Source: Anaerolineae bacterium
Lineage (GTDB): Bacteria > Chloroflexota > Anaerolineae > Aggregatilineales > Ch27
Assembly (NCBI GenBank): GCA_013178165.1
Contig: JABLXG010000001.1
Span: forward strand, 391,605-455,604
DNA: 64,000 nt
Direction: 5' to 3'
Below are positions 1-64,000 of this stretch, one piece after another (position 1 is the first letter of the stretch; every line of letters begins with the position of its first letter). Below the pieces are notes generated by a model, which ran no database searches, was not told where the DNA came from, and saw only the letters and a program-made list of their open reading frames with translations. The translations under genes were made by a program, and so were the position numbers.

Positions 1-852
1 GCGCTGGCGGCCAGCGGAGGCCGGATCGTATTCTCGGCGGCGCGTGATGGCAAAGCTGCTGACCTCTTTCTGCTCGATCTCACTACTGGCCTGGAAGAGC
101 CGCTTACCCGCAACGATGCTCAGGATACCACCCCCGCTGTCTCCCCGGATGGGCGGCAGGTGGCCTTTGTCAGTGACCGCGATGGCGATAGCGAGATTTT
201 CGTGGTGGATCTCGCCTGTCTGGAAGCCGATAATGCCAGCGAGTCCTGTGAAGCCGCCGCCCGGCAGATCACCGATAATGCGGTGGAGGATCGCTCTCCA
301 GCCTGGACGCCGGATGGGCGGGCCATCCTTTTTGCCTCTGATGCCAGCTTTGCCGGGCGCTTTAACCTCTACCGCATCAGCCTGGATGGCCGCGATCTGA
401 CCCGCCTGACCGAAAGCGAGGAGGACGAGGATCATCCCTCCGCCTCGCCGGATGGGCGTTATATGGTCTATAGCGCCTGGCAGGATGGCAACCTGGCGAC
501 CGGTGCGATCAAGCGTCTGGAGCTGCGCAGCGGGGAGACGATCACCCTGGCCGACAACGAGGGCAATGACCGCGCTCCGGCCTACAGCCCCGATGGTCGC
601 TGGATTGTTTTCCATCGGGACGGTCCGAATCGCGCTGCGCTGTGGGTGATGGATGCTGCCGGTGGCAACCAGCGCCCTGTGTATGACGGCCCCGGCGAGG
701 ACTGGGGTGGCGCCTGGAGTCCGGATGGGCGGCTGCTGGCCTTTACCAGCGATGAAAGCGGCGCGGGGGAAATCTACCTGATCGCCGCGAGTGGCGGCGC
801 GCCGCGCAAAATCTCCTCCGGTGGCGGCGCCTATCCGGCCTGGGTGCCCTGA
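1..852 (+). CDS. TolB-like WD40/PD40 beta-propeller protein (5' end cut off)
   Basis: The reading frame is open from base 1 to the TGA at 850-852, so the gene starts upstream of the window. The visible 283 residues carry repeated 'SPDGR' and 'TPDGR' turns (TPAVSPDGRQVAF, SPAWTPDGRAILF, HPSASPDGRYMVY, APAYSPDGRWIVF, GAWSPDGRLLAF) at about 45-residue spacing, the signature of TolB/PD40 beta-propellers. Such proteins are usually exported and bind other proteins or polymers. The N-terminus is missing, so a signal peptide or fused domain cannot be judged. An ATG at 160 is internal to the propeller and is not the real start. The specific function is unknown. Confidence 0.85.
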   Translation, partial: ALAASGGRIVFSAARDGKAADLFLLDLTTGLEEPLTRNDAQDTTPAVSPDGRQVAFVSDRDGDSEIFVVDLACLEADNASESCEAAARQITDNAVEDRSPAWTPDGRAILFASDASFAGRFNLYRISLDGRDLTRLTESEEDEDHPSASPDGRYMVYSAWQDGNLATGAIKRLELRSGETITLADNEGNDRAPAYSPDGRWIVFHRDGPNRAALWVMDAAGGNQRPVYDGPGEDWGGAWSPDGRLLAFTSDESGAGEIYLIAASGGAPRKISSGGGAYPAWVP

Positions 853-883
853 TTCGGCAGCGCCCCTCTCCGCCAGAATCCGG

Positions 884-889
884 TATAAT
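884..889 (+). promoter_or_regulatory. Possible -10 box of the MFS gene
   Basis: A perfect TATAAT lies 61 bases before the GTG at 951. No good -35 hexamer is visible at 16-18 bases upstream, so this is a weak promoter call based on the -10 alone. Confidence 0.35.
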
Positions 890-950
890 CCGCGGCCAGG
901 TTCCCCCGGCGCGCGGAGATGTTCGGCTGGCAACAGGAGCAGACTGGCAC

Positions 951-2210
951 GTGATCAGGCGGTTGCGCAGGCTTGAGCGCTGGCAAAAGACGCTGTTGAT
1001 CGTCTTCCTGGCGCAATTGTTTTCCGCTGTTGGCTTTTCCACCATCTTCCCATTTTTGCCCCTCTATATTGAAGAACTGGGGAGCAGCACCGGCACCAGC
1101 GTTGAGGTGCTTTCCGGGCTGGTGATCTCCTCGCAGGCGTTCACAATGATGCTGGCCGCGCCGATCTGGGGAGCGCTGGCCGACCGGCACGGGCGCAAAC
1201 TGATGGTCGTCCGGGCCACGCTGGGCGGGGCGGTGGTGCTGGGCCTGATGGCTTTTGTCCGCTCCTCGGAGGAGTTGATTATCCTGAGGGCCGTGCAGGG
1301 CCTGGTCACCGGTACGGTGGCCGCCGCCAACGCGCTGGTGGCCGCGGAGGCCCCCCGCGAGCAGACCGGCTTCGCCATGGGGGTGGTGCAGGTGGGGCTG
1401 TGGAGCGGCATCTCCCTCGGCCCGCTGATCGGCGGGCTGCTGGCCGACGCCTTTGGCTACCGCGTGTCATTCCTGGTGACGGCTGTGTTGCTTCTGCTGG
1501 CCGGGTTGCTGGTGCTCTTTGGCGTGCGGGAACAGTTCGAGCCACAGGCCCGCTTTGGGCCGGATCGGATGGGCTTTGTAACGGAGTGGCGGCATGTGAT
1601 GTCGATGCGAGGCGTTATCCCGACGTACATCGCCCGCTTTCTGACCGGCATCGCCCGCAACCTGATCACCCCGATCATGCCGCTGTTCATCGCCTCGCTG
1701 ATGCCGGGGGAGAGCGGGGTCAGCGCCATGACCGGCCTGATCACCGGCGTCGCCTCGGCGACGGGCACGCTGGGGGCAATCGTGCTGGGGCGCGTTGGCG
1801 ATCGTTACGGGCACCGTAGCGTCCTGATCGGCTCGGCGGCCGTTCTGGCGGTGCTCCATGTACCGCAAACGTTTGCCACCGCCACCTGGCAATTGCTTGT
1901 TCTGCAGGCGCTGACCGGCTTTGCCGCCGGGGGGATTGTTTCCGCGCCGAGCGCCCTGCTGGCTCAGTACACCCCGCCCGGCGAGGAAGGGGCAGTCTAC
2001 GGGCTGGACAATTCCGTGCTTTCCGGGGCGCGGACGGTGTCTCCACTGGTGGGGTCGCTGTTCTCAGTAGCGCTGGGGATGCGTTCTACGTTCATGGTGA
2101 CGGCGGTTCTGTTTGTGCTGGCGGCGGGGGCGGCCTATGTACAGCTCCCGCGTTACCGGCGTGTATCGCTCCCGGCGGAAGCGCCAGCCTCTTCGGCGGC
2201 AACCGACTGA
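951..2210 (+). CDS. MFS transporter, drug-efflux type
   Basis: A 419-residue protein with about 12 hydrophobic segments, the size and pattern of a major facilitator. The loop between helices 2 and 3 reads GALADRHGRKLM, matching the conserved MFS motif GxLaDrxGrkxxl. A second copy, GRVGDRYGHRSVLI, sits in the equivalent loop of the C-terminal half. The motif-C-like stretch LWSGISLGPLIGG at the start of the fifth helix suggests a proton-drug antiporter. The start is GTG with an AGGAG about 11 bases upstream. It stands alone after the propeller gene. The substrate cannot be read from sequence. Confidence 0.88.
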   Translation: MIRRLRRLERWQKTLLIVFLAQLFSAVGFSTIFPFLPLYIEELGSSTGTSVEVLSGLVISSQAFTMMLAAPIWGALADRHGRKLMVVRATLGGAVVLGLMAFVRSSEELIILRAVQGLVTGTVAAANALVAAEAPREQTGFAMGVVQVGLWSGISLGPLIGGLLADAFGYRVSFLVTAVLLLLAGLLVLFGVREQFEPQARFGPDRMGFVTEWRHVMSMRGVIPTYIARFLTGIARNLITPIMPLFIASLMPGESGVSAMTGLITGVASATGTLGAIVLGRVGDRYGHRSVLIGSAAVLAVLHVPQTFATATWQLLVLQALTGFAAGGIVSAPSALLAQYTPPGEEGAVYGLDNSVLSGARTVSPLVGSLFSVALGMRSTFMVTAVLFVLAAGAAYVQLPRYRRVSLPAEAPASSAATD

Positions 2211-2617
2211 GAGCCGTGCCTGCCGCGGGGCTTTCCGGGTTGGGGGCAGGATCAAGCCACGGCAGCCCAGAAGTTATCAAAGTCGTGGCTCAAGCCAAGC
2301 CACACGCAGCACGAGTATTTGCTCAACACGGGGGGGATCAGGGCATTCTCAGACCAGCCGGGCGAGTATTGTTTCCAATTGCCCATCCCTCCTCAGTGTT
2401 CCGCCAGCTTTTCGCTTTTTTGCCCCCAATCTGGAATGTCCCCTCCCCTACCGTCTGGGCGCGCGATGCTTGGCATCTCTCCAGTCGTTGGTGGCGCAAA
2501 ATCCTGGCGCATAACTTTGCTGTTTTTTTTGTGGTTCAGCGACTTGGTTTAGTTCCCCGCCGCATGTTTGCTGAGTTGATTGCCGATTAAACTTACATAC
2601 GGGCTTAAGAAAGTAGA
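2211..2617. other. Intergenic region between convergent genes
   Basis: About 400 bases lie between the MFS gene (+) and the end of the stressosome operon (-). I see no credible gene: open frames here lack a ribosome-binding site and read as low-complexity Pro/Arg/Ser. A 7-bp inverted repeat (AGCCACG at 2255-2261, CGTGGCT at 2284-2290) and a run of eight T at 2521-2528 are present. They do not form a convincing intrinsic terminator. G+C falls across this stretch toward the low-GC operon. Confidence 0.5.
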
Positions 2618-5017
2618 TCAGTGGTCAAGGGGAGTATTTGGCAAAGTAACCGTAAAGACCGTTCCTTGCCCTTTCTGGCTCTCAAACACAATCGTGCCAC
2701 CATGTAAATCAACCGACTGCTTGACAATCGCCAGTCCCAGTCCGGTTCCGGATATGTCGCCGATGTCCTGGCCACGGTAAAAAGGTTCGAACAGGCGAGC
2801 CTGGTCGGTTTCTGAAATGCCAACGCCTTGATCCTGAACCCGAAAGACAACCTGCGACGGGCCGCAATCCACCGTAAGCTTGACCGAGCGCTTCCCAGGG
2901 GAGTATTTGATCGCGTTTGAAAGCAGGTTACTCAGGATGTTGCGCAGGAGATTGGCATCCAGATTGACAGACTGGCAATCCCCCTGGCTGGAAAATTCGA
3001 TCGCGTGAGTTGCTGCAGTCACCAGCCGAACCTTGTCTATCACCTCCTGGCAGAAGGCAACTACATCCAACGAAGCAGGGTTGAAAACCAGCCGGCCCGA
3101 TTCAAGTCGCCCAAAGATCAGGATATTATCCAGCAACTTTACCATGACATCGATCTGGTTATTGATCTCGTCGAACTTGGCCCGCTTCTGCTCAGGTGTT
3201 AGCCGGTCGGCATAACGGTCGAGCAGGCTTAACCCTACCTTGATCACAGCCAACGGATTACGCAGATCGTGAGCGGCCATCGACACATAACGCGACTTGA
3301 GTTCGCTAACCTCCATTTCGTGTTCAAGCAGCTGGCGCAGTTTAGCCTCCATTTGCTTGCGTTCAGTGATGTCCCGCATGCTGCAAACAACGCCCACAAC
3401 ACCATCACCCCCGATGATGGGCGAGAACACTACATCGGCATCAAAGAGAACCCGGTTTTTATATTGGATGCCAGTTTCCAGCCGCCGAGACTGGCGGGTT
3501 TCTATCACTCCAGCGAACGCTTGCTCCACTTCCTCAACATACTTTCCCTGGATCAACCCGATTAGTGGTTGCCCGAAAGCATCCCTTGCCGCATATTGAA
3601 TAGTCTCCTCAAAAGCCGGGTTTACCTGCTCAATCATGCCATCCGGGCGGCACAGGATTATCATATCTTTGCTGCTGTTCAGAATCGCTTCGGTGCGTTC
3701 TTTGGCAAGGGCAAGCTGGGCGGTGCGCTCCATCACCCGCTGCTCGAGTTCTGCAACCAGTCGCGCGTTAAACATTGCCGCAGCCACCTGAGGAGCCAAT
3801 GCATTCAGGTAGCGCAGAGAATCTTCCGAATAAGCATCCAACTGGTGGCTTAGAATTTGTATTACGCCGATTGCCTCACCCTCATACATTAGCGGCACGA
3901 TCAGCGCCGAGCGTAGTAAACTTTTGTCTTTGGGGTTTTCAAGAGTATTCAGTAGACCTTGCTCGTAGTAATTCTGCGTGGTTTGCCGATATCTCTGATA
4001 ATCCGCCAGGTATAGCGGCTCCTTTGACTGGATGACCAGGCTCTGTATCTCCTGGCCGTCTGGCTCAAGGGGAATGGGTGGGAAACAACTCACGTCAAGC
4101 GGTGTGCCGTTGTGCTGTGCGTACACGTAACGGATCAGGTTATCTGCGGGCGTGTAAGAGGAGATCGCCAGGCTATCGCATGGCATTATTTGCACAATTG
4201 CGGCATATGCCGTGTCACAGATCATCTGCAAGTCGAGGGTCTCACCAAGCTTTTTGCCTACCTCGTACAAATGGGTGATCTGCTCACTATAGCGGCGCAA
4301 GCTTTCCTCGGCCTGCTTGCGCTCAGTGATATCAGTAAGTATATGAACAAAGCCATCTAATTGCCCTGTCTCGTTCATAATGGGGTTGGTCGTGATATGC
4401 AACCAGCGCCCTCGTAGCAACTCTTCCTGTGACACAGGATTATCCAGGGAGGCGAATATGGACACTCCCAAGAGTTCTTGACAGTTCCTCCCAGTAATCT
4501 CCTCTGGCAACATACCCAGGATGGTCGGTAATGCCCGGTTAAAGTGTTGTACTCGGCCTGTTGAGTCAGTTATGCAAATGCCATTTGAGAGCGCATCAAA
4601 CGTGCTTTCCCACTGTTGCGCTGCCACGCGCATGCTTTTTTCCGCCTGGGATGTGCGGAGTAGCGCATTTACATAGGCAAGCAAGACAGGCGGCTCAACC
4701 GGATGAGTCAGGTACCCGTCCGCACCACTCGATAGGCCGGTGACCTGGGAGTTGCTGTCAAGGTAAGTGGCCGAGATCATCAAGATTGGTGTATGCATTA
4801 TCTCCGGATCACTTCGAATTTGTTGGCATATGTTAAACCCATTGATGTCTGGCAGATTGATATCAAGCACAATTAAATCCGGCTTGGTCCGTGCAGCCGC
4901 CAGTGCTTCCGCCCCTGTGGCGGCTTCTATCGTCTCAAATCCACCCTGGCGCAGGACTCGCCCCACTGCATACCGGCTTGGAGGGTTATCATCTACAATG
5001 AGAACTTTCTTCGCCAT
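2618..5017 (-). CDS. Hybrid sensor histidine kinase (REC-PAS-GAF-PAS-HisKA-HATPase)
   Basis: About 799 residues. The N-terminal receiver (residues 1-125) has the acidic pair in KVLIVDDNP and the phospho-acceptor in IVLDINLPDING. It is followed by a PAS domain ending in a DITERKQAEESL linker, a GAF domain (about 270-420), a coiled coil and a second PAS ending in DITERKQMEAKL. The HisKA dimerisation box is MAAHDLRNPLAV, with the phosphorylatable His. HATPase_c has the N box (LLSNAIKYSP), DQGVGI and GTGLGLAI. I chose the ATG at 5017 because it directly precedes the receiver and follows the upstream stop by 13 bases; an ATG at 5050 would overlap that gene by 20 bases. It is the last gene of the rsb operon. 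An N-terminal receiver in front of the sensor modules suggests it is controlled by phosphotransfer, perhaps from the kinase encoded just upstream. There is no DNA-binding output domain. Confidence 0.9.
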   Translation of the reverse strand: MAKKVLIVDDNPPSRYAVGRVLRQGGFETIEAATGAEALAAARTKPDLIVLDINLPDINGFNICQQIRSDPEIMHTPILMISATYLDSNSQVTGLSSGADGYLTHPVEPPVLLAYVNALLRTSQAEKSMRVAAQQWESTFDALSNGICITDSTGRVQHFNRALPTILGMLPEEITGRNCQELLGVSIFASLDNPVSQEELLRGRWLHITTNPIMNETGQLDGFVHILTDITERKQAEESLRRYSEQITHLYEVGKKLGETLDLQMICDTAYAAIVQIMPCDSLAISSYTPADNLIRYVYAQHNGTPLDVSCFPPIPLEPDGQEIQSLVIQSKEPLYLADYQRYRQTTQNYYEQGLLNTLENPKDKSLLRSALIVPLMYEGEAIGVIQILSHQLDAYSEDSLRYLNALAPQVAAAMFNARLVAELEQRVMERTAQLALAKERTEAILNSSKDMIILCRPDGMIEQVNPAFEETIQYAARDAFGQPLIGLIQGKYVEEVEQAFAGVIETRQSRRLETGIQYKNRVLFDADVVFSPIIGGDGVVGVVCSMRDITERKQMEAKLRQLLEHEMEVSELKSRYVSMAAHDLRNPLAVIKVGLSLLDRYADRLTPEQKRAKFDEINNQIDVMVKLLDNILIFGRLESGRLVFNPASLDVVAFCQEVIDKVRLVTAATHAIEFSSQGDCQSVNLDANLLRNILSNLLSNAIKYSPGKRSVKLTVDCGPSQVVFRVQDQGVGISETDQARLFEPFYRGQDIGDISGTGLGLAIVKQSVDLHGGTIVFESQKGQGTVFTVTLPNTPLDH

Positions 5018-5030
5018 TTGTGGGCACATG

Positions 5031-7148
5031 TTAGGTCTGTCCCTTAGCAAGTAAGCCGCGGATCAAGCCGAGCAGAGTGTCACTACTTACAACCGATTTC
5101 GACAGGATCGCTTCTGCGGAAGCCCTCAACTGATAATGTTCTTCCGGATTTAATTCTTTTGAGGAATAAATAATTACCGGGATGTTCTGTGTCTTCTGAT
5201 CAGACTTCAAAGCATCCAGGACTTCAAAGCCACTCATGCCCGGCATCACCAGGTCAAGGAAGATGACTTCCGGGACGAGTTCACGTGCCTGCTGCAAACC
5301 CTCAGCGCCATCGGCTGCTTCGACGATGGTGTAGTATTTGCCCACCGATTTCTTGAAGGTGTATCGCGCCACTTCGTCATTATCGATAAGCAGGATCGTC
5401 TGCTTGACTCCGATCTGGCGGAGCTTCTTTAGCAGCCACTCCTTCGATAAGGGCTTAATAGCATATTCTTGCGCTCCCAACAAAGCCGCGGCTTTTTTGC
5501 CTCCTTCAAACACAGTTGCCACAACAACAGGGATATCCCAGGTGGTTTCGTTACTCTTTAGTTCAGCCAGAAATTCCAACCCACTCTCTTCCGGCATCAG
5601 GAGGTCCAGGATAATTGCGACTGGTTGTATTGAGGCCAATATCTGCCATGCCTGTTTGAACGACTGTACGGCAACAACCTCGAACTCTGTGTTATCGAAA
5701 ATGCGTTTATAATATTCAATATCTTCGGCTTCATCCTCAATCACCAGCAAAGGAAGACGCATGTTCTTAGGCTGGGACAAGTCAGCATCATTCAAGGCTG
5801 GTGGGAGAACATTCGGATAGACCAGCGGAATAGTTAAGGTGAAGGTCGATCCCTTCTTGACCACAGACTGCACGGACAGGCTACCGCCCAATAATTCGGC
5901 CAGCTGTTTTGATATGGAAAGGCCAAGCCCTGTACCTGTAGTCTGTTTGTGGAGGTGTGTATGTAGTTGGGTGTACTCTTGAAACAGCAATTCCTGATCT
6001 TCAGCGGAAATACCGATTCCCGTATCGGTGACCGAAAAGATAGCCTGTGTGCCGGTTTGATCCAGTTTGACTGAGACTCGTACCTCCCCAGATTCAGTAA
6101 ATTTGTGGGCATTGGAAATGAGGTTCCTGAGAATCTGAGCAACCTTTTTTTGATCAGTGAAGAATATGGGGAAATCCACTGGCTCGTCAAACAGTAGCGC
6201 TACGTCCGGGTTGGTGAACAAAGGCTTGAATATGCCACGCAAACCACCAATAAGCTGGCTTAATTCAAACACTGTGGGATTGATCTCAAGCTTTCCCTTC
6301 TCAAGCTTGGCCAGGTCCAGGATGTTCGCGACCATGTCCAGCAATTCTTGCGCAGAACTCTGGATCAGTCTGACTTGCTGCTCCTGCTCACTGGTCAGGT
6401 CACCATCGAGTCTATCGAGAAGGATACGCGCTAACGCCACGATTGAGCTCAGGGGGGTGCGGATTTCGTGGCTCATGATTGAAAGATAGCGGGATTTTTG
6501 CGCGTTTGCAGCGCGTAACTGTTGGGCCTGTTCCTCAAGCTCGGCATACAATGCCATCACGCCTTGATTGGTTTCGCTTAACTCTTGATTAAGCTGGCTC
6601 AGCTGGATCTGGCGCTGGTGCAGGTCCTCAAGTATATTAGTGAGTTCCTCATTTTGTTGCCTGATCTCTTCTAGCGCGGTCTGCGGCGTACGCTGAGCCA
6701 GATCGGCGACAAGACTCGCTATTTGAGGCGGGGTAACAAAAGGCCCCGTCAAAGTTTTTTCCAGAGATAGAACTGTGCCTTCGCGGGGGGGGAACTCAAC
6801 AGTCAGCCGATCCACTAGGCGCCGCGCACTGGTAACGCCGGCGCTCACTTCGGGGGCTAAAGGTTCCGCAAAAACGGTCTGCAGGTTGGAATGACCATTG
6901 CTCTTGTCGTTGATAGTAATGAGAAACGTTTGCGAAGAACCCTGGTTTTTTAACAGAAACGCTACTTCGCCTCTCTTTAGGACCCCAAATATGACACGCA
7001 CGATTTCCGATACCGCAGTCGCAATACGCACCTGATCTTGCGTGTCAAAACCTAACCGGCCCGCAATAGTTCTGGCTAGCGAACGCGCTTTGACAATATC
7101 TTCCTCAAAACGCAAACTCATGACAAAAATCGGTATCTGGGTTTTCAT
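5031..7148 (-). CDS. Hybrid histidine kinase with degenerate RsbT-like N-domain and two C-terminal receivers
   Basis: A 705-residue protein. Residues 1-135 align by eye with RsbT-type GHKL ATPases: the stretch from VKARSLARTIAGRLGF to AVSEIV parallels the neighbouring RsbT. The N-box Asn is replaced by Val52, the ATP-lid Gly by Ser83, and the glycine-rich second box is absent, so nucleotide binding is doubtful. A coiled coil (150-215) leads into HisKA (SIMSHEIRTPLSS, His227) and an intact HATPase (NLISNAHKFTES, DTGIGI, GTGLGLSI). Two receivers follow, with acceptors in IILDLLMPEESG and IFLDLVMPGMSG. The gene lies 16 bases after the RsbT-PP2C gene and 13 bases before the second kinase. My inference is that the degenerate RsbT domain lets this kinase sense the stressosome state. 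Confidence 0.88.
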   Translation of the reverse strand: MKTQIPIFVMSLRFEEDIVKARSLARTIAGRLGFDTQDQVRIATAVSEIVRVIFGVLKRGEVAFLLKNQGSSQTFLITINDKSNGHSNLQTVFAEPLAPEVSAGVTSARRLVDRLTVEFPPREGTVLSLEKTLTGPFVTPPQIASLVADLAQRTPQTALEEIRQQNEELTNILEDLHQRQIQLSQLNQELSETNQGVMALYAELEEQAQQLRAANAQKSRYLSIMSHEIRTPLSSIVALARILLDRLDGDLTSEQEQQVRLIQSSAQELLDMVANILDLAKLEKGKLEINPTVFELSQLIGGLRGIFKPLFTNPDVALLFDEPVDFPIFFTDQKKVAQILRNLISNAHKFTESGEVRVSVKLDQTGTQAIFSVTDTGIGISAEDQELLFQEYTQLHTHLHKQTTGTGLGLSISKQLAELLGGSLSVQSVVKKGSTFTLTIPLVYPNVLPPALNDADLSQPKNMRLPLLVIEDEAEDIEYYKRIFDNTEFEVVAVQSFKQAWQILASIQPVAIILDLLMPEESGLEFLAELKSNETTWDIPVVVATVFEGGKKAAALLGAQEYAIKPLSKEWLLKKLRQIGVKQTILLIDNDEVARYTFKKSVGKYYTIVEAADGAEGLQQARELVPEVIFLDLVMPGMSGFEVLDALKSDQKTQNIPVIIYSSKELNPEEHYQLRASAEAILSKSVVSSDTLLGLIRGLLAKGQT

Positions 7149-7164
7149 CGTTGACTCTCACCAA

Positions 7165-8232
7165 TTACCTGGCGGGCAGGCGGCCAACCCATATGGTTAA
7201 GTCGTCAGTACCGCGTGCGTAATCGTAATAGATCCGTCCAGCAATCAACGATGGATGTCTATGGAACAACCCCGGGTAACGCCCTATGTTCCAGTGCCTG
7301 GTTATTCCATCAGAATGCAACACCAACAGCTCGCCTGGCGAATAAGGGTAAGTGAATTCTATCGCTTTTCGAATCGTGTGACCAACAGTGCCGGATAGCG
7401 AAACCAGCCCGCGCTGGCCCTCTGCAAAAACAATAGCCCCTGAAATATTGCCCACCCCCACATAATGGATGACTTGCCTGGCATAATCAATTTCTGCCAC
7501 CGCCAGGGAGACCCCGCGGGTATGAGTCAGGCCTGTATGAAGCGTCTCAACCAACCTTGCGAGAGTCAGGTCTGGATTTGCAAGAAAGATTCGGATGGTC
7601 TCAGTAGCCGCTGTTTCTGCCAGGGGGCCGTGCCCCAGGCCGTCGACGACCAGCACCCGACTTAAGTCGAGTGTGTGCCAGGTTGCCCAACCATCACCAT
7701 TGTGTGTTTCGGTCGACAGTGGCAGACACACCGCCCCAAATTCCAATGGGGTTAACACCGAATACTTGCTTGGTGGTTCCCCCCATAGCCGGGCGAGTAT
7801 AGCGGTGCCAAGTTGCGGCATCGAGTAAATATCAAACTGGGTAGCAAGCCGGGATACTGCACCCAAGCCGGTCCCTGCGCTGCCGGACGTAGAATAGCCA
7901 TCCTCCAGGCACATGGAGACGTTACTCATGCCCGGACCTTTATCTAACGAACGAATTTCGAGGCCGTTTCTCCCGCCTTGTTTCAAGGCTTTCAACAACA
8001 ACACGCCGCCTGGGCTGTATTTGGCTAGATTGGAAGCAAGTTCCGTAACAGCGATAGCCGTCTTGCCCGCCAAGACTTCATCAAACCCAAGCGAGGCTGC
8101 AAGTTTTACCGACCGACGACGCGCATCGCCGATCTGCGCATGGTCGGTAATTGGTATAACAATATCCTGTGATAAACTGCTGGTTGTATATAGCACTTTT
8201 AATCTACCGAATGGTTGCCCTGTCACACCCAC
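7165..8232 (-). CDS. RsbT-like ATPase fused to SpoIIE/RsbX-type PP2C phosphatase
   Basis: A 355-residue two-domain protein. Residues 20-150 form an RsbT-like GHKL ATPase with an intact N box (AVTELASNLAKYS), ATP-lid DKGPGM and GTGLGAV. Residues 165-350 are a PP2C/SpoIIE domain of the RsbX type, with the metal-binding motifs VVDGLGHGP and LVLHSDGI and the terminal GTDDLTIWV. In Bacillus, RsbX dephosphorylates RsbR and RsbS and resets the stressosome, so this protein probably does the same, guided by its RsbT-like domain. Its start overlaps the end of rsbT by 10 bases, implying translational coupling. RsbT-PP2C fusions are known in many phyla. The exact phosphoprotein target is inferred from context. 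Confidence 0.88.
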   Translation of the reverse strand: MGVTGQPFGRLKVLYTTSSLSQDIVIPITDHAQIGDARRRSVKLAASLGFDEVLAGKTAIAVTELASNLAKYSPGGVLLLKALKQGGRNGLEIRSLDKGPGMSNVSMCLEDGYSTSGSAGTGLGAVSRLATQFDIYSMPQLGTAILARLWGEPPSKYSVLTPLEFGAVCLPLSTETHNGDGWATWHTLDLSRVLVVDGLGHGPLAETAATETIRIFLANPDLTLARLVETLHTGLTHTRGVSLAVAEIDYARQVIHYVGVGNISGAIVFAEGQRGLVSLSGTVGHTIRKAIEFTYPYSPGELLVLHSDGITRHWNIGRYPGLFHRHPSLIAGRIYYDYARGTDDLTIWVGRLPAR

Positions 8233-8627
8233 ATAGTAATCGTCACACGTGTACCCTGGCCTACCACAGACACGATCTCAAACTCGTGGACCAGCCTCTT
8301 GGCGCCACCCAGGCCCAGACCCAACCCGTTTCCAGTAGAGTAACCATCCTGCATAGCCAGATCGATGTTTGGGATTCCTGGACCTTGATCTTCAAATACC
8401 AACCGAATACCCCGGTTATTGGGATTAGAGACGAGCTCAATTTGCATCGTCCCGCCGCCCCCATGAACGTAAGTATTACGCGCCAGTTCGCTGACCGCCG
8501 TCACGAGTTTTGTCTGGTTAGTCAGACCAATACCAAGCTCCTGTGCGTAGGTACGCACTATACGCCGGGCATGCACGATATCCTCTTCCGATGCAATTGG
8601 GACCCTTTTATTCTCTAGCGGAGTCAT
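8223..8627 (-). CDS. rsbT: RsbT, stressosome serine/threonine kinase
   Basis: A 134-residue protein of the normal RsbT length. It is a stand-alone GHKL ATPase with the N box AVSELARNTYVHG (Glu47, Asn51), the lid EDQGPGI (Asp80) and the glycine-rich GNGLGLGLGGAKRL. In known stressosomes RsbT phosphorylates RsbS and RsbR after stress, leaves the complex and activates a downstream partner. The gene overlaps rsbS by 20 bases and the next gene by 10, a tight rsbS-rsbT-PP2C cluster. No rsbU gene of the classical type follows. Its usual partner may be replaced by the two hybrid kinases downstream, which is an inference. Confidence 0.93.
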   Translation of the reverse strand: MTPLENKRVPIASEEDIVHARRIVRTYAQELGIGLTNQTKLVTAVSELARNTYVHGGGGTMQIELVSNPNNRGIRLVFEDQGPGIPNIDLAMQDGYSTGNGLGLGLGGAKRLVHEFEIVSVVGQGTRVTITMWV

Positions 8628-9003
8628 CAGAAGATTCTCCTGCTAGAGATCCTCTTATCTTTCTGAGAAGTTGTTCCCCTTTTTCAGCATTTAGCGCAGT
8701 ATGGACTCCATGGAACGACAGCCCCAGCTCCACCAACGTGATGGCCACGGCGGGTTGCATTCCAACCAGCACCGTCTCCGCATCCATTATCCGTGCCATT
8801 TCCGCACTATTGGCGATCACACGAGCCGTGAAGGAATCCACCAAGTCTAGCGCCGAAATGTCGATCAACACCCCGTGAGCGCCAGTCTCCGCGATAAGAC
8901 GCATGAGATCATCCTGAAGGGTCATTACCAGACGATCATGCAATTCAAACTGAATCGTGACAAGAAGTAAGTCTCCCATCTTCAGAATTGGGATGCGATC
9001 CAT
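8608..9003 (-). CDS. rsbS: RsbS, stressosome STAS scaffold protein
   Basis: A 131-residue single-domain STAS protein. It matches Bacillus RsbS along its length: IPILKMGDLLLVTIQFEL, then GVLIDISALDLVDSF, then GMQPAVAITLVELGLSF. Ser57 in 'VDSF' corresponds to the RsbT target Ser59 of B. subtilis RsbS. The ATG at 9003 is preceded by GGAG eight bases upstream and starts directly at the RsbS-like N-terminus, so the longer upstream frame to 9039 is not used. RsbS forms the core of the stressosome with RsbR and holds RsbT in unstressed cells. The gene lies 116 bases downstream of rsbR. Confidence 0.93.
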   Translation of the reverse strand: MDRIPILKMGDLLLVTIQFELHDRLVMTLQDDLMRLIAETGAHGVLIDISALDLVDSFTARVIANSAEMARIMDAETVLVGMQPAVAITLVELGLSFHGVHTALNAEKGEQLLRKIRGSLAGESSDDSARE

Positions 9004-9119
9004 CCAATACTCTCCGTGCGCGAATGGCCCTCTGGCCATTCAACGCGATTTGAACCACCGGTTGAACAGCAGAAACTCAGGTTGCGAATAAAATTTGCTC
9101 CTAAGCATCCAAACTTGGA

Positions 9120-9974
9120 TCATTGGATGGTGAGACCTAGTTCCTTGAGGGCCAGAGCCAAGGCTCCAGCCAGGGTGGCCTTGGTGCGTATCCCTGTAAA
9201 CTCAGCTCCAAGTTGGACAATGGTTTGGGCAATCTGAGGCCGAACCCCACTGATGATACAATCGGCTCCCATCAGGCGCGCGGCTGCCACCGTTTTGAGC
9301 AAATGCTGGGCTACCAGCGTGTCAACCGTCGGAACCCCAGTGATATCAATGATGGCGATATCAGAACTGGTATTGACGATCTCCTGAAGAAGGCTTTCCA
9401 TAACTATCTGGGTACGTGCGCTGTCAAGCGTCCCCACCAGCGGAACAGCCAGAATACCCTTCCAGACTTGAATAACCGGGGTAGAGAGTTCGATCAGATC
9501 CTCGTGCTGGTGAGCGATAATCTGTTCCCGACTCTCGATGAAAATTTCAGTTGTGTACAACCCCAGTTTGTCTAGCAGGGCAGTAACTGTCCGGATTTCG
9601 TCCAGCAAGTTCTGCAAATTCTCTCCGGCCATTTCCAGGCTCATGAGTGAGAACAACGGTTGTTTCAACGACAGGATAAAGGTGGCGGTTTCAGAAGGCG
9701 AAAAGCCCAACGAGGCCCTGCTGCTCGAAATCCTACCCAACAGGTCGCGGACGTTTTTCCATGCAGGTGCGGTAATGTCAGTGATATTCCCTCCCTGGAC
9801 CGCCTGTTGTATGGCATCCAGAAATTCGCGTGACTGGGCGCGCAATTCGGCGTCACTGAGCAGCTCCGGGCGAAGTATCCCGGCGGCACGTTGTTCCTTT
9901 AGCCAATCTTCCAAAAGATCGGCTTCATGATTTCTAAGTATTCCAGCAAGTCGAGTTCCTTTAGCTGCACTCAT
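9120..9974 (-). CDS. rsbR: RsbR-type stressosome sensor (N-terminal RsbR domain plus STAS)
   Basis: A 284-residue protein. The C-terminal STAS domain (about 165-284) carries IAIIDITGVPTVDT and GVRPQIAQTIV. Thr216/Thr219 and Thr251 fall where the RsbT-phosphorylated threonines of B. subtilis RsbR lie. The N-terminal about 155 residues resemble the non-haem globin-like RsbR sensor domain in length and helical character, with no PAS or haem motif evident. The ATG at 9974 is chosen over the upstream in-frame start at 9998 because a full Shine-Dalgarno GAGGAGGT precedes it by 4 bases. It is the first gene of the operon. Only one RsbR paralogue is present here; the stimulus is unknown. Confidence 0.92.
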   Translation of the reverse strand: MSAAKGTRLAGILRNHEADLLEDWLKEQRAAGILRPELLSDAELRAQSREFLDAIQQAVQGGNITDITAPAWKNVRDLLGRISSSRASLGFSPSETATFILSLKQPLFSLMSLEMAGENLQNLLDEIRTVTALLDKLGLYTTEIFIESREQIIAHQHEDLIELSTPVIQVWKGILAVPLVGTLDSARTQIVMESLLQEIVNTSSDIAIIDITGVPTVDTLVAQHLLKTVAAARLMGADCIISGVRPQIAQTIVQLGAEFTGIRTKATLAGALALALKELGLTIQ

Positions 9975-9996
9975 TACAACCTCCTCTAGAGCGTGC

Positions 9997-10002
9997 ATTA
10001 TA
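9997..10002 (-). promoter_or_regulatory. Probable -10 box of the stressosome operon
   Basis: On the minus strand a perfect TATAAT stands 22 bases before the rsbR ATG. ATTGAA lies 16 bases further upstream as a possible -35. The transcript leader would be only about 15 bases, containing just the strong ribosome-binding site. Confidence 0.5.
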
Positions 10003-10045
10003 TGGCTGTAACTCAGGCTTCAATTATCGCTTGTTTTTTACATGT

Positions 10046-10073
10046 CGCAACAGTCGTGTCCCCTACTGTCGCG
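10046..10073. promoter_or_regulatory. Inverted repeat in the rsbR-padR divergent region, possible operator
   Basis: CGCAACAGT and ACTGTCGCG form an 8-of-9 inverted repeat separated by ten bases. It lies between the rsbR -10 box (9997-10002) and a TATACT box (10104-10109) preceding the PadR gene. Position and symmetry fit a dimeric repressor site, possibly for the adjacent PadR protein. No binding evidence exists. Confidence 0.4.
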
Positions 10074-10126
10074 TTCCATTAGCCATGCCCGGCCCGGTCG
10101 GGGTATACTAAAAGCAGAATGGCGGT

Positions 10127-10849
10127 GTGGAACGGATGGCCAGCATGACCGACGCTGAACTGGTCCTCCTGAGCCTGGTAGCGGAAGGCCCCCGGCTCGA
10201 CTACGACATCCAGCAATTGATCGAAACTCGCCGTGTGCGCGACTGGGCAGCGATCGGCTTTTCTTCCGTGTTTTACCTGCTCAACAAGCTGGAGGAAGAG
10301 GGCCTGTTAACCAGCCGTCTGGAGCCAGTTGGGCGCGGTCCGGCCCGTCGCAGCTACACGCTGACCGATGCCGGGCGCGGTGTGCTGCAAACCGCTATCG
10401 CGGATCGCCTGAGCACACCCCACGATCACGGCGATGGTTTCCTGCTGGGGCTGGCTAACCTGCACCTCCTGCGACCGGAGCAGGTGCGTCACGCGCTGGA
10501 CACCTACGAGTCCCGCCTGCGGACGCGTATTGCTGACCTCAACCGTCTGCGGGCGGAGCAGGCCGCCGACCCGGTGGAACGCCCGCTTTATGTCCTGGCG
10601 CTGTTCGACTACGGCCTGCACATGGCCCTGGCCGAACTGGAATGGCTGACCGAATTCCGTCAGGCCTGGGAGGCGCAGACTCCGCCCGCGCCGCCAAAAC
10701 CGCCGCGCTTTCGCACACCGATCTTCCGTGGTACACCTACCCCTCCTTCCTCGCCAACGGAAGAGTTGCCCCGCTCCTCAGAAGGAAACGGAAACAACGG
10801 CGCGGCGGAACCAGACTCCGGCCCGACGGAGCCGCAGACCGGACGGTAG
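10127..10849 (+). CDS. PadR-family transcriptional regulator
   Basis: 240 residues. The N-terminal 80 are a PadR winged helix: AELVLLSLVAEGPRLDYDIQ, then a helix with SSVFYLLNKLEEEGLL, then the wing SYTLTDAGRGVL. The remainder is a helical dimerisation region (about 90-185) and a disordered Pro-rich tail to 240. PadR proteins repress genes by binding inverted repeats and often respond to phenolics or drugs. The start is uncertain: GTG 10127, ATG 10136 and ATG 10145 are all in frame and none has a clear Shine-Dalgarno. A TATACT lies at 10104-10109. It is divergent from rsbR and upstream of the peroxiredoxin gene, so it could regulate either. Confidence 0.88.
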   Translation: MERMASMTDAELVLLSLVAEGPRLDYDIQQLIETRRVRDWAAIGFSSVFYLLNKLEEEGLLTSRLEPVGRGPARRSYTLTDAGRGVLQTAIADRLSTPHDHGDGFLLGLANLHLLRPEQVRHALDTYESRLRTRIADLNRLRAEQAADPVERPLYVLALFDYGLHMALAELEWLTEFRQAWEAQTPPAPPKPPRFRTPIFRGTPTPPSSPTEELPRSSEGNGNNGAAEPDSGPTEPQTGR

Positions 10850-10886
10850 TCAACATCTTTTACAGTGCTCAACAAAGGAGCCGATC

Positions 10887-11360
10887 ATGCCTCGAGTGGC
10901 GATCGACACCCCCGCCCCGGATTTCACGCTGACAGACTACCGGGGCCAGACTGTCACGCTGTCCACATTCCGCGGGCGCAAGCATGTCTTCCTGGTCTTC
11001 AACCGTGGCTTTACATGACCATTCTGCCGCGCGCACATGGCGCAGTTGCGCCAAGACTATGACCAGTTTGTGGCCCGCGACGCTGAGATCTTCGTGATCG
11101 GGCCAGAAGACCGCGACGCCTTCGCCCGCTACTTTGCCGATAACCAGTTGCCGTTTATCGGCCTGCCCGATCCCGATCACCGGGTACTCAAGCTGTACGG
11201 CCAGGAGGTCAACCTGTTCAAGCTGGGCCGCATGCCCGCCCAGGTGCTGGTAGACCGCCAGGGTATCGCCCGCTATGTCCACTACGGGCACGGCATGCAG
11301 GACATCCCTTCCAATGCCGAGTTGCTGGCCCTGCTTGCCGAACTGGCGGAAAAGGTGTAA
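10887..11360 (+). CDS. Peroxiredoxin-like protein with in-frame UGA (probable selenocysteine at residue 44)
   Basis: The ATG at 10887 has a strong Shine-Dalgarno (AAAGGAG, 6-base spacing). Residues 1-43 read as an AhpC/TSA N-terminus (PAPDFTLTDYRGQTVTL, then VFLVFNRGFT). A TGA follows at 11016-11018, and the same frame continues PFCRAHMAQLRQDYDQF to the TAA at 11360, a complete thioredoxin-fold C-terminal part. The UGA sits exactly where the peroxidatic Cys of the CxxC-type motif belongs, giving U-P-F-C. With selenocysteine inserted the product is 157 residues, a normal length. The downstream half has no ribosome-binding site of its own. A hairpin suited to a bacterial SECIS lies at 11038-11053. 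It is followed after 4 bases by an oxidoreductase gene. The role would be thiol-dependent peroxide reduction. The alternative is a nonsense mutation or sequencing error in a Cys codon. Confidence 0.8.
11016..11053 (+). promoter_or_regulatory. UGA codon plus SECIS-like hairpin
   Basis: TGGCGC (11038-11043) and GCGCCA (11048-11053) form a perfect 6-bp stem closed by the tetraloop AGTT. The apical loop begins 25 bases after the UGA (11016-11018) and has G as its second base. Bacterial SECIS elements lie directly 3' of the UGA inside the coding sequence and carry a G near the start of the apical loop. This geometry is compatible with that rule. Confidence 0.6.
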
Positions 11361-11364
11361 GGCG

Positions 11365-11955
11365 GTGCAGAGGCGGGGATCACCGACGCGTGCAACCGGC
11401 TTGCTGGCGTATCCGGCAGCGGCCTGGCACCGGGCGCTGTTCAAGGCCCCGCTGCTGTTGTGGCGGCTGGGCTTTGGTCCGTGGCTGGGGCATGCCCTGC
11501 TGGTGCTCACCTACACCGGGCGACGCAGCGGTCTGCCGCGCCGGGCGGTGATCGAGTACCGCGAGCTGGGCGAGCGCAAGTACGTGATCTGCGCCTTTGG
11601 CCAGCGCGCCGACTGGCTCCGCAGCATCCAGGCTGATCCCTGTGTGACCATCCAGACTGCCGATGGCGCGGAGGCGGCGCTGGCCCGCCGTGTCACCGAT
11701 GACGAGGAACTGCTGGCGGTGTACGCCCTGCTGCAGCAGCGCATCCCGTTCCTGCTGGAGCGGTATCTGCGCGCGCGGGGCGTTCCCAATACACCGGAAG
11801 GTGTGCTGCAACACCGCGACCGCATCGACATTGTGGCCTTCGAGCCGACCGATGCTCCGGCCCCGCCGCCGCTGGCTGCTGACCTGATCTGGGTATGGGG
11901 GATGGCGGCCGTCATTGCCGGGCTACGCTGGCTGCGTCGCCGCCGGCCTGCCTGA
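11365..11955 (+). CDS. Nitroreductase/deazaflavin-dependent oxidoreductase (DUF385-like)
   Basis: 196 residues from the GTG at 11365. The central region LTYTGRRSGLPRRAVIEYRE followed by YVICAFGQRADWLRSIQADP matches the split-beta-barrel F420/flavin-binding family related to Ddn. In that family the TGRKSG loop contacts the phosphate tail of the cofactor. The N-terminal 30 residues are amphipathic and the C-terminus ends in a hydrophobic segment with a basic RWLRRRRPA tail, so it may be membrane-attached. Only 4 bases separate it from the peroxiredoxin stop, so the two are likely co-translated as a redox pair. The family is reliable; the cofactor (F420 or another flavin) is inferred. Confidence 0.78.
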   Translation: MQRRGSPTRATGLLAYPAAAWHRALFKAPLLLWRLGFGPWLGHALLVLTYTGRRSGLPRRAVIEYRELGERKYVICAFGQRADWLRSIQADPCVTIQTADGAEAALARRVTDDEELLAVYALLQQRIPFLLERYLRARGVPNTPEGVLQHRDRIDIVAFEPTDAPAPPPLAADLIWVWGMAAVIAGLRWLRRRRPA

Positions 11956-11983
11956 TGCGCCTTTCTGCCGGGTGAAGTCTGTG

Positions 11984-12523
11984 ATGCGACCTGCCGGAAA
12001 GACCTTCCTCTTGCTTGGCCTGTTCCTCCTGGCGGCAATGGGCTGCGGGCTGCTGGCGCCGACCGCGCCGCCGCCTGCTACCGCCACACCGCGCGTAGCT
12101 AACCCTTCTCCCACGCCGGAAGATGTCAGCGCGGGGGAGATCGCCCGCGTGATAACCGTCATCGACGGCGACACCATCGACGTGCTGATCGATGGCGAGC
12201 GCTACCGGGTGCGTTACATCGGCGTCGATACACCGGAACGCGATGAGGTCTGTTACGCGGAGGCTACCGCGGCTAACGCTGCCTGGGTGGAGGGGCGGAC
12301 GGTGCGGCTGGTGCGCGATGTCAGCGAAACTGACCGCTACGGTCGCCTGTTACGCTATGTCTACGCGGATGGGGTTTTTGTCAACGAGGCACTGGTCCGC
12401 GATGGCTGGGCCAGGGCGGTCTCCTTTCCGCCGGATACGGCTTACGCCCGTCATTTCTTTGCCCTGGAAGATCAGGCCCGCGCTGCCCGCCGCGGTTGCC
12501 ATCCCACTGGCGTCTTTGGCTGA
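11984..12523 (+). CDS. Staphylococcal-nuclease-like lipoprotein
   Basis: 179 residues. The start at ATG 11984 gives a lipoprotein signal: basic MRPAGK, a Leu-rich core, then the lipobox LAAMGC. A Pro/Thr-rich linker leads to an SNase domain (about 48-175) with VITVIDGDTIDV, then YRVRYIGVDTPE, and TDRYGRLLRYVY. The Asp of DGDT, Arg and Glu positions of the nuclease active site are in place. It should be anchored outside the membrane and degrade DNA or RNA in a Ca-dependent manner. Followed by a weak hairpin (12523-12541) without a T-run. The stretch 12542-12707 holds no gene I can see. Confidence 0.85.
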   Translation: MRPAGKTFLLLGLFLLAAMGCGLLAPTAPPPATATPRVANPSPTPEDVSAGEIARVITVIDGDTIDVLIDGERYRVRYIGVDTPERDEVCYAEATAANAAWVEGRTVRLVRDVSETDRYGRLLRYVYADGVFVNEALVRDGWARAVSFPPDTAYARHFFALEDQARAARRGCHPTGVFG

Positions 12524-12707
12524 GCCAGCCGCCCGCTGGCTGCCTTCGGAATAGGGTTTTCAGGCGGTGATTTTTGCCGTATGCTAGGAAAAACCTACAG
12601 AGTACGCTTCCCCAGGCCTGTGACCGGGTGTCGGCGGAAGGCTCCTGATGGGTTGGCCGCAGCCAGGCAGGGAGACCCCGCCATGAGCAGCGAGCAGAGG
12701 TGTGGTT

Positions 12708-13025
12708 ATGCCTGATTACGACCAGTGGGATTACCTTTTTGTGCAGGTTTGCCCGGCGCGTACCTTCACTACCACCAGCTGGCGGGCGTTTGCCGTCAAC
12801 GATGAGCCGCTGCCTAACTGGGAGCGCGGCATGGAGTGGCAGGAATACTTCCAGCAGCTTGGCGACCAGGGCTGGGAACTGGTCACCTTTGAGGAGCACT
12901 TCCTCACCAACCCGGTGCTGGGCGGCAAGCTGGCCATCTTCAAGCGCCGTCGTCCCCGCGAGTTGAGACTCAAGCGCCTGGCGGCTGACGAAACCGGCCA
13001 GACTCCACCGCCGATCAGGCGGTGA
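12708..13025 (+). CDS. Small uncharacterised protein, DUF4177-like pattern
   Basis: 105 residues from the ATG at 12708, which has AGG seven bases upstream; a GTG at 12702 is an alternative. The pattern of an N-terminal beta-strand (WDYLFVQV), a helix ending LGDQGWELVTF and a final strand (LAIFKRR) resembles DUF4177-type small alpha/beta proteins. A basic C-terminal tail follows. No signal peptide or membrane segment is visible. It stands alone, convergent with the HAD gene. Function is unknown. Confidence 0.6.
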   Translation: MPDYDQWDYLFVQVCPARTFTTTSWRAFAVNDEPLPNWERGMEWQEYFQQLGDQGWELVTFEEHFLTNPVLGGKLAIFKRRRPRELRLKRLAADETGQTPPPIRR

Positions 13026-13051
13026 GCCGCCCCCCTGTTGGTGCAGGGCGC

Positions 13052-13705
13052 TCAGGCGGTGAACAGGATCGCTGCCAGTTCAGCGTAGCTGCTGATCGTG
13101 TAGTCGGGCACGACCGCCGGCGGCAACGGGCCGCCGGGGAATTCCGGCGAAGCGAAGTAGCACGTCTTTATCCCGGCGCGTTGCCCGGCCTCTATGTCCA
13201 GGTCGCGGTCGCCGATGGCCAGCGCCTGCTCCGGCGAGATGCCGTTGCGGGTCAGCAGGGTCAAAAAGCCGCCGGGATCGGGTTTGCGCGCGCCGCCCTC
13301 GTCGACCGTCAGCGTGTCGGCGAACAGAGCGGTCATCCCGTGATATGTCAGGAAGCGATCCAGCGACGCGCGTTCGCGGTGGGTGAAGATCAGATTGCAT
13401 CCGCCCGCTGCGATCATCCGGTGGCACAGGTCGATCACGCCGGGGAAAGGCGGGCATAGCTCCGGCGGGACGCCCTCCGGACGCAGGCGGGCATATGTCG
13501 CCTGGATGACTGCCGGGTCCAGGCTATGCTCTGCCGCCAGGGTCTCCAGGCAATCATTGAAGGTAACAGCCAGCAGACGGGCTACGCGCTGTGCATCAAC
13601 GGTCACACCATGCTCGGCAAAGGCGGCCACAACCCCGGCCCGGATGGCGGGGTAGGTATCAAACAGGGTGCCGTCCATATCCCAGATCAGGGCGGAAAAG
13701 CGCAT
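13052..13705 (-). CDS. HAD-superfamily hydrolase, phosphoglycolate phosphatase-like
   Basis: 217 residues with all four HAD motifs: I WDMDGTLFDT (nucleophile Asp9, acid/base Asp11), II IFTHRE, III GGARKPDPGGF (Lys) and IV AIGDRDLDIEAG. A helical cap domain lies between motifs I and II. This is the Gph/PGMB type of small-molecule phosphatase; the substrate is unknown. It lies 42 bases downstream of a clear paralogue (13748-14380) that has lost these motifs, so the two form a tandem active/inactive pair on one transcript. Confidence 0.88.
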   Translation of the reverse strand: MRFSALIWDMDGTLFDTYPAIRAGVVAAFAEHGVTVDAQRVARLLAVTFNDCLETLAAEHSLDPAVIQATYARLRPEGVPPELCPPFPGVIDLCHRMIAAGGCNLIFTHRERASLDRFLTYHGMTALFADTLTVDEGGARKPDPGGFLTLLTRNGISPEQALAIGDRDLDIEAGQRAGIKTCYFASPEFPGGPLPPAVVPDYTISSYAELAAILFTA

Positions 13706-13747
13706 GTTCGGGCGCTCCTCAGGCGTGCAAACGGGCGTCGCGCCCGC

Positions 13748-14380
13748 CTATGATACCACGTCACCCGGCCCGAAGAGGAAGGTTTCCAGCGCGGTATGGG
13801 TGGGAAACACAGAGAAATCGCCCGCCGCTTCCGGCGTCCTGACCAGGCAAGCCGCCAGTCCCAGCGCACGGGCCAGCTCGGCGTCGCGCCGCCGCCCGCT
13901 GATGACCAGCGCCGTGCCCGGTGGTAGGCTGCAGGCCGCCACCAATAGAGCCAGGGCGGGCTGGTCCGCCCCGCCACTGTCGTCGGCCAGCCAGCCGGTG
14001 AACAGATCAGTCAGGCCATAGGCCGCCAGGGAACGTTCCATGTCGCGGGTATGGCGGAAGCTGAAGGCATAGTTGCGCCCGCCTGCTTCGACCGCGCGGC
14101 GGCAGAGGTCCACCGCGCCGGGGAACGGCGGCTGATCGCGCAACAGGATCGCGCGGTAGCGGGCTTCCCAGCCACCCTGTAGCGCCTGCCGCGGGACGCC
14201 AAAGCGAGCCGCCGCCGCGCTGATCAGGGCGCTGTCCACCGTTGCCAGCAGGTCGTCCAGCTCACCCCCGGTGATGGTCGCGCCGCAATCAGCCAGCGCT
14301 GCACCCAGCGCCCGCCGGATCGCGCCGGTCGTGTTGAACAGGGCGCCGTCCAGCTGCCACAGCAGGTACGGGTAGCGCAT
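13748..14380 (-). CDS. HAD-like pseudoenzyme, tandem paralogue without catalytic residues
   Basis: 210 residues, collinear with the following HAD gene (shared MRxxxLLW start, PPFPGVIDLC/PPFPGAVDLC and the MERSLAAYGLTDLF segment). Every catalytic motif is altered: motif I is WQLDGALFNT (nucleophile replaced by Gln9, Thr by Ala13), motif II is AFSFRHT, motif III is GGADQPALA (no Lys) and motif IV is VISGRRRDAEL (no DD). The frame is intact and the rest is well kept, so it looks like a maintained non-catalytic partner, not a decaying gene. It may dimerise with or regulate the active paralogue. AGGTG precedes the ATG. Confidence 0.82.
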   Translation of the reverse strand: MRYPYLLWQLDGALFNTTGAIRRALGAALADCGATITGGELDDLLATVDSALISAAAARFGVPRQALQGGWEARYRAILLRDQPPFPGAVDLCRRAVEAGGRNYAFSFRHTRDMERSLAAYGLTDLFTGWLADDSGGADQPALALLVAACSLPPGTALVISGRRRDAELARALGLAACLVRTPEAAGDFSVFPTHTALETFLFGPGDVVS

Positions 14381-14498
14381 CGCTCACCTCGCTATTGATG
14401 GTCGGGGTTGGCCCGGCCGGCCAGCCGGCTTGTTATTTCAATCGTGCGCAGAGTTTGCCGCTGCTGCCAGCCCTAAATATTGGGGGGCGCTCCGCCAA

Positions 14499-14526
14499 AA
14501 AAGACCACTGTCTGTGCGGACAGTGG
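14499..14526 (-). terminator. Intrinsic terminator after the MBL-fold gene
   Basis: CCACTGTC (14505-14512) and GACAGTGG (14519-14526) form a perfect 8-bp stem with a 6-base loop. Read on the minus strand the stem is followed by TCTTTTTTGG. It ends transcription from the hydrolase gene at 14580-15308 before the HAD pair. Confidence 0.85.
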
Positions 14527-14579
14527 CCCGGTGGTTCTCCGCGCTCTTTGTTTGCAGCGCGTCTAGTCTGGTTTCCCGG

Positions 14580-15308
14580 TCAATAAGCGCGTTGGCTGGC
14601 GTAGTCAGTGCTCCCAACGCGACGCCTGGCCTCGGCAATGGCTCGCTCCATCGCGGGAACAGGGTTTTCCAGCGCAGGGCCGTGCCCCACTACCAGCCGC
14701 GCGGGTTGTAGAGCGCACAGGGCTTCGGCGCTGCGGATGGCCAGCGGCTTGTGCCAGGTCGCCAGGGCCGGGAAGGGGAAGAGCAGGCGCAATGTGCCGC
14801 CAGTGGAGATGCCCGCTTTGGTGCTGAAGGCGTCGCCGGCGATCAGCGTCCCGTCGCGACGGTCGAAGAAGGCCACGTGGCCGGGAGTGTGACCGGGGCT
14901 GGCGATGACTTCCAGGGAGCCGATAACATCCCCGGCGCTGAAGAGGTGGGTCGGGCGGGTGGTGCAGAGTGGATAGCCGCCGCGCAGGGGCACCTGCGGC
15001 TCATCCGGGTCCAGGCTGCGATCGCCAGTCAGGAAGCGAGCATCGCGTGCCGAGATCGCCACTTCAGCCTCCGGCAGCAGAGCGTGCAGGGCATCCAGCG
15101 AACCCACATGATCAACGTGGGCATGGGTCAGCAGAATGCGCCGGATGGGCAGGCCATGTTGATCCGCCGCCCGGATGATGGCCCCTGCGGAGCCGCCGAG
15201 GCCTGTATCGACCAGGGTAAAGCCATCGGCTTCCCGCACCAGGAAGCAATTGAAGGCCGTGTAGCGGGTGAGCTGAAGCAGGTAATTGCCGTGAGAAGTG
15301 ACGCGCAT
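14580..15308 (-). CDS. MBL-fold metallo-hydrolase
   Basis: 242 residues with the metallo-beta-lactamase fold signature THAHVDH (residues 61-67), preceded by the beta-strand FTLVDTGLGGS. Later metal ligands appear in SPGHTPGHVAF, LIAGDAFST and the C-terminal VVGHGPAL. It most resembles glyoxalase-II/YflN-like hydrolases of thioesters or lactones; the substrate cannot be assigned. AAGGA lies about 6 bases before the ATG. It is a single-gene unit bounded by intrinsic terminators on both sides (14499-14526 and 15473-15505). Confidence 0.87.
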   Translation of the reverse strand: MRVTSHGNYLLQLTRYTAFNCFLVREADGFTLVDTGLGGSAGAIIRAADQHGLPIRRILLTHAHVDHVGSLDALHALLPEAEVAISARDARFLTGDRSLDPDEPQVPLRGGYPLCTTRPTHLFSAGDVIGSLEVIASPGHTPGHVAFFDRRDGTLIAGDAFSTKAGISTGGTLRLLFPFPALATWHKPLAIRSAEALCALQPARLVVGHGPALENPVPAMERAIAEARRRVGSTDYASQRAY

Positions 15309-15472
15309 GAGGAGTTCCTTTCCGGGGGAGCGTCTTGACTGGCACAGCCCCTCTGAGTCTGTACCCGGTCTCGCATCGACAAGCCTGAGGCACAGTCATT
15401 TTAAGATAAAAAAGACAAGTAAAATCATATATTGTCTGCTACAGGAAGTCAACTGTGAGGCCCGATGGCAAC

Positions 15473-15505
15473 AAAAAGGGCCGCTGCTCTCCCGAACAGC
15501 GGCCC
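15473..15505 (-). terminator. Intrinsic terminator after the ABC exporter operon
   Basis: GGGCCGCTG (15478-15486) and CAGCGGCCC (15497-15505) form a perfect 9-bp stem with a 10-base loop. On the minus strand it is followed by CCTTTTTGTT. It lies 18 bases after the permease stop at 15523. Confidence 0.88.
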
Positions 15506-15522
15506 TGTACCGCCCCGGCTGG

Positions 15523-16317
15523 CTACTTCCAGCGCGTCAGGATGGTCTCCCGGTCAAACAGGCGCACGGCCAGCGCCAGCAGCGCCAGATCGACCACCAG
15601 CAGGATAGCCGCCATGCCCAGCGCCAGGGCGCTGCTGACTGTGATCACGCCCGCCACCTGGCCCAGAATCAGGGCTATCACCGGGATGATCACGACCATA
15701 CCCAGTTGTTCCGCCGCGCGCGGGTCGTTGACCCGGCTGCTGACCATCAGGCCGACCGTCGTCGCCAGAATCGTCAGCAGCGGCGCGATCAGGCCCAGGT
15801 TCAGCAGGAAGGTCTCGCTGAGCAGGATGCTGCGCACCGCTGCACTGGGCACAACGAAGTATAACAGCAGGGCGTATAACAGACCGCTCAGCCAGGCCGT
15901 CGCCACGCCGGGCGCGGCAGCGGCCAGCGCCTTGCCCGCCAAGAGCTGGGCCGTGCTGATCGGCGTCGCCAGCAGCGGTTCCAGGCTATGCTCGCGCTTT
16001 TCCCCGACGATGCTGTAGGTGGCGATCGTCATCGGGATCGCCAGCGGCAGGATCAGGAAGAACAGGTTGAACTGCTGCCCGACAAACGCCTGTATGGCTT
16101 CCTGTGGCTCCAGGCTGGCGTAAGGTTCGACCTCCATGAGTTGCGGTGGGACTTCGTCCTGCATGCCGCTGATCAGGCTGGGGTTGGCCCCCAACCCCAG
16201 GACAATCGCCGGCAGAAGCACCATGATCAATGGCATGAAGATGACGATGTACAGCACGTAGCGGTTGCGGAAGACATCCGCCCATTCCTTTTTGATCAGG
16301 GTGATAACCTTGTTCAT
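15523..16317 (-). CDS. ABC-2 type permease
   Basis: 264 residues with six predicted membrane segments, beginning MNKVITLIKKEWADVFRNR, the usual cytoplasmic lead-in of ABC-2 exporters such as NatB. A large extracytoplasmic loop follows the first helix (about 45-85), and SIVGEKREHSLEPLLATP is the conserved cytoplasmic coupling stretch. It overlaps the ATPase gene upstream by 4 bases, so both are translated together. The transported substrate (Na+, drug or lipid) cannot be told from sequence. Confidence 0.87.
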   Translation of the reverse strand: MNKVITLIKKEWADVFRNRYVLYIVIFMPLIMVLLPAIVLGLGANPSLISGMQDEVPPQLMEVEPYASLEPQEAIQAFVGQQFNLFFLILPLAIPMTIATYSIVGEKREHSLEPLLATPISTAQLLAGKALAAAAPGVATAWLSGLLYALLLYFVVPSAAVRSILLSETFLLNLGLIAPLLTILATTVGLMVSSRVNDPRAAEQLGMVVIIPVIALILGQVAGVITVSSALALGMAAILLVVDLALLALAVRLFDRETILTRWK

Positions 16318-17258
16318 CGCTGCGCCCCCCCTACGCCCTCGTTCAGGGCTGCGCCGTTGTGCACCAGTTGCAGGTAAACGTCCTCCAGGCTGGCCAGCGC
16401 CGGCTGGACGTACTGAATCTGCGCCCCTGCACCAACCAGGGCCGCTACCAGCGCCGGGTTATCGCGCTCCGGATCGGCCACGTCGACGAGCAGAGCGCCG
16501 TCGGCCAGCCGCGCCCCCCGGACAAAAGGCAGCCCTGCTACCGCCTGGCGCAGCGCGTCTGTCAGGTTGGCGATCTGCAGCCGCACATGCTGGCCGAAGA
16601 GCCGCGCCCGCAACGCGGCAGGCGTATCCAGGGCGAGCAGGTGGCCGCGCATCACACCGATGCGGTCGCATAGCCGTTCGGCTTCGTCCAGGTTGTGGGT
16701 GGTCAGGAAGATCGTGCGGCCCTCGCTCTTGAGTTCCTCGATGAACTCGCGCACAGTGCGGGCCGCCGCCGGGTCCAGGCCGGCCGTCGGTTCATCCAGG
16801 AAGACGGTGCGCGGCTCGTGGATCAGGGCGCGGGCGATGGCCAGCTTCTGCTTCATACCTTTGGAGAAGCTGCCAACCGGTTCGCGTCGCCGTTCCCACA
16901 GGCCCAGGATGGTCAGGTACTTCTGCACGGCGGCTTCTGGCCGTTCTACCTCGTACAGGTCGGCATAGATGCGCAGGTTGGTTTCCGCGCTCAGGCGGTC
17001 GTACATGCCGGGCGTTTCGGTCAGCACGCCGACGGTACGGCGCACGTCCATGGGCTGGAGGCGTACGTCATAACCGTTGACGGTAGCCGTCCCGGAAGTC
17101 GGGGCGATCAGGGCGCTGAGCATGCGGACGGTGGTCGTTTTGCCCGCGCCGTTCGGCCCCAGGAAGCCAAAGACCTCTCCGCTGGGAATCTCCAGCGTGA
17201 GGGCGTCCACGGCGAGGTTCTCGCCGAAGCGCCGGGTGAGTCGATCGGTGGTGATCAT
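16314..17258 (-). CDS. ABC transporter ATP-binding protein, ABC-2 exporter
   Basis: 314 residues with Walker A (GPNGAGKTT), signature (FSKGMKQKLAIARAL), Walker B (TVFLDEPTAGLD) and the switch His (FLTTHNLDEAE). A C-terminal extension of about 80 residues is typical of CcmA/NatA/DrrA ATPases. The start at ATG 17258 is preferred because GAGGGGG precedes it and it opens at the canonical MITTDRLTRRFGE; the longer frame to 17336 has a low-complexity lead. It partners the permease that it overlaps by 4 bases. Confidence 0.9.
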   Translation of the reverse strand: MITTDRLTRRFGENLAVDALTLEIPSGEVFGFLGPNGAGKTTTVRMLSALIAPTSGTATVNGYDVRLQPMDVRRTVGVLTETPGMYDRLSAETNLRIYADLYEVERPEAAVQKYLTILGLWERRREPVGSFSKGMKQKLAIARALIHEPRTVFLDEPTAGLDPAAARTVREFIEELKSEGRTIFLTTHNLDEAERLCDRIGVMRGHLLALDTPAALRARLFGQHVRLQIANLTDALRQAVAGLPFVRGARLADGALLVDVADPERDNPALVAALVGAGAQIQYVQPALASLEDVYLQLVHNGAALNEGVGGAQR

Positions 17259-17376
17259 GGTCGTTCCCCCTCGAAATGCGATTCGTGGCCGGACAGCGGC
17301 AGCAGGCCGCGCCTTTGACCGGGGTAATGCTATCAAATTTGAGAACGTTTGGAACCCCCAATTATGCGGGGGAGGA

Positions 17377-18120
17377 TCAACGGCGACAGCGCCAGACGAT
17401 CACGGCGCCTCCCGCGCCCAGCAACGCCCACCATACCGCCCCCGCTGCCGCGCCGAGCGGCCCGAACAGGGCTGCGCCGCTGACGGCTACCGCCACCCAC
17501 AGCAACCCGCCGAAAAACCACCCGACCTGCCCACTCAGGAACATCCCGCCGACCAGCGCGGCGGCAGCCAGTCCGTGCAGAATCCGCCCCAGTGCTCCGA
17601 CCGCTTCCAGCAGCGGCTGGTCGGGCGGTGTGGCGAAGTAGATGTCCAGCGCCGCCTGACGAGCGGCAGTTTCCGCCGGGGAAAGCCGCCAATCTTCCGG
17701 CGGCGTCCCGGCCAGTTGCAGGTTGGCGGCAAGCACCAGCGCGGCCAGGGCGGCCCGCATGGCGATCCCCGCCCCCCCATAGCCGACACCGATCATCAGC
17801 ACCTGCGGGGTCGTCCGCGCGTTGCGCGCCAGCCAGGCAAAGGCCGCCGTCAGCAGCAGGGCCGCCGCCAGGCCAGAAGCGAAGCCGCTGACTCCGGCGA
17901 AAACCGGGAGGGTGAAGGCATCCGGCACAGCGGCCAGAGCGAAGATCACACTGCTCTGCAGCGGCGCCGCCAGCAGTTCCATGATCAGCCCGGCGATCGC
18001 GCCCGGCAGGATCAGCGCCCAGGAGATGCCCCACCGCCGCCGGATCAGGATGGCCAGCAGCAGGGGCGCCAATAGCCCGGCCAGGACTTGCGCCAGCGTG
18101 GCGACGATCATCGGTAACAT
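17377..18120 (-). CDS. Polytopic membrane protein, weakly YhfC-like
   Basis: 247 residues, mostly hydrophobic, with seven or so membrane segments, and rich in Ala, Gly and Leu. The stretch VLMIGVGYGGAGIAMRAAL loosely resembles the GxGHGGxEA motif of YhfC-family membrane proteins, with the key residues changed, so the assignment is only a suggestion. It starts at ATG 18120 with a second ATG at codon 4 and follows the glycosyltransferase gene by 12 bases, so it may share its transcript. Function is unknown. Confidence 0.6.
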   Translation of the reverse strand: MLPMIVATLAQVLAGLLAPLLLAILIRRRWGISWALILPGAIAGLIMELLAAPLQSSVIFALAAVPDAFTLPVFAGVSGFASGLAAALLLTAAFAWLARNARTTPQVLMIGVGYGGAGIAMRAALAALVLAANLQLAGTPPEDWRLSPAETAARQAALDIYFATPPDQPLLEAVGALGRILHGLAAAALVGGMFLSGQVGWFFGGLLWVAVAVSGAALFGPLGAAAGAVWWALLGAGGAVIVWRCRR

Positions 18121-18132
18121 TCACCTGCTCCA

Positions 18133-19956
18133 CTACGGCCACTCGAACGTCCCAACCGTATACCAGGGCTCGCCCTGGGTGGTCGGGATTTTGACTCCAT
18201 CCGCCCAGTAGTACGTCTGTACGCCGATGCTGTATACGCCCGGCGGCAGGTCAGCCGGCTGGAGTGGGTGCGGATCGTAGATCAGGTCGCCCGGCAACCA
18301 GGTGGTGGTGGGCCGTGTCCCCCGCGCCGGGAAGGTGTCATCCTGGGCAATCAGCCGCCCGCTGCTATCCAGCGCAAAGGCCGATGTGGTGTAGTCGCGG
18401 TCGACCGGCGCGCCAACCGACCACCACAGGTCAACCCGTCCGGCCTCCGGGTAGACCTCCGCCCGGCGCAGGATGAGGCCCGATTCATAGACGGCCAGCG
18501 GTTCCCCCTCCAGCCGGCGGTCGTAGCGGTGAACGTTGAGGGCGTTGCCCACGTGGTCGGTAGTCAGGGCGAAGCTCCGCTGGAAGCCATGCTGCTCCAG
18601 CTGGTTGAAGATGTCGTGATTCTCACCCCAGGCCACCACCCAGATCGTCTGCCGGACCGGGGCAGCCAGGAAAGCAGTCAGTTCGTTGTGGTACATAGCC
18701 GGGTCGGTCGCCTCCCGCCACATCCGCAGGGAGCGCACGCTCTCCGGCGGCAGGGCGCGCTCCAGGTAGTAGCCGACGCTGTAATCGTCGTTGTGGACCT
18801 CCAGGAGGACTGGCTCGCCGGGCCGCGCGTAGGCCAGTACGTTGGCGGCCACGCGATCCCAGGGCGGCTTGGGCCAGTAGAAATCGACCGTGGTCACACT
18901 GTAAACCAGCAGGACGGCCAGCAGCAGGCCCCGTCCCGGCTGGTGCAGGTTGCCCAGGCCGCGCGCCGTCAGCAGGACGATGGCCGGGGTCGCCAGGATC
19001 GCCCAGCGCGGCGAGAAGAATGGGCGGAACAGCCCGATCAGGCCGATGATGGCGAAGGGCAGCGCCGCCCAGCCCAGTAGCAGGAAGCCGTTCCCATCCG
19101 GTCGCCAGTGCAGACGTGGCGCACCATCGGCGCCATAGGTCACGGCGGCCAGTCCCAGCAGCATCAGGCCGATGATGAGCGGCCATTGTTGGGTGAAATA
19201 CAGGTGCAACATCTCTGTCCATGCGGTGGCGCTCAGCGGCTCTGGCAGGAACAGCAGGTTGGGCGTCAACACCTGATCCAGGAAGCCGGTGAAGAACCAG
19301 GGCAGGAAGGTCACGCCTGCCGCTGCCAGTGAGCCGAGAGCCTGCTGGCGCTCCCGTCCGCGCAGGTAAAGCAGGGCGTGCAGCCCTTCCGCTACCAGCA
19401 GCAGCCCGCCCAGATAGAATGTGTACAGGTTGGCGCTATTGGCTGCGATCCAGGCTATCCGGCGTCCCCGCGTCGGCCTCGTCACCCAGCGGGCATAGGC
19501 CAGGACGCTGATCACCAGGATCAGCTTGTGGAAGGCATAGTTGCGCACTTCCTGGGCCATCGCAATGTCGGGGTCGGAAAGGGCGAAGAGCAGCGCAGCC
19601 AGCAGCGCGATCTGACGGCGGGGCAACACCGCACCCGCCGGGGCCATCCGCCGGGCCAGCAGGTAGACCAGCGGCACGGTCAGCACGCTGCACAGCGCGG
19701 AAAAGTAGCGCATGGCCAGCAGCGAGTCGCCAGTGACGGCCATCCACCCGCCCAGAGTGTAGTAATACAGCGGTGGGTGCATATCGTCCAGCGCCGCACC
19801 CAACGGACCAAGGCGGGTCATCACGTAGTGGGTGTAACCCTCGTCCAGCCATATACCCTGTTGCATCAGGTGATAGAGGCGGGCGAAGGCCGCCAGCAGC
19901 AGGACGGCAACCAGCAGTGCCAGACGTCTGTTTAAGCGATCGATCTGGAGGGTCAT
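18133..19956 (-). CDS. GT39-like membrane glycosyltransferase
   Basis: 607 residues. The N-terminal 400 contain about ten membrane segments. The first periplasmic loop has GIWLDEGYTHYVM, the acidic DE motif of GT-C enzymes such as ArnT and protein O-mannosyltransferases, and then DDMHPPLYYYTLGGW, also typical. The C-terminal 200 residues form a soluble, strand-rich extracytoplasmic domain. The likely role is transfer of a lipid-phosphate-linked sugar onto an extracytoplasmic acceptor. AGGGGAT precedes the ATG. Neighbours give no clue to the acceptor. Confidence 0.8.
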   Translation of the reverse strand: MTLQIDRLNRRLALLVAVLLLAAFARLYHLMQQGIWLDEGYTHYVMTRLGPLGAALDDMHPPLYYYTLGGWMAVTGDSLLAMRYFSALCSVLTVPLVYLLARRMAPAGAVLPRRQIALLAALLFALSDPDIAMAQEVRNYAFHKLILVISVLAYARWVTRPTRGRRIAWIAANSANLYTFYLGGLLLVAEGLHALLYLRGRERQQALGSLAAAGVTFLPWFFTGFLDQVLTPNLLFLPEPLSATAWTEMLHLYFTQQWPLIIGLMLLGLAAVTYGADGAPRLHWRPDGNGFLLLGWAALPFAIIGLIGLFRPFFSPRWAILATPAIVLLTARGLGNLHQPGRGLLLAVLLVYSVTTVDFYWPKPPWDRVAANVLAYARPGEPVLLEVHNDDYSVGYYLERALPPESVRSLRMWREATDPAMYHNELTAFLAAPVRQTIWVVAWGENHDIFNQLEQHGFQRSFALTTDHVGNALNVHRYDRRLEGEPLAVYESGLILRRAEVYPEAGRVDLWWSVGAPVDRDYTTSAFALDSSGRLIAQDDTFPARGTRPTTTWLPGDLIYDPHPLQPADLPPGVYSIGVQTYYWADGVKIPTTQGEPWYTVGTFEWP

Positions 19957-20105
19957 CGGTTATCCCCTGAGGTGTCCGCAAGGCAAGCCTAACGCTTTCT
20001 GGCCTGGAGCGCCAGCAGGGGGTGATATAGTCGACGCAAGGGTGGCCGGCGAGCGGACTTATGCTGCGCTGCCTCAGCGTCACGCTGGTTCTGGCGATCA
20101 GGTTG

Positions 20106-20885
20106 TCAGGAGGTTCGCCACGCTTCCACCAGCGGCAGCAAATCGGCCAGGCGGGTCACCGTGGCGTCCGGCGTGATGGGCAGGCCGCCGGAAGGTGGAG
20201 CCTCCCACTCGGCGCTTTTCAGCAGCACGCCACGCAGACCGGCCTGCTGCGCCCCGTACACGTCAAAGTACGGATGATCACCCACAAAGGCGGCTTCTTG
20301 CGGCTGTAGCCCCAGCGCTTCCAGCGTCATCTGGAAGACCTGCCGGGCAGGCTTCCACGCGCCAACATCAGCGGAGAAGAAGGCACAATCCAGGTACTCG
20401 GCCAGCCCCCAGCGGGCCAGGTCCTCCAGGTGGAAGGCGCCCGGCCAGACGGTGTTGCTGAACAAACCCAGCCGCAACCCCTGCGCCCGTAGCGCGGCCA
20501 GAGTCTCCGCCGCGCCGGGCAGGGGCCGGACGAGCGCCTGCGCCGGGGCCACATATGCGGCCACCGCACTGTCGATCAGGCCGTCGTTGGCGGCGTTTTC
20601 CGGCAGACCCCAGCTCAGCAACACCTCGCGCAGGATCGGGCCAAGCTGCGGGTTGACCGGTTTCCCCTCCGCGATCATCCGCCACTGGCGCTCCATCGCG
20701 GTGAAGGCGCTCTGGCGGGCTTCCTCAGCGGGTGGGGCGGGATACCCACGCTCCAGCAGGAAGGCCCGCAGCGCATCAGCGCCCAGGTCTTCCATTGCCC
20801 GCCAGCCCTCACCGGCGCTGGGGGCGGGGGGATGATAATCCAGCAGCGTCCCTCCCATATCGAAGATCACGCCACGCAGTGCCAT
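20106..20885 (-). CDS. HAD-superfamily hydrolase (YjjG/HDHD-like)
   Basis: 259 residues. Motif I is IFDMGGTLLDYHPP; the second Asp replaced by Gly is common in this HAD group (FDxGGT/V). Motif II is LFSNTVW, motif III WKPARQVFQM, and motif IV FVGDHPYFDVYGAQQAG. The alpha-helical cap is of C1 type. It is probably a phosphatase for a nucleotide or sugar phosphate. It belongs to a different HAD subgroup from the pair at 13-14.4 kb. It is divergent from the PP2C gene at 21034. Confidence 0.85.
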   Translation of the reverse strand: MALRGVIFDMGGTLLDYHPPAPSAGEGWRAMEDLGADALRAFLLERGYPAPPAEEARQSAFTAMERQWRMIAEGKPVNPQLGPILREVLLSWGLPENAANDGLIDSAVAAYVAPAQALVRPLPGAAETLAALRAQGLRLGLFSNTVWPGAFHLEDLARWGLAEYLDCAFFSADVGAWKPARQVFQMTLEALGLQPQEAAFVGDHPYFDVYGAQQAGLRGVLLKSAEWEAPPSGGLPITPDATVTRLADLLPLVEAWRTS

Positions 20886-20974
20886 CGTTGCCCCTCTTTC
20901 TGGTGATGACGGTCAGAGAACATATCATACCACGATGGTAGAGATTGTAGCTGTGGCTATCCATGCCGGGAAGG

Positions 20975-20980
20975 TATAAT
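20975..20980 (+). promoter_or_regulatory. Possible -10 box for the GAF-PP2C gene
   Basis: TATAAT lies 54 bases before the ATG at 21034. The -35 position at 17 bases holds TGTGGC, a poor match, so the promoter may need an activator or an alternative factor. Confidence 0.4.
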
Positions 20981-21033
20981 CCCGGCGCAGACCGGCGGCT
21001 TTTGCCGCGGGCAGAAAAGAGAGCGCCTTTCAC

Positions 21034-22323
21034 ATGGCTGAACACAATTCTGCTTCATCCGCCGCTTCGATGGCGGAGCGCCTGGCTACGCTGGCAGAGA
21101 TCAACCAGGCGATCAACGCCAGCCTGGACCTTGATGTCATGATGGATGCCGTGCTGGATAAGGTGATTGAGGTTGTCAAGGCACAGCGCGGCTTTCTGAT
21201 GCTGCGCGACGATTCCGGGCAACTGCATGTCCGGGTGGCGCGTGGCCTGAACAGGGAAGATCTGCTCTCGGCGGATTTCCAGTACAGCACGACCATTGTC
21301 AATCAGGTTGTGCGCACGAACGCTCCCCTGCTGACCAGCAACGCTGAGCATGATCCGCGCTTTGAGCGGGGTGAGAGCATCATCGCCCTGGGCCTGCGCT
21401 CGATCATGTGTGCGCCGTTGCTGGTCAAGAACCGCCTGATCGGACTGGTGTATGTGGATAACACCCTGCGCACCGGGGTCTTTCAGCAGAGCGATCTCGA
21501 TCTGTTGACGGCCTTCGCCGGGATGGCCGCCATCGCCCTGGAAAACGCCCGGCTGCACCGGCTGGAGGTAGAGAGCACCCGGCTGGAACGCGAGTTGAGC
21601 ATCGCCTATGACATTCAGCGCAGTATGCTGCCGCGCCGCCTGCCGGACTTTCCTGGCTATGAGATCGCCGCGACCTGGCACAGTGCGCGGGAAGTCGCCG
21701 GCGACTTCTACGACGCTTTTCTGCTGGATGGCGATCAGCTGGGAGTGGTGATCGCTGACGTGGCCGATAAGGGCGTTGGCGCAGCGTTGTTCATGGCTGT
21801 AGCCCGCAGCCTGATCCGGGGCATCGCTGCTGTTGCCCGCTTCCCGCTGGATACCATCCACCAGGCCAACCGGCTGATGATGCTGGAAGGCAACAACAGC
21901 GGTATGTTCGTGACGGCCTACTACACGGTGTTTGAGCGCGACGGCCGGGCGGTAGGCGTCAACGCCGGGCATAACCGGCCGCTGCTTTACCGCCATCGCA
22001 CGGCAGAGATCACCTGGCTGCCCCGGGGTGGGCGGGCGATGGGCTGGTTCGACCAGCTTCCTCTGAGCCCCCATCCTATTGAACTGGAGCCGGGCGACGT
22101 GCTAGTCTATTACACAGATGGCCTGACCGACGCGGAGAACGAGCAGGGTCTGTTCTTCGGGGAACGCCACCTGGCCGAGATCGTGCGCGAGGAAGCCCGC
22201 CGGGGGCGCTCCGCGCTGGAAATCCTCGATCGCATCAGCGCCGTGGTGCAGGCGTTTGTCGGGCAGGCGCCGCCCTTTGACGACCTGACGATGATTGTGG
22301 TGAAGTATTGTGGAGAAGCGTGA
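21034..22323 (+). CDS. GAF-domain PP2C phosphatase, RsbU/SpoIIE type
   Basis: 429 residues. A GAF domain spans about 15-175 (LDLDVMMDAVLDKVIEV and SIMCAPLLVKNRLIGLVYVDN). A signalling helix leads to the PP2C domain (195-425) with DIQRSMLPRRLP, REVAGDFYDAF, VVIADVADKGVGAALFMA, VYYTDGLTDAEN and DDLTMIVVKY, so all metal-binding aspartates are present. Such proteins dephosphorylate STAS anti-anti-sigma factors. None is encoded beside it; the rsb cluster at 7-10 kb is a possible but unproven target. It is coupled (TGATG) to the AmaP-like gene. Confidence 0.9.
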   Translation: MAEHNSASSAASMAERLATLAEINQAINASLDLDVMMDAVLDKVIEVVKAQRGFLMLRDDSGQLHVRVARGLNREDLLSADFQYSTTIVNQVVRTNAPLLTSNAEHDPRFERGESIIALGLRSIMCAPLLVKNRLIGLVYVDNTLRTGVFQQSDLDLLTAFAGMAAIALENARLHRLEVESTRLERELSIAYDIQRSMLPRRLPDFPGYEIAATWHSAREVAGDFYDAFLLDGDQLGVVIADVADKGVGAALFMAVARSLIRGIAAVARFPLDTIHQANRLMMLEGNNSGMFVTAYYTVFERDGRAVGVNAGHNRPLLYRHRTAEITWLPRGGRAMGWFDQLPLSPHPIELEPGDVLVYYTDGLTDAENEQGLFFGERHLAEIVREEARRGRSALEILDRISAVVQAFVGQAPPFDDLTMIVVKYCGEA

Positions 22324-23087
22324 TGAGGAACTTTATCAAGCGTCTGGCGGCTATGCTGGCGGTGATTGTCCTGCTGATCGGGGTTACGGCGCTGCTGGCC
22401 GCTCCCCGGCTGGTGATCGATCTGGCCGGTCGTGTGGAGACCGCCCCGGCGGGGACGCGCACCGCCCTGATTGTGGCCGCCGTCCTGATCGATTTGCTGC
22501 TGGTGGCCATTCTGGTTCGCCTGTTGCGCCCGCCGCGCAAGGATGGGTTAGTCGTCCGGGCGCGCGGGGCCAGGGCCGAAGTCAGCGTTGACTCCGTTCA
22601 GCGCCAGATCAACACGCGCATCGCCCAGGTGTCTGACGTGCTGGCTGTGCAGACCGGTGTGGAAGTAACGCAGGAAGGCGCGGCCAGGGTGGAGATGAAC
22701 GTCCGCACCCGCCCGGATATTGTCATCCCGGAGAAGCAAAAAGAACTGGGCCGCGTGTTGCGCCAGCTCATTGAAAAGCAGATGGGCCTGCGGCTGGCCG
22801 GTGATCCGATCATCCACATTGCTCTGGCGACGGACGAATTCGACACGGCTGACCGGGTGACCACCGTCGTCCAGCCGATTGCCGCGCCGGCGGAAGCCGC
22901 TTACGCCTCTCTGCCGGCCACTGCTTCGTACACCGAGGTGGCCGCTGAGCATGTCGAGCATCCAGCGCCGGCTGAACCCCCGCCAGCACCGCCCGTGCCT
23001 GTTGAAACGCCGGAGGAAGCGCCGCCTGCCCCGGAAGAGGACGAACCCTGGCGGGCCTTCCTGCTGGAAGATACCGACAGAGCCTGA
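22323..23087 (+). CDS. AmaP/Asp23-like membrane-anchored protein
   Basis: 254 residues from the ATG at 22323, which overlaps the previous stop by one base. Two N-terminal membrane helices (about 5-30 and 42-62) precede a domain with VRARGARAEVSVDSVQRQI, DVLAVQTGVEVT and VEMNVRTRPDIVIPE. This alternating strand-helix pattern is that of the Asp23/Gls24-like module in the alkaline-shock membrane anchor AmaP. The last 80 residues are Pro/Ala/Glu-rich and disordered. AmaP tethers Asp23 to the membrane in Firmicutes and is linked to envelope stress. Coupling to a PP2C sensor suggests a stress-signalling pair. Confidence 0.68.
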   Translation: MRNFIKRLAAMLAVIVLLIGVTALLAAPRLVIDLAGRVETAPAGTRTALIVAAVLIDLLLVAILVRLLRPPRKDGLVVRARGARAEVSVDSVQRQINTRIAQVSDVLAVQTGVEVTQEGAARVEMNVRTRPDIVIPEKQKELGRVLRQLIEKQMGLRLAGDPIIHIALATDEFDTADRVTTVVQPIAAPAEAAYASLPATASYTEVAAEHVEHPAPAEPPPAPPVPVETPEEAPPAPEEDEPWRAFLLEDTDRA

Positions 23088-23092
23088 CCCGT

Positions 23093-23127
23093 AGAGGCCT
23101 GGCCATTGACGCCGGGTCTCTGCTTTT
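23093..23127 (+). terminator. Intrinsic terminator after the AmaP-like gene
   Basis: An 11-bp stem with two G-T wobbles (23093-23103 with 23111-23121) and a 7-base loop is followed by GCTTTTC. It sits between the convergent AmaP-like and mobA genes. Confidence 0.7.
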
Positions 23128-23135
23128 CAGGTGGC

Positions 23136-23744
23136 TCAGGTGGCAGGGGAATCGTCAGCCGTTGCAGCCTGCAGGCGGGCCAGTTCTTCCGGCGTGTTGA
23201 CGTTGACGAAGGAACGCAACGCCGGATCGAAGCGGCGCACTTCGTCTTCTTCCACAAAACGCAACCGCACCTGGCCGTAAAAGCTGATCGCCTTCAGCTG
23301 GTCCTGTTCCAGCTTCTCGCGGATGGCTCCCAGGCAGCCCTTGCTGTAGACGGCGTGCAGCGCTTCCGGGAAGCCGTCCAGGCGCGGTACAATCGCGTCA
23401 TAACCGGCCCGCAGGCTGATCAGGTGGGCCAGCAGCGCCGGGTTGAGGAACGGCATGTCGCAGGCCACGCACAGCGTGTAGAGGGTCTGGCTGCAGGAGA
23501 TCGCCGTGTAGAGTCCGCCCAGCGAGCCTTTCCCCGCCAGCAGATCGCCGTACATCGGCAGCCCCAGCGGCGCGTAGGCTGCCGGACGGTTGGTGATCAG
23601 GATGGTGGGGAGGCCCAGGCTGCCCACGCGCTCCAGCACATGCTGGATCAGGGTTTTGCCCAGCAGCGGCACAAAGCTTTTGTCTGTCCCCATCCGGCTG
23701 GATTTGCCTCCGGCCAGGATGGCGACTGTCACAGCGTCTTCCAT
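23136..23744 (-). CDS. mobA: MobA, molybdenum cofactor guanylyltransferase
   Basis: 202 residues. The N-terminal AILAGGKSSRMGTDKSFVPL is the nucleotide-binding signature LAGGxSxRMGxDK of MobA. LCVACDMPFLNPALL holds the Mg-binding Asp, and VNVNTPEEL is the usual C-terminal element. It transfers GMP from GTP to molybdopterin to make the guanine dinucleotide cofactor of DMSO-reductase-family enzymes. The ATG at 23744 is preferred because AGGAG precedes it by 7 bases; the longer frame to 24008 overlaps moeA antisense. It is divergent from moeA. Confidence 0.93.
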   Translation of the reverse strand: MEDAVTVAILAGGKSSRMGTDKSFVPLLGKTLIQHVLERVGSLGLPTILITNRPAAYAPLGLPMYGDLLAGKGSLGGLYTAISCSQTLYTLCVACDMPFLNPALLAHLISLRAGYDAIVPRLDGFPEALHAVYSKGCLGAIREKLEQDQLKAISFYGQVRLRFVEEDEVRRFDPALRSFVNVNTPEELARLQAATADDSPAT

Positions 23745-23871
23745 GGGGCAACTCCTGCGACCTCTTCGCCGGGGCGCAATCGATTGTAACGCGGGGGTGC
23801 GCTCCGGGCACGTGCCCGTGTGAGGTACCTGCTGTGGACGACCGCCCCGGCGCAATCTCCAGGAGTTGTCG

Positions 23872-25140
23872 ATGGCTGAGTTCTTCAACGTCCTTTCCCC
23901 TGCCGAAGCCCTGGCTCGCTGGCTGGCCGAAGTCACCCACCGCACCGCCATGGTTGAAGCCGAGCTCTGGGCAGGGATGGCGTCTGGCGGCGTGCTGGCG
24001 GAAGACATCTGCAGCCCGGAGGATTTGCCTGCCTTCCGCCGGGCGACGGTGGATGGCTACGCCGTCCGCGCTGCCGATACTTACGGTGCGGGCGAGGCGC
24101 TGCCGGCTTACCTGCGCGTTGTCGGCGAGTCACACATGGGGGAGCAACCGGCGTTCGCGGTCGGGCCGGGACAGGCTGCGTTGATCCATACCGGGGCGAT
24201 GATCCCCGCAGGCGCGGACGCGGTAGTGATGGTGGAACACACCAGCCCGATCGCGACGGACGAGATCGAGGTACTCCGCCGCGTGGCCCCCGGCGAGAAT
24301 GTCCTGCAGGTCGGGGAAGATGTGCACCGGGGGGAACCGGTGTTACCCGCCGGGGCGCGCCTGCGCCCGCCAGAGATCGGGGCACTGCTGGCGTTGGGCC
24401 TGGGCACACCGGCCCGCCCGATCCATCTGCGCGCCCGCCCGCGCGTGGCCATCTTCTCCACCGGCGACGAGATCGTCCCGCCGGGGGCCGCGCCTGCACC
24501 GGGACAGGTCCGCGACATCAACAGCTTCACCATTAGCGCGCTGGCGGCGGAGGCAGGGGCCGATGTTGAGCCTTGGGGGATCATCCCGGACGATCCCACG
24601 GCGCTGGAGATGGCCCTGCGTGCTGCGCTGGCCCCGCCCGCCGCCGCCGATCTGGCCGTGATCACGGCGGGCAGCAGCGTTAGCGCCCGCGACATGACCG
24701 CCGCGGTGATCAACCGCCTGGCGGCTGAACTGGGCGGGCCGGGCGTGCTGGTGCACGGGGTAGCCATCAAACCTGGCAAGCCCACCATTCTGGCTGTTGT
24801 TGATGGGCGGCCGGTGCTCGGCCTGCCGGGCAACCCGGTCAGCGCGGTCGTCGCCTTCTGGCTGTTTGGTCTCCCGGCCATCGGCCACATACTGGGCGCG
24901 CGTCCACCCTCCCGGCCACGCCTGCGGGCCACGCTCACAGCCAACGTTCCGAGTGCTGCCGGGCGAGAGGACTATATCCCTGTTGTGTTGCATGAGAACG
25001 ATGATACCATCAAGGCAGACCCGATCTTCGGCAAGAGCAACCTGATCTTCACCCTGGTGCGCGCCGACGGTCTGGCCAGGATTCCGCTGGACGCCACCGG
25101 TCTGCGGGCCGGTGATGCCGTTGACGTCTATCTGTTCTAA
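23872..25140 (+). CDS. moeA: MoeA, molybdopterin molybdenumtransferase
   Basis: 422 residues covering all four MoeA domains. Marks are the N-terminal LPAFRRATVDGYAVRA, the domain-II barrel TGAMIPAGADAVVMVE, the MPT-binding domain III with VAIFSTGDEIVPPG, DINSF and TAGSSVSARDMT, the GLPGNPVSAVVAFWLF motif, and the C-terminal beta-barrel. MoeA inserts molybdate into adenylated molybdopterin. The ATG at 23872 is preceded by AGGAG with a 6-base spacer; the TTG at 23866 in the same frame is too close. It heads a unit of moeA, a histidine kinase and a second moeA. Confidence 0.94.
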   Translation: MAEFFNVLSPAEALARWLAEVTHRTAMVEAELWAGMASGGVLAEDICSPEDLPAFRRATVDGYAVRAADTYGAGEALPAYLRVVGESHMGEQPAFAVGPGQAALIHTGAMIPAGADAVVMVEHTSPIATDEIEVLRRVAPGENVLQVGEDVHRGEPVLPAGARLRPPEIGALLALGLGTPARPIHLRARPRVAIFSTGDEIVPPGAAPAPGQVRDINSFTISALAAEAGADVEPWGIIPDDPTALEMALRAALAPPAAADLAVITAGSSVSARDMTAAVINRLAAELGGPGVLVHGVAIKPGKPTILAVVDGRPVLGLPGNPVSAVVAFWLFGLPAIGHILGARPPSRPRLRATLTANVPSAAGREDYIPVVLHENDDTIKADPIFGKSNLIFTLVRADGLARIPLDATGLRAGDAVDVYLF

Positions 25141-25174
25141 AAAGACCGCTGAAGGTTCGCGGAGTAAGGCCAGG

Positions 25175-26923
25175 ATGAGCGACCAGAGTCACAAGACCAG
25201 AGACGAACTGCTCGCGGAAATCGCCGGGTTGCGCCAGCGCATTGCCGAACTGGAGGCTGCCCGGGCAGTGCGGGCTGCCGCTGAAGTAGGCGAGGAGCGC
25301 TTGCGTCAGGTCATCCAGAGCATGCCAGTAATGATGCTGGCCTTTGACGAAGAGCTTAACCATATCACTGTCTGGAATCATGAATGCGAGCGCGTCACCG
25401 GTTTCAGCGCCGAGGAAATCGTGGGCAAGCCGCAGGCCCTCTGGCTGATCTATCCTGATCCTGCCTATCGCGCCTACCTGCGGGATGAATGGCAACGCCG
25501 GGGGGACAACTACCGCGATTTTGAATGGAAGGTCGTCTGCAAAGACGGCAGCACCCGCATTGTCTCCTGGTCGAACATCTCCGAGCTAATTCCCGTCCCC
25601 GGCTGGGGAACCTGGGCCATTGGTGTGGATGTCACTGCCCGCCGGCAGGCTGAATCCGCTCTGCAAGCCGCCCATGACCAGCTGGAGCAGCGCGTCAGGG
25701 AGCGCACCGCCGAACTGGCCGAGGCCAATGCCCGGCTGCTGGCGGAGATTCAGGAGCGCCGGCAGGCCGAGGAAGCCCTGCGCCAGAGCGAGGAGCGTCT
25801 GCGCCAGGTGCTGGAGCACATGCCGGTGATGCTGATCGCCTATGACGAGCAGGCCGATACCATCCGCGTCTGGAACCGCGAATGCGAGCGCGTCACCGGG
25901 TATAGCGCCGCCGAGATCGTTGGCCGGTCGGCGCGGGAGATCAACCGTCTGCTGTACCCCGATTCTGCTTACCTGTCGCGCCTGTGGCGGGAGATGCTGG
26001 CCCGTGGCGATGACTACCGCGACTGGGAATGGGAATGGGTCTGCAAGGATGGCAGCCACAGGACCATCGCCTGGTCGAATATCTCCGCTCGTTTCCCCAT
26101 CCCTGGCTGGGCCACCTGGGCTATTGGCGTGGATGTGACCGAGCGCCAGAAGGCCAAGGAGCGCGCCATCGCCCTGGGTGTCGAGCAAGCCCGCCGGGAA
26201 ATGCTGGAACGCTTCATCAGCGACGCTTCCCACGACCTCAAGACGCCGCTAACGACCATGAGGCTCAGCCTGAGCGTGATGCGCAAGACGCTGGATGAAG
26301 ACGTCCATTCCCGTCACCTGACCATCCTGGGGATGCAGGTGACACATCTGGAAAGGACGGTCGAAGACCTGCTGAATATTGTCCGTCTGGACCAGGAGGA
26401 GGAGTTGGTCCGCAGCCCGGTGAATCTGGCCGCACTGGCGCAGAGCGTCATCGCCGAACAAGCGATGTTGATCGAGCAGAAAAACCATCATGTCACCTTT
26501 CAGGCGGAAGGCGATCCGCTGACTCTGATCGGCGATGAAATGGAATTGCACCGTCTGATCACCAACCTGCTGACCAACGCCTGCAACTACACATCCGCCG
26601 GCGGGCAGATCCTGGTTCGTGTCGCCCGGCAGGATGCCAGTGTTGTGCTGGAAGTCCAGGACAATGGGATCGGCATCAGCGAGGCGGAGCTACCCCACAT
26701 CTTCAAGCGTTTCTACCGCGCCGACCGCGCCCGCAGCACTAACACCGGCGGTATGGGGCTGGGCCTGCCTATTGTCCAGAAGATCGTCGAAGCCCACCAC
26801 GGCCTCATCGAGGTTGATAGCGCACCGGGGCGGGGCAGCGTCTTCCGGGTCTTTCTGCCGCTTGACGCCGGAGGCGCCGAGGTTGCAGCGGGCGATCCGG
26901 ACGGCAGCAGCGAGCATAGCTGA
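25175..26923 (+). CDS. PAS-PAS sensor histidine kinase
   Basis: 582 residues, soluble. A short coiled coil comes first, then two similar PAS domains (about 45-165 and 200-325). Both have RLRQVxxxMPVM near the start, a WNxECERVTG-AEIVG core and a WATWAIGVDVT-type end, so they arose by internal duplication. The HisKA box is SDASHDLKTPLTTM. HATPase has LLTNACNYTSAGG, DNGIGISE and GGMGLGLPIVQK. No membrane segment is visible, so it senses a cytoplasmic cue such as redox state or a ligand. It lies 34 bases after moeA and 20 before moeA-PBP, and no response regulator is next to it. Confidence 0.9.
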   Translation: MSDQSHKTRDELLAEIAGLRQRIAELEAARAVRAAAEVGEERLRQVIQSMPVMMLAFDEELNHITVWNHECERVTGFSAEEIVGKPQALWLIYPDPAYRAYLRDEWQRRGDNYRDFEWKVVCKDGSTRIVSWSNISELIPVPGWGTWAIGVDVTARRQAESALQAAHDQLEQRVRERTAELAEANARLLAEIQERRQAEEALRQSEERLRQVLEHMPVMLIAYDEQADTIRVWNRECERVTGYSAAEIVGRSAREINRLLYPDSAYLSRLWREMLARGDDYRDWEWEWVCKDGSHRTIAWSNISARFPIPGWATWAIGVDVTERQKAKERAIALGVEQARREMLERFISDASHDLKTPLTTMRLSLSVMRKTLDEDVHSRHLTILGMQVTHLERTVEDLLNIVRLDQEEELVRSPVNLAALAQSVIAEQAMLIEQKNHHVTFQAEGDPLTLIGDEMELHRLITNLLTNACNYTSAGGQILVRVARQDASVVLEVQDNGIGISEAELPHIFKRFYRADRARSTNTGGMGLGLPIVQKIVEAHHGLIEVDSAPGRGSVFRVFLPLDAGGAEVAAGDPDGSSEHS

Positions 26924-26943
26924 CTGTCTTGGAAGAACGCTGT

Positions 26944-28905
26944 ATGGGCCAGGAGCGCAATATCTATCTGCATGACATCCCGCTGGAAGATGCATGGGCG
27001 ATCTTTTCCGGCGCCTTGCAGCGCGCCGGGCAGTGGGGGCCATTCCCGGCGGAGAAAGTACCCGTCAACGAGGCTCTGGGGCGGGTGACCGCCGCGCCGA
27101 TCTGGGCCAGGATCAGTTCCCCGCGTTACCATGCCAGCGCCATGGATGGCTATGCCGTCCGGGCGCGCGATACGCTGGGCGCAACCGAAACCGCCCCGGT
27201 GACACTGGAGGAAGGCACGCCGGAGACGGTCAGCCGCCCGGCGCTGGCGGTCAATACCGGCTATCCCCTGCCAGATTGGGCCGACGCCGTGATCATGATC
27301 GAGCATGTCCAGCCGCTGGGTGGGGGCCGGCTGCTCATCCGCAGCCCGGTGGCGCCCTGGCAGCATGTCCGCCCGATGGGGGAGGACATGGTGGCTACCG
27401 AGCTGGTGTTGCCGGCCAACCACACGCTGCGCCCGGTGGACGTGGGCGCGGCGGCGGCCTGCGGCCACGCAACGGTCAGCGTCCGCCGTCGCCCGGTGGT
27501 GGCTATCCTGGCTACTGGCTCCGAGCTGGTGCAGCCCGGCGATCCGCTGCGACCTGGCGATGTGATCGAGTTCAACAGCCTGGTGCTGGCCGGGCAGGTG
27601 CAGGAATGGGGTGGCATCCCTCAGCGCCTGCCGCCTGTCCCCGATGACCCGGAGCGTATCCAGGAGGCCGTCCGGGCTGCCGCGTCGGTTGCCGATCTGC
27701 TCCTGATCAACGCTGGCTCTTCCGCTGGCAGCGAAGATCACACCGCTGCGGTGGTGCGGGCGCTGGGCCAGTTGCTGGTGCATGGCGTCGCGGTGAGGCC
27801 TGGCCACCCGGTGGTGCTGGGGATGCTGGAGATAGACGGTCGCCGCGTGCCGGTCATTGGCGTGCCGGGTTATCCGGTCTCCGCCGCCCTGACCGGCGAG
27901 ATTTTCGTGCGTCCGCTGCTGGATCGCTGGCTGGGCCGTCCGGCGGAACCACCGCCAACGATCGAGGGCGAATTAACGCGCAAGGTACTCAGCCCGATTG
28001 GCGACGAGGAATACCTGCGGGTTACGGTGGGCCGGGTGGGGGAGCGTGTGCTGGTCACGCCGCTGGGACGCGGCGCCGGTGTGATCACCTCGCTGGTGCG
28101 GGCGGATGGCATCGTGCGCATCCCGCGCTTCAGCGAGGGGCATAACGCCGGGGATCGGGTGACCGTTCACCTCTACCGCTCGCCACGCACAATCGAGCAT
28201 ACGGCGTTGATCAGCGGTTCCCATGACCTCACGCTTGACCTGCTGGCGCAGTTCCTGGCGGAACGCCACCCGGCCTACCGGCTGGTTAGCGCCCATGTAG
28301 GCAGCCTGGGCGGGCTGATCGCCCTGGAACGCGGTCAGGCGCATCTGGCGGGGTGCCACCTGCTGGATGTGGAAACCGGCGAATACAATGTAGCTTATGT
28401 GCGTCGCTATGTGCCGGGCAGGGCCGTCCGCCTGATCACCCTGGTTGGGCGTGTGCAGGGCCTGATCCTGCCCCGGGGCAATCCTAAACAGATCACGGGC
28501 ATCGCTGATCTGGTCCGCGAGGATGTGCGCTACGTCAACCGCCAGCGCGGGGCGGGCACGCGCCTGCTCTTTGACCATTTGCTGGCGCGGGCGGGTCTGC
28601 ACCCGGAGCAGATCACCGGCTATGAGCACGAGCAGATCACCCATCTGGCGGTGGCGGCGGCGGTGCAGAGCGGGCAGGCGGACGCGGGCATGGGCGTGCT
28701 GGCGGCGGCGCGCGCCCTGGATCTTGACTTCATCCCCCTGGCGACGGAACGTTACGATCTGGCGCTGGCGCTGGAGTACGCTGACGTGCCGCCGGTGCGG
28801 GCCACGCTGGAGTTGTTGCATGACGACGCATTTCGTGCTGCGGTGGCCGCCCTGCCCGGCTATGATGTCGCCCGGATGGGGATGATCGTGGCGGATGTGC
28901 TATAG
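26944..28905 (+). CDS. MoeA fused to a PBP-like (ModA/TupA-type) domain
   Basis: 653 residues. Residues 1-415 form a second, divergent MoeA: SPRYHASAMDGYAVRA, VVAILATGSELVQPG, EFNSLVLA, LLINAGSSAGSEDHT, VIGVPGYPVSA. Residues 425-650 form a PBP-like domain (ALISGSHDLTLDLLAQFL, GSLGGLIALERGQAHLAGCHLLD, RQRGAGTRLLFDHLL), as in archaeal and bacterial MoeA-LysR-substrate-domain fusions. The C-terminal part probably senses or delivers oxyanion (molybdate or tungstate), which is inferred. In organisms with two MoeA proteins one often serves tungsten. It is the last gene of the molybdenum unit before a secreted propeller gene. Confidence 0.9.
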   Translation: MGQERNIYLHDIPLEDAWAIFSGALQRAGQWGPFPAEKVPVNEALGRVTAAPIWARISSPRYHASAMDGYAVRARDTLGATETAPVTLEEGTPETVSRPALAVNTGYPLPDWADAVIMIEHVQPLGGGRLLIRSPVAPWQHVRPMGEDMVATELVLPANHTLRPVDVGAAAACGHATVSVRRRPVVAILATGSELVQPGDPLRPGDVIEFNSLVLAGQVQEWGGIPQRLPPVPDDPERIQEAVRAAASVADLLLINAGSSAGSEDHTAAVVRALGQLLVHGVAVRPGHPVVLGMLEIDGRRVPVIGVPGYPVSAALTGEIFVRPLLDRWLGRPAEPPPTIEGELTRKVLSPIGDEEYLRVTVGRVGERVLVTPLGRGAGVITSLVRADGIVRIPRFSEGHNAGDRVTVHLYRSPRTIEHTALISGSHDLTLDLLAQFLAERHPAYRLVSAHVGSLGGLIALERGQAHLAGCHLLDVETGEYNVAYVRRYVPGRAVRLITLVGRVQGLILPRGNPKQITGIADLVREDVRYVNRQRGAGTRLLFDHLLARAGLHPEQITGYEHEQITHLAVAAAVQSGQADAGMGVLAAARALDLDFIPLATERYDLALALEYADVPPVRATLELLHDDAFRAAVAALPGYDVARMGMIVADVL

Positions 28906-28918
28906 GCAGGGGGATAGG

Positions 28919-30415
28919 ATGGTTGTGGGCAGGATCGCGGCGGTGGCGGTGATGGTGGCGCTGCTGGCAGGAGGGGCGGCACTGGCTCAGGAAGGCGACG
29001 CGCCGGGACGGGTGCTGGTCTGGCTGGCGCCCGGCCAGCCGGGTGCGCCCGCCGGACCGGGGATGCTGGCCTGGATAGTCCCCGGCGCAGCGTCGCAATT
29101 ACTGGCCGAAGTGCCATCGGAAGGACCGCAGACGCGTGTCTTTGCCTGCGGGCCGGACGCGCTGGCTCCTGCCGGGGACGGCCTGGTGATCTTCGTTGGT
29201 GCGGAAACCGGTGGCCTGTACTACGTTCCTCTGAGGGTTGAAGGCGCGTTGATCCGTCTGGGGAATGCCCATGCCCTGGCCTGCAATGGGCCGGGGCGGG
29301 CCGCCTTCAGCCCTGACGGCCAGCGTTGGGCTTACATTGATTATCCGGCGGATGCTACCCGCCGCGCTCCCTTCGCCAGCGGGACGCTGCGCATCCTGAC
29401 TATGCCTGCCGCAGCAGGCCTGGCCCCGTTTGTCGAAGCTGTCGCGTTCCCGGAGATTGTGGCTTTTACGCTGGGGGATGCCGGGGCATATGCCGTGCGT
29501 TTTTTCACCGATGTCAATGGCCTGGCTGACGAAGCGGCGCTGATTGGCTGGGATGGCGCTGCCGGGCGTGAGATCACGACGCTCGTCCCCGCCCGCGGCT
29601 GTGACTGGACGAGCGCGGCCCTGGCCCCTTATGCTGGCGGTGGGGTGATCCTCTCGCTGGGCCAGCACTGCCCCGGTGGGTCGCAATGGCGGCTGTTCAC
29701 CGTCAGCGACGATGGCGCAGCGACCGAGCACGTCTACATGCCCAGCGGCGGCGCTTACCTGCCGGCCAGCACGGTCAACCGGGTGATACCGCTGGCGGAT
29801 GGGCAACGTGTCCTGGCGACGTTTCCGAACGGCCGGGCGGCCAGCGTCGCCAACCTGGTGCTGGCTGATCTGACCGCCAGAACCGTCACGCTGGTCACCG
29901 AGGGCATAACGGTAGATACCTTTCCCGGTGGCCTGGCCCGGCTTCTCCAGCGTGCGCCGGATGGACGCTTCCTCGTTTATGTCAGTTCAACGGCCAATGA
30001 CGAGCATTTCCTGCATCGCCTGGCTCTGGATGGTAGCGTCATGCCGGTCACGATCAGCGCCGGGTCACGCGGGGATGTGATCGCCACCTTCAGCTTTGGC
30101 ATGGACGGCCGCCTGGCTTTTGTCGCCGGGGGAGCAGGCGGCCAGGACAACACGCTGTTCCTCCTGCCCGCCGGCGAAGCTGCGCCGCAACGTGTGATGC
30201 GCGGGCGCTTCCTGCAGTCCACCAGCCTGATGACCGACGCTGGTGTGATCCTGTTGAACCACGTGCCTGCGGATACCGCCTATCCGCGCACGGCGACCGA
30301 TCTGGTGCTGGCCGGCTTTGATGGCAGCCTGACGACGCTGCTGGAAGGGCGGGCGGCGGGCAGCTGGGGCTACCCGCTGGTGTGGCAGGCGCCGCCGGAT
30401 GCGGTAGCCCCCTGA
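28919..30415 (+). CDS. Exported beta-propeller-like protein
   Basis: 498 residues. From the ATG at 28919 (AGGGGGAT upstream) it begins with a signal peptide: MVVGR, a hydrophobic core and a likely cut after ALA-Q. The rest is strand-rich with SPDG-like turns (AAFSPDGQRWAYIDYP, RAPDGRFLVYVSS, SFGMDGRLAFVAGG), suggesting a degenerate WD40/TolB propeller. No catalytic motif is seen. It starts 13 bases after the moeA-PBP stop, so it may be co-transcribed. Function is unknown. Confidence 0.72.
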   Translation: MVVGRIAAVAVMVALLAGGAALAQEGDAPGRVLVWLAPGQPGAPAGPGMLAWIVPGAASQLLAEVPSEGPQTRVFACGPDALAPAGDGLVIFVGAETGGLYYVPLRVEGALIRLGNAHALACNGPGRAAFSPDGQRWAYIDYPADATRRAPFASGTLRILTMPAAAGLAPFVEAVAFPEIVAFTLGDAGAYAVRFFTDVNGLADEAALIGWDGAAGREITTLVPARGCDWTSAALAPYAGGGVILSLGQHCPGGSQWRLFTVSDDGAATEHVYMPSGGAYLPASTVNRVIPLADGQRVLATFPNGRAASVANLVLADLTARTVTLVTEGITVDTFPGGLARLLQRAPDGRFLVYVSSTANDEHFLHRLALDGSVMPVTISAGSRGDVIATFSFGMDGRLAFVAGGAGGQDNTLFLLPAGEAAPQRVMRGRFLQSTSLMTDAGVILLNHVPADTAYPRTATDLVLAGFDGSLTTLLEGRAAGSWGYPLVWQAPPDAVAP

Positions 30416-30852
30416 TCGGCGGTGCGGTAGCCCTGGTGACTCTGTTGGTGGCCGGGCTGGATGCGCGCTTTAGCTGGTCGGCCATCTCTGCAGCAGCTCA
30501 GGGTGTTGCGCTTGTCGTGGAGATGGCCGGCCCGGGGCTTTCCGGCTGGGCGATGGCAGTCAACCGCTTCTTCTCGCGTGTGGTGCGTATCCAGGCCGAC
30601 CGTGGTCAGACGGTTGTAACCGACGGGCCTTACCGCTATATCCGCCATCCCGGTTACGCCGGGCTGATCCTTCATATGCTGGGGACGCCAATCCTGCTCG
30701 GTTCAGGGTGGGCGCTGCTACCAGCGGGGGTCATGGTGGCAACGATGATCGTGCGTACTATCCTGGAGGATCGGATGTTGCAGGCGGAATTGCCCGGCTA
30801 CCGCGAGTACGCGGGGCGCACCCGCTGGCAGCTGATCCCCGGCGTGTGGTAG
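30382..30852 (+). CDS. ICMT/PEMT-family methyltransferase, N-terminally short
   Basis: At most 156 residues. The C-terminal catalytic part is intact: DGPYRYIRHPGYAGLIL binds S-adenosylmethionine, and EDRMLQAELPGYREYAGRTRWQLIPGVW is the conserved ending of bacterial isoprenylcysteine-carboxyl-methyltransferase-like proteins. The family segment VTLLVAGLDARFSWS normally follows about 60 residues of membrane-spanning N-terminus, which is missing here because the frame runs into the end of the propeller gene. Starts at GTG 30382 or GTG 30436, neither with a ribosome-binding site. It is possibly a 5' deletion remnant. The substrate is unknown. Confidence 0.6.
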   Translation: MAGAAGCGSPLIGGAVALVTLLVAGLDARFSWSAISAAAQGVALVVEMAGPGLSGWAMAVNRFFSRVVRIQADRGQTVVTDGPYRYIRHPGYAGLILHMLGTPILLGSGWALLPAGVMVATMIVRTILEDRMLQAELPGYREYAGRTRWQLIPGVW

Positions 30853-30906
30853 CGCCAGCAGCGGTCATCCCCTGCGGACTTGCCTGAGCAGCGGTGAAAA
30901 GACAAA

Positions 30907-30932
30907 CCGGAGGCTGTCCGCGCAGCCTCCGG
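30907..30932. terminator. Bidirectional intrinsic terminator
   Basis: CCGGAGGCTG (30907-30916) and CAGCCTCCGG (30923-30932) form a perfect 10-bp stem with a 6-base loop. On the plus strand TGGTGTTTTG follows; on the minus strand TTTGTCTTTTC follows. It separates the methyltransferase gene from the convergent BTAD gene. Confidence 0.85.
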
Positions 30933-30956
30933 TGGTGTTTTGACAGCAGGTAAATA

Positions 30957-32243
30957 TCAGCTCTGTCCGGTGATCTGCCGGTAGAGGGCGATGGTCTCTG
31001 GCGAGGGGGTGATGTTAAGCGTCTCCCGCAGGGATCGTTCCAGCTGGTGATATTGCTCAACCGCCTTCTCGATATCGCCCTTGCGGTAGTACAGGCTCAT
31101 CACCTGGCGGTGGATGTCTTCGCGTTCCGGCGTCTCGCGCAGGGCACGGCTGTAGTGCTTGAGGGCCTCATCGATCCGGCCCTGCACCTCGCGGATGCGC
31201 CCCAGCCCGATCTGGGCGGTGGCGTTCAGGTGACGCAGTTCGGCGCGGCGCTCCCTGGCCCAGTCCATGTCCAGGCGGTGCAGGAAAGGCGCACGGTACA
31301 GGCGAACGGCTTCTTCCCAGTGCGGTTCGGCCTGTTGGTCATCAGCGGCCATGGCTTCTTCCACGGCTTTGGTAAACTTGAATACATCGTAGAAAATGTC
31401 CAGTTTGTCGCTATGGCTGTAGAAGCCGCTGGCATACTGGGTCAGGTCATAGCCCAGCCGCTCGTTGATCTTGCGCTTGGTGACATGAAACACATTGGTC
31501 GCCTCTTTGACGGAAAGCGTGGGCCAGAAGACGTCAAAAATCTCGTCGCGGGTGACCAGTTCGTGATCCATGAAGAAGTAAAAGAGATTCTTGGGCAACT
31601 CGCCATCCCAGTGGGTGACGGGTACGCCGTTGACCAGCGTATGGCCGCGGCCCAGGGAAAAAACTTCAATGCGCGGGACTTCTGGCGCGGGTTCCGGCGG
31701 GGCGCTTTCCTCCGGCACGTATTCCGCCCCCAGCACGGTTGCCTTTTGCTCCGAGACCAGGTCAAACCAGGGCAGGTAAGCCTGCTCGCGGGCGTTGATG
31801 ATGATCTGACCGTGCTCCGGCATATGCTCGATCAGGGCTTCCATGAAGCGCTTGGTTTCATCTTTTTCTGGCAGACGGTCGTATTGATCCAGAAGCAGGG
31901 TGAACGGTTCGCTGCTGAGCGCCCGCAGGTCTTCGGCAAGGGCGGCAGCCAGGTCCTGGACCTTGGCTTTGGCGGCAATAGCGGCGCGGAGATTTTCCCC
32001 AAAACCGTCGGTGGAAGCGTTTAGGTCTTCGATGAGGTTGTTGAGGAACTTGCGCAGGTTGCGATCGGTGGTCTGCAGGGCGTAGTAGTACAGGCCGCAG
32101 TCCGGTTCGCGCAGGTAACGGGACAGATAGGCATTGCGGTAGCGGTTGCGGGGATAAAGGACAACCAGAGGGCTGCCGCCCGTCTCCCGCTTTAAGGCAA
32201 GAGGCCCTTCATTAATCAGACGTTCTGCTTTGCTTGTCGTCAT
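30957..32243 (-). CDS. BTAD (SARP-type) regulator with P-loop-less NTPase-like N-domain
   Basis: 428 residues. The C-terminal half has a winged-helix region (LPKNLFYFFMDHELVTRDEIFDVFWP, VFHVTKRKINERLGYD) followed by the bacterial transcriptional activator TPR domain (about 300-428; LYRAPFLHRLDMDWARERRAELRHL, DIHRQVMSLYYRKGDIEKAVEQYHQLERSL), as in SARP/AfsR activators. The N-terminal 180 residues align in pattern with MalT-like STAND ATPases (FTLLLDQYDRLPEKDET as a Walker-B-like strand, GQIIINAREQ). The place of the P-loop reads VVLYPRNRYRNAYLSR, so no Walker A exists. It is likely a DNA-binding regulator whose switch module does not hydrolyse ATP. AGGTG precedes the ATG. Confidence 0.82.
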   Translation of the reverse strand: MTTSKAERLINEGPLALKRETGGSPLVVLYPRNRYRNAYLSRYLREPDCGLYYYALQTTDRNLRKFLNNLIEDLNASTDGFGENLRAAIAAKAKVQDLAAALAEDLRALSSEPFTLLLDQYDRLPEKDETKRFMEALIEHMPEHGQIIINAREQAYLPWFDLVSEQKATVLGAEYVPEESAPPEPAPEVPRIEVFSLGRGHTLVNGVPVTHWDGELPKNLFYFFMDHELVTRDEIFDVFWPTLSVKEATNVFHVTKRKINERLGYDLTQYASGFYSHSDKLDIFYDVFKFTKAVEEAMAADDQQAEPHWEEAVRLYRAPFLHRLDMDWARERRAELRHLNATAQIGLGRIREVQGRIDEALKHYSRALRETPEREDIHRQVMSLYYRKGDIEKAVEQYHQLERSLRETLNITPSPETIALYRQITGQS

Positions 32244-32802
32244 AGCTCACCTGACCTTTTGGCGCTCAAGAGACAACGAGTCTTGTTCAATCTTGCCGGC
32301 AGGGCGATATGATGGTCGGATGCAGGCCCTGGGTACCCGGCACAGGGTATGACCCCGCAGAAAACTGAAATCTTTAGAGACCTACAATAAAGACCCTGCT
32401 ACCAGCTACTTTAGTATGGTGGGTTATTGTATCAATAACAACGGCGCCATGCTAGCGACCTCGCCCTGGGTTGTCAAGACCTCTCTTGTGCCACGAAGCG
32501 CGGGGACTGGCTGCCAAGCTGGCACTGTCTAAGGGTGCCGAACTACAGTCCCGGCAGCTGATTTTTCAGGCCAGGATGGAGGAGCAGTCTGCAGGTCGGG
32601 TCTGTGGCAAGCACATCACTGGTAGATCCCCACTTTGTAGTGCCGATGGTTTCCGGGACGATTCATAACCGGAAGACTTTATGTGATAACAATGCTTATC
32701 TTCGTTTACCACAGTTTTAAGTATATGACAACATTTTGCTGCCGGAAAATATTAATATATCGTTTATGTAAGTTGGGATACTGTTATCTGCCGGGCGGCC
32801 CC
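32244..32802. other. Long non-coding stretch upstream of the BTAD gene
   Basis: 559 bases with no credible gene; small open frames here lack ribosome-binding sites. Roughly 32640-32790 is markedly A+T-rich for this genome. A perfect palindrome sits at 32423-32439. The BTAD gene transcribes away on the minus strand from 32243, and the pseudo-receiver kinase gene ends at 32803 with no visible intrinsic terminator. The stretch probably holds the BTAD promoter and its control sites; a small RNA cannot be excluded. Confidence 0.5.
32423..32439. promoter_or_regulatory. 17-bp perfect palindrome, possible operator
   Basis: GTTATTG and CAATAAC flank TAT, giving a perfect inverted repeat 180 bases upstream of the BTAD gene start. 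On the minus strand TACTAA lies a few bases downstream of it. Symmetry in an otherwise unstructured intergenic region suggests a repressor or activator site. Confidence 0.4.
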
Positions 32803-34641
32803 CTACGCACCGCCGCGCTGCAGAGTCTCCTGCAGGGCGCGGGTGCGGCGGCCTTCCTCGTGTAATAGCTCCACGCCATCGCGCAGCGCCTCCGGCAGAG
32901 CCGGGCCGTGGTACAGTTTCTTCTGCAGTTCGGCGCAGCGGTAGCACAGGGTGAGATGCTGCAGGTGCTGGCGCACGACCGCCAGCGCCTCCGCAGGAGG
33001 GCGTCCATCCAGGGTAGCGGCGTCCAGGCGGGGAACCGCCGTCTGGAAGCGATCCCGCAGGCTGCTACGCGTTGTCAGTCGATCGACGATCAGCGCGGCG
33101 GCAAGCAGGGCGCGCTGCCGGACATGTTCGCGCAGGTGCCTGAGGGTGGCCATGAACAGCGTTTCGTAGAGCAGCGCGTGCAGGTACTCGGTGATGTCAG
33201 TGATCCCGGTGGCCTGGCAGGCCAGGTGGCGCAGCCCGGCCAACGTCTGAAAGGTCTTGAACAGCGCCATATCAGCAGCGACGTCTGGCGTGGGGAGCAG
33301 CAGATCGCCCACTGACCTGGCCGTCAGCAGCGATCGCTCCAGCGCGGCCAGCCCGCTCAGGTCTCCGTCCGGGTAGGCGGTCAGGCGCAGCTTGATATCG
33401 GCTTCCAGTTCAACAAAATCGCGCAGGGCATGGGTTCGACCGGTATGCTCGAAGTCGATCAGCCAGGTCATGCGGGTGTTGTCGACGAAGAAGTTATCGC
33501 CGTGCAGGTCGCCATGGGCGATGCAGGTGGTCAGGCTATCGAAGACCTGATGCTTGCCCTCGCGCAGCACCCACAGGGCCGGGTTGGGCAGGTCGCCGTT
33601 CACGCCGGGGAAGCGCAGGCGGTACTCGTTCTGCTGCACCCGCCCCAGGTGTTCTTCCAGGTCCAGGGCGCTATCGTACAGCGCATAGAGGCTGCCTCCA
33701 CTGACCACCTGTCGTTCGGTGATGTACCAGACTTCGCACAGCTGCAGGAACAGCGTGCGCAGGGCTTCCAGGATGGTTTCGGCGTCATTCCCGGCGTAGA
33801 AGCTCTGGAAGGGCTGGAGGTCATCCGGAGCCACCCCCAGAAACTCATAGGCGCACGCGCCGATATGCCATAGCAGGGTGTGCCCTTCCAGCCGGGCCTG
33901 GCGGTTATGCTTGAGCTGGCTCTCGACATGGTTGGTGTAATTGTCGACTTCCCGCTGGATGCGGTCACGGGTGCTGATCTTGGTGACCTTGGGAGTCAGG
34001 TAATTGGTGTACCGACGCCGCTCCTGGGTCCAGAGCACCACCGCGCGGCGGACGGGAGTCGCCGCCGGGTTCTCCGGTGTACCGTCCACGCCGGGCAGCA
34101 GCTTCAGTTCGACGGCGACAGCCTTGGGGAACAGGCGACCCAGCAGGTCGGTCAGGTCCTGGGCCAGGAGTTGCTCTGGCTTCATTCTCAGCGCCTGGGC
34201 GATGTCGCGGTTGAAGTTGTCGTGCGGCCAGTTAATGCGCACCTGGCGCTGGTCAGCCTGTAAGCGGACGGCTTCGGCCAGCGTTCGCGGGGGATCGCTG
34301 GCGCGGACATAGCCCATCCGATGCCAGCCGGCAATGTAGGCGATGGTGTCGTCCCGATCGGTGCTGTAGAGCACCACACCGGCTGGCATGAACTGGTGTC
34401 CCAGGTCAAACTGAGTCGGGTCGAGCAAGTTGACCGGCCCGATCAGCCGGGCGTTGATGACCGCGACATGGCAAAAATGCTCCATCAGTTGCCGTCGCGC
34501 ATCTGCCAGCAACGCCGCCCCCTCACCTTCAGCGACATGCACCTCGTAGTCAAACTGGCGCAGGTTTTCTACCGTAGCGATGCGCTGGCGCGGTTCATCT
34601 TCGACCACCAGCACGCGGAGCCGGTTGTTGCTCATAACCAT
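32803..34641 (-). CDS. Pseudo-receiver fused to an APH-type kinase
   Basis: 612 residues. Residues 7-125 have a CheY-like fold pattern (LRVLVVEDEPRQR, then HVAVINARL, then GVVLYSTDRD), but the phospho-acceptor position is Asn63 and the late Lys is Arg, so ordinary aspartyl phosphorylation is unlikely. A middle region (130-300) is followed by an aminoglycoside-phosphotransferase-like catalytic core at about 370-400: CIAHGDLHGDNFFVD (Brenner HGDxxxxN) and MTWLIDFEHTG with the metal-binding Asp. A helical C-terminus of about 200 residues follows. The start at ATG 34641 has GGGAG seven bases upstream. It resembles kinases placed in predicted ternary conflict systems (TCAD-type), an association I am unsure of. 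The substrate is unknown. It is divergent from the Nudix gene. Confidence 0.78.
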   Translation of the reverse strand: MVMSNNRLRVLVVEDEPRQRIATVENLRQFDYEVHVAEGEGAALLADARRQLMEHFCHVAVINARLIGPVNLLDPTQFDLGHQFMPAGVVLYSTDRDDTIAYIAGWHRMGYVRASDPPRTLAEAVRLQADQRQVRINWPHDNFNRDIAQALRMKPEQLLAQDLTDLLGRLFPKAVAVELKLLPGVDGTPENPAATPVRRAVVLWTQERRRYTNYLTPKVTKISTRDRIQREVDNYTNHVESQLKHNRQARLEGHTLLWHIGACAYEFLGVAPDDLQPFQSFYAGNDAETILEALRTLFLQLCEVWYITERQVVSGGSLYALYDSALDLEEHLGRVQQNEYRLRFPGVNGDLPNPALWVLREGKHQVFDSLTTCIAHGDLHGDNFFVDNTRMTWLIDFEHTGRTHALRDFVELEADIKLRLTAYPDGDLSGLAALERSLLTARSVGDLLLPTPDVAADMALFKTFQTLAGLRHLACQATGITDITEYLHALLYETLFMATLRHLREHVRQRALLAAALIVDRLTTRSSLRDRFQTAVPRLDAATLDGRPPAEALAVVRQHLQHLTLCYRCAELQKKLYHGPALPEALRDGVELLHEEGRRTRALQETLQRGGA

Positions 34642-34795
34642 TCCCAATCTCCCGGACGGCCTCAGCCGTCGGCAAGGCGCGGGGGCCACTCAGAGATTAT
34701 AAGCAAATCCGGTTTTCTGCGCTGGGATTCGGAGCGCCGCACGTAGAGGATTACAATCGCTCCCGGTCAAGCCGGTTGCCGGGAGGGCAGTCATC

Positions 34796-35215
34796 ATGGA
34801 GTACACGCTGGGCTTTGTTTTTGACCGGGCGCAGGAGCGCGTCCTGCTCATCCACAAGTGCAAGCCGGCCTGGCAGGCGGGCAAGATCAACGGTCTGGGC
34901 GGCGCGCTGGAGCCGGGGGAGACGCCCCCCGCCGGAGTCCGGCGCGAGGTGTGGGAGGAAGGCGGGCTGGACATCGCCGAGGGGGAGTGGCTGCCCGTAG
35001 CGACCATGCAGGCTGACGACTGGACGGTGCATGTCTTCGCTACCGTGTATGCGGGTGATCCTGCCACCGCCCAAAGCCGCACCGGCGAGGCGGTGGCGTG
35101 GTATCCGGTGAACGCGCTGCCGGGCGCGATCATCAGCAACCTGGCCTGGCTGATCCCGCTAGGACTCGATCGCCTGCGACATGGTACGCCCCGGCGCTGC
35201 CTGGTCTGGTATTGA
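34796..35215 (+). CDS. Nudix hydrolase, MutT/MTH1-like
   Basis: 139 residues with a complete Nudix box GALEPGETPPAGVRREVWEEGGL (GX5EX7REUXEEXGU). The N-terminal MEYTLGFVFDRAQERVLLI with KINGLGGALEPGE resembles 8-oxo-dGTP diphosphatases of the MTH1 type. It probably hydrolyses an oxidised nucleotide; the substrate is inferred from family. It abuts the convergent gene at 35216 with no intervening base. Confidence 0.9.
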   Translation: MEYTLGFVFDRAQERVLLIHKCKPAWQAGKINGLGGALEPGETPPAGVRREVWEEGGLDIAEGEWLPVATMQADDWTVHVFATVYAGDPATAQSRTGEAVAWYPVNALPGAIISNLAWLIPLGLDRLRHGTPRRCLVWY

Positions 35216-36547
35216 TCACCGGGGCGGCGGGGCGGGCCTGCGGCGGTAAGTCGCCATCAGACGGCCGGTGGCCAGCACATGCCCGCGCATGGCCTCGCTG
35301 ACGGCAGTGCGGGAGGCGCCCGGCGGCAATGGCAGGGGCGAATCCAGGGCGTAGAGGGTGAAGATGTAGCGGTAGTTTTCGCCGGGCGGCGGACAGGCGC
35401 CTGTGTAGCCCGGCGCACCGAAGTCGTTCATCCCCTGCCGGGAACCTCCCGGTGTGCTGCCGGGCGGCAGGGCGCGGGGCAATTCGCGGGCGGCGGCGGG
35501 CAGGTTGTAGAGCACCCAGTGGGCCAGGGAGCCGTGCGGAGCGTCGGCAGTCTCGCAGATCAAAGCCAGCGCCGCTGTCCCGGCAGGCAGCCCTCCCCAC
35601 GCCAGCGGGGGCGATTCTCCCGCGCCGTCACAGGTACAGGCCACCGGCAGTGGGCCATCTGGCGGGAAGTCCGGGCTGAACAGGCGGATCGTGTCCGGCG
35701 CGACAGCAGCAGCACCGGGATCGAGTGTAGGCGGAGGCAACGGCGTCCGGGCTGGAGGCACGAGCGGGACCCAGGAGCGGGGCTGGCTCAGCGCAGAGCG
35801 GGAAGCGGAATCCGGCGTGGCTCGCCGGGCAAGCCGGGTCATTGCCTCCCGCAGAAAGCCGCGTAACAGGAAGTACGCTCCCAGAATCAACAGAATCAGC
35901 GGGATGGTCAGGGATTCCAGTTCGGTAGCATCCAGCAGGCCATAAATGGCGATCAGGCTGGTCAGCAGGATCGGCCCGATCATCCAGCCAAAGGCGGGCC
36001 GGAGGTAGTTCGGCGCCCAGATCAGGAACAGGGTGATAGCCATCCCGCCCATGAACGTGAAGATGGTCAGGCCGCGCACCATATGCGGCGGCCAGCCCAG
36101 CCGCAGCTGCACCAGCGCCGCCGCGCCGGTGAACAGCATGCCCGCCGGCAGCCCGGCCCACCAGTAACCGGGCCGGCGCTCCAGCCACACCCGGCGGATA
36201 TAAAGCGTCAGGAAGGGCAGGCCAAGCAGGGCCGTGCCCACTGCCAGCGTGTACAGCGGTTGGAAATCCAGGAAGAAGGCGGCGGAGAAGAAGACCGCCA
36301 CGCTGAACAGGACATAAGCCGCCCAGCCCGGCCAGGGCAAACCCGGATGAGCCAGGCCGTAAAGCAGCACCAGCCCGCCCAGCGCCGCTACCCCGGCGGA
36401 TATGGCCAGCAACTCGAAGTAGGCGAACCAGCCCAGCACCAGGAACAGGGTGAAGATGCCGAAGATGATCAGCCCACCGCCGATCAGCCAGGGACGGGTG
36501 AACGAGAAATCAAGCCTCAGGCGGGGAGGAACCTGCCGTTTGCGCAT
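35216..36547 (-). CDS. Membrane protein fused to a C-terminal PEBP (YbhB/YbcL) domain
   Basis: 443 residues. Residues 15-235 contain seven to eight membrane segments of unknown family. A Pro-rich linker (240-285) leads to a PEBP domain (about 288-440): IRLFSPDFPPDG, CTCDGAGESPPLAWGGLP, ADAPHGSLAHWVLYNLP and NYRYIFTLYALD, matching the ligand-pocket motifs of YbhB/YbcL Raf-kinase-inhibitor-like proteins. PEBP domains are usually free proteins, so this is an uncommon fusion. The pocket His (AHW) is kept, while the family DPD is TAD here. It begins after a basic RKRQVPPRLR segment, so the N-terminus is likely cytoplasmic. Confidence 0.82.
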   Translation of the reverse strand: MRKRQVPPRLRLDFSFTRPWLIGGGLIIFGIFTLFLVLGWFAYFELLAISAGVAALGGLVLLYGLAHPGLPWPGWAAYVLFSVAVFFSAAFFLDFQPLYTLAVGTALLGLPFLTLYIRRVWLERRPGYWWAGLPAGMLFTGAAALVQLRLGWPPHMVRGLTIFTFMGGMAITLFLIWAPNYLRPAFGWMIGPILLTSLIAIYGLLDATELESLTIPLILLILGAYFLLRGFLREAMTRLARRATPDSASRSALSQPRSWVPLVPPARTPLPPPTLDPGAAAVAPDTIRLFSPDFPPDGPLPVACTCDGAGESPPLAWGGLPAGTAALALICETADAPHGSLAHWVLYNLPAAARELPRALPPGSTPGGSRQGMNDFGAPGYTGACPPPGENYRYIFTLYALDSPLPLPPGASRTAVSEAMRGHVLATGRLMATYRRRPAPPPR

Positions 36548-36651
36548 GAAATGCTGTCCTGTTTGCCGCTATCGCGCTGCTACCGCGCCACTGTGCGTGT
36601 GCCCTAGTATACACCCACGCCGGGAATAGCCGGGCCGCTCAGAACGCAAAG

Positions 36652-36678
36652 CACCCGCGACCGGACGGTGCGCGGGTG
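36652..36678 (-). terminator. Weak terminator-like hairpin after the DUF4013 gene
   Basis: CACCCGCG (36652-36659) and CGCGGGTG (36671-36678) make an 8-bp stem with an 11-base loop, 28 bases after the DUF4013 stop. On the minus strand only CTTTGCGTTCT follows, so termination may be partial. Confidence 0.4.
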
Positions 36679-36705
36679 TGGGCAGCGCTGGCGACGACCC
36701 GGCGC

Positions 36706-37353
36706 TCAGGCCTGGCCGCGCTTCCGATCGGCGATTTCGACGGCGGCCTGGCCGGTCAGGTGGCCGACCACGATCACGCTGACGCCGGTGGCAGCCAGTG
36801 AGATCAACCAGCCAATGCACGGCAGATTGCCCAGGATGTTGATCACGATCCCGACGATGAAGACAAAGACGGCCAGCACGATCAGCGTCGATAGATGCTC
36901 CTGCGCCAGAGAGATATTGCGCCCGAACTGCAGGAAGTGGTTGAAGTCGCGGGTGCGGGCATAGCGCATCATGCCGATCGAAAGCGGCAGCCACATCAGG
37001 GCGACATACGCTGTGGCGACTAGCGAGATCAACACGCGCAGCAGCCCGCCGTCCAGCGCGGCGACCAGGATGCCAAGGCAGATCGCTATCACAATCAGCG
37101 GGATGACGTAAATGACGGCGGCGATGGCCACCATCAGGCCCCGCGACCAGCGGTCAACGAACTGATTGCTCAGATCATCCCAGTCGGGCATCGGCTTCTG
37201 TTGCCCGTCCAGCATGTTGTTGATCAGGTCGAGCATCCAGCCGATGGCGGCCAGGTTGATCAGCGGGATCACGCCGATCACCAGCGTGATGACGGTCTTG
37301 TTCTGCCAGTTTTCATCTTCGGTCACGTAAGTAAAAGCACGCGCAATATCCAC
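36706..37353 (-). CDS. DUF4013 membrane protein
   Basis: 215 residues with about five membrane segments. The N-terminal pattern (AFTYVTEDENWQNKTVITLVIGVIPLIN) and the later GYxxxLINNMLDGQQKPMPDWDDL-type loop are characteristic of DUF4013. The mid-region YARTRDFNHFLQFGRN is also usual. The start is GTG 37353 with a strong AAGGAGG. Members are widespread in bacteria and archaea and have no established role. Confidence 0.85.
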   Translation of the reverse strand: MDIARAFTYVTEDENWQNKTVITLVIGVIPLINLAAIGWMLDLINNMLDGQQKPMPDWDDLSNQFVDRWSRGLMVAIAAVIYVIPLIVIAICLGILVAALDGGLLRVLISLVATAYVALMWLPLSIGMMRYARTRDFNHFLQFGRNISLAQEHLSTLIVLAVFVFIVGIVINILGNLPCIGWLISLAATGVSVIVVGHLTGQAAVEIADRKRGQA

Positions 37354-37676
37354 AGGAGCCTCCTTGGGGCAATCCTCAGGGCCGCGCCCTCCAGCGCATG
37401 GGACTGGCCGGACGCACGCTGGCAGCAGCGATGCCGATTCGGACGGGCGAAATCTGTTTTTGATTATGGTCGTAAGCCGTGCCAGCGCAAGTGAGCTTCC
37501 GCTTCAGTGAGGTCTCCTGGTTTCCTGGCCTCTTTCCCCCTGTCTCTTTCCCGCTGGCTGCGCCGGGCGGTTTGCCCGCCGCAAGTGTCCCTTCCAGAGC
37601 GCGGCGATGGTGCTATACTATTTCTTTGCCCGGACTGTTCTCCTTTGCTTCAGGGGGTATTGGCCGGGGGAAAAGG
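37354..37676. promoter_or_regulatory. Divergent promoter region, DUF4013 and CDF genes
   Basis: 323 bases without a gene. A TATACT at 37614-37619 (+), with TTCCAG 16 bases upstream, is the likely promoter of the CDF gene at 37677, giving a leader of about 50 bases. No metal-responsive palindrome is obvious. I found no promoter for the DUF4013 gene by eye. Confidence 0.45.
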
Positions 37677-38627
37677 ATGTTGGACGTGGTTGTCGATCGG
37701 GCTTCGCTCAGACGCTTTGCCTGGCTCTCTATCGGGGCTGCGGTGCTGACCATCAGCCTGAAGAGTCTGGCCTACTGGCTGACCGGCTCGGTGGGTCTGC
37801 TCTCCGATGCTCTGGAGTCACTGGTCAACCTGGCGGCGGCGATCATGGCGCTGGTGGCGCTGACGCTGGCTGCCCGCCCGCCGGATGATGAACACGCTTA
37901 TGGCCATGGTAAGATCGAGTACTTCTCCAGCGGGGCGGAAGGTGCATTGATCCTGGTGGCGGCGGGCAGCATTGCCTACGCTGCTATTACGCGCCTGCTG
38001 AATCCCCAGCCGCTGGAACAGGTCGGCGCCGGTCTGATTGTCTCTGTGGTGGCCTCGCTGATCAACCTGGGTGCGTCGCGGGTGTTGCTCTCCGCCGGGC
38101 GGCGCTATGACTCAATCACACTGGAGGCCGACGCCAAGCATCTGATGACGGACGTGTGGACATCCGCCGGGGTTGTGCTGGGCGTGCTGGTGGTCTCTGT
38201 GACCGGCCTCAGCTGGCTGGATCCGGTGGTTGCCCTGCTGGTGGCAGCCAATATCATCCGCGAGGGCGGGCGTCTGATCCAACGCTCGGTGCTGGGACTG
38301 CTGGATACCGCCCTGCCGCCGGAGGAATATACCCGCCTGGAAACCATCCTGGAGGGTTACCGCCAGGATGGGCTGGAGTTTCATGCCGTGCGGACACGCC
38401 AGGCGGCTTCCCGGCGATTTGCCAGCATGCACGTTCTTGTCCCCGGCTACTGGACGGTCAAGCAGGGCCATGACGTGCTGGAATGCATCGAGGCGGAGAT
38501 CCGCACCGCGCTGCCCGGCGTTATGGTCACCACCCACCTGGAACCGCTGGAAGACCCGGTTTCCTACAGCGATTGCACGCTGGAACGCCACGTTGAACCC
38601 GACGAGGTCGGCCATCCGTCAGGATAA
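37677..38627 (+). CDS. Cation diffusion facilitator (CDF) metal exporter
   Basis: 316 residues, six membrane helices and a C-terminal ferredoxin-like domain. Metal site A is formed by [11 protein letters not shown] in helix 2 and [14 protein letters not shown] in helix 5 (HxxxD). The [16 protein letters not shown] loop is the CDF signature. The HxxxD site fits Zn2+/Cd2+ or related divalent transport driven by protons. The ATG at 37677 with a GGGGGA site is chosen; the longer frame from 37479 adds an unlikely lead. It is a stand-alone gene. Confidence 0.92.
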
Positions 38628-38686
38628 GCCCCTCATAAGAAATCCCTCAGAAATGCATCAGAGCTGTGTCAGAAGCGCCGCACCCG

Positions 38687-38713
38687 CTGTCTTGCATGCT
38701 ATACTTAAGACAG
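38687..38713 (+). promoter_or_regulatory. Inverted repeat over a -10 box upstream of clpC
   Basis: CTGTCTT (38687-38693) and AAGACAG (38707-38713) form a perfect 7-bp inverted repeat with a 13-base spacer that contains TATACT (38700-38705). A repressor bound here would block the promoter. It does not match CIRCE or a CtsR box. The clpC ATG lies about 75 bases downstream. Confidence 0.5.
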
Positions 38714-38786
38714 AGTTGGGTGCATTAATGGAATCGCGAGAGGCAGGCAATCGTAGCCTGTCCTCAGAGAGACGGATTAACCAGCG

Positions 38787-41318
38787 ATGATGCGTTTTGA
38801 CCGTTTCACCGAACGACTGCAGGATGCGGCTGCACGCGCTAACGAAATCCTGATGCGCTACGGCCACAACCAGATCGATGTTGAGCACTTCCTGCTGGCG
38901 CTGATCGAGCAGCCGGATGGGGTGATTCCACAGGTGCTGGAGCGGATGAACGTCGATGTAGAGATGATTCGCTCCCGGCTGGATGAGGTGCTGCGGGCGT
39001 CACCCAAGGCTGCGATCTATGGCGGCGGGGCGGGTCAGGTGTTCATCACTCCCCGCGTCAAGCGGATCATCGACCAGGCCAACAACGAGGCCAACCGCCT
39101 GCGCGATGAATACATCAGCACCGAGCATGTCTTCCTGGCCATCCTGGATAAGCATGGGACGGCGGTGGCGCGCATCCTGGCCGACGCTGGTGTGACCAAA
39201 GATCGGGTGCTTGACGCGATCAACGACATCCGCGGCGGGCAGCGGGTGACCGACCCGCAGGCAGAGAGCCGCTACCGGATGCTGGAGAAATATTCGCGCG
39301 ACCTGACGCGGATGGCCGTTGAAGGCAAGCTGGACCCGGTTATCGGACGCGATGATGAAATCCTGCGCGTGATCCAGATCCTCAGCCGCCGCACCAAGAA
39401 TAACCCGGTGCTGATCGGCGAGGCTGGTGTGGGCAAGACGGCCATCGTCGAGGGCCTGGCCCAGAAAATCGCCGCGAATGACGTGCCGGAAATCCTGCTC
39501 GGCAAGCGGGTGGTTGCCCTGGACCTGGGCGCGATGATCGCCGGTAGCCGCTTCCGCGGTGAATTCGAGGAGCGGCTTAAGACGGTCATTGAGGAGATTC
39601 AGCGCTCGGAAGGGGAGATCATCCTCTTCATTGACGAGCTGCATCAGGTGGTCGGCGCTGGTGCGGCTCAGGGTGCGCTGGACGCCAGCAACATGCTCAA
39701 GCCGGCCCTGGCTCGTGGCGAACTGCACGCTATCGGCGCGACCACGCTGGACGAGTACCGCCAGTACATCGAGAAGGATGCCGCGCTGGACCGCCGCTTT
39801 GCCCCCGTCTATGTCGAGGAGCCGAGCGTCGAGGATACGATCGCCATGCTGCGCGGTCTGCGTGACCGCTACGAAGCTCACCACAAGGTGCGCTTCTCCG
39901 ATGACGCCCTGGAAGCGGCGGCGCGGCTCTCCCACCGCTATGTGACGGATCGCCGCCTGCCGGACAAGGCCATCGACCTGATGGATGAAGCCGCCGCCAA
40001 ACTGCGCGTGGCCCTCTATTCGATGCCGCCGGAATTGAAGGAGATGAAGGCGGAGATCGACCGCCTGCGCGCGGAGGAAGACGCGGCCAGCCTGGCCCGC
40101 GATTATGAGCGGGCGGCCATGCTCAAGTCGCAGCGGCTACGCCTGGAGGCCCAGTATGCCGCCCAGCGCGAGGAATGGCAGGAGAAAAACTCCCTGGACG
40201 AGATGGTTGATGCCGACGATATCGCCGACGTGGTCGCCCAGTGGACCGGCATTCCGGTCAACCAGATGTTGGAAACCGAAGCGCAGAAGTTGCTGCGTAT
40301 GGAAGAAGTACTCCAGCAGCGGATCATCGGCCAGCAGGCGGCCATCAGCGCTATCTCCGATGCTATCCGCCGCGCTCGCTCCGGCCTCAAAGACCCGCGC
40401 CGTCCGATTGGCTCGTTCATCTTCCTCGGTTCCTCCGGGGTGGGCAAGACCGAACTGGCCAAGGCGCTGGCGGCCTTCCTGTTCGATGATGAGGATGCGC
40501 TGGTGCGCATTGACATGAGCGAGTACCGCGAGCCGCATACGGTCAGCCGCCTGTTTGGCGCGCCGCCCGGCTATGTGGGCTATGAGGAAGGCGGTCAGCT
40601 CACGGAGGCTGTCCGCCGTCGCCCGTACCGGGTGGTGCTCTTTGACGAGATCGAAAAGGCTCATCCGGACGTCTGGAATGCGCTGCTGCAGATTCTGGAA
40701 GACGGCCGCCTGACCGATGGCCAGGGGCGTGTGGTGGACTTCCGAAACACCGTGATCATTATGACCAGCAACCTGGGCACGGAATTCGCCCGTCAGGGCG
40801 GTGCGCTGGGCTTTGTCCCGGATAGCAATCCGGAACAGGTGGCCGATCACCGCAAGATTCAGGAAGCGCTACGCAAGCACTTCCGCCCGGAGTTCCTGAA
40901 CCGTATCGACGAGATCATCATCTTCGATTCGCTGTCGCTGGACGATGTCAAGCAGATCGTCACCCTGCAGATGAAGGACATCGCCGCGCGGCTGGAGGAA
41001 CAGGGTCTGGCGGTGGAACTGACCGAACCGGCCCGCGAGTGGCTGGCCCGGCAGGGCTACGATCCGCAATTCGGGGCGCGTCCGCTGCGCCGGGCGCTGC
41101 AACGCTATGTGGAAAGCCCGCTCAGCGTCCGGTTGCTTAAGGGCGAGTTCAAGGCCGGAGACCTGGTGATCGTCGATGTTGACGGGGAAGGCATTGTCTT
41201 TCACCGGCGGGAAGGGGCCGCCCCGCACCTGATCCCCGCTGATAATGGGCGCCCTGCCGCCAATGACAACCAGCAGCCGGACACAGACAAGCCGGTGGTC
41301 GTCTGGAGCAGCCAGTAG
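38787..41318 (+). CDS. clpC: ClpC-type AAA+ unfoldase
   Basis: 843 residues. A Clp-N repeat domain (1-150) is followed by AAA-1 (Walker [10 protein letters not shown], Walker [10 protein letters not shown]), a short middle domain with [19 protein letters not shown] (UVR-like, as in ClpC, not the long ClpB arm), and AAA-2 (Walker [19 protein letters not shown]). The D2-small domain contains [23 protein letters not shown] segment falls where ClpC has its ClpP-docking loop. It probably feeds damaged or regulatory proteins to ClpP. ATGs at 38787 and 38790 are equally possible. No clpP or mcsAB genes are adjacent. Confidence 0.92.
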
Positions 41319-41370
41319 ACGGTTGGCGGAAAAAGCGGCAGGAGCCAGGTGGCAGGTGAATGAATTCCTT

Positions 41371-41398
41371 CGGCGGCGGGCGCGGCAGCCCGCCGCCG
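41371..41398. terminator. GC-rich terminator-like hairpin between clpC and the CAP-LysM gene
   Basis: CGGCGGCGGGC (41371-41381) and GCCCGCCGCCG (41388-41398) form a perfect 11-bp stem with a 6-base loop between two convergent genes. No T-run follows on either strand, so it is either a non-canonical terminator or an RNA-stabilising structure. Confidence 0.5.
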
Positions 41399-41402
41399 TG
41401 CG

Positions 41403-42782
41403 TTAGCGGTTTCTTCCGCGCTTGCTGCGGCGCTCGTACAGCTCGATGGCGGCCATGCCCCCCAGCAACAGCAGCCCCAGGCCGATCACTGCCACGCCGA
41501 TCAGGGTGTTACCGGGGCGTCCGCCCGGCGCAACGGCGACCGGCGTTGGCGTGGGCAGGGCCAGGGTTGGGCGGGGCGTGATCGTCGCCGAAGGCGGGGA
41601 GGGCAGCAGGGTCGCCGTCGGGGATGGCGTGGCCGTCGGCCCGGCGGCGACAGCGATCCCGCCGGCAGGGGTGAGGGTATCCGTCAGCGCGGGTGTGGGG
41701 GATGGCGCTGGCGGCGCTTCCGGGCGGATGCGCAGTTCCTCGCCGGGCAGGATCACGCTGTCCATACTCAGGTCGTTAAGGGTCAGCAGATCGTCCAGCG
41801 TCAGGCCGTGGCGGGCGGCGATACTCCATAGCGTGTCGCCGCTGCGGACGGTGTAGGTGGTGGGCGGTGTGGTGGGTGTCCAGGTGGGCGGCGGTGTCTG
41901 GCCGGGGGCCAGACGGATGATCAGCGTGTCGCCCGGATGCAGCACGGGGTTCGGCCCCAGGCCGTTGAGGTAAAGCAGTTCGTCCAGCGTTATGCGGTAG
42001 CGTGCGGCGATTGCCCAGGCGCTCTGGCCCGGCTGGACTTTATGGGTCAACGGCCCCGGCGGGAGCGGAGTCGCCCCTTCCGCCGGCTGGACGAGGATTT
42101 CGTCGCCCGGCAGCAGAATCGGATCGTCCGGCAGGTTGTTGAGGCGCAGTAATGTAGCCAGGTCTACGCCGTAGACGGCGGCGATGTCCCAGGCTGTCTG
42201 GCCGATCTGCACCACGTGGACGATCGAGCCATCTTCGCGGGGGGCAGCGCGGGTGACCGGCACGACCACCGGCGGTGCGGGGGCCTGCCGGACGGGCGGG
42301 CTGCCGGGGGCCGGGGCGTAATCCGAGGGTACGCCCACGAGCAGCACGTACATATTCTGGCCGCCGGCGCTGGCGAAGCCCGCCCCCACATGAATGTGCC
42401 GCGTGGAGGTCATTGTAGCGTAGTGGATGGCGCTGTTTTCCCACCAGACGACGCCCTGGCCGGGGGAGAGATTCGTCCCACCGACGATGTTCTCAGCTAC
42501 ATAACCCCGGTAACCGGCGGCGTTGGCCCGCTGCTGGGGGGTACTGCCGCCTGCGCCGGTGTGGGTGTAGCTCATATTGGCAGCCATCCACTCGGCGTGG
42601 CTCTGAGCGGCGGCCATCAACGCCCCATCAGGGCTGAAGGGCGGCAGTCCGCGTGCGGCCCGTAGTTCGTTGACCAGGCGGATGATCTCGCCTGCGGGGG
42701 ACTGGGCGCCAGCGGAGGGCGGCAAGGTATGGAGTACCAGCGTCGCGGCAAACAGCAGGATAGTGAGCAGACGACGGTTCAT
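41403..42782 (-). CDS. CAP/SCP-domain protein with three LysM repeats and C-terminal membrane anchor
   Basis: 459 residues. The N-terminal signal peptide is MNRRLLTILLFAATLVLHTLPPSAGA. A CAP/SCP domain (30-165) has SHAEWMAANMSYTHTG, YVAENI and WWENSAIHYATM, with the conserved His and Glu of the cavity. Three LysM modules (about 190-345) each end with LPGDEI/HPGDTL/LPGEEL. A Thr/Pro-rich spacer, one membrane helix (GVAVIGLGLLLLGGMAAI) and a basic cytoplasmic tail close the protein. It is thus held at the membrane with the glycan-binding LysM repeats outward. The ATG at 42782 is chosen over a longer hydrophobic lead. Confidence 0.88.
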   Translation of the reverse strand: MNRRLLTILLFAATLVLHTLPPSAGAQSPAGEIIRLVNELRAARGLPPFSPDGALMAAAQSHAEWMAANMSYTHTGAGGSTPQQRANAAGYRGYVAENIVGGTNLSPGQGVVWWENSAIHYATMTSTRHIHVGAGFASAGGQNMYVLLVGVPSDYAPAPGSPPVRQAPAPPVVVPVTRAAPREDGSIVHVVQIGQTAWDIAAVYGVDLATLLRLNNLPDDPILLPGDEILVQPAEGATPLPPGPLTHKVQPGQSAWAIAARYRITLDELLYLNGLGPNPVLHPGDTLIIRLAPGQTPPPTWTPTTPPTTYTVRSGDTLWSIAARHGLTLDDLLTLNDLSMDSVILPGEELRIRPEAPPAPSPTPALTDTLTPAGGIAVAAGPTATPSPTATLLPSPPSATITPRPTLALPTPTPVAVAPGGRPGNTLIGVAVIGLGLLLLGGMAAIELYERRSKRGRNR

Positions 42783-42934
42783 AGTGGGAACTATACCGCG
42801 CCCGGCGGCGAGAAAAAAGAGGCATACATACACAGGGATGGCTGTTACCAACTGGTTGCTATCCCCCTAGCACGAACGCCTGCGCGTAGCATCTCAATTA
42901 CACGACCTGCACATGCGCCAGCATGTCACGATGC

Positions 42935-42963
42935 TTGACTCAGAGGCTGATTCATGCTACGCT
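42935..42963 (+). promoter_or_regulatory. Sigma70-type promoter of the ribose operon
   Basis: TTGACT (42935-42940) and TACGCT (42958-42963) are separated by exactly 17 bases. The operator at 42964-42989 begins at the next base, covering the start point of transcription. Confidence 0.75.
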
Positions 42964-42989
42964 GAAAAACGATTGCGCAAACGTTTTTC
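42964..42989 (+). promoter_or_regulatory. 26-bp near-perfect palindrome, LacI-type operator
   Basis: The two 13-base halves pair at 12 of 13 positions. Outer arms are GAAAAACG (42964-42971) and CGTTTTTC (42982-42989), and the centre is the palindrome TTGCGCAA (42973-42980). A central CG step inside a symmetric site is typical of LacI-family operators. Its place directly after the -10 box fits autorepression of the lacI-rbs operon. Confidence 0.75.
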
Positions 42990-43052
42990 TGTACAGGTCT
43001 ACCCGCTTATTTTGTGCATTCTGTGACGATCGGATCAGCAGGAGCGGTGTCC

Positions 43053-44075
43053 GTGGCGACCATCCGGGACGTGGCCGAGCGGGCCGGGGTATCGGTCTCA
43101 ACGGTGTCGCACGTGATCAATGGGACCCGCCGGGTGAGCCGGGAGACGCAGGAACGCGTGCAGGCGGCAATGACCGCCCTGCATTACCAGCCCAATCGCC
43201 TGGCCCGCAGCCTGCGCAGCCGCCGCACCCAGACACTGGGCGTGCTGCTGCCCAACAGTGCCAACCCGTTCTTTGCCCAAGTGCTGCTGGGGATTGAAGC
43301 GGCGGGGTACGATCACGGCTATAACGTCATCCTTGGCAACGCCAACGACGACCCCCGTCGCGAGTTAGCCTACCTGGATATCCTGCTTTCCAAGCAGGTG
43401 GACGGGGTGGTCCTGGTCTCCACGGGAGCCTACGGCGCGGCGCTGGACTTCCTGATGGCGCATGATGCGCCGGTGGTGATGGTCGATCGTTCGCCGGGTG
43501 AGGCCTACGACTCCTTCCAGATCGATACGGTATTTGTGGAGAATACGCGCGGGGGGGTGCTGGCGACGGAATACCTGTTGCGGCTGGGGCATCGGGCTAT
43601 CGGCTGCATCAGTGGGCCGTCGTTGCTGACCTCCAGTGCGGAGCGGGTGATCGGCTACCGGCAGGCGCTGATCGAAGCCGGGGTGGGCGTGGACGAAACG
43701 CTGATTGTCGCCGGTGACTTTCAGCACGAAAGCGGCTACCGGGCCTGCCGCGAATTACTGGCCCGCCCGTCGCCGCCCACCGCCCTATTTGTCTGTAACG
43801 ATCTGATGGCGGTTGGGGCGCTGTGCGCTGCACATGAGGCCGGTCTGCGCGTCCCGGAAGACATCTCGATCGTGGGCTTTGACGATATTCCGCTGGCGTC
43901 GTTCAGTGTGCCGCGCCTGACCACGGTCGCCCAGCCCGCCCGGCAACTTGGGGCGCGGGCAGTGGCGCTGCTGGTCTCCCGCCTGAAGGATCGCCAGTTG
44001 CCTGCCCGCCATGAACGCCTGCCGGTCCACCTGGTGGAGCGCGATTCCTGCCAGCGCTACAAAGGGAGAGAGTGA
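43053..44075 (+). CDS. LacI-family transcriptional regulator
   Basis: 340 residues from the GTG at 43053 (AGGAG eight bases upstream). The N-terminal helix-turn-helix ATIRDVAERAGVSVSTVSHVING and hinge helix NRLARSLRSR are textbook LacI/RbsR. A periplasmic-binding-protein-like ligand domain follows (LGVLLPNSANPFFAQVLLGIE, VMVDRS, ALFVCNDLMAVGAL, ISIVGFDDIPLASF). The effector is probably ribose or a related sugar given the operon. It is the first gene of the rbs operon and probably binds the operator in its own promoter. Three other in-frame GTG starts lie upstream. Confidence 0.93.
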   Translation: MATIRDVAERAGVSVSTVSHVINGTRRVSRETQERVQAAMTALHYQPNRLARSLRSRRTQTLGVLLPNSANPFFAQVLLGIEAAGYDHGYNVILGNANDDPRRELAYLDILLSKQVDGVVLVSTGAYGAALDFLMAHDAPVVMVDRSPGEAYDSFQIDTVFVENTRGGVLATEYLLRLGHRAIGCISGPSLLTSSAERVIGYRQALIEAGVGVDETLIVAGDFQHESGYRACRELLARPSPPTALFVCNDLMAVGALCAAHEAGLRVPEDISIVGFDDIPLASFSVPRLTTVAQPARQLGARAVALLVSRLKDRQLPARHERLPVHLVERDSCQRYKGRE

Positions 44076-44077
44076 TC

Positions 44078-44473
44078 GTGAAGAAGACTGGTCTGCTTAA
44101 CCAGCCGCTTTCGGCGGTCATCGCCGGTCTGGGGCACACCGACATGCTGGTCATCGGTGACGCCGGCCTGCCCATCCCCGCCGGGCCGCAGCGCATCGAT
44201 CTGGCTGTCAGCGCGGGTGTCCCGCCTTTCCTGGAAGTCGTGCGCGCCGTGCTGGGGGAGATGGCCGTCCAGGGCGCGATCGTCGCTACCGAGATGGCCA
44301 GCGTCAGCCCGGCCATGCACGCTGCGCTCCGCGACATCCTGGGGGATATTCCTGTAGAAGTTGTGCCGCACGAAGTCTTCAAAGCCCGGACGCGGGAGGC
44401 GCGCGCCATCGTCCGCACGGGCGAATTCACGCCCTACGCCAATGTGATCCTGATCGCGGGAGTGGTCTTCTGA
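44078..44473 (+). CDS. rbsD: RbsD, D-ribose pyranase
   Basis: 131 residues, the usual RbsD length. The start KKTGLLNQPLSAVIAGLGHTD and the core MLVIGDAGLPIPAGPQRIDLAV match RbsD, with the catalytic His in GHTD. The end FTPYANVILIAGVVF matches too. It interconverts pyranose and furanose forms of ribose before phosphorylation. GTG 44078 is preferred over GTG 44072 for spacing to GGGAG and for the conserved N-terminus. It overlaps the next gene (TGATG). No ribokinase (rbsK) gene is present in the operon. Confidence 0.94.
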   Translation: MKKTGLLNQPLSAVIAGLGHTDMLVIGDAGLPIPAGPQRIDLAVSAGVPPFLEVVRAVLGEMAVQGAIVATEMASVSPAMHAALRDILGDIPVEVVPHEVFKARTREARAIVRTGEFTPYANVILIAGVVF

Positions 44474-45432
44474 TGACGGCGATAACCATGCCGGGCACCC
44501 GGCGGCGGACGGACTGGCGGCTGTTCTTTCAGCGTTACGGGCTGTTTATGGTGTTCCTGCTGCTCTGCGCGGCGCTGACGCTGGCTTCAGACCGCTTTCT
44601 CACGGTTGATAACCTGCTGAACATCCTGCGCCAGTCGGCCATCAACGGCATTATTTCGGTAGGGATGATGATGGTCATCCTGACGCGCGGCATCGATCTA
44701 TCGGTAGGGTCGATTCTGGCCCTGGCGACGCTGATCACCGCCAGCATGGTGCAGGGCGGCGCAGAACCGGTGCTGGGGCTGCTGGTCTGTCTGGTTGTGG
44801 GCGGCGCACTGGGGCTGATCACTGGCCTGCTGGTCAGCGTGGTGCGCATCCCGCCGTTCATCGCCACGCTGGGCATGATGACCTTCGCCCGTGGGCTGGC
44901 CCTGGTCTATTCCGGCGGCCAGCCGATCACCGGGCTGGGCGATGGCTTCCGCCAGATCGGGACTGGTTTCCTCGGCCCGATCCCGATGCCGGTTGTGGTG
45001 GCGGCGGTGGTCTTTGTTGGGGGATACCTGTTGCTCAACCACACCACCCTGGGCCGCCATATCTTCGCCCTGGGCGACAACGAACGCGCCGCCTATGTTT
45101 CCGGCCTGCCTACCCGGCGCATCACGGCCTTTGTCTACGTGCTATCCGGTGTGCTTTCCGCGCTAGCGGGCGCGATCCTGGTCGCCCGGCTGAACTCGGC
45201 ACAGCCGACGGCCGGCATGGGTTTTGAGTTTGATGCTATCGCCGCCGTGGTGGTAGGCGGTACCAGCTTTGATGGCGGCGAGGGCACGGTGCCCGGCACG
45301 CTGCTGGGCGTCCTGATCATCGGTGTCCTGAACAACGGCCTCAACCTGCTGAACGTCCCGTCTTTCTATCAGGGGGTGGTGCAGGGCGCGGTCATTGCGC
45401 TGGCGCTGCTGCTGCACCGCCTCATCCGGTAA
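44473..45432 (+). CDS. rbsC: Ribose-type ABC transporter permease (first copy)
   Basis: 319 residues with 8-10 membrane helices of the RbsC/BPD_transp_2 family. Marks are GMMMVILTRGIDLSVGSI near the N-terminus, IPPFIATLGMMTFARG and the C-terminal ATP-binding-cassette contact region ALGDNERAAYVSGLPTRRI. It starts in the TGATG overlap with rbsD. It is related to, but clearly different from, the second permease at 48893 (about half the residues match by eye), so the channel may be a heterodimer. Confidence 0.93.
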   Translation: MTAITMPGTRRRTDWRLFFQRYGLFMVFLLLCAALTLASDRFLTVDNLLNILRQSAINGIISVGMMMVILTRGIDLSVGSILALATLITASMVQGGAEPVLGLLVCLVVGGALGLITGLLVSVVRIPPFIATLGMMTFARGLALVYSGGQPITGLGDGFRQIGTGFLGPIPMPVVVAAVVFVGGYLLLNHTTLGRHIFALGDNERAAYVSGLPTRRITAFVYVLSGVLSALAGAILVARLNSAQPTAGMGFEFDAIAAVVVGGTSFDGGEGTVPGTLLGVLIIGVLNNGLNLLNVPSFYQGVVQGAVIALALLLHRLIR

Positions 45433-45540
45433 TCTCGTGTTGCCCGTTTGCCGGGAAAAGGAGGTGCCTGGCGCCTGAATGTTGTTGACGATTTTCGGGC
45501 CTGTTCTTCACCTCAAAATAGGTTCAAAAGGAGTAGCATG

Positions 45541-47259
45541 ATGACACGCCGAATTGCTGCAGTAATGCTGGTTCTCGCGTTGCTGGTCGCCCCGCTGGCC
45601 GTGGTTTCCGGCCAGGAGGGGTATACCCTGGGTCTGTCGCTCTCGACGTTAAACAATCCGTTCTTTGTGACGCTACGCGATGGTGCGCAGGCGGCGGCTG
45701 ACGCGCTGGGGGTCGAGCTGGTCGTGGTTGACTCGCAGGACGACCCGGCGACCGAAGCGGCCAATATGGAAGACCTGATCGCCCAGGGCGTGGACGCGAT
45801 CCTGGTCAACCCGACCGATGCAGACGCGATTGTACCGTCGATCCTGGCGGCCAACGCGGCGGGCATCCCGGTCTTCACGATTGACCGCGGCGCGGCGGGC
45901 GGCGAGGTGGTCAGCCATATCGCTTCTGATAACGTCGCTGGCGGCACCATGGCCGGGCGCTTCCTGTGCAAGCTGCTGGGCGGCCAGGGCAAGGTGGTGG
46001 AGCTGGAAGGCATCGCCGGGACGTCGGCGGCGCGGGATCGTGGCGCGGGCTTCAACGCTTACCTGAGCGAATCGTGCCCCGGTCTGGAAGTGGTGGCGCG
46101 GCAGACGGCCAACTTCAACCGTGCTGAAGGCCTGAGCGTGTTCGAGAATATCCTGCAGGCCGAGCCGGAGATTGATGGCGTCTTCGCCCACAACGACGAG
46201 ATGATCCTGGGCGCGATTGAGGCCGCGACGGCGGCGGGCCGCGCTGCGGACATCAAGTTTGTTGGCTTTGACGCGATCGATGACGCGGTAGCGGCGGTCC
46301 AGGCCGGTACGCTGGCGGCGACGGTCGCTCAGCAGCCCGCGCTGATGGGCGACCTGGGCGTACGGACTGCGGTGGCCTACCTGAACGGCGAGACGGTTGA
46401 GGCGTACATCCCGGTGGCGCTGCGGCTGGTGCAGAAGCTGACGCTCGGTCTGTCGCTCTCGACGTTAAACAATCCGTTCTTTGTGACGCTGCGCGATGGT
46501 GCGCAGGCGGCGGCTGACGCGCTGGGTACGGTTGAGCTGGTTGTGGTTGACTCGCAGGACGACCCGGCGACCGAAGCGGCCAATATGGAGGACCTGATCG
46601 CCCAGGGCGTGGACGCGATCCTGGTCAACCCGACCGATGCTGACGCGATCGTGCCGTCGATCCTGGCGGCCAACGCGGCGGGCATCCCGGTCTTCACGAT
46701 TGACCGCGGCGCGGCGGGCGGCGAGGTGGTCAGCCATATCGCTTCCGATAACGTGGCCGGTGGCCGGCTGGCGGGCGAGTTCCTGTGCAACGCCCTCGGC
46801 GGCCAGGGCAAGGTGGTGGAGCTGGAAGGCATCGCCGGGACGTCGGCGGCGCGGGATCGTGGCGCGGGCTTCAACGCTTACCTGAGCGAATCGTGCCCCG
46901 GTCTGGAAGTGGTGGCGCGGCAGACGGCCAACTTCAACCGCGCTGAGGGCCTGAGCGTGTTCGAGAACATCCTGCAGGCTGAGGCCGAAATCGATGGCGT
47001 CTTCGCCCACAACGACGAGATGATCCTGGGCGCGATTGAGGCGGCCACGGCTGCCGGGCGTGAAGGTATCGTCTTCGTCGGCTTCGACGCGATCGATGAC
47101 GCGGTAGCGGCGGTCCAGGCCGGTACGCTGGCGGCGACTATCGCTCAGCAGCCCGCGCTGATGGGCGAACTGGGCGTCATGACCGCAGCGGCTTACCTGG
47201 GTGGCGAGGAAGTCCCGGCGTCGATCCCGGTGGCGCTCAGCCTGGTGACGGCGGAGTAG
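45541..47259 (+). CDS. rbsB: Double ribose-binding protein (two fused RbsB domains)
   Basis: 572 residues. The signal peptide is TRRIAAVMLVLALLVAPLAVVSG. Two nearly identical periplasmic-binding domains follow in frame (about 28-299 and 300-572), each starting TLGLSLSTLNNPFFVTLRDG and carrying VDAILVNPTDADAIVP, FTIDRGAAGGEV, VFAHNDEMILGAIEA and VGFDAIDDAVAAV. Differences are few, for example TMAGRFLCKLLGG versus RLAGEFLCNALGG and one extra Thr in copy 2. There is no second signal peptide or stop, so one polypeptide with two sugar sites is made. ATGs at 45538 and 45541 both follow AAAGGAG. A normal RbsB is one domain of about 270 residues. Confidence 0.9.
   Translation: MTRRIAAVMLVLALLVAPLAVVSGQEGYTLGLSLSTLNNPFFVTLRDGAQAAADALGVELVVVDSQDDPATEAANMEDLIAQGVDAILVNPTDADAIVPSILAANAAGIPVFTIDRGAAGGEVVSHIASDNVAGGTMAGRFLCKLLGGQGKVVELEGIAGTSAARDRGAGFNAYLSESCPGLEVVARQTANFNRAEGLSVFENILQAEPEIDGVFAHNDEMILGAIEAATAAGRAADIKFVGFDAIDDAVAAVQAGTLAATVAQQPALMGDLGVRTAVAYLNGETVEAYIPVALRLVQKLTLGLSLSTLNNPFFVTLRDGAQAAADALGTVELVVVDSQDDPATEAANMEDLIAQGVDAILVNPTDADAIVPSILAANAAGIPVFTIDRGAAGGEVVSHIASDNVAGGRLAGEFLCNALGGQGKVVELEGIAGTSAARDRGAGFNAYLSESCPGLEVVARQTANFNRAEGLSVFENILQAEAEIDGVFAHNDEMILGAIEAATAAGREGIVFVGFDAIDDAVAAVQAGTLAATIAQQPALMGELGVMTAAAYLGGEEVPASIPVALSLVTAE
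45622..47256 (+). repeat. Tandem direct repeat of about 816 bases inside rbsB
   Basis: Copy 1 spans about 45622-46437 and copy 2 about 46438-47256. Identical DNA stretches recur at an offset of about 816 bases, for example GGTCTGTCGCTCTCGACG at 45631 and 46447. One codon is inserted early in copy 2 and one is lost later. High DNA identity including third positions indicates a recent duplication or ongoing gene conversion. Confidence 0.9.
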
Positions 47260-47282
47260 CCAGTCGTCCCGAACGTTGGCGC

Positions 47283-47310
47283 GCGGGGGCGGTCTGCGGG
47301 CCGCCCCCGC
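47283..47310 (+). other. Intercistronic hairpin between rbsB and rbsA
   Basis: GCGGGGGCGG (47283-47292) and CCGCCCCCGC (47301-47310) form a perfect 10-bp stem with an 8-base loop and no T-run. Stable hairpins behind binding-protein genes commonly protect the upstream mRNA from 3' decay, raising binding-protein levels over the membrane components. Confidence 0.6.
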
Positions 47311-47351
47311 CGAATCGACTATCCGGATGGTAAGGTAACGGACGGGCAGCC

Positions 47352-48896
47352 ATGAGCGAGGCGCAACCGCTGCTGCAGATGCAGCGGATTTCCAAGACAT
47401 TCCCCGGCGTGCAGGCCCTCAAGCAGGTTGACCTGACGGTTGACCCCGGGGAAATCCTGGCCCTGGTGGGGGAAAACGGGGCGGGCAAGAGCACCCTGGT
47501 GCGCATCCTGAACGGCGTCTTCCTGCCTGACGCCGATTCCGGGCCGATTCTCTGGAATGGCCGGGCGGTGACCATTCATTCGCCGCACGACGCCCAGGCG
47601 CTGGGCATTAGCATGATCCACCAGGAACTGGCCCTGATCCCATACCTGGATGTGGGCAAGAACATCTACCTGGGGCGGGAACCGGCTGGCGCAGTGCCGG
47701 GGACAGTCGACTGGCAGCGCCTGTATGCCCAGGCGCGAGTCCAGCTTGACCGCCTGAACCTGGAGATTGACCCGCGTACGGAGGTGCGTTTCCTGCCACT
47801 GGCGCAGCGCCAGATGGTCGAGGTGGCCAAGGCGCTTTCCCTGGATGCACGCCTGATTGTCATGGACGAGCCGACCTCGTCGCTGACCGACCGCGAGGTG
47901 GAAACGCTCTTTGACCAGATGCGTGCGCTGAAGGCGCAGGGGGTTTCGGTCATCTTCATCTCCCACCGGCTGGAAGAGATCTTCGCCATTGCCGATCGGG
48001 TGACTGTCCTGCGGGATGGCGAACTGGTGGGGACGGAGCCGGTGGCTGGCCTGACCGAGGAAAAGGTCATCCGCATGATGGTCGGGCGCGAGTTGACCGA
48101 TATTTACGAGCGCAGCGGGCGCACGGACAGCAGGGACCCGGTACTGGAGGTGGAAGGGCTGTCCTCCCACGGCGCAATTGAAGACATCAGCTTCAAGTTG
48201 TACCGGGGCGAGATCCTGGGGGTGGCCGGGCTGGTCGGGGCGGGGCGGACGGAACTGGCTGAGACGATCTTCGGCCTGCGCCCCGCGCACGCTGGCGTCA
48301 TCCGCCTGGACGGCCAGCCAGTGACGATCCGGCGTCCGGCGCAGGCCATCGCCCAGGGTATTGGCTTTGTGCCGGAAGATCGCAAGGCACAGGGGCTGTT
48401 CCTGCGCATGGGGGTTGGCGAAAATATTGTGATGGCCGTGCTGCGGCAGCTGACACGCCTGGGCCTGATCCAGGGCGGGCGGGCGGAGAGCATCGCCCGC
48501 GATTTTGTGGCCCGGCTGGACATCCGCACGCCATCCATCCAGCAGCGGGTGCGCAACCTGAGCGGCGGCAACCAGCAGAAGGTGGTCATCGCCAAATGGC
48601 TGACGCTCAAGCCGCGGGTGCTGATCCTGGACGAGCCGACGCGCGGCATTGACGTGGGCGCCAAGGCGGAGATTTACCACCTGATGAACGATCTGGCTGC
48701 GCAGGGGGTAGGCATTCTGATGATCTCGTCCGAATTGCCGGAAGTGCTGGGCGTCAGCGACCGGGTGCTGGTCATGCATGAAGGGCGGCTGACCGGGGAA
48801 TTCGATCCTCGTACGGCCACCCAGGATGACATCATGAGCGCGGCTACCGGCAGCGCCGCCGGGTATAACGCCAACGGTGGGGGGAAGGGCCTATGA
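47352..48896 (+). CDS. rbsA: Ribose-type ABC transporter ATPase with two nucleotide-binding domains
   Basis: 514 residues, the typical duplicated RbsA. The first domain has Walker A GENGAGKST, LPLAQRQMVEVAKAL and Walker B LIVMDEPTSSL. The second has a reduced Walker A (GLVGAGRTEL, no GKS/T), an intact LSGGNQQKVVIAKW signature and LILDEPTRGIDVGAK. This asymmetry is normal in the family. It energises import by the two RbsC permeases. It overlaps the second rbsC by 4 bases. Confidence 0.95.
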   Translation: MSEAQPLLQMQRISKTFPGVQALKQVDLTVDPGEILALVGENGAGKSTLVRILNGVFLPDADSGPILWNGRAVTIHSPHDAQALGISMIHQELALIPYLDVGKNIYLGREPAGAVPGTVDWQRLYAQARVQLDRLNLEIDPRTEVRFLPLAQRQMVEVAKALSLDARLIVMDEPTSSLTDREVETLFDQMRALKAQGVSVIFISHRLEEIFAIADRVTVLRDGELVGTEPVAGLTEEKVIRMMVGRELTDIYERSGRTDSRDPVLEVEGLSSHGAIEDISFKLYRGEILGVAGLVGAGRTELAETIFGLRPAHAGVIRLDGQPVTIRRPAQAIAQGIGFVPEDRKAQGLFLRMGVGENIVMAVLRQLTRLGLIQGGRAESIARDFVARLDIRTPSIQQRVRNLSGGNQQKVVIAKWLTLKPRVLILDEPTRGIDVGAKAEIYHLMNDLAAQGVGILMISSELPEVLGVSDRVLVMHEGRLTGEFDPRTATQDDIMSAATGSAAGYNANGGGKGL

Positions 48897-49867
48897 CCAC
48901 AGTGACAGGCGTCCAGGCCCGGCGGGCCATCTTTGCCAGCTGGCTGCGGCGCGGGACGGTGTTCATCATCCTGTTAACGCTGGTGGTGTTCTTTTCGCTG
49001 GCGTCGGATCGATTTCTGCAGTCGCGCAATCTGGTCAACATCCTGGTGCAAAACGCGCCGGTGATCGTCATGGCGGTCGGCATGACGATGGCCATGCTGG
49101 TCGGCGGGATCGACCTGTCGGTAGGGTCGGTGGCGGCGCTGGCCGGGGCTATCTCCGCCGGGCTGATCGTGCGCGACGGCCTGTCGGTTTACGCCGGTAT
49201 GCTGGTCGGGCTGGTGGTGGGCCTGGCCATCGGATTGCTCAATGGCGTGCTGGTGGTCTACGGCAAGTTGCCGCCGTTCGTGGCCACGCTGGCTACCATG
49301 GGCATTGCCCGCGGCCTGACGCTGGTTTATACCGAAGGCCGCCCGATCTCCGGCATGGGGGATGCCTACACCTTCTGGGGGTCGGGGGTAGTGGCGGAAG
49401 TGCCGGTTCCGGTGATCGTCTGGCTGGTGATCGTGGCGCTGGCCTATTTGCTGCTGACCCAGACGCGCTTTGGCCTGCACGTTTACGCCATTGGTGGCGG
49501 CGAGGAGACGGCGCGGCTGGCCGGTGTGGCGGTCAACCGCGTCAAGCTGCTGACCTACGGGATCAGCGGGTTGCTAGCCGGGTTGGCCGGGTTACTGCTG
49601 ACAGCACGGCTGTGGTCGGCCCAGCCACAGGTGGCAGTCGGCTTCGAACTGAACGCAATTGCGGCGGCAGTGCTGGGCGGGGTTAGCCTGTTCGGCGGCG
49701 TGGGCAGCGTGCTGGGCGCAGTGGTTGGCGCGCTCATCGTTGGCGTATTGGGCAACGGCATGAACCTGCTGCGTGTGGCCTCCTACCCGCAGCAGGTGAT
49801 CCAGGGTATCGTGCTCGTCCTGGCGGTGGCCGTCGATATGTACACCAAGCGGCTGGAGAATCGTTGA
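48893..49867 (+). CDS. rbsC: Ribose-type ABC transporter permease (second copy)
   Basis: 324 residues, RbsC family, 8-10 helices. It contains VGMTMAMLVGGIDLSVGSVAAL, LPPFVATLATMGIARGLTLVY and AIGGGEETARLAGVAVNRVK. The last gene of the operon, it overlaps rbsA by 4 bases and is followed at once by a strong terminator. Having separate permease genes before rbsB and after rbsA in one operon fits either a heterodimeric channel or alternative partners for one ATPase. Confidence 0.93.
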   Translation: MTTVTGVQARRAIFASWLRRGTVFIILLTLVVFFSLASDRFLQSRNLVNILVQNAPVIVMAVGMTMAMLVGGIDLSVGSVAALAGAISAGLIVRDGLSVYAGMLVGLVVGLAIGLLNGVLVVYGKLPPFVATLATMGIARGLTLVYTEGRPISGMGDAYTFWGSGVVAEVPVPVIVWLVIVALAYLLLTQTRFGLHVYAIGGGEETARLAGVAVNRVKLLTYGISGLLAGLAGLLLTARLWSAQPQVAVGFELNAIAAAVLGGVSLFGGVGSVLGAVVGALIVGVLGNGMNLLRVASYPQQVIQGIVLVLAVAVDMYTKRLENR

Positions 49868-49890
49868 CCTGCTTTCCGCTGGAGGTCAGA

Positions 49891-49923
49891 AAAAGGGCGC
49901 ACCCCTGTGACGTGCGCCCTTTT
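49891..49923. terminator. Strong bidirectional terminator between rbsC and lacZ
   Basis: AAAAGGGCGCAC (49891-49902) and GTGCGCCCTTTT (49912-49923) form a perfect 12-bp stem with a 9-base loop. The A-tract and T-tract make it work on both strands, serving the rbs operon and the convergent lacZ. Confidence 0.92.
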
Positions 49924-49946
49924 GAGTCGGTGGTTGGCCCGCCAGA

Positions 49947-53174
<3,228 letters not shown>

Positions 53175-53236
53175 TCACGCCCCGGCCCGCTTATCCGCAT
53201 GAGTGCGGGCGGGGGCGCAGAGCAAAGAAATCTCTC

Positions 53237-53265
53237 TTGACAAAGCCGCCCGTCCTGTGTACCCT
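53237..53265 (+). promoter_or_regulatory. Promoter of the pyrimidine operon
   Basis: A perfect -35 TTGACA (53237-53242) and -10 TACCCT (53260-53265) are separated by 17 bases. The predicted transcript starts near 53272, leaving a leader of about 290 bases before pyrB at 53564. Confidence 0.75.
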
Positions 53266-53271
53266 GAAAGT

Positions 53272-53296
53272 CCAGGGCCAGCGGCTCTGGTTTTTT
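53272..53296 (+). promoter_or_regulatory. Hairpin plus U6 at the very 5' end of the pyr leader
   Basis: CCAGGGCC (53272-53279) and GGCTCTGG (53283-53290) pair over 8 bp with one wobble and a 3-base loop, followed directly by TTTTTT. The structure begins at about the predicted first transcribed base. It may act as an early pause or termination site, or stabilise the 5' end. Confidence 0.5.
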
Positions 53297-53518
53297 GCGC
53301 CTGCCACCTGGCAGGATGCCAGGCCAATGCCCCACAGCGACGTATCGTTATCGCCGGGATGCCAGCAGGATGAAGATTCGGCCAGGGTCAACGGTGTTGC
53401 GCACGCGGGTGCAACCGCCGGCGCTCCGGAACAGCGTGGAGGGGCGCCAGCGCCGCGCTTTGCCGTTGATCGCCGGACCGGCGTCCACCGCCAGACTTTC
53501 AGGCTCTTGTTCGTGATC

Positions 53519-53543
53519 AAGCCACCCGCGGGGTGGCTTTTTT
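53519..53543 (+). terminator. Intrinsic terminator (attenuator candidate) just upstream of pyrB
   Basis: AAGCCACCC (53519-53527) and GGGTGGCTT (53531-53539) form a 9-bp stem with a 3-base loop, and the T-run 53538-53543 follows. It ends 20 bases before the pyrB start, so unregulated it would prevent expression of the operon it precedes. That makes attenuation likely. Confidence 0.78.
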
Positions 53544-53563
53544 ATGGGAGGTCACCAGTTTCC

Positions 53564-54640
53564 ATGTCCCAGGTAACGCTCAAAGGTGCTGATCTGCGCC
53601 AGTCTGTCCGTTTCATCGACGTGTACAAGCCGCCACGGATCGAGGGCGACTTCACCGGCAAGCACATCATCTCCGTCGATCAGTTTGACCGCCAGGACCT
53701 GCAAATCCTGTTCGATGCCACGCTGTCCATCCGCAGGCGTATGAAGCAGAACGACCGCGGCCTGCTCCAGCTTGGCGCGGGGCGGGTGATGGCGACGCTG
53801 TTCTACGAGGCCAGTACCCGTACCGATATGTCCTTCCAGGCGGCGATGAGTCATCTGGGCGGGCAGGTGATCACGGCCAGCAACGGCGTACATTTCTCGT
53901 CGATCTACAAGGGCGAGAATCTGGCCGATACGGTACGTGCGGTTGGCTGCTACGCGGATGTGATCGTCCTGCGCCATCCGGAAGTCGGCTCTTCCTACGA
54001 GGCCGCTCATTACCTGGATACGCTCCGCGACCAGGGCATCGTCCGCCAGCCGGTGGTGATCAGCGGTGGTGATGGCGTGGGCGAGCATCCCACTCAGGCC
54101 CTGTTGGACCTGTTCACCATCTACGACTTCAAGAAGACGATCGACGGCCTGAACATCACCCTGGTGGGCGATCTCAAGCATGGGCGTACCGTCCACTCGC
54201 TGGCCAAGCTGCTGGCCTTCTATGGCGCGCAGGGCGTCACGCTCAACTTTGTCGCGCCAGATGTGCTGCGTATGCCCGAATCGGTTGTCAGCCTGGTCAA
54301 GAGCATGGGGATCACGGTTTACGAGACGGACAACCTGTACGATGTGCTCGGCCACACTGATGTGATCTACTGGACGCGTGTCCAGGAAGAGCGGTTTGCC
54401 GCGCCGGAAGACTACGAGGCGATCAAGGATCGTTTCATCATGACGCCGCCGGTACTGGCCCAGGCTAAAGCGGACGCCATCCTGATGCACCCCTTGCCCC
54501 GCAAGAACGAAATGGGCACACCGGAGGATCACGACGCGCTGGACGCCGATCCGCGGGCGGTGTACTTCCGCCAGATGGAAAACGGCATGTTTGTGCGGAT
54601 GGCCCTGCTGGCCAAAGTGCTGGGCGGGCTGTGGGTCTAG
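53564..54640 (+). CDS. pyrB: PyrB, aspartate carbamoyltransferase catalytic chain
   Basis: 358 residues. Carbamoyl-phosphate motif FYEASTRTDMSF, GGDGVGEHPTQALLDLFTI and the aspartate loop ILMHPLPRKNE are all present. It makes carbamoyl-aspartate, the second step of UMP synthesis. Of several in-frame starts, ATG 53564 is chosen: it follows the attenuator and a GGGAGGT with 11-base spacing. The open frame extends back to 53135 but through the structured leader, with low-complexity residues. At 358 residues it is somewhat longer than the usual 310, because of an N-terminal extension of about 25 residues. No pyrI regulatory chain is adjacent. Confidence 0.93.
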   Translation: MSQVTLKGADLRQSVRFIDVYKPPRIEGDFTGKHIISVDQFDRQDLQILFDATLSIRRRMKQNDRGLLQLGAGRVMATLFYEASTRTDMSFQAAMSHLGGQVITASNGVHFSSIYKGENLADTVRAVGCYADVIVLRHPEVGSSYEAAHYLDTLRDQGIVRQPVVISGGDGVGEHPTQALLDLFTIYDFKKTIDGLNITLVGDLKHGRTVHSLAKLLAFYGAQGVTLNFVAPDVLRMPESVVSLVKSMGITVYETDNLYDVLGHTDVIYWTRVQEERFAAPEDYEAIKDRFIMTPPVLAQAKADAILMHPLPRKNEMGTPEDHDALDADPRAVYFRQMENGMFVRMALLAKVLGGLWV

Positions 54641-54708
54641 CTGGCTGAGGGCGGGCCGGGCAGCCTGCCCGGTCCGCCAGACCGGTTGTGAGGGAAGGGA
54701 AACGCGCC

Positions 54709-55794
54709 ATGACTCTGCTCACCATCCCCGGTATGGTCGATCCGCATGTGCATCTGCGCGGGTTGGACTGGTCGCACAAGGCGACGTTCGCCAGCGAGAC
54801 GGCCGCCGCACTGGCCGGCGGCTACTGGGCCGTGCTGGATATGCCCAACACGCCCCCGCCGACCATCGATCGCCCTGCCCTGGCGCTTAAGCTGGCCGCC
54901 CTGGGTGAGGAAGCGGTCTGCGACTGGGGCGTCTACTTTGGCGCCAGCCAGAAGGATAACAGGGCCGAGTTCGCGGCGGTGAGCGCGGCGGTCTGTGGAT
55001 TGAAGATCTACAACAACGCCACGACCGGGACGCTGCTGGTGGAGGATCAGGCCTTGCGGGAGCGAATCTATGCCGCCTGGCCCGCCGGGCGGGTGATCGC
55101 CGTCCATGCCGAAGGCGAGACCATCCCCCGCATCCTGGAACTGGTTCGCCGCACCGGCAAGCATACCCACTTCTGTCATGTCAGCACCGCAGAGGAGATC
55201 GGCTACCTGAGGGCAGCGCGGGCCGAGGGCCTGCCGATCAGCATTGGCGTCACCCCGCATCATCTTTACCTGACTGAGGATGATGTCCCCCGGCTGGGCG
55301 GCTTCGGGCGGATGAAACCAGAATTGAAGACGCGGGCGGATGTGGAGGCGCTGTGGGCGGCGGTGGATGATGGCCTCGTTGATGTGATCGAGTCTGATCA
55401 CGCGCCGCATACAGTGGCGGAGAAAACCGCGCCGCAACCAGCCTTTGGCGTGCCGGGCCTGGAAACGACCCTGCCGCTGCTGGGGCTGGCGGTACACGAG
55501 AGGCGCCTGAGCGAGGAGCGTCTGGTGGAGCTGGTGGCGCTCAACCCGCAGCGTATCTTCGGTCTGCGCCCGCCTGAGGGGACTTACACGCGCGTTGACC
55601 TGGCCGATTCGTTCGTGATCGTCCCCGCCAACCTGCGCACGGCGCCTGGCTGGTCGCCCTTTGCCGGGATGCGTGTCTACGGGCGGGTGCGCGAGGTCTG
55701 GATTCGCGGGCGGTTGGTCTTCGACGGGACGCAGGTTCTGGCGGAACTGGGTTCCGGGCGGAACCTGTTCAGCGGGGAAGGGGCAGCGGGGTGA
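54709..55794 (+). CDS. pyrC: PyrC, dihydroorotase
   Basis: 361 residues. Metal ligands are visible in MVDPHVHLRG (HxH), GLKIYNNATTG (Lys for carbamylation), AVHAEGE, THFCHVST and ESDHAPHT (Asp). It cyclises carbamoyl-aspartate to dihydroorotate. The ATG at 54709 is selected, with GAGGGAAGGG upstream; a GTG at 54688 would add seven residues. The gene overlaps pyrD by 4 bases (GTGA). Confidence 0.93.
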   Translation: MTLLTIPGMVDPHVHLRGLDWSHKATFASETAAALAGGYWAVLDMPNTPPPTIDRPALALKLAALGEEAVCDWGVYFGASQKDNRAEFAAVSAAVCGLKIYNNATTGTLLVEDQALRERIYAAWPAGRVIAVHAEGETIPRILELVRRTGKHTHFCHVSTAEEIGYLRAARAEGLPISIGVTPHHLYLTEDDVPRLGGFGRMKPELKTRADVEALWAAVDDGLVDVIESDHAPHTVAEKTAPQPAFGVPGLETTLPLLGLAVHERRLSEERLVELVALNPQRIFGLRPPEGTYTRVDLADSFVIVPANLRTAPGWSPFAGMRVYGRVREVWIRGRLVFDGTQVLAELGSGRNLFSGEGAAG

Positions 55795-56942
55795 AGCGTT
55801 TCCTGCTGTGGCTCAACCGCGCAGGGTATGCCGGTTTGCTACGCCCGCTGATCTTCCGTACGTCATCGGCGCAGCAGGCCCACGCGCACATGCTACGCCT
55901 GCTGTGCTTTGCTGATGGCCAACCCTGGCTGGCCGGGCTGCTGGCCGCGCTGCGGCAGGCGATGATGCCGCCTGCGCCGGTCGAGGTCGGCGGTGTCTGC
56001 CTGGATCATCCCCTGATTCTGGCGGCGGGGCTGGTCAAAGGCGAGGGCTTCGCCGATGAAGCGGCGGCGCTGGCTGCTGTGCAGGCCGGGCGGGACATCA
56101 TCCCTGGCTGGCGGACGATCCCCGCGCTGGCCGGACCGGTTGAGTTTGGTTCTTATACCCGCTGGCCGCGCCTTGGCAACCCCGGCACCGTCCTGTGGCG
56201 CGATCCGGCCACCGGTTCAACGCAGAATCGTGTCGGCCTGCGCAACCCCGGCGTGCTGGCGGCGGCGGCTTTCCTGGGGGCGCGGAAGCACGAGTTGCCC
56301 GCGCAGTTCGGGATCAACATCGCCGTCAGCCCCAGCGTGGACGATCCGGACCGCCAGACAGAGGAAGTGCTGGCTTCGCTGCGGGCTTTTCTGGATCGCG
56401 GGGTGTACCCGACCTGGTTCACGCTCAACCTGAGCTGCCCCAATACCGAAGACGATCCGGGCGGCAACCAGACCGCTGACCTGGCTGAGCAGCTGTGCGG
56501 CGCGGCGGTAACGTGCCTGCGCGAGGCTGAAGCGGCTGCCGGACAGGCGATCCCGCTGTGGGTCAAAGTGGGGCCAGACCTGAGCACTACCCAGTACCGC
56601 GCCCTGCTGCGCGTATTCGCAGCAGTGGGCGTGCGGGCCGTGATCGCCACCAACACGCTCGGCCTGCCTGCGCCGGGCGATGAGACGCTGACGGCAGGCG
56701 TGGGCGGCGGACGGCTGCATGCTCCGGCGCTGGCAGCGGTGCGCGCCTTGATGGAAGAACAGGCGGCGGGCAGCTGGCCGGTGGACGTGATCGGCTGCGG
56801 GGGCGTGCTGGATGGCACGACCTACCGCAACTTTGCCGCGCTGGGCGTCCGGGCGGCGCAGTACTGGTCGGCCCTGGTCTACCGGGGGCCTTATGCCGCG
56901 GCGCTGATTCAGGCGGAGATGGCAGAGGGGAATAGGGAGTAG
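55791..56942 (+). CDS. pyrD: PyrD, dihydroorotate dehydrogenase (class 2-like)
   Basis: 383 residues. The N-terminal RPLIFRTSSAQQAHAHMLRLL resembles the membrane-associating helical extension of quinone-linked class 2 enzymes. FMN and orotate motifs include NRVGLRNPG, INIAVSP, LNLSCPNTED (the catalytic residue region) and DVIGCGGVLDGTTYRNF. No PyrK partner is encoded here, in keeping with class 2. The start is GTG 55791, coupled to pyrC. Confidence 0.9.
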   Translation: MKRFLLWLNRAGYAGLLRPLIFRTSSAQQAHAHMLRLLCFADGQPWLAGLLAALRQAMMPPAPVEVGGVCLDHPLILAAGLVKGEGFADEAAALAAVQAGRDIIPGWRTIPALAGPVEFGSYTRWPRLGNPGTVLWRDPATGSTQNRVGLRNPGVLAAAAFLGARKHELPAQFGINIAVSPSVDDPDRQTEEVLASLRAFLDRGVYPTWFTLNLSCPNTEDDPGGNQTADLAEQLCGAAVTCLREAEAAAGQAIPLWVKVGPDLSTTQYRALLRVFAAVGVRAVIATNTLGLPAPGDETLTAGVGGGRLHAPALAAVRALMEEQAAGSWPVDVIGCGGVLDGTTYRNFAALGVRAAQYWSALVYRGPYAAALIQAEMAEGNRE

Positions 56943-57043
56943 GGAGCGTTGGCACGGGGCGTGTGCTGGCTGCGGGCCCGGCGCCTGTCGGTGGCAGTCA
57001 GAGGGCTTGCAGGTCGCTGTGGGCCACGGTTCGGAGAGTGAGG

Positions 57044-57715
57044 ATGATGACTGCTTCTGTTGAAGTTTCGCCGCAGGCGATCGCCCGCGCCCTGCTGGAA
57101 ATCCGGGCGGTGGTGTTTTCACCGCGGGCGCCGGTCAAGTTCAAGTCTGGCATCCTGTCGCCGGTCTACGTGGATAACCGGCGGTTGCCTTTCTGGCCGC
57201 AGCAGTGGCGGTTGGTGATCGAAGGTTTTTGCCAGGTGATCGCCGCGCAGGGCCTGGCCTTCGATGTGATCGCCGGGATCGCTGCAGCGGGCATCCCGCA
57301 CAGCGCGGCCCTGGCCTATCGCCTGATGACGCCCTCGGTGTTTGTCCGCAAGGAAGCCAAAGATCACGGCCTGCGCAGCCAGATCGAAGGCGGCGATGTT
57401 GCCGGGCGGCGTGTGCTGCTGGTGGAAGATCTGGTCACAACCGGCGGCAGCAGCCTGGCCGGGGTTGAGGCGCTGCGGGCGGCAGGGGCGACCGTGACCG
57501 ACTGCCTGTGCATCACGACTTATGGCTTCCCGGAGGCATGGGCAGCATTCCAGGCGGCGGATGTGCGGTTGCACCCGCTGACGCCCTTCGCGACGATCGC
57601 GGCGGAGGCGGCGGCGTTGGGCTATTTTGGCCCGGCGGAACTGGCGCTGGTGGAGGCGTGGCTGCGCGACCCGCATGGCTGGCCAGGCGCGAGCCAGGAG
57701 GAGGCGGAAGGATGA
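57044..57715 (+). CDS. pyrE: PyrE, orotate phosphoribosyltransferase
   Basis: 223 residues. The PRPP-binding motif is VLLVEDLVTTGGSS. FKSGILSPVYVDNR is the usual substrate loop and SVFVRKEAKDHG the catalytic-loop lead-in. It converts orotate and PRPP to OMP. ATG 57044 has GGAG at 7 bases; ATG 57047 is possible. It overlaps pyrF by 4 bases (ATGA). A 100-base gap to pyrD contains no feature I recognise. Confidence 0.94.
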   Translation: MMTASVEVSPQAIARALLEIRAVVFSPRAPVKFKSGILSPVYVDNRRLPFWPQQWRLVIEGFCQVIAAQGLAFDVIAGIAAAGIPHSAALAYRLMTPSVFVRKEAKDHGLRSQIEGGDVAGRRVLLVEDLVTTGGSSLAGVEALRAAGATVTDCLCITTYGFPEAWAAFQAADVRLHPLTPFATIAAEAAALGYFGPAELALVEAWLRDPHGWPGASQEEAEG

Positions 57716-58524
57716 GCGGCGCGATTGCCAAATACCATCGGCGGGTGGAGGCGGTTGATTCACTGCTGTGCGTCGGACTGGACAGCCAGTTCGACCGGCT
57801 GCCGCCGCGCTTCCAGGCCGACCCGCACCCGCAGTTTGCCTTCAACCGCTGGATCATCGACCAGACCTATCCTTACGTTAGCGCCTACAAGCCCAACATG
57901 GCCTTTTATGAGGCGCGCGGCGCGGCAGGCCTGACCGATCTGGCCCTGACGATGGCGTACCTGCGCGATAACCACCCCGACATCTTGACCATCTGCGACG
58001 CCAAGCGGGCCGATATCGGCTCAACCAATGAGGGCTATGTTGCGGCGATCTTCGATCGGCTTGGCTTTGACGCGGTTACGCTCAACCCGTATCTGGGCCG
58101 GGAAGCGCTGATGCCCTTCCTGGAGCGGGCGGACCGGGGGTGCATCATCCTGTGCCGGACCTCCAACCCCGGCGCGGGCGAGTTGCAGGATCGGCTCGTC
58201 GATGGCCGCCCGCTGTGGCAGGTGGTGGCCGAGCAGGTGCGCGATAGCTGGAACGTGCATGGCAACTGTATGCTGGTGGCCGGGGCGACCTACCCCGATG
58301 AACTGGCCCGCATCCGCACTCTGGTGGGGGCGATGCCGCTGCTGGTGCCGGGGATCGGGGCGCAGGGCGGAGAGGTGGCGGCGACCGTCCGCGCCGGGCT
58401 GGCTCCGGATGGGCGAGGGCTGATCATCAATGCTTCCCGCGCTGTGATCTTCGATTCCGATCCGGCGGCGGCGGCCCGCGCCCTGCGCGACGCGATTCGT
58501 GAGGCGGCTAGCGCATGCCGCTAG
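57712..58524 (+). CDS. pyrF: PyrF, orotidine 5'-phosphate decarboxylase (type 2)
   Basis: 270 residues, the size of the PyrF subfamily 2. SLLCVGLDSQFDRLPP, AYKPNMAFYEA and the catalytic CDAKRADIGSTNEGY are present, with LVPGIGAQGGEV near the end. It decarboxylates OMP to UMP, the last step of the pathway. With pyrB, pyrC, pyrD and pyrE the operon covers the route from carbamoyl phosphate to UMP; carAB is not in the window. Its stop is one base from the stop of the convergent kinase gene. Confidence 0.94.
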   Translation: MSGAIAKYHRRVEAVDSLLCVGLDSQFDRLPPRFQADPHPQFAFNRWIIDQTYPYVSAYKPNMAFYEARGAAGLTDLALTMAYLRDNHPDILTICDAKRADIGSTNEGYVAAIFDRLGFDAVTLNPYLGREALMPFLERADRGCIILCRTSNPGAGELQDRLVDGRPLWQVVAEQVRDSWNVHGNCMLVAGATYPDELARIRTLVGAMPLLVPGIGAQGGEVAATVRAGLAPDGRGLIINASRAVIFDSDPAAAARALRDAIREAASACR

Positions 58525-58525
58525 G

Positions 58526-61500
58526 CTATCCTGGCTGTTCTGGTTCCGCTTCCCCGCAGGTTGCCCGGTAATCTGCGCCGGGCAAGTATTGCGCCCACTC
58601 CTCCGCGTTCAGGTTGCGTCCGGCGATCTGGCAGGCGTGCTCCGCCCAGACAGCCGTGCCGACATCCCAGCGCGTGATGGCTGTTGTCGTGCTCCCGGCC
58701 AGCAGGGTCTGGCCGTCAGCGGCAAAGGCCAGGGCGGTGATCCAGCCGCCTTCCCCCACCAGCGCCGCGCCGAGCGGCCGCCCCGTCCCAACATCCCACA
58801 GCAGAATGCCGCCGTCACGGCTGCCGGTCGCCAGGGTGGAGCCATCCGGGCTGAAGACGGCGCTGAGCACCCAGTGGGCGTGCCCGACCAGCGGTGGACG
58901 GATCGCCTGCCCGCTGGCGGCATCCCACAACCTAACCAGATTATCCCGCCCACCAGAAGCCAGCAGTTGCCCGTCCGGGCTGAAGGTCAGGGTCATTACC
59001 GCGGTATCGTGGGCCGGGAAGGCGGCGATCTGGCGGCTGTCGGTCGTGTCCCAGAGCACAATCTGCCCGTCCCGGCTGCCGGAGGCCAACCGCCGACCAT
59101 CCGGGCTGAAGGCCAGCGCCGTCACACTATCGCTGTGGCCCTGCAGCGGATCGCCGCTGGCGGCCCCGGTCGCCGCGTCCCACAGCAGGATCATACCGTC
59201 GTCGTCGCCAGAAGCCAGCCGCGAGCCATCCGGACTGAAGGCCAGGCTGATCACCGCGCTGGCGTGTCCCGGCATCGGTTCGCCGACCGGTGCTGCCGCG
59301 CCGTCCGGCGTCACAGCCCACAGACGTACGGTCTGGTCGACGCTGCCGGAAGCCAGCTGCGTGCCATCCGGGCTGAAAGCGATCACAGTAACCACTTCCG
59401 CGTGGCCCGGCAGCGTGACTGAGGGCGGTGTGCTGCCGGGGCTGGCGTTAGCAAGTTGCCAGAGGGTGATGGCGCTGCTTTCGTTCGAGCCGAGGTACTG
59501 GCCGGTGGCTGTCGCCGCGAGCGCACCATCCGGGCTGAAGGCGATGCTCGCCGCTGAAGGCAGGGCGATGGCGACCGGATGGGCTAACCGCTGGCCTGGC
59601 TCGCTGGCCCATAGCACGACAGCGTTATCCTGTCCCCCGGAAGCCAGCAACGATCCATCCGGGCTGAAGGCGACGCTCCACACGGCGTCGCGGTGGCCAT
59701 TCAGGGTGGTGGTGAGCAGGCCGCTGTTGGCCTCCCACAGGCGGAGCGTGCCATCCATGCTGGCGGTGGCCAGGCGTGCCCCATCCGGGCTGAAGGTGAC
59801 ATCCCGGATCCAGCCGCTATGGGCATTTTGCAGGCGGCCCAGCGCCTGGCGGGTCTGTGCATCCCACAGGATCACGCTGGCGTCCACGCCGACCGAAGCC
59901 AGGCGCGTCCCATCCGGACTGAAGGCCAGAGCCAGCACCCAGTTGGCATGGGCGGCCAGCGGATCGCCGAGCGCTTCCCCGCTGGCCGCATCCCACAGAC
60001 GAATGGTCTGCTCCTCACCGGCGGAAGCGATCAGACGGCCATCCGGGCTGAAGGCGACGGCATAGATGGCGCCGGTGTGGCCTTCCAACCGCCGGGTGAT
60101 GGTGGGGGTGCCCGTCAGGTTCCACAGGAGCAGCCCGCCTTCCGCGTCGCCGGAGACCAGCGCCGCGCCGTCCGGGCTGAAGGCAATAGCCCATACCTCT
60201 GCGGCGTGCCCGACCAGCGGGTCGCCAATCGGCTCTCCGGAGGCTGCATCCCACAGGCGGATGGTACGGTCGCGGCCTGCCGAGGCCAGCAGCGATCCAT
60301 CCGGGCTGAAGGCCAGGCCGTTGATCCAGTCTGTGTGGCCGGTCAGCGGCGGGTCGATGGGCTGGCGGGCGGCCACATCCCAGCGGCGGATCGTGCCGTC
60401 GCGCCCGGCGCTGACCAGCATCCGCCCATCCGGCGAAAAAGCGACATCCCGCACCCAGTCGGTGTGGCCGTGGAGGAAGGTGATCAATTGCGGCTGGGCC
60501 TGCAGGCCGGTCAGCAGGCTGCTGCGCGCCTCGAACGTATCCGCGCTGCGCAGAGCCTCCAGGCTGAGCAGCAGGGAGAGGTCGAGCGCGGCGCGGCTGG
60601 TGATGGCGGTGGCGGCCAGTTCCCGCGAGCGGGAGATACGCGCTTGCTGGGCGGTGGCCGCCTGCTGGTCGAAAGCGAATTTGGCCAGTCCCAGGGAGAC
60701 AAGGGCAAAAAGGATCAGAGCGGCAATGAACAGCCGCAGGCGGTTGGCGGCGCGCCGTCGCAGGGCGACGCTGGCGTCCAGATAGGCGATCTCATCCGCG
60801 TTGAGCGTCAGGCTGGTGCTGGCGCGCCAGGCCTCGAACTGGGCCAGGCGGTTGCCGGTAGCCAGATAACTGGGATCGCGCCCGGCATTGTTCCACTCCA
60901 GGATGGCGGTAGCCAGGCGGCGCTGGGTCAGCAAGTCGGCGCGGTTCTCCTCCAGCCAGCCCTGCAGCCGATCCCACTCCCGGATCAGGGCTTCGTGTGC
61001 TACTTCGACGGTTGGCTCGCGGGTCTGCGGGTCGTGATCAAAGGTCAGCAGGCGGTTGCGGCCAAACAGGTCAAGGATTTCGCGGATGACCGGGCGCTCT
61101 GGTTCTGACACCAGGGAGAGCAGTGCGCCCCATTTGACGCGCTGGCGCGTGGCCTCGGTGCCCTCGCTGACGGCCACCAGACGCAGCAGGAGTTGACGGG
61201 CAAGCTTCTGGCGCGGCGGTGGTAGTTGCTCATACAGCTCATCAGCGCGGCGGGCCAGCGTGCCGGAAATGCCGCCGGCTTCCTGGTAGGCCGCGTAAGT
61301 CAGGGTTGTGTTCTGCCGGCGCTCGAACAGATCGGTCAGGGTGTACTGGAGCAGGGGCAGGGCGCCGGGTTGCTCGATCACATCGTCCACCAGGGCGCGG
61401 GCCAGCACCGGCTCGATGCTCAGCCCGGCGCGTTCCGCCGGGCGGAGGATGGCCTGCTCCAGTTCGCTGGCGTTCATCGGCAGGACAACTTCGGTCTGCT

Positions 61501-63013
61501 CGCGGATCAGGTTGCCAAAGTCGGGGTAGAGCAGCGGGCGGTCGTAGAAGTCAGCGCGCAGGGTGATGATAGCATGCAGGCGGCAATCCGGGGCGGTTAC
61601 GGCGTGGTGCAGACTCTTGAGAAAGCGAGCGCGGATAGTTTCATCGGCGGTCTGGGTGAAGATCTCTTCGAACTGGTCGATGACCAGCAGTAAATCCGAA
61701 TCGTCATCCGGCAAAATCTGGCCCACGATGCCGGCCAGACCCTCTATACTGCCGCGCAGCCGGGCAGACATATCCGGCGGCGGGGCCAGCGCGATGCGCA
61801 GCAGAGCGGTTTCCAGTTCAGCGAAGGGGTCAGCGCCTGGTTGCATACGGACGATGAACCAGCGTGCCGAACCGCTGACATAGCCCTGGCGTAGCAAGGG
61901 GATGACGCCCGCCTGCACCACGCTGGATTTGCCGCTGCCGCTGGGGCCAACCACCGCCAGAAAACGCCCGGCGCGATCGGGGTCCTGCAACCGCCGGAGC
62001 AGCCGCGCCGTCAGCGCCTCGCGGCCAAAGAAGTCGCTGGCGTCGGCTTCCTGAAAGGCGCGCAGGCCCTTGTAGGGATTCTGCAATTCCAGAGCATGCC
62101 CCTGCAGCACAATCGTTGAGGCGTCGGTGGGCATGTCGGCGGCTGGCGCTGGTATGCTGGTGGGCGGTATAGGCAGGGTCGCCAGGCCGGGGACGATCTG
62201 CCGGAAATCGGCGGCCATGGCCAATGCGCTTTCATAGCGGGCTTGCGGCTCTTTGGCAGTGGCGCAGCGCAACACGTTATTGATCTCATGCGGTAGCTCC
62301 GGGCGCGCAAACTGCACCGGCGGCAGGGGATCGTTGAGATGGCTGCGGATGATCATGGTCGTTTCGGCGTGGGCGAATGGCACACGTCCGGTCAGGGTGG
62401 CATAGAGCACAATGCCCAGGCTATAAATATCTGTTTGCGGGGTGACCACCCCTTCGGGGCTGAATTGTTCCGGCGCCATGAACAACGGTGTGCCGATGCG
62501 CGGCCCCTTGTGCAACATTTCCTGAACATCTAGCAGATTCTTAGCGATGCCAAAATCAGCCAGGTAGCAGTTGCTGTCTTCGTCCAGGAGGATGTTGCCG
62601 GGTTTGATGTCCTGGTGGACAATGCCGCGACGGTGGGCGGCGTCCAGTGCGGCGGCCACCTGATCCAGCAGGCGCGCCGCCGCCTCCAGTGACCAGGCTC
62701 CTTCCAGGGCCAGCCGCTCGTGCAGATTGCCGCCGCGCAGCAGGCGCATGACCAGATAGGCCCCGTCCGGTTCCCGCCAGTAGTCGTACAGAGGGACAAT
62801 GTGGGGGTGTTCCAGGCGGGCGATTAACTGCGCTTCGGCTTCAAAGCGGCGGATGAATTCCGGGTGGTTGGCATATTCGGGCAGGATGGCCTTGATGGCG
62901 ACTTCCCGGTCGACGATGGGCTGCTGGGCGCGGTAGACCGCGCCAAAGCCACCGACGCCGATCAGGTCGGTCAACAGATAGCCCTTGATGACTTTGACAT
63001 CCTGTAATTGCAT
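58526..63013 (-). CDS. Ser/Thr kinase-STAND NTPase-14xWD40 fusion protein
   Basis: 1495 residues. The kinase domain (1-265) has the glycine loop LIGVGGFGAVYRA, VAIKAILPE (Lys), the catalytic loop IVHQDIKPGNIL (HQD in place of HRD) and LADFGIAKN. An nSTAND1-like NTPase (about 325-720) has Walker A VVGPSGSGKSS and Walker B LLLVIDQFEEIF. One membrane helix (LRLFIAALILFALVSLGLAKF) lies near 775. Then come 14 WD40 repeats (about 855-1455), each with an AFSPDGxxLASG core, enough for two seven-bladed propellers. The layout suggests propeller sensing, NTP-dependent assembly and phosphorylation output. The FHA protein encoded just upstream is the natural phospho-partner. Confidence 0.93.
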   Translation of the reverse strand: MQLQDVKVIKGYLLTDLIGVGGFGAVYRAQQPIVDREVAIKAILPEYANHPEFIRRFEAEAQLIARLEHPHIVPLYDYWREPDGAYLVMRLLRGGNLHERLALEGAWSLEAAARLLDQVAAALDAAHRRGIVHQDIKPGNILLDEDSNCYLADFGIAKNLLDVQEMLHKGPRIGTPLFMAPEQFSPEGVVTPQTDIYSLGIVLYATLTGRVPFAHAETTMIIRSHLNDPLPPVQFARPELPHEINNVLRCATAKEPQARYESALAMAADFRQIVPGLATLPIPPTSIPAPAADMPTDASTIVLQGHALELQNPYKGLRAFQEADASDFFGREALTARLLRRLQDPDRAGRFLAVVGPSGSGKSSVVQAGVIPLLRQGYVSGSARWFIVRMQPGADPFAELETALLRIALAPPPDMSARLRGSIEGLAGIVGQILPDDDSDLLLVIDQFEEIFTQTADETIRARFLKSLHHAVTAPDCRLHAIITLRADFYDRPLLYPDFGNLIREQTEVVLPMNASELEQAILRPAERAGLSIEPVLARALVDDVIEQPGALPLLQYTLTDLFERRQNTTLTYAAYQEAGGISGTLARRADELYEQLPPPRQKLARQLLLRLVAVSEGTEATRQRVKWGALLSLVSEPERPVIREILDLFGRNRLLTFDHDPQTREPTVEVAHEALIREWDRLQGWLEENRADLLTQRRLATAILEWNNAGRDPSYLATGNRLAQFEAWRASTSLTLNADEIAYLDASVALRRRAANRLRLFIAALILFALVSLGLAKFAFDQQAATAQQARISRSRELAATAITSRAALDLSLLLSLEALRSADTFEARSSLLTGLQAQPQLITFLHGHTDWVRDVAFSPDGRMLVSAGRDGTIRRWDVAARQPIDPPLTGHTDWINGLAFSPDGSLLASAGRDRTIRLWDAASGEPIGDPLVGHAAEVWAIAFSPDGAALVSGDAEGGLLLWNLTGTPTITRRLEGHTGAIYAVAFSPDGRLIASAGEEQTIRLWDAASGEALGDPLAAHANWVLALAFSPDGTRLASVGVDASVILWDAQTRQALGRLQNAHSGWIRDVTFSPDGARLATASMDGTLRLWEANSGLLTTTLNGHRDAVWSVAFSPDGSLLASGGQDNAVVLWASEPGQRLAHPVAIALPSAASIAFSPDGALAATATGQYLGSNESSAITLWQLANASPGSTPPSVTLPGHAEVVTVIAFSPDGTQLASGSVDQTVRLWAVTPDGAAAPVGEPMPGHASAVISLAFSPDGSRLASGDDDGMILLWDAATGAASGDPLQGHSDSVTALAFSPDGRRLASGSRDGQIVLWDTTDSRQIAAFPAHDTAVMTLTFSPDGQLLASGGRDNLVRLWDAASGQAIRPPLVGHAHWVLSAVFSPDGSTLATGSRDGGILLWDVGTGRPLGAALVGEGGWITALAFAADGQTLLAGSTTTAITRWDVGTAVWAEHACQIAGRNLNAEEWAQYLPGADYRATCGEAEPEQPG

Positions 63014-63111
63014 GGGCTGCCCGCCTCGCGTGTGGGTAGTATCTCAGGGTTCGGAACCAGCCAGGTAAGCCAACAGGCGGCGATCGGCGGACGGTTTGCC
63101 GCCCGGCGCGG

Positions 63112-63624
63112 CTACCCCTGGAAGTAGATGTAGATCACCAGCGCCCCCAGCCGGATCTGGTCGCCGCTCTGCAGGACATACGGCATCTGGGCCAGCAGGC
63201 GTTTGTTGTTGACCCAGGTGCCGTTGGTGCTGCCCAGGTCTTTGATGGTATAGACGCCATCAGCATAACTGATACTGGCATGATTGCGGGATACCCCCGC
63301 CCGGACGGCCAGTTGCGGGTCGAGCAGCGCCGGGCCGCTTTCCCCACTGCCGCCGCGCCCCAGGATGATCGTCTGTTCGTGGCCGAGCAGGATGGGTTGT
63401 TCCTGTCCAACGACAAACAACGCCAGCGACGCGGCGGCGGGTGGAGCCTTAGCCCCAGGCGGGGGGGAGGCTTCAGCGGCCAGCTTGAGGATTTCCGTCT
63501 CGCTGACTGGCCGGGTGGTAGTATCGCTGCGCCCGCTGACCAGCAGCGCCCCGCAATGAACACAATAAGCCGCTTCCTCGGCATTCTCGTGTTTACAGGT
63601 CGGGCAGATTTTGACGGTGATCAT
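63112..63624 (-). CDS. Zinc-ribbon plus FHA-domain protein
   Basis: 170 residues. An N-terminal zinc ribbon has CPTC and CVHC pairs (residues 7-26). A flexible Pro/Ala-rich linker follows. The FHA domain (about 75-168) has IILGRGGSG, VSRNHASISYADGVYTIKDLGSTNGTWVN, with the Arg, Ser-His and Asn residues that bind phosphothreonine. It would dock to autophosphorylated kinase or be its substrate. The ATG at 63624 is chosen over the TTG one codon upstream. It lies 98 bases before the kinase gene on the same strand. Confidence 0.9.
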   Translation of the reverse strand: MITVKICPTCKHENAEEAAYCVHCGALLVSGRSDTTTRPVSETEILKLAAEASPPPGAKAPPAAASLALFVVGQEQPILLGHEQTIILGRGGSGESGPALLDPQLAVRAGVSRNHASISYADGVYTIKDLGSTNGTWVNNKRLLAQMPYVLQSGDQIRLGALVIYIYFQG

Positions 63625-63680
63625 CAATCAGCCCACGCTTCTCTACCGGCCCATAGCCGGCGGGGCGCACCGCGCAAAGT

Positions 63681-64000
63681 TTACTTCTTGGTCTGGCCGG
63701 GTGGGGTACCGCCCTGGCCGGGGGCCGTGCCGCCCTGACCGGGCGGAGCCGCCCCCTCCAATCCCGGTGGCAGGGTGTCGGAGGAACCGGAAGAGGTTTC
63801 CGCGGCGGCTGCGACGCTGGCGCTGCTGATCACGCCCCCCGCCTCCGCCACTGCTTCCAGCAACTGCATGATCTGGGTGGCTTGCAGCGGGCTGGCGATC
63901 GTCACGGGGCTACCCAGCAGGTTCAGCGGCAAGGCCTGAAGCGCGGCCAGGTCATATGGCGCAGGCGCACTGGGTGGCGCAACGGGGGTCAGGTCCGCGC
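63681..64000 (-). CDS. C-terminal part of a Pro/Gly-rich protein (gene runs off the window)
   Basis: The frame is open from the window edge to the stop at 63681, giving the last 106 residues. The visible part is a short hydrophobic-helical region (ASPLQATQIMQLLEAVAEAGG), a Ser/Ala spacer and a repetitive tail of PPGQGG units ending KK. It lies 56 bases upstream of the FHA gene on the same strand and may belong to the same transcript. I cannot assign a family. Confidence 0.7.
   Translation of the reverse strand, partial: ADLTPVAPPSAPAPYDLAALQALPLNLLGSPVTIASPLQATQIMQLLEAVAEAGGVISSASVAAAAETSSGSSDTLPPGLEGAAPPGQGGTAPGQGGTPPGQTKK

Follow-up and report, generated by a model that had tools for sequence, protein, structure and literature searches.

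A predicted peroxiredoxin-like UxxC selenoprotein gene with an in-frame UGA in an Anaerolineae genome

The gene, its reading frame and its neighbours

The window, the whole 64,000-nucleotide stretch of Anaerolineae DNA analysed here, contains a small peroxiredoxin-like gene whose frame passes through an in-frame TGA at codon 44, followed at a short distance by a hairpin (Table 1). The start of the gene is as originally predicted: an ATG behind a Shine-Dalgarno sequence opens a frame that runs into the TGA and then onward, and the same-genus orthologue L020 also carries AAAGGAGCCGATC-ATG. The residues around codon 44 are FNRGFT-U-PFCR, and the TGA occupies the first position of a C-x-x-C-type motif, U44-P-F-C47, as had been noticed. 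Beyond the TGA, the other two frames contain two and three stops, and the gene frame is open. The divergence at the three codon positions is 0.31/0.22/0.49 after the TGA versus 0.34/0.28/0.56 before it, and this likeness on either side indicates that the frame is kept past the TGA.

Table 1. Coordinates of the features of the gene within the window
Feature	Position	Strand	Remarks
Shine-Dalgarno AAAGGAG	10874..10880	+	Read in the sequence; 6-nt spacer to ATG 10887
Prx-like UxxC selenoprotein gene (predicted)	10887..11360	+	157 residues, Sec at 44; TAA stop 11358-11360
In-frame TGA, predicted Sec	11016..11018	+	Codon/residue 44, first of UxxC; conserved in homologues
TGC, Cys47	11025..11027	+	Second active residue of UxxC; pairs with the AhpE peroxidatic Cys in the alignment
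SECIS hairpin TGGCGC-AGTT-GCGCCA (predicted)	11038..11053	+	Within the coding region; stems 11038-11043 and 11048-11053; fits the bSECIS model

Homologues were sought with conserved peptides of the Sec protein, allowing any residue at codon 44, and with profiles, and Cys forms were detectable by these queries. Among 61 relatives, the orthologue is found in 11 genomes including the present one (55-99% identity), all 11 with TGA at codon 44. The scan of named genomes yielded 80 loci, to which a phylum search added more; when the scans are pooled, the alignment at residue 44 gives UGA in 114 distinct sequences and Cys (TGC) in one, although the 114 share ancestry and so do not represent as many independent events. 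The sole Cys form (L158, on G292:C99) lacks the SECIS hairpin and branches, on a long branch, where the Sec clade is not resolved; it likely arose by a Sec-to-Cys change.

The coupling to a deazaflavin-type oxidoreductase in the original prediction does not hold up: the adjoining gene is seen only in the same genus (L019/L020/L054), and an operon link was dropped. A link with the upstream PadR regulator was likewise rejected, that gene being kept in the same family only (L020, L023/L106). The remaining neighbours are variable: an alpha/beta hydrolase lies upstream in 11-12 of 65 loci, overlapping the gene start in Thermomicrobium roseum, and DUF4345 lies downstream in 12 of 52. Thus the alpha/beta hydrolase and DUF4345 recur, the deazaflavin oxidoreductase does not, and the neighbours give no clear hint of a substrate.

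Two other regions of the window, both on the minus strand, were observed from their translations. ATPase-domain, STAS-like, phosphatase-like and hybrid histidine kinase ORFs at 5031-9998 look like a stress-signalling cluster of the RsbT/RsbS type. Adjacent ORFs at 13052-13705 and 13748-14380 are both HAD-type phosphatase-like and probably represent a tandem duplication.

Predicted fold and active site

Read with Sec at codon 44, the product contains an AhpC-TSA domain (PF00578; 2.9e-23, 82.6 bits against a cut-off of 26), and its AlphaFold2 model has a pLDDT of 92.8. The best fold matches of the model are Bcp1 (Z 20.7), AhpE (Z 20.1) and ResA (Z 18.6); the modelled fold is that of a Bcp/AhpE-type peroxiredoxin, with ResA close behind. 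In both homologue sets, A1 and A2, the U, P and C of U44-P-F-C47 are invariant; residue 43 is T, V, M, Q, A and others among the homologues. The segment GRMP (residues 114-117) is also invariant; its Pro is situated six residues before D123 and, by this spacing, presumably resembles the cis-Pro of TlpA/ResA.

This active site differs from those of its structural relatives. AhpE, Bcp1 and PrxQ share the fold (Z 19-21, rmsd 1.9-2.5 Å over 140-149 residues) and utilize a TxxC motif, whereas the window protein has none. In pairwise alignments with AhpE and Bcp1, U44 pairs with the TxxC Thr, and the peroxidatic Cys is matched by Cys47; hence, by the TxxC/TxxU pattern of peroxiredoxins, Sec44 sits where the Thr would, and the earlier assignment of the TGA to the peroxidatic position is wrong by homology. 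Some PrxQ paralogues are shifted by one residue in tblastn, so this register draws its support from the solved structures that score better, not from all. ResA/TlpA, in turn, have the same fold, and their two-residue xxC active site likewise begins with the reactive residue; compared with them, the window protein replaces the Cys with Sec and has no N-terminal hydrophobic segment visible by eye in its sequence.

Selenocysteine is commonly the attacking residue, and, by analogy with CxxC proteins, Sec44 may well be so here. The motif and the fold suggest a chemistry in which Sec44 is likely the nucleophile of U-P-F-C and Cys47 its partner: the Sec44 selenolate would attack a peroxide or a disulfide, either of which could be the substrate, a selenenylsulfide Sec44-Cys47 would then form, and a thioredoxin-like or small-thiol reductant would reset the site. 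It is rather unlikely that the protein is instead a true peroxidase with a peroxidatic Cys47 and a resolving Sec44, an arrangement compatible with Sec at position 44. In favor of such a peroxidase, Cys47 aligns to AhpE's peroxidatic Cys and the best fold matches are peroxiredoxins, but the Sec-first UxxC recalls the CxxC of ResA, itself a good fold match, and Sec as a rule attacks. With Sec44 as the preferred nucleophile, the sequence still appears compatible with peroxidase and with thiol:disulfide oxidoreductase activity alike.

The SECIS hairpin, the selenocysteine machinery and the reading of UGA

The perfect 6-bp hairpin with G as its second loop base, previously placed within the range of bacterial SECIS elements, is present and begins 19 nt past the TGA. 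The bSECIS model describes a loop of 3-9 nt, a stem of 4-16 bp, a G among the first two loop bases, a UGA-to-loop distance of 16-37 nt and an MFE <= -7.5 (PMC13188914); here, the loop has 4 nt (AGUU), the stem 6 bp, the distance is 25 nt and the 20-nt stretch with the hairpin, folded alone, reaches -10.8 kcal/mol (z -3.95). In a context of 60 nt, the hairpin is unremarkable (z -0.74), and its score is reached by 2444 of 20000 (12%) synonymous recodings of the same peptide, so the hairpin of the single gene is suggestive at most. Over the 114 distinct homologues, evaluated by a simple scoring scheme, the mean hairpin score is 7.47 versus 4.73 +/- 0.17 in synonymous recodings; it is this conservation, not the single hairpin, that exceeds chance.

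The hairpin occurs in two registers. In 96 of the 114 sequences, the best hairpin has an AGTT loop starting at nucleotide 29, counted from the T of TGA; in a few others, a competing hairpin outscores it, yet AGTT is there too, flanked by the usual stem for the most part. In a sister subfamily (LAFLRGF-U-P.CRAQLAR; 11 sequences), the stem is of GCGCGC type and the AGTT loop starts at nucleotide 20; its members, including L139, L141, L144 and L148, carry the SECIS hairpin 9 nt nearer the UGA. The loop is thus common to both subfamilies despite the different position and stem, and both registers (UGA-to-loop distance 25 or 16 nt; second loop base G, then U) lie inside the bSECIS model. Among the 11 orthologues, the codons of A52, Q53 and L54 in the hairpin are fixed, L54 being always TTG although most other invariant Leu sites mainly use CTG, and synonymous diversity averages 0.10 in the hairpin versus 0.48 at other invariant residues. 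The main stem and its peptide are both nearly invariant, so stem covariation is uninformative.

A search of the genome for selA, selB, selC and selD, the check proposed at the outset, recovers all four: a tRNA-Sec with anticodon UCA, SelB (353 bits), SelA (545 bits) and SelD (372 bits). An in-frame TGA also occurs in the SelD gene (L051, G000:C32:61473-62408), within SCAG-U-ASK at the known Sec site, and a hairpin AGCTCG-GCCCGAA-CGAGCT follows it; with this TGA and its own hairpin, SelD is a second predicted selenoprotein of the genome. Across the 61 relatives, selA is present in all 11 TGA carriers and absent from about a third of the genomes (hypergeometric P 0.014 for TGA carriage with selA, kinship ignored). 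In 14 further genomes, 13 TGA carriers and the Cys carrier G292, SelB always exceeds its cut-off, and SelA does so in the 13. The selA of G292 lies in two separate frames (G292:C6:30365-31518), possibly through a frameshift or an assembly error.

Sec at this codon is strongly supported by the complete Sec machinery together with a TGA and a SECIS that are both conserved, and the product is almost certainly a small peroxiredoxin-like redox protein with selenocysteine at UGA 11016-11018. From these conserved parts, SelB and Sec-tRNA-Sec, recruited by the downstream AGUU hairpin, would decode the UGA. That the TGA is a true stop, leaving either a pseudogene or two products, a peptide of 43 residues and a protein of 107 residues starting at ATG 11037, is very improbable: the ORF from this internal ATG exists and RefSeq gives the T. 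roseum homologue as a 42-residue head only, but 114 distinct homologues share the TGA and keep the protein sequence across it, where a decaying gene would vary, and the hairpin codons are frozen. A genome-wide reassignment of TGA, or its reading by another near-cognate tRNA, is extremely improbable; nothing in its favor was found, TGA terminates ordinary genes here (window 11955, 12523), three orthologues themselves end in TGA, and tRNA-Sec is present. The window assembly is fragmented (52 contigs), but a Cys codon misread during sequencing or assembly is virtually excluded and already refuted by the same TGA in an independent same-genus genome (L020/L054) and in the complete isolate record of T. 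roseum; the codon is TGA, not TGC or TGT.

Known families, distribution and meaning

Very probably, the gene encodes a small Sec-containing oxidoreductase of peroxiredoxin fold, its UGA decoded via SelB and the AGUU hairpin, and belongs to the known Prx-like UxxC selenoproteins. The statement that Sec occurs in such proteins is borne out by the literature, in which Prx-like UxxC/UxxU thiol:disulfide oxidoreductase selenoproteins (PF00578) have long been known (PMC1794560, PMC2398784, PMC9312934, PMC13188914), with Geobacter and Syntrophus among the listed carriers of the family (PMC1794560, PMC9312934, PMC13188914). Compared by description, they share with the window protein the AhpC-TSA domain, the UxxC motif with Sec first and a bacterial SECIS. 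Furthermore, Smithella-labelled MAGs (organism by MAG label only) hold homologues of the window gene at 61-63% identity, which suggests the same family as the one listed for Geobacter and Syntrophus. No paper on a Chloroflexota case of the gene was found in the open-access papers searched. The best NCBIfam match of the window protein is NF040769 (SelL-related redox protein), which matches 39 of 39 A2 members; the window protein scores 82.1 bits, below the cut-off of 120, and aligns over residues 9-105 only. The window gene is taken as a new member, possibly constituting its own subfamily, of the Prx-like UxxC selenoproteins.

At 1e-35, matches occur in 120 of the 396 genomes of the class, and the original view that the case is notable for such a genome is not sustained. 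All class matches spanning codon 44 have the TGA except that of G292, and three further matches without TGA are fragments starting after this codon. Separately, four distant redoxin loci in relatives (G048:C13:85191, G034:C105:1015, G020:C16:48402 and G040:C8:52197; ~30% identity) each contain one in-frame TGA and are possible further selenoproteins.

In T. roseum, the homologue (L164:2501-2962; NC_011961.1, 545266 onward) appears in RefSeq as a CDS (WP_012643006.1, 'hypothetical protein') that ends at the UGA; past it, the frame continues unannotated as U-PYCRRHLAQLRQ, with a perfect hairpin CTGGCGC-AGTT-GCGCCAG. As RefSeq lists the pre-UGA piece only, the gene has likely been missed elsewhere too. 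We give about even chances to a distinct, almost wholly Sec-dependent Prx-like subfamily running through the Chloroflexota, with its own AGUU SECIS, shifted by 9 nt between subfamilies, and mostly hidden from annotation as gene callers stop at the UGA.

A real selenoprotein gene of a known kind is well supported by these sequences. The Chloroflexota thereby gain a well supported selenoprotein family that is widespread and misread by gene finders, and the cultured carriers Longilinea arvoryzae and T. roseum make it testable there. Meanwhile, the near absence of Cys forms (114 Sec to 1 Cys), in a fold rich in Cys forms, raises the question of which chemistry needs selenium.
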